The notes beneath the pieces are model-generated. The model was not told where the DNA came from. It made no database searches and saw nothing but the letters and a program-made list of their open reading frames with translations. Made by a program: the position numbers and the translations under genes. Source: Dethiosulfovibrio sp. (lineage in GTDB: Bacteria; Synergistota; Synergistia; Synergistales; Dethiosulfovibrionaceae). From it: a stretch of 11,552 nucleotides of DNA. The DNA is taken from assembly GCA_028709985.1 (NCBI GenBank), contig JAQUTB010000028.1, forward strand, positions 1-11,552, given 5' to 3'. Positions 1 through 11,552 of the stretch are shown in pieces (the stretch's first letter is position 1; each line of letters opens with the position of its first letter).

Positions 1-290
1 CACTCCCTGGTTATCTTGAGGTCCTTGACCAACCCCTTGGAGCTGGAGAAAACCTTATCCCGAACCACCTGAAAATCCTTCATCTCGGTTATACCCTCGA
101 CCCTGGCCCCTATAGCTTTCTCCAGCGCGTTGCGGTATAGTTGTTTTTTGGCCGATTCCCTGGCTGCACTGACGTTCCCGTCCAAGATGGCCGCCTCTCC
201 CTGAGCCTCGACCGTTGCCCCAAAGGACCTCACAGGCATCAGGGCAAAGAGGGCCAGGCATAAAATTAGACGTATAGTCCTTGCTCTCAT
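1..290 (-). CDS. Secreted protein with FlgT N-terminal-like domain (partial, 3' end outside window)
   Basis: ATG at 290 is preceded by the ribosome site AAGGGAGG eight bases upstream. The reading frame stays open to the window edge, giving 96 residues. Residues 1-25 form a signal peptide: Arg-rich start, hydrophobic LILCLALFALMP, then RSFGA just before the mature TVEAQGEA. The mature part reads VEAQGEAAILDGNVSAARESAKKQ, then NALEKAIGARVEG, and ends near SSSKGLVKDLKITRE. This matches my recollection of the pattern of flagellar assembly T N-terminal and LPP20-like domains (V-x-G-x-A, an AR..A helix, a later s-kG.v). The product is probably periplasmic or outer-membrane associated; in Vibrio, FlgT builds the H-ring of the flagellar motor. 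The family call rests on this pattern only, so a flagellar role here is inference. A good sigma-70-type promoter lies upstream. Confidence 0.7.
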   Translation of the reverse strand, partial: MRARTIRLILCLALFALMPVRSFGATVEAQGEAAILDGNVSAARESAKKQLYRNALEKAIGARVEGITEMKDFQVVRDKVFSSSKGLVKDLKITRE

Positions 291-340
291 AGTAAAAACC
301 TCCCTTCATAAGTAGGTGGATTTTTTCTGCTCTTTTTTCT

Positions 341-369
341 ATACTATGATCTTGGTACTCCTAAGTCAA
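341..369 (-). promoter_or_regulatory. Sigma-70-type promoter of the FlgT_N-like gene
   Basis: On the minus strand a -35 box TTGACT (369-364) is followed after exactly 17 bp by TAGTAT (346-341). Transcription would start near 334, giving a leader of about 44 nt that contains the AAGGGAGG ribosome site. The -35 box lies only a few bases from the -35 region of the opposite promoter, so the two are back to back. Confidence 0.6.
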
Positions 370-373
370 CGAG

Positions 374-403
374 GTCACATTACGGTGCGGAAACTGGTAT
401 AAT
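374..403 (+). promoter_or_regulatory. Extended -10 promoter for the 496/591 transcript
   Basis: A perfect extended -10, TG-G-TATAAT, occupies 395-403. The -35 region (about 374-380, GTCACA/TCACAT) is weak, as expected for extended -10 promoters. The start site would be near 410, about 85 nt before the 31-codon ORF. It faces away from the minus-strand promoter at 341-369. Confidence 0.6.
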
Positions 404-417
404 GCCTTATTGGAAAG

Positions 418-446
418 GGAGTTTGAAATCTACTCCGGGCTTTTTT
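418..446 (+). terminator. Short hairpin with T-run in the leader; possible attenuator
   Basis: GGAGT (418-422) pairs with ACTCC (432-436); then come GGGC and six T (441-446). GCC (404-406) could also pair with GGC (438-440). The core stem is only 5 bp, so as a terminator it is weak. It lies between the promoter and the first ribosome site, where a conditional terminator would act. Confidence 0.3.
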
Positions 447-495
447 CGTTTTGGCTAAATTTTTTTCTCGGAAACGCCGAAACAGGAGGGATTTT

Positions 496-591
496 ATGCT
501 ATCATTTTCCCTATACGAAGGCACAGAAGGACAGACAGGAGACATAATTCTCCGGCGTTTGTCCGCCGGACAGCAGAAGGAGATGGGATAA
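496..591 (+). CDS. Small ORF of 31 codons, translationally coupled to the next gene
   Basis: ATG at 496 is preceded by CAGGAGGG with a 5-nt spacer, the best ribosome site on the plus strand and of the same form as those of the long genes here. The peptide begins MLSFSLYEGTEGQTGD and ends RRLSAGQQKEMG. Its TAA stop overlaps the next ATG as TAATG (589-593), a typical coupling arrangement. A 7-bp hairpin, TCCGGCG/CGCCGGA (551-570), lies inside it and ends just before the ribosome site of the next gene. It could be a leader peptide or a functional small protein; nothing in the peptide is recognised. Translation is inferred from the signals only. Confidence 0.5.
   Translation: MLSFSLYEGTEGQTGDIILRRLSAGQQKEMG
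551..570 (+). promoter_or_regulatory. Hairpin just upstream of the ribosome site of gene 591
   Basis: TCCGGCG (551-557) and CGCCGGA (564-570) form a perfect 7-bp GC-rich stem with loop TTTGTC. It falls within the 31-codon ORF, six bases before AAGGAG at 577-582. Ribosomes crossing the small ORF would melt it. Confidence 0.45.
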
Positions 592-1112
592 TGTACGAAG
601 ACGACAACATCAAGGCAAACAAGGCAGCAGAGCAGGAAGAGGAACTTATGGCGGACGAAATGGTGGCAGAGGAAGAGGAGATGGAGCAGGACTTCGATGA
701 CTGTTGCTGCAACTCCGACTATGACTCCTGCTCCGGCGGAGAGAGCAAGGTCAAGAAGTACGGCCTTCTCATCCTCATGGCGGTCATTTTCCTGGGTCTT
801 TTCTCCGGAATAATGCTCAGGCTGGACCGTCTCGAGGACAAAATGGCGGAGACCGGCAAGAACGTCGCCGCAGCCGAAGCTACCATGGTGGAGAAGACCA
901 AGGCGATGGAGGCCAGCCTGGCCCAGATCAACGAGACCTTCAAGTCCATGGAGGCCCGTCTTGACGTCATAGCCAAGGCCAACACCGGTGCCATCGATGC
1001 CGTCGAGGAGATGAAGGAGCTTTACAAGTCCACCGATCAGGTCCTCAGGGAGACCTTGGTCGCCAGGGACCAGCTTATCAGAGAGATCATCAGCAACCTC
1101 AGGCTTCCTTAG
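591..1112 (+). CDS. Acidic, Cys-rich single-pass membrane protein with periplasmic coiled coil; function unknown
   Basis: This 173-residue protein starts at an ATG overlapping the preceding stop (TAATG), with AAGGAG upstream. Residues 1-37 are strongly acidic (17 Asp/Glu) with almost no hydrophobic core. A cysteine cluster follows: Cys38, 39, 40 and 47 within DDCCCNSDYDSC. Lys-rich KVKK (53-56) precedes one membrane span (about 58-77, core LLILMAVIFLGLF), so the N-terminus should be cytoplasmic and the C-terminus outside. Residues 78-170 are Ala/Glu/Lys/Met-rich helix with heptad-like spacing (LDRLEDKM, MEASLAQINETF, MEARLDVI), most likely a coiled coil. The cysteines could bind a metal or form thiol links in the cytosol; this is inference. 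I recognise no family. The gene ends at a strong terminator. Confidence 0.8.
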   Translation: MYEDDNIKANKAAEQEEELMADEMVAEEEEMEQDFDDCCCNSDYDSCSGGESKVKKYGLLILMAVIFLGLFSGIMLRLDRLEDKMAETGKNVAAAEATMVEKTKAMEASLAQINETFKSMEARLDVIAKANTGAIDAVEEMKELYKSTDQVLRETLVARDQLIREIISNLRLP

Positions 1113-1119
1113 TATAATA

Positions 1120-1153
1120 AAAAAAAGAGACCCGTTGGGGTCTCTTTTTTTTT
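1120..1153. terminator. Bidirectional intrinsic terminator between convergent genes
   Basis: GAGACCC (1127-1133) pairs with GGGTCTC (1138-1144) around loop GTTG. Seven A precede the stem and nine T follow it (1145-1153), so a U-tract follows the hairpin in both directions. It closes gene 591-1112 on the plus strand and the acetyltransferase on the minus strand, whose TAA stop lies inside the T-run. Confidence 0.92.
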
Positions 1154-1913
1154 ACCCTGCTTGGCTGTCCTCGTCCCCGAAGAGGGACGGTATCGCCTTG
1201 GACCGCCTGACTCCCTTTCCGTAGCGCAGCAACACATCGTCGCCACGCCTCTCAAGCTCGTATCCCACCGCACCCATGGCCAGAGCCTGCCTGTGACAGG
1301 CAACGTCCTTGGCGGATATCCTGAGAGGAAGATGACGGGATATCACCAGAGGATCGTCCAGGTCCTGCCAGGTTATAAAACGGTTATGGCCTCCGTAGAG
1401 CTTCTTGCAGGCCACCACGTAATATCCCTCGGCCAGGACGTTCTTCAGGCTAGCCCAGTTTCTGGGCGACACGGTGGAGATAACATACCTCTTCCTGGAT
1501 GGAAGAAAAGAGCCTGAGGCCTCTATGAGCATCCTGTGGAGGCCGTTACCCCGGTAATCCCGGTCAACCACAACTATATCCCTCATGGCGAAGGACTCTA
1601 TGGGCCAATCGTCCAGATAGGTCCCCTCCATCACCTTGGACATATCCTCAAAGACCCACGAAAAAACGCACATAGCCACCAACAGCCCTGCGGCCCTGAC
1701 CCCCAAGGCAAAGCCCTCCCCAGAGAGGTTTCGCTCTATAGAGTTCTCCGAGGCATAAATGTCCTCGTCTGCCACCTCGTTATACACCCTGGCGTTGAGA
1801 GCCATGACATCGTCGTAATCTGACATATCCAAACGACACAGTCGGGCGGGGACGGGGCGGCGATCTCCGTGACGATGAAGTATCAACAGTTTGCTCTCAT
1901 GGTTTGACAACAC
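1152..1913 (-). CDS. GNAT-family N-acetyltransferase
   Basis: This 253-residue protein starts at GTG 1913, preceded by GAGGAGGG at good spacing; a nearby ATG (1900) is out of frame. The GNAT fold is seen at 35-175. DYDDVMALNARVYNEV begins the domain. RDIVVVDRDYRGNGLHRMLIEA (111-132) is strand 4 plus the acetyl-CoA pyrophosphate loop, with RGNGLHR fitting R/Q-x-x-G-x-G/A. VISTVSPRNWASLKNVLAEGY (144-164) is strand 5 and the Asn-containing motif B helix, followed by a KKLYGG strand. About 75 residues after that form a C-terminal extension seen in some GNAT proteins. The acceptor substrate cannot be told. The gene appears to stand alone: a terminator follows it and about 270 bp separate it from the gene upstream. 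Confidence 0.85.
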   Translation of the reverse strand: MLSNHESKLLILHRHGDRRPVPARLCRLDMSDYDDVMALNARVYNEVADEDIYASENSIERNLSGEGFALGVRAAGLLVAMCVFSWVFEDMSKVMEGTYLDDWPIESFAMRDIVVVDRDYRGNGLHRMLIEASGSFLPSRKRYVISTVSPRNWASLKNVLAEGYYVVACKKLYGGHNRFITWQDLDDPLVISRHLPLRISAKDVACHRQALAMGAVGYELERRGDDVLLRYGKGVRRSKAIPSLFGDEDSQAG

Positions 1914-2078
1914 GGAAAATCCCTCCTCAGTTCAGTTGACCCCCACGGACAATGAGAGTTCCTATAGGTAAACGGATAAACATGGGTATATCGGATCAAA
2001 AAGTGAAAAAGGAAGATAAACGAAGGAAAAAGACGATGCGGGAGCTTTTCGGCCCAAAAGGAGAACTACCCTGATATA

Positions 2079-2084
2079 AGTATA
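2079..2084 (-). promoter_or_regulatory. Extended -10 element, possible promoter of the acetyltransferase gene
   Basis: On the minus strand TG-T-TATACT is a good extended -10; the -10 hexamer is 2084-2079. The best -35 match, TTGCTA, is 19 bp away, so recognition would rest on the -10. Transcription from about 2072 would give a leader of roughly 160 nt. The rest of 1914-2078 shows no other clear promoter. Confidence 0.4.
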
Positions 2085-2130
2085 ACACACACATGCCAAA
2101 CCATAGCAACATGACTTGCTTTTTACAAAA

Positions 2131-2179
2131 GGGCAAAGAACAGGGGCCAGTCCGACGGACTGCCCCCTGTTCTTTGCCC
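2131..2179 (-). terminator. Strong hairpin terminator after the chemotaxis gene
   Basis: A perfect 16-bp stem (2131-2146 with 2164-2179) encloses a C-C mismatch and a second 6-bp stem CAGTCC/GGACTG (2148-2153 with 2157-2162, loop GAC). It begins one base after the TAG of the chemotaxis gene. On the minus strand it is followed by TTTTG, a short U-tract. In the plus direction no T-run follows, so it serves the minus strand. Confidence 0.8.
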
Positions 2180-2180
2180 T

Positions 2181-4355
2181 CTAACTACGTTTCTGGATCA
2201 AAGTCAGGGGTCGATCCCCAAGCTCGTCCAGCGAAAAAGTCTCTACTATAGCGTTTAGTCGCTCGGCCCCGGACGCCAATCCCTGGGCTTCCTGTGCGAC
2301 CTGTTCGGACGCCGTAGCGGTGTCCTCGCTGCCCTTCTTCACACTCACTAGGATCTCAGCTGTCTCAATGGTCCCCTTGGTCGCCTGATCGATCCCGGAC
2401 GCCATCTCCTGGCTGGCCGCAGCCTGTTCCTCGGCCAGGGCCGCTATGTTCTGCATGGCTCCCTCGACCCTAGAGATATGGTTTAGGGCCTCGTCGAGGT
2501 TGGATATAGCGGCGTCCGACGCATCCACTATACGCTCAACCACCTGATCGACCTCCTTCATGGATGCGGTCGAGGAGGAGGCGTTCTCCTGTAACGCTCC
2601 TATGAGATCCACCACGTTGCGAGCAGCTCCATTGCTCTCCTCTGCCAGCTTACGGACCTCCTCAGCCACCACAGCAAAACCTCGACCATGCTCCCCAGCT
2701 CTTGCCGCCTCTATGGCGGCGTTCAGGGCCAACAGATTGGTCTGATCGGCTATTGACGTGATCGTGGCCACAAAGGACGTTATCGCCTCAACCGACTCCT
2801 CCACCTGGACCATGCTCTCCATAGTATTCGACGAACGATCGCCGACGGCCCTGATCATGTCCACCATGGATCTGACGTGGCTGACCGCCTCCTGGCTGAT
2901 GCGGCTCATCTCCATGGACGCCTCAGAGCCTTCCGCCGCACTGTCAGCCGCACCGGAGGCTCCGGCGGAGACCTCCTGGACACCGGCGGTGGTCTCCTCC
3001 AAAGCGGCGGAGTTCGCCTCGGCCAAGTTCCCAACGTGATCCAACGAGGCTTTGACCTCCTCTATCGAAGCCACCGTCTCCTGGGCCAAGGCAGCCAAGG
3101 ACTGGGACGTGCCGGTGATAAGCCCTGATTCGCTCTGGATAGAGCGCACGAAATCGCTCACCTTAGATTGCATCGTCCTGAGGGACTGTATCATCTCGGC
3201 GATCTCGTCGTTGCGATATTTATACAGCCAAGAGCGAGAGGCATCAGACCTGAAATCCAGCTGAGAAAACCTGTCCAATATCTCAGACAGCCCCACGACA
3301 GGCTTGACGATCCTTCCTGTTATCAAAAACACCGCTACAGCCATAAGTAAAAGCCCCAATACCGACGCCAATATCACGTTCCGAAACAGTACGTCAGCCT
3401 CTTTGGTCACGTCGGACATGGGCACCGTTACGGCCAAGCTCCACGGTGGAAGGCCGTCCCCCAGGGACACAGGTACGTGAACCTTAAAAGCCTTCTCACC
3501 AAGATCAAGAGCGTAGTCGAACGTTACCTCCTCGATGCCGGACGATATGACGTTCAGGATTCGGTCCAGATCCTGGATCTTTCCTCGCCCAATCTCCTCC
3601 AAGGTCTTCTCCATCATCTTTTCGTTGGGATGATACAGAAAATATCCCTCGTTGGAGAACAGCGTGTTGTAGCTGTTCTCCGTCACAGAGACAGCCTCGA
3701 CCCGTTTTGCGAATACATCTAGATCCAGGTCTATCCCCACAACGCCCATGACCCTTCCGTCGACCTTAATCGGGACGGAGATGCCGGTCATGAAAAAAGA
3801 GCTCCCCTCTTCCCCGCTATATGAGTATTGACAAGGCTCCGCCACGATGGGACGACCGGAGCGAAGGGCCCCGTAATACCATTGTCCATCTTTCAGGCTT
3901 TCCTCTGTGGTGTCGTATGTCCTCACGATGGAGCCGCCGTCACGTACGAAAGTACCCTCAAAACGGCCAGTATCCTGAAAACCGTCTATACCGGCAAACT
4001 GTATATCTTTGCCGTCAAACTCGTTGGGCTCGAACACAAACCAAACCGCAAGAGCTCCCGGACTCCTCTCCAGCAGGTGATGGGCCATGGTCAAGACGTT
4101 TTCTCTATCGCCAGAGCGTGAAGCGGCGATCCCCTCGACGGAGGCCCCAAAGGCCGATATAGCGGTGGTAAAACGCTCCATCTCCCTGGTTATCTCCAGG
4201 GAGTACTTCTCAGCCACTATCTGTATGTCCTTCTCGGCCTGCTCGACGGCGTTTACCCTGACTGTCAACCCCACGTAAGCCGCGATTCCCCCCTGGACTA
4301 TCAGTAGGCCACAGAGAATCCACGCCAAGATTTTTCCCCTCAGCTTAAGACGCAA
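2181..4355 (-). CDS. Methyl-accepting chemotaxis protein with periplasmic Cache-type sensor
   Basis: With TTG 4355 as start (AAAAAAAGGGGG eight bases upstream) the protein has 724 residues. A longer frame from TTG 4388 (735) lacks any ribosome site. Domains in the shorter numbering: membrane span 9-31; periplasmic double-Cache-like sensor about 33-325 ([31 protein letters not shown], then [12 protein letters not shown]); second span about 326-346; HAMP about 347-400; cytoplasmic coiled-coil signalling domain to the end. The signalling tip [20 protein letters not shown]...[15 protein letters not shown] (about 535-570) is textbook and binds CheA and Che[14 protein letters not shown] and [13 protein letters not shown] are probable methylation helices. 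No NWETF-type CheR tether is present; the end is LTLIQKRS. It senses an unknown small molecule and controls flagellar rotation. The Arg usual before WY in amino-acid-binding Cache domains is not seen (DGQWYYG). Confidence 0.95.
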
Positions 4356-4405
4356 AACCGCATCCCCCTTTTTTTCGCCCCCACCCAAGCAGAAAAGCGA
4401 ACTTT

Positions 4406-4434
4406 TTTATATTCAAGCATGATCTTTAGCTAAA
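4406..4434 (-). promoter_or_regulatory. Candidate promoter of the chemotaxis gene
   Basis: On the minus strand TTTAGC (4434-4429) and TATAAA (4411-4406) are spaced by 17 bp. The start site would be about 45 nt before TTG 4355, which supports the shorter start. I saw no clear sigma-28 motif (TAAA-N15-GCCGATAA), though chemotaxis genes often use it. Confidence 0.4.
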
Positions 4435-4611
4435 CAAAACTATATTGAGCTGTTTAAACACAAAAACGGTTCTCATTAGCGCGCCTTGATCATTATCCCC
4501 AATGCAAAAAAGGCTGTCAATATAGGTATCCATTCTGCACGGGCGGGTCGATCCTAAAGTCATACCCACATGGTCCCAAATACCTGTGGGGGGGGAGGCA
4601 CGGTGGATGGA
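4435..4611. other. Gap between chemotaxis gene and operon terminator
   Basis: No gene with a ribosome site was found. A 62-codon minus-strand frame (4426-4614) lacks one. The only structure noted is a hairpin at 4565-4590: CCCACA pairs with TGTGGG and, past a bulged T, GGT with ACC. It is followed by a G-run (eight G from 4588) and has no T-run, so it is not a terminator. Confidence 0.4.
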
Positions 4612-4666
4612 CACAAAAAAAGCCAGGCACGGCGCATATCCTGCCGCACCCGGCCTAGGCCTGGCT
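4612..4666 (-). terminator. Intrinsic terminator of the proB-proA-ddl operon
   Basis: AGCCAGGC (4621-4628) pairs with GCCTGGCT (4659-4666); the 30-nt interior can fold further (CGGC 4630-4633 with GCCG 4643-4646). On the minus strand a run of T (opposite the A-run 4615-4621) then G follows. The hairpin starts directly after the TAG stop of ddl. Confidence 0.88.
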
Positions 4667-5599
4667 CTAACCCCTCAATATAAGCGATTCATCGACTATA
4701 TAGTCTAAAAGCTCCGGGAAGGAGTATCCGGCCGCCTTAGCCGCCTTGGGAACCAGGCTGTTGGAGGTCATCCCAGGAGCGGTGTTTATCTCCAAAATCC
4801 AGGGGCGACCCTCTGGATCGACCCTGAAGTCCACCCGGGAGTATATGGAACAGCCGGAGGCCCTGTGGGCAGCGCAGGCCTGGGAGCCTAGGAGGTCCGC
4901 CAGACCTGGGTCAAGCTCAGCGGGGGCAAAGTATCCACTTCTGCCTCCGTACTTGGCCCTGTAGTCGTAAAAACCTCCCTCGGGAACTATCTCCACAGCA
5001 GGGAGAGCCCTGGGCACGCCGCGGAAGTCGACAACTGCCACGGTTATCTCCCTGCCCGGTATATAGGCCTCCACCAGCGCCCTGTCGTCAAGCTCCCAGG
5101 ACGACTCGAGGGCAACCTGGATACGAGACCCATCCGAGACGATGGAGGTCGCCACGGTGCTTCCTCCGCAGCAGGGTTTGACCACAAGAGAGCCCCAACG
5201 GCGGAGCTCCTCCGTAAGGTCTGTAGACTCTCCCTTTCGAACCTCGATCCCCCATGGGACATCCAGCCCAACCGAGGAGAACACCCCTTTGGAGATCGCC
5301 TTGTCCATGGACACAGCACAGCCCGCCGGGCCGGAGCCGGTGTAGGGAACCCCCGACATGTCCAGCACCGCCTGTAGATGGCCGTCCTCACCCCAGCCTC
5401 CGTGAAGGGCCACGAAGAAAAGGTCGGGGATCTGCCGCCTTAAGACCCTGAACAGGTCCGATGGGGAAGCTAGATCCGCCTCAATCACCGAGTGACCGGC
5501 CTCCCTGAGGCCGTTGGCCACGGCCCTGCCGCTGTCCAGCGAGACGGCCCTCTCTGGGCTGTCTCCACCGAAGAGCACCGTTATATCCCTTTGCCTCAC
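4667..5599 (-). CDS. ddl: D-alanine--D-alanine ligase
   Basis: This cytoplasmic ATP-grasp enzyme joins two D-alanines for the peptidoglycan pentapeptide; at 310 residues it has the usual length. It starts at GTG 5599, two bases after the proA stop, with GAGG upstream. Visible landmarks: LFGGDSPERAVSLDSG (9-24, Glu16); HGGWGEDGHLQ then VPYTGSG (66-90); MDK (Lys100); VVKPCCGGSTVAT (139-151, Lys141 and Ser147); EAYIPGREITVAV (177-189, Glu177 and Glu184); FYDYRAKYGG (210-219, Lys216-Tyr217); SRVDF (Arg255, Asp257); EINTAPGMT (Glu270, Asn272). The KY motif is that of D-Ala-D-Ala enzymes rather than of D-lactate-type Van ligases. The nucleotide loop GGSTVAT differs from the common GSSVGV. It is the last gene of the operon, before the terminator. 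Confidence 0.95.
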   Translation of the reverse strand: MRQRDITVLFGGDSPERAVSLDSGRAVANGLREAGHSVIEADLASPSDLFRVLRRQIPDLFFVALHGGWGEDGHLQAVLDMSGVPYTGSGPAGCAVSMDKAISKGVFSSVGLDVPWGIEVRKGESTDLTEELRRWGSLVVKPCCGGSTVATSIVSDGSRIQVALESSWELDDRALVEAYIPGREITVAVVDFRGVPRALPAVEIVPEGGFYDYRAKYGGRSGYFAPAELDPGLADLLGSQACAAHRASGCSIYSRVDFRVDPEGRPWILEINTAPGMTSNSLVPKAAKAAGYSFPELLDYIVDESLILRG

Positions 5600-5601
5600 G
5601 C

Positions 5602-6843
5602 CTAACCTCGAATCTGTCCCGACCCCAGGACGCGATATTTGACCGTGGTGAGGTGCTCCACTCCCATAGGGCCTCTGGCGTGGATCTTCTGGGTGCTTAT
5701 GCCCATCTCGGCCCCGAAGCCGAAGACCGATCCGTCGGTAAACCTGGTGGAGGCGTTGACGTAGACCGAGGAGGCGTCCACCTGGTCCAAAAACGTCCTG
5801 GAGGCGAGGTAATCCTCCGTGACTATCGCCTCGCTGTGGCCCGACCCGTGACGGTTTATGTGATCAATAGCCTCCTCTAAGGAATCCACCATCTTGACCG
5901 ATAGGATCAGCGCAAGGTACTCTGTGTCCCAGTCCTCGTCGGTAGCGCAGGCCATGGGGACCAAAGAGCGAACCCGCCCGTCCCCTCTGAGCTCCACCCC
6001 GGCCTCTGCCATAGCCGAAGCAAGAGATGGCAGGAACGAAGGAGCCACGTCGGAATGGACCAGCAGAGTCTCGATGGAGTTGCAGACCGAGGGCCTCTGG
6101 GCCTTGGCGTTGACCGCTATTTGAACCGCCATATCTTGGTTCGCAAAGCGATCGACGTAGAGGTGACACAGCCCCATACCGGTCATTATCACGGGAACCT
6201 TGGCATGGGCTTTCACCGCTTCCTTAAGGCCCTTGCCTCCCCTTGGGATCAGCACGTCCAGATCCTCCAGAGCCATCAACGCCTGGGTAGCCTCCCTTCC
6301 GGGATCGTCCAGAAGCTGCACCGAGTCCTCCGGGAACCCCGAGGATTTAAGCGCCCCCCTGAGCAGGGACGCTATGGCACGGTTGGAGTTGACCGCCTCC
6401 CTGCCCCCTCTGAGTATTACGGCGTTGCCCGCCTTCAGACAAAGCCCGGACGCATCCGCGGTCACGTTGGGGCGGGACTCGTAGATCATCCCTATGACAC
6501 CTAGAGGGACCTTTACCCTGGATATCTCCAGTCCCTGGTCGTTTATCCACCTGTCTCCCTTTCCCAGTGGATCGGGAAGGGACGCTATCTCCTCAAGGCC
6601 CTTCGCCATGGATTCAACCCTGCCATCGTCCAACGAGAGCCGCTCGAGAAGGGGCTCGGACAGCCCCGAAGCCCTCCCGTTGGACAGATCCAGGCCGTTA
6701 GCCTCGATTATGCCCTTAGCCCCATCCCTCAGAGCCCTCGCCATGGAGCGAAGCAGGCTATCCCTGTCCTTGCCGCTGGACTGGGCCGTAAAGCGGGACG
6801 CAGCTACAGCCGCCGCCCCCATTTCCTTTAAGTTTAACTCCAT
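5602..6843 (-). CDS. proA: Glutamate-5-semialdehyde dehydrogenase (gamma-glutamyl phosphate reductase)
   Basis: ProA reduces gamma-glutamyl phosphate with NADPH to glutamate-5-semialdehyde, step two of proline synthesis; it follows proB, as expected. From ATG 6843 it has 413 residues, close to the E. coli enzyme (417). A GTG at 6855 would add four residues, but its GAGG lies only two bases away, so ATG is preferred; even so the ribosome site is weak and coupling to proB is likely. Family landmarks: VPLGVIGMIYESRPNVT, CLKAGNAVILRGG, DVLIPRGGKGL, AKAQRPSVCNSIETLLVH with the catalytic Cys (254 in this numbering), and the C-terminal VYVNASTRFTDG, FGFGAEMGISTQKIHARGP and EHLTTVKY. No damage is seen. 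The stop lies two bases before ddl. Confidence 0.96.
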   Translation of the reverse strand: MELNLKEMGAAAVAASRFTAQSSGKDRDSLLRSMARALRDGAKGIIEANGLDLSNGRASGLSEPLLERLSLDDGRVESMAKGLEEIASLPDPLGKGDRWINDQGLEISRVKVPLGVIGMIYESRPNVTADASGLCLKAGNAVILRGGREAVNSNRAIASLLRGALKSSGFPEDSVQLLDDPGREATQALMALEDLDVLIPRGGKGLKEAVKAHAKVPVIMTGMGLCHLYVDRFANQDMAVQIAVNAKAQRPSVCNSIETLLVHSDVAPSFLPSLASAMAEAGVELRGDGRVRSLVPMACATDEDWDTEYLALILSVKMVDSLEEAIDHINRHGSGHSEAIVTEDYLASRTFLDQVDASSVYVNASTRFTDGSVFGFGAEMGISTQKIHARGPMGVEHLTTVKYRVLGSGQIRG

Positions 6844-6864
6844 AATCTTACCCACTTCCTCACT

Positions 6865-7986
6865 CTACAGGACCACCAGGTTATCCCTGTGGACCACCTC
6901 GTCGAAATCCCTCTCTCCCAGAAGCGACTCTATCTCATCGGTCTGTCTTCCGAGTATGGCCAGGACGTCGGGGCTGTCGTAGTTGACCAGTCCCCTGGCG
7001 ACCTCCTCGCCGTGTATCCCCTGGATCGACACAATCTGCCCTCTGGAGAAATCCCCTCTGACCGCTATAACGCCGGAGGGGAGAAGGCTTCCCCCCCTGT
7101 CCTTCAGGGCCAGAACCGCTCCGTCGTCTATAACCAAAACCCCCTGGGGCCTGGCCCCGGAGGCTATCCACCTTTTTCTGCCGTGCCGACCCTCCTGGGC
7201 CGGGAGGAAAAGGGTCCCAAGATGCTCTCCCTCCACCACTCGTCTGACGACCCTGTCCTCCCCTCCGCTTGCTATCACCATGGGAATGCCAGCGGGAAGG
7301 GCTATATCCGCAGCGGCCAATTTTGTGTACATCCCACCGCTGGCGAAGCTGGACCCCCTTCCGGTGGAGTTCTGTCTTATGGAGTCCGATATGTGCTCCA
7401 CCACCGGAAGCAGCACAGCATCGGGGTTCTCCTTGGGGTTTTTGTCGTAAAGGCCGTCTATGTCGGACAATATTATAAGCAGGTCCGCCTGGACCGCCAC
7501 CGCCACCAGGGCCGATAGGGTATCGTTGTCGCCGAACTTTATCTCCTCCACCGCCACGGTGTCGTTTTCGTTGATTATAGGGACCACCCCGAGCTCCAGT
7601 AGACCGCATAGGGTGTTTCTTATGTTCAGATACCTTGGCCTGTCATCGAAGGCGTCCCTGGTGAGCAACACCTGCCCCACGGTCTGGCCGTACTCCCCGA
7701 AGAACTTTTCGTACATCTGCATCAGCGAGGCCTGCCCCACAGCAGCAAGGGCCTGTTTCAGCGGAAGGGTAGAAGGTCGCTCTCTCAGCCCCATTCGCCC
7801 GACGCCAGCTCCGACCGCACCGGAAGTTATGAGTATGACGTCCTTACCCTGGTTATGCAGGTCCGACAGAGCTCTGGCCAACCTCTCCATGCGCAATAAA
7901 TTAAGTTTACCTGTGTCGTGAGTTATGGTGCTTGTACCAACCTTGACCACTATCCTACGACAGTTTTTCAGATCCGACCTATCCAT
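6865..7986 (-). CDS. proB: Glutamate 5-kinase with PUA domain
   Basis: ProB phosphorylates glutamate to gamma-glutamyl phosphate, the committed and usually proline-inhibited step of proline synthesis. At 373 residues it has the length of two-domain enzymes. ATG 7986 has GGGGTGAG five bases upstream. The amino-acid kinase domain (about 10-260) shows IVVKVGTSTI, ITSGAVGAG (53-61), VGQVLLTR, IINENDTV (137-144), FGDNDTLSALVA (151-162), LSDIDGLYDKNP (173-184) and SGGMYTKLAAA (216-226). The C-terminal PUA domain (about 277-360) includes ARPQGVLVIDDGA and GVIAVRGDFSRGQIV; it is typical of bacterial ProB. It is the first gene of the operon with proA and ddl, and lies just downstream of a 260-bp structured element. 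Confidence 0.96.
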   Translation of the reverse strand: MDRSDLKNCRRIVVKVGTSTITHDTGKLNLLRMERLARALSDLHNQGKDVILITSGAVGAGVGRMGLRERPSTLPLKQALAAVGQASLMQMYEKFFGEYGQTVGQVLLTRDAFDDRPRYLNIRNTLCGLLELGVVPIINENDTVAVEEIKFGDNDTLSALVAVAVQADLLIILSDIDGLYDKNPKENPDAVLLPVVEHISDSIRQNSTGRGSSFASGGMYTKLAAADIALPAGIPMVIASGGEDRVVRRVVEGEHLGTLFLPAQEGRHGRKRWIASGARPQGVLVIDDGAVLALKDRGGSLLPSGVIAVRGDFSRGQIVSIQGIHGEEVARGLVNYDSPDVLAILGRQTDEIESLLGERDFDEVVHRDNLVVL

Positions 7987-8129
7987 GATAACTCACCCCG
8001 ATACGGTTGTAGTAGCTTAGGAGCATCTCTAAAAGATCACGTTAGAGTCTCCTCGGAGAGACCGTCCCGCCAGTGCCCTGTCTCGCCCAGGCGTATTTTC
8101 GGCCTGCCTGTTCCGTACGAACCGCCTCG

Positions 8130-8150
8130 GAGGGCACGTCCTGTGCCCCC
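8130..8150 (-). promoter_or_regulatory. Apical hairpin A with CsrA-like loop CAGGACG
   Basis: On the minus strand GGGGGCAC and GTGCCCTC form an 8-bp stem (one G-U pair) around loop AGGAC, so loop plus closing pair read CAGGACG. E. coli CsrB repeats are CAGGA(U/A/C)G in hairpin loops, bound by CsrA. The match is seen in the sequence; binding is inference. Confidence 0.45.
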
Positions 8151-8157
8151 TCGGCTT

Positions 8158-8178
8158 GGGGCGACGTCCTGTCGCCCC
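8158..8178 (-). promoter_or_regulatory. Apical hairpin B with CsrA-like loop CAGGACG
   Basis: GGGGCGAC and GTCGCCCC form a perfect 8-bp stem around the same loop AGGAC as hairpin A. The stems differ in sequence by paired changes while ACAGGACGT is kept, the pattern expected when loop sequence and pairing are both selected. Confidence 0.45.
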
Positions 8179-8280
8179 ATTCGTACTACACGACGGCATG
8201 CCGAAAATACGGGCTCAAACGGGCTCTGTCGGAACGATCTCTCCGAGGATCGGCGCTTTTAGAGATACCCTTAAGGGGAT

Positions 8281-8286
8281 ATTATA
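8281..8286 (-). promoter_or_regulatory. TATAAT -10 element at the outer edge of the inverted repeat
   Basis: On the minus strand a perfect TATAAT lies between the stop of the AsmA/TamB-like gene (8291) and the repeat. A start site would fall near 8275, the first base of the repeat, giving proB a leader of about 290 nt. No convincing -35 is present at 16-18 bp, so the call is tentative. Confidence 0.35.
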
Positions 8287-8290
8287 CAGC

Positions 8291-11200
8291 TCAGTTTCCC
8301 CCTCCGAGGATATTTTGGAGGACCTTTCCTGCCTCCTGCTCCAAAGCGTCTTTAAGCTGATCCTCCAGATTTTTGGGCTCCTCCTGAGGGACAGGCTGAG
8401 AGGGGACCGATGACGGAGGCGTAATCGACGCGGCAGGGGCCTCTTGAGCTGGAGCTGGCTCTATCTTGGACGGCCCAACCTTAAGCCCCTTGACGGAGGA
8501 GGAATCCAACGTCCCCACGACCTGGAAAGAGATATCCCTGAAATCATCCTTGGATATGCCCTGCTGAGCACCTCCAAGGGCTCCACCGATAATCGCAGCG
8601 ATGGTCCCTGCTCCTCCGCCTAGTACGCCACCGACCCCTGCTCCCACCACGGCGTTAAGAAGCCTCATATTGACCTCCCCAGCACAGTCCAGGGCCAATT
8701 TCCTGTTGGGGCCTATAACCCCGGAGGACACGAAGGACCTGTAAATTGGGTCTCCGTCGTGGGCCTGAACCGAGGCCTTATCCAGGGTAAACACGTCGTT
8801 CACCAGATGGAACGTCCCGTTGGCGGAACGATAGCGGATGCCGTCGGTCCCGTGAAGCGACGCTGCCACCTGGGCCAGGGGGAATCCCACCACCTGACCT
8901 CCACCGAGCTCGGCTGTGCCGTTGCCCTTGAAGCTGAAGGGGGACAGGACCCCTGAGCCCTCGAACTGGGCCTTGCCTATGCCGGTCACTGTCCCATCGG
9001 TCCCGGCGAAAGCCCTTATGAGAGGGGCCACGTCGGTTCCCGAGACGGATACCTTCTTGGAAAACTTCAGGCTGTCCAGGTCAACCCAACCGGAGCCGGT
9101 CACTGAACCACCGTACAGCTCTGCCGACGCCGAAGACACCGTCAGTCTGTTTCCCTTTATCTCGATGGGATAGCTGACGTTGTTGAGCGATATATTCATC
9201 ACAGAGAGGACCGGGGCCTTTATCGACCCTGATCCGGTCATAGCCTTGCCGTCCAAGGCTCCCTTGAACGACACCGAGACCTTGCCACCGATGCCGTAGG
9301 ACTGGGCCTCAGGCAGGCCCTGAGAGGCCTTGGTGAGGTCAAGGTCGGTCCCGGACAGGCTAAACTCGCCCTTGGAGGACGCCCCGTCGAACGAACCGCT
9401 CACGGTGAAGGGGCTTCCTCCAACCGATGCCTTCCCCTCCTTCAGGGTAAAGGCCTTCCCCTTGCCCTCAACGGAGGCAGCCAGACCGTCTATCCCAACT
9501 CCCCAGGCAACCCCTTTGGGCAGGGACAGGTTCAGGGTCAGGTTCGGCTCCGCCACGGAGCCCTTGGCGGTCAAAACAGCGGAAAGAGCCCCGGACAGGG
9601 GCAGATCCACCAGCTTGGCGATACCTATACCGTCGCCCTTGACGGACAGATCCACAACTGGAGACTCGCCAAGTCCCAGCGAGCCCGACGCAGCAAGGCT
9701 ACCGCCTGCCACCGACGCTGAGCCCAAAAGGGCCATAGAGGCGGCCTTTCCCTTGAGCTGAAGGTCCACCTTCTCCAAAGAGATCTGAGACATGGCAACC
9801 TTGGACGATTTTATACCCAGCTGCATCGACGGATCGGACAGGTCGCCGTCCAGGGAGAAATCGGCATCCGTCCGGCCGACCAGACCAGGAGCGAGGTCGG
9901 ATAGGGCCGAAAGGTCCAATCCCTTCATCTCTCCCTTAAAGGAACCAGAGGGAGCCTTGCCGCCCATCGAGAGCTTGCCGGAAACAGCGAGAGGGGCCCC
10001 TCTCCAGCTCGCATGAGCGGAGGGAATATCCAGATCGGTCCCTCTGAGAACGAACTTAACTGTCGGATCGTTCAGGACTTGCTCAAACCCCGAAAGGGAC
10101 GGCGCGCTGACCGTTCCGGTTATTGAAGGCTCGGCCAGATTTCCCTTTATGGACAGGTCCATGTCGATTAGGCCTGACACGGGGAGAGGACCGCTGAGCA
10201 TGGAGGCGATGAGGTCCGTTGGGACCTTTCTGACCTTGAAAAGCAGTTTAGCTTCGGGGGCTCCCTTTCCGAAGGATATGCCTCCCTCCAGATAGGCTGG
10301 CTGCCCCTGAAACACCGTCTTAGCCGAGACAGATGCCTTGCCGTCCGGGGTCAGAGCCACAGAGGCCCAGCTCTGAGAGAGGCCGTATCCCATGACCTTA
10401 AGGGACTCCGCCCTGGCCTTCACCGTGCCCTTCAGCTTATCCACAGGTCCCTCCAGGGCCACGGACAGCGACTGGACGACACCGGACAGTTCCTTGGGGA
10501 TCTGCGGATAGGACGCCCTGAGCCTGTCCAGATCGGCGTCGGAGGCATCCATCTTCAGATCTATTATGGGCCGCTCTTCGCCAAACCGAGAGGACAGGGC
10601 CCCGGCCAAGGGAACCCCAGCCACGACAGCCTTCAGGTCCGGCAGATCCAGGGCCATATCCTGATAGGCAAAATTTCCGGCAAGACCGCTAACAGGTATC
10701 GCGGCAAGAACCCCGTCGAAGCCGACAGAGCCGTTCACCACAGGGGATTCCAAAGTGCCTCCCACATCGAAGGCCATCGACACCTTCCCGGAGAAGGACG
10801 CACCGGCAAGATCCGGCCACAGACCAGCCAACTCAGCTAGGTTAAGATCCCGGACCTCCCCCTTGGCGGCCAGGTCCGGGAACACGTCCCCCTGGGCCTT
10901 GACCTTGCCCGATCCCACGGACATGTCGAGATCTCTCAAGGTCAGGAAAGATCCCCCATAAAGCCCGGAAACGGCCCCCTTGGCGGGAACCCCGCCATAG
11001 GCCACGTCCAGGCCGAGATCGAAGGCCAGGCCTCGGTCATCCTTGAACCTGGCGGAGATATCCTTTATCTCCAGAATCCCGCCTGGCAGCCCCAGGGAGG
11101 ATTTTACCACCGACACAGACCCGACCGGAACAGAAGGCGGCCCAGAGGCATCCGACTTGGGCAACCCATTGACCAGAGCCGTCAACTGGTCCAGATCGGT

Positions 11201-11515
11201 CGATATCCCGGACAGGATAACCCTGTCCACCACGGCTCCGCCTCTCAGGAGGGCCAACAGGTTGGGCTTAACCTCCAAAGAGGGCAGATCCAGAGAGTAT
11301 TCCCCGTCTTTGACCAGCGAGAGCTCCTTGAGGGCATATCCCTTAAGGGGATTTCCCGATATCTCCCCCAACGAGACCTTAGCCTGAAGGGTCTGGGTGA
11401 GGGCCTTAATCGCCTGGTCCCGAACCACCCCTGTCCCCAGATCGGTCACAGAAAGGGCGACTCCCACCACAGCGACGAAAGCCAGCGACAGGACCGCTAT
11501 TTTCCTTTTGCTCAA
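8291..11515 (-). CDS. AsmA/TamB-like inner-membrane-anchored envelope protein
   Basis: This 1074-residue protein starts at TTG 11515, six bases after GGGAGGG. Residues 5-23 are an uncleaved-looking membrane anchor after the basic MSKRKI. The rest is periplasmic: long runs of short beta strands of the type G-x-V-x-G-S/T, with recurring units such as GTLESPVVNGSVGFDG, GNLAEPSITGTVSAPSLSG and GSVAEPNLTLNLSLP. That is the pattern of AsmA/TamB (DUF490) proteins, thought to form hydrophobic grooves moving lipids between membranes or to aid outer-membrane assembly. Near the C-terminus come a Gly/Ala-rich stretch (952-986, VGAGVGGVLGGGAG), a Pro-rich linker (about 1018-1048) and a final amphipathic helix (NLEDQLKDALEQEAGKVLQ). 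E. coli TamB is about 1260 residues, so this one is somewhat shorter. I cannot decide between TamB proper and another AsmA-like group. Confidence 0.85.
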   Translation of the reverse strand: MSKRKIAVLSLAFVAVVGVALSVTDLGTGVVRDQAIKALTQTLQAKVSLGEISGNPLKGYALKELSLVKDGEYSLDLPSLEVKPNLLALLRGGAVVDRVILSGISTDLDQLTALVNGLPKSDASGPPSVPVGSVSVVKSSLGLPGGILEIKDISARFKDDRGLAFDLGLDVAYGGVPAKGAVSGLYGGSFLTLRDLDMSVGSGKVKAQGDVFPDLAAKGEVRDLNLAELAGLWPDLAGASFSGKVSMAFDVGGTLESPVVNGSVGFDGVLAAIPVSGLAGNFAYQDMALDLPDLKAVVAGVPLAGALSSRFGEERPIIDLKMDASDADLDRLRASYPQIPKELSGVVQSLSVALEGPVDKLKGTVKARAESLKVMGYGLSQSWASVALTPDGKASVSAKTVFQGQPAYLEGGISFGKGAPEAKLLFKVRKVPTDLIASMLSGPLPVSGLIDMDLSIKGNLAEPSITGTVSAPSLSGFEQVLNDPTVKFVLRGTDLDIPSAHASWRGAPLAVSGKLSMGGKAPSGSFKGEMKGLDLSALSDLAPGLVGRTDADFSLDGDLSDPSMQLGIKSSKVAMSQISLEKVDLQLKGKAASMALLGSASVAGGSLAASGSLGLGESPVVDLSVKGDGIGIAKLVDLPLSGALSAVLTAKGSVAEPNLTLNLSLPKGVAWGVGIDGLAASVEGKGKAFTLKEGKASVGGSPFTVSGSFDGASSKGEFSLSGTDLDLTKASQGLPEAQSYGIGGKVSVSFKGALDGKAMTGSGSIKAPVLSVMNISLNNVSYPIEIKGNRLTVSSASAELYGGSVTGSGWVDLDSLKFSKKVSVSGTDVAPLIRAFAGTDGTVTGIGKAQFEGSGVLSPFSFKGNGTAELGGGQVVGFPLAQVAASLHGTDGIRYRSANGTFHLVNDVFTLDKASVQAHDGDPIYRSFVSSGVIGPNRKLALDCAGEVNMRLLNAVVGAGVGGVLGGGAGTIAAIIGGALGGAQQGISKDDFRDISFQVVGTLDSSSVKGLKVGPSKIEPAPAQEAPAASITPPSSVPSQPVPQEEPKNLEDQLKDALEQEAGKVLQNILGGGN

Positions 11516-11552
11516 TTTTATCCCTCCCTATATGATAGGTTTTACGGTTTGA

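Follow-up and report, generated by a model that had tools for sequence, protein, structure and literature searches.

The nested inverted repeat beside proB in the window, an 11,552-nucleotide stretch of a Dethiosulfovibrio sp. contig, is almost certainly, judged from sequence comparison, a copy of a non-autonomous mobile element (MITE). With a rough probability of 0.6, we read the element as carrying a CsrA-type structured RNA of the TwoAYGGAY family (RF01731) and as being moved in trans by an IS5-family transposase.

The element in the window

Inverted blocks were present at 8016-8035/8256-8275 (20 nt, 85%), 8050-8078/8221-8249 (29 nt, 86%) and 8092-8108/8195-8211 (17 nt, 94%), all three pairs surrounding two hairpins. 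The minus strand folded to -157.5 kcal/mol whereas its shuffles averaged -98.1 (z -11.95), and the plus strand gave a z of -8.98; none of the 200 shuffles was as low in either case. The nested inverted repeat that the first-pass annotation had described near proB is therefore real, with these blocks and a minus-strand z of about -12. The scan of 7950-8420 called no terminator-like site.

The alignment of the copies placed the element proper at 8020-8270, the outermost four bases on each side of the repeat being a degenerate target duplication. Its ends, GGGnATCTCTAAAAA ... TTTTTAGAGATnCCC in the alignment of 40 copies with their flanks, correspond to minus-strand positions 8270 to 8020 of the window. 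The features are as follows.

8020..8270, minus (putative RNA strand): MITE copy, 251 bp (alignments of 40 own-genome copies and, across seven genomes, of 99 full ones)
8256..8270, minus: terminal inverted repeat (TIR), RNA 5' end, GGGTATCTCTAAAAG (family GGGnATCTCTAAAAA) (copy alignments)
8020..8034, plus: terminal inverted repeat, RNA 3' end (inverted blocks, copy alignments)
8016..8019, no strand: 4-bp target duplication, degenerate, CTTA (duplications general in the MITE family)
8271..8274, no strand: second target-duplication copy, degenerate, TTAA (duplications general in the MITE family)
8089..8218, minus: RF01731 TwoAYGGAY match, 54.2 bits, gathering score 43 (Rfam)
8221..8249, minus: outer stem 5' arm, partner 8050-8078 (inverted blocks, fold, covariation)
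8050..8078, minus: outer stem 3' arm (inverted blocks, fold, covariation)
8195..8211, minus: middle stem 5' arm, partner 8092-8108 (inverted blocks; copies show changes on both sides of the pairs)
8092..8108, minus: middle stem 3' arm (inverted blocks, covariation)
8158..8178, minus: hairpin 1, GGGGCGAC-AGGAC-GUCGCCCC, loop 8166-8170 (loop AGGA constant in 93/93 copies)
8130..8150, minus: hairpin 2, GGGGGCAC-AGGAC-GUGCCCUC, loop 8138-8142 (loop AGGA constant in 93/93 copies)
6865..7986, minus: proB-like gene, 33 nt downstream (ORF; conserved in relatives); the name follows the first-pass annotation
8291..11515, minus: AsmA/TamB-like gene, upstream (ORF; matches PF04357 weakly, at 23.8 bits for a cut-off of 22.4)

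Elsewhere in the window, positions 1152-1913 of the minus strand hold a 253-aa ORF with no Pfam match at E 0.001.

A dispersed family in the genus

Seven genomes of the window's genus (g1) were analysed, designated G000 to G006, G000 being the window's own, a 66% complete draft of 2.04 Mb in 358 contigs. In G000, at least 52 matches to the whole stretch were resolved into 40 copies, the others being 72-93% identical to that of the window; this is the sole set that came from a whole-stretch search, in which 40 of 74 first-look candidates were scored. As eight of these copies lie at contig ends, the true copy number of G000 is probably higher. Copies of the core pattern (41 nt, at most three mismatches) numbered 26 in G000, 17 in G001, 9 in G002, 103 in G003, 44 in G004 and 13 in G005. 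A DNA search found the element in 7 of 61 genomes, the seven being all those of g1, and in none of the 54 genomes outside the genus, seven of which belong to the same family. The TIR pattern occurred 17 to 109 times per genome in six congeners, and reversed-pattern controls at most twice in any.

Copies were collected by core pattern (at most three mismatches) from G001 (17/17), G002 (9/9) and G005 (11/13); 20 of the 103 counted in G003 were fetched, every one a perfect core match, and 33 of the 44 in G004, 31 through the RF01731 list and two through the DNA list. Both TIRs were present in 110 of the 145 located copies, and the 99 that also measured 240-262 bp and were distinct were retained as full copies. 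The 4-bp flanks of these copies, from all seven genomes, were identical in 43 of 100 pairs (one copy was entered twice), compared to 4.9% when flanks were mispaired between copies. No 5-base flank match was found in the 110 copies. The family thus has the properties of a MITE: short, without a transposase, bounded by TIRs, with a fixed 4-bp duplication, multicopy, and with sites that are empty in relatives. The first-pass annotation had offered a mobile element as one of its options, and the copies at unrelated loci, the TIRs, the 4-bp duplications and an insertion sequence (IS) with a matching end bear it out; the count of genomic copies that it had proposed as a check gave dozens at unrelated sites, which supports a MITE. 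Other bacterial MITEs include QMITE1 and QMITE2 of Coxiella and the Correia elements.

Some derivatives are shorter (80-196 bp) and retain the TIRs but not the double hairpin on that strand (L180, L060, L062, L063, L082, L104, L113, L116). L180, located upstream of proB in G003 (G003:C4), appears to have lost its core in place. In a subfamily (L022, L023, L025, L027, L028), the outer arms appear swapped relative to the core, which suggests an inversion of the core in place. A phage origin was considered and rejected, with an exact 24-base core pattern found at no place in viral_contigs. An exact 42-base core pattern was also found nowhere in genome_contigs, a collection that may omit near records, so that this result is uninformative about the genus.

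A probable IS5-family partner

G001 contains an IS of 1298 bp with left end GGGCATCTCTAAAAA and right end TTGCTAGAGGTGCCC. Its 348-aa transposase matched PF01609 (3.5e-27) and NF033581 (IS5 family; 281 bits, cut-off 140), and 4-bp duplications were present in all five copies read, of seven intact. The IS and the MITE share the left TIR and the duplication length. They differ in that the MITE is without a transposase and, apart from the ends, the window copy has nothing in common with the IS beyond 8-base words. Full-length transposases were identified in two of the seven g1 genomes, seven in G001 and one in G003 (96%), and none in G000 (a draft), G002, G004 or G005; G006 contains fragments only, and fragments are also present in G001. 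On the evidence of the shared end and duplication length, the IS5-family transposase is the likely mobiliser of the MITE in trans.

The only relative of this transposase in genome_contigs, where near records may be omitted, was in a Sedimentisphaerales MAG (L307, 61% identical), and may reflect transfer between phyla.

RNA structure and strand

The minus strand of the window copy scored 54.2 bits against Rfam RF01731, above the gathering score of 43, and the model was above its cut-off in six of the seven g1 genomes. As in TwoAYGGAY RNAs, two adjacent GGA hairpins lie on a long stem on the same strand. The g1 copies differ in being the cargo of a multicopy MITE and in their loops: the two hairpins in the window have AGGAC loops, one base short of AYGGAY. 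The taxa named for TwoAYGGAY in a table of the 2010 paper are human gut, gammaproteobacteria and Clostridiales (PMC2864571). In G018 and G035 the match was partial, covering only model positions 45-113; these matches look like GC-rich palindromes and are probably due to chance.

Covariation was analysed in 30 of the 99 full copies, chosen for their spread and including six of the diverged G006. Standard pairs made up 90.5% of cells in the window structure compared to 38-48% when the structure was slid, a control that favours a structure derived from one of the aligned sequences. Two-sided changes were observed in 33 of 97 pairs against a shuffle mean of 17.8, with 0 of 500 shuffles as high, and related rows can exceed shuffles even without structure. 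The arm stems covary, with changes on both sides. Of the stand-alone small RNA that the first-pass annotation had entertained, the structured RNA is supported by both the Rfam match and the covariation, and the discrete transcript is a prediction.

RNAalifold on 93 copies gave -109 for the minus (RNA) strand and -72 for the other. In the same 93 copies, G-U occupied 198 cells versus 52 for A-C. Distinct variants seen in at least two copies were 21 GU versus 9 AC (p 0.02), and those in at least two genomes 18 versus 9, which is marginal (p 0.06); variants in a single copy showed no strand bias (GU 25, AC 22). This pattern would be expected if old variants had been sifted and young ones had not. 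Several lines thus agree on the minus strand as the putative RNA strand.

RF01731 had no match in G006, and the loops of this genome are decayed or rearranged; four of its six full copies keep CACAGGA in hairpin 2 and two have hairpin 1 reversed. In these two (L080, L265), the reversed hairpin 1 (GACATCCTGTC) has its GGA on the other strand, in a genome with transposase fragments only.

A second MITE family with a double hairpin

RF01731 was also multicopy in genus g26, of a different family in the same order, with 9, 6 and 13 matches at E <= 0.001 in three genomes, 9 of these 28 being above the gathering score. Of 20 stretches fetched from two genomes, 16 hold a full 164-bp element with ends CCTAAATCCGCAGG; the analysis excluded the four without both ends and another two partial loci. 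Identical 5-bp flanks were present in 12 of the 16, compared to 1 of 240 mispaired. All 16 elements have both GGA loops, which are canonical ANGGAN/ANGGAY; in hairpin 1 the N takes all four bases, and X takes two over the pair. BLAST of this element against the first MITE returned nothing better than E 0.65. That two unrelated MITEs share one RNA design is the best reason to regard the RNA as the part being preserved.

Extra element ends were seen near or beside full copies in g26 (L325, L327, L328, L331, L333), as if the element inserted adjacently. In a third lineage (G174), a single RF01731 match of 64.9 bits has both loops reading as ANGGAU. Across the phylum, RF01731 was found in at least 11 of 185 genomes, a lower bound, with at most 14 candidates scored per genome and nothing from G000.

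Conservation of the core

In the 20 G000 copies with both ends, which were retrieved irrespective of the core, the core (positions 91-150) was 0.75% off consensus, the arms 9.5-10% and the ends 17-19%. A looser set of 28 of the 40 copies gave 1.7% for the core, 10-13.5% for the arms and 24% for the ends, the core and arm figures being inflated as some ends are replaced by flanking DNA; core-lost copies belong to neither set. Between species, 15 same-site pairs gave differences of 1.4% for the core, 8.2% for the arms and 9.9% for the flanks, with core conservation biased upward in same-site pairs without G000, as in the pooled set. Five deep same-site pairs gave 0-5% for the core, 15-25% for the arms and 16-25% for the flanks individually, and 9/309, 182/923 and 612/2887 when summed by hand (two pairs share one G004 copy, and retrieval was partly core-based).

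Within the core of 93 full-length copies from six genomes, the AGGA of both loops was constant over 744 cells. Changes were present in 6 of 186 cells at the last loop base, five in hairpin 1 and one in hairpin 2, and in 25 of 2976 in the hairpin stems, four of which look like a one-base deletion. At the stem rate, the chance of no AGGA change is 0.002 to 0.005. The loops of the 93 g1 copies follow the A(N)GGAX rule, with A and GGA constant and X varying; exceptions occur in copies without both ends (L016, L029), and in G003. The 60-nt core diverges several-fold less than arms or flanks, including at shared sites, and is very probably selected at the RNA level.

The element could instead be a plain MITE, in which the hairpins are mere transposon structure and the core is alike through youth or recombinational homogenisation. 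The TIRs, the duplications and the IS partner are what such an element would have, and the absence of an orientation bias and the evenness of the single-copy variants (GU 25, AC 22) also speak for it. However, the deep same-site pairs keep their core despite diverged arms and flanks, even if their retrieval was partly core-based; homogenisation should extend to the arms, the arms covary, and an unrelated MITE obeys the same loop rule. We regard this explanation as unlikely.

Slightly less likely again is a core that benefits the element itself (transposition, targeting or copy survival), either through some other protein bound to it or by working as DNA. Conservation that is independent of gene orientation would suit this explanation. 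On the other side, core-less derivatives also have 4-bp duplications, with identical flanks at all four bases in 6 of 10, although some may be in-place deletions, and the strand asymmetry of the shared variants and the same-strand GGA loops favour RNA.

CsrA as a candidate ligand

CsrA was above its cut-off in all seven g1 genomes and in none of the seven genomes of the family's two other genera, one of which has a sub-cut-off match. All 12 genomes with an RF01731 match, including the probable chance matches in G018 and G035, have CsrA above cut-off. The three g26 genomes with RF01731 have CsrA, and G068 and G069 are without CsrA and RF01731, in a search that misses some matches. By genus, CsrA was present in 4 of 4 with RF01731 versus 36 of 62 with any CsrA match. 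Since CsrA is widespread in the phylum, being above cut-off in 114 of 185 genomes, this co-occurrence is weak evidence.

In G000, csrA follows an ORF taken for fliW by its look and position. The leaders of csrA-linked flagellin genes contain a C-ANGGAN-G hairpin in all six genomes read (G000, G001, G003, G004, G005, G006); the corresponding gene of G002 is interrupted by a contig end and was left out. These hairpins have at least four pairs and lie 34-48 nt before the start, and the leaders have AAGGAGG at the ribosome site, an arrangement known from B. subtilis. The background was 20 such hairpins in 767,988 nt fetched, or 0.004 expected per leader. CsrA of the genus therefore probably reads ANGGAX. 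Among flagellin-like genes not linked to csrA, such a hairpin was present in two of the seven read (L292 in G001, L294 in G002) and missing in five. In these two it reads C-AGGGAA-G, and a possible start follows at about 28 nt.

The loops of the element omit the N of ANGGAX, although the same genomes have hexaloops in their flagellin leaders. In PMC4005645, omission of the N is among the changes that lower RsmE binding 10- to 1000-fold, and stem loops SL3 and SL4 of RsmZ, in which a five-base A-GGA-X loop is closed by C-G as in the element, also have no N and bind more weakly. The element resembles CsrB/RsmZ-type sRNAs in its GGA stem loops and paired sites, and is unlike them in having two sites per copy rather than many and in being dispersed and mobile, with transcription and binding predicted. 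TwoAYGGAY was proposed earlier as a CsrA binder (PMC4333381), in passages that make no mention of mobility. We found no description of TwoAYGGAY or CsrA sites on MITEs in the open-access literature, among the matches listed. CsrA is the probable ligand of the RNA core. Counting against the reading as a transposon-borne CsrA-type RNA are the absence of an orientation bias, the absence of a called promoter on the RNA strand of the window copy, the lower-affinity type of loop and the persistence of core-deleted derivatives, including at the proB site of G003. Intact transposases in just two of the seven g1 genomes, the decayed or rearranged loops of G006 and the lack of strand bias among single-copy variants also weigh against it.

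Gene context and proposed mechanism

The copies are intergenic, with medians of 37 and 32.5 nt to the nearest ORFs. Of 90 copies, 28 lie between convergent genes, 24 are tandem sense, 15 tandem antisense and 23 divergent; four further copies are more than 500 nt from any ORF (ORFs of at least 80 aa from a simple caller). There was no orientation bias relative to neighbours, the upstream gene being on the same strand in 52 of 90 and the tandem cases being 24 versus 15 (p 0.2), and core conservation did not differ by gene orientation. Selection through local transcription was therefore not seen. What is selected may be the element and not the host genes, which would fit the absent orientation effect on the core.

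The intergenic position, with convergent genes as the commonest single context, the very stable hairpin and the T-run in the family TIR would also suit a 3'-end or RNA-stability element like REP/BIME, whose long hairpin would block exonucleases, be cut by RNase III or terminate weakly, with the loops incidental. This is improbable, as the long stems on which such a function would depend are less conserved than the loop-bearing core, and no terminator was called.

For the CsrA-type RNA that we prefer, the IS5-family transposase would move the MITE in trans, and the RNA would be made by read-through from host promoters, the upstream gene supplying about half of the copies (52/90). The AGGA loops would bind CsrA, and many weak paired sites could together titrate it as a dispersed decoy; alternatively, single copies might bring CsrA to a transcript, as portable CsrA sites in host UTRs. 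A decoy rather than a local effect is somewhat less likely than not. It is slightly more doubtful still that TwoAYGGAY, at least in this phylum, consists of transposon-borne CsrA decoys, with the paired hairpins acquired independently by unrelated MITEs.

Among known MITEs, the QMITEs yield sRNAs (PMC5896051), while promoters and RNase III sites occur on Correia elements (PMC10969869). The passages on them describe no protein-binding RNA core like that of the g1 element, and the word CsrA is absent from both main texts. An RNA family without known function travels here on MITEs in two genera, with two end types and a CsrA-site loop rule, and TwoAYGGAY would be offered a concrete, testable function. 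Transposition would in this case spread the sites of a global post-transcriptional regulator, changing both their dosage and their placement; if true, MITE copy number would set CsrA titration, and the regulon could be rewired by transposition. With up to 103 copies in one genome, the effect should be measurable.

The proB site

The tamB-proB order is kept in all seven g1 genomes. At this site, the element is full-length in G000 and G004, core-deleted with only the arms left in G003, and absent in G001, G002, G005 and G006 (4/7). The insertion appears to be the same in G003 and G004, with TAAA flanks on both sides by eye. The first-pass annotation had suggested a cis-acting leader controlling proB-proA-ddl, for which conservation upstream of proB in close relatives would be expected. 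The distance of 33 nt to proB, the RNA-sense orientation and the full-length copy in G004 speak for it; with the element full-length in only two of seven genomes, missing or core-deleted in the others, and with other members of the family, in every orientation, at dozens of unrelated loci, a general leader role was rejected, and this explanation is very improbable. A local effect at proB is possible.

For the window copy, no minus-strand promoter was called by the scan of 7950-8420. A TATAAT box is present at 8281-8286 on the minus strand, directly before the RNA 5' end of the element, with no good -35 seen, and a similar sequence, TGTATAAT, precedes proB in G001, G002 and G005.
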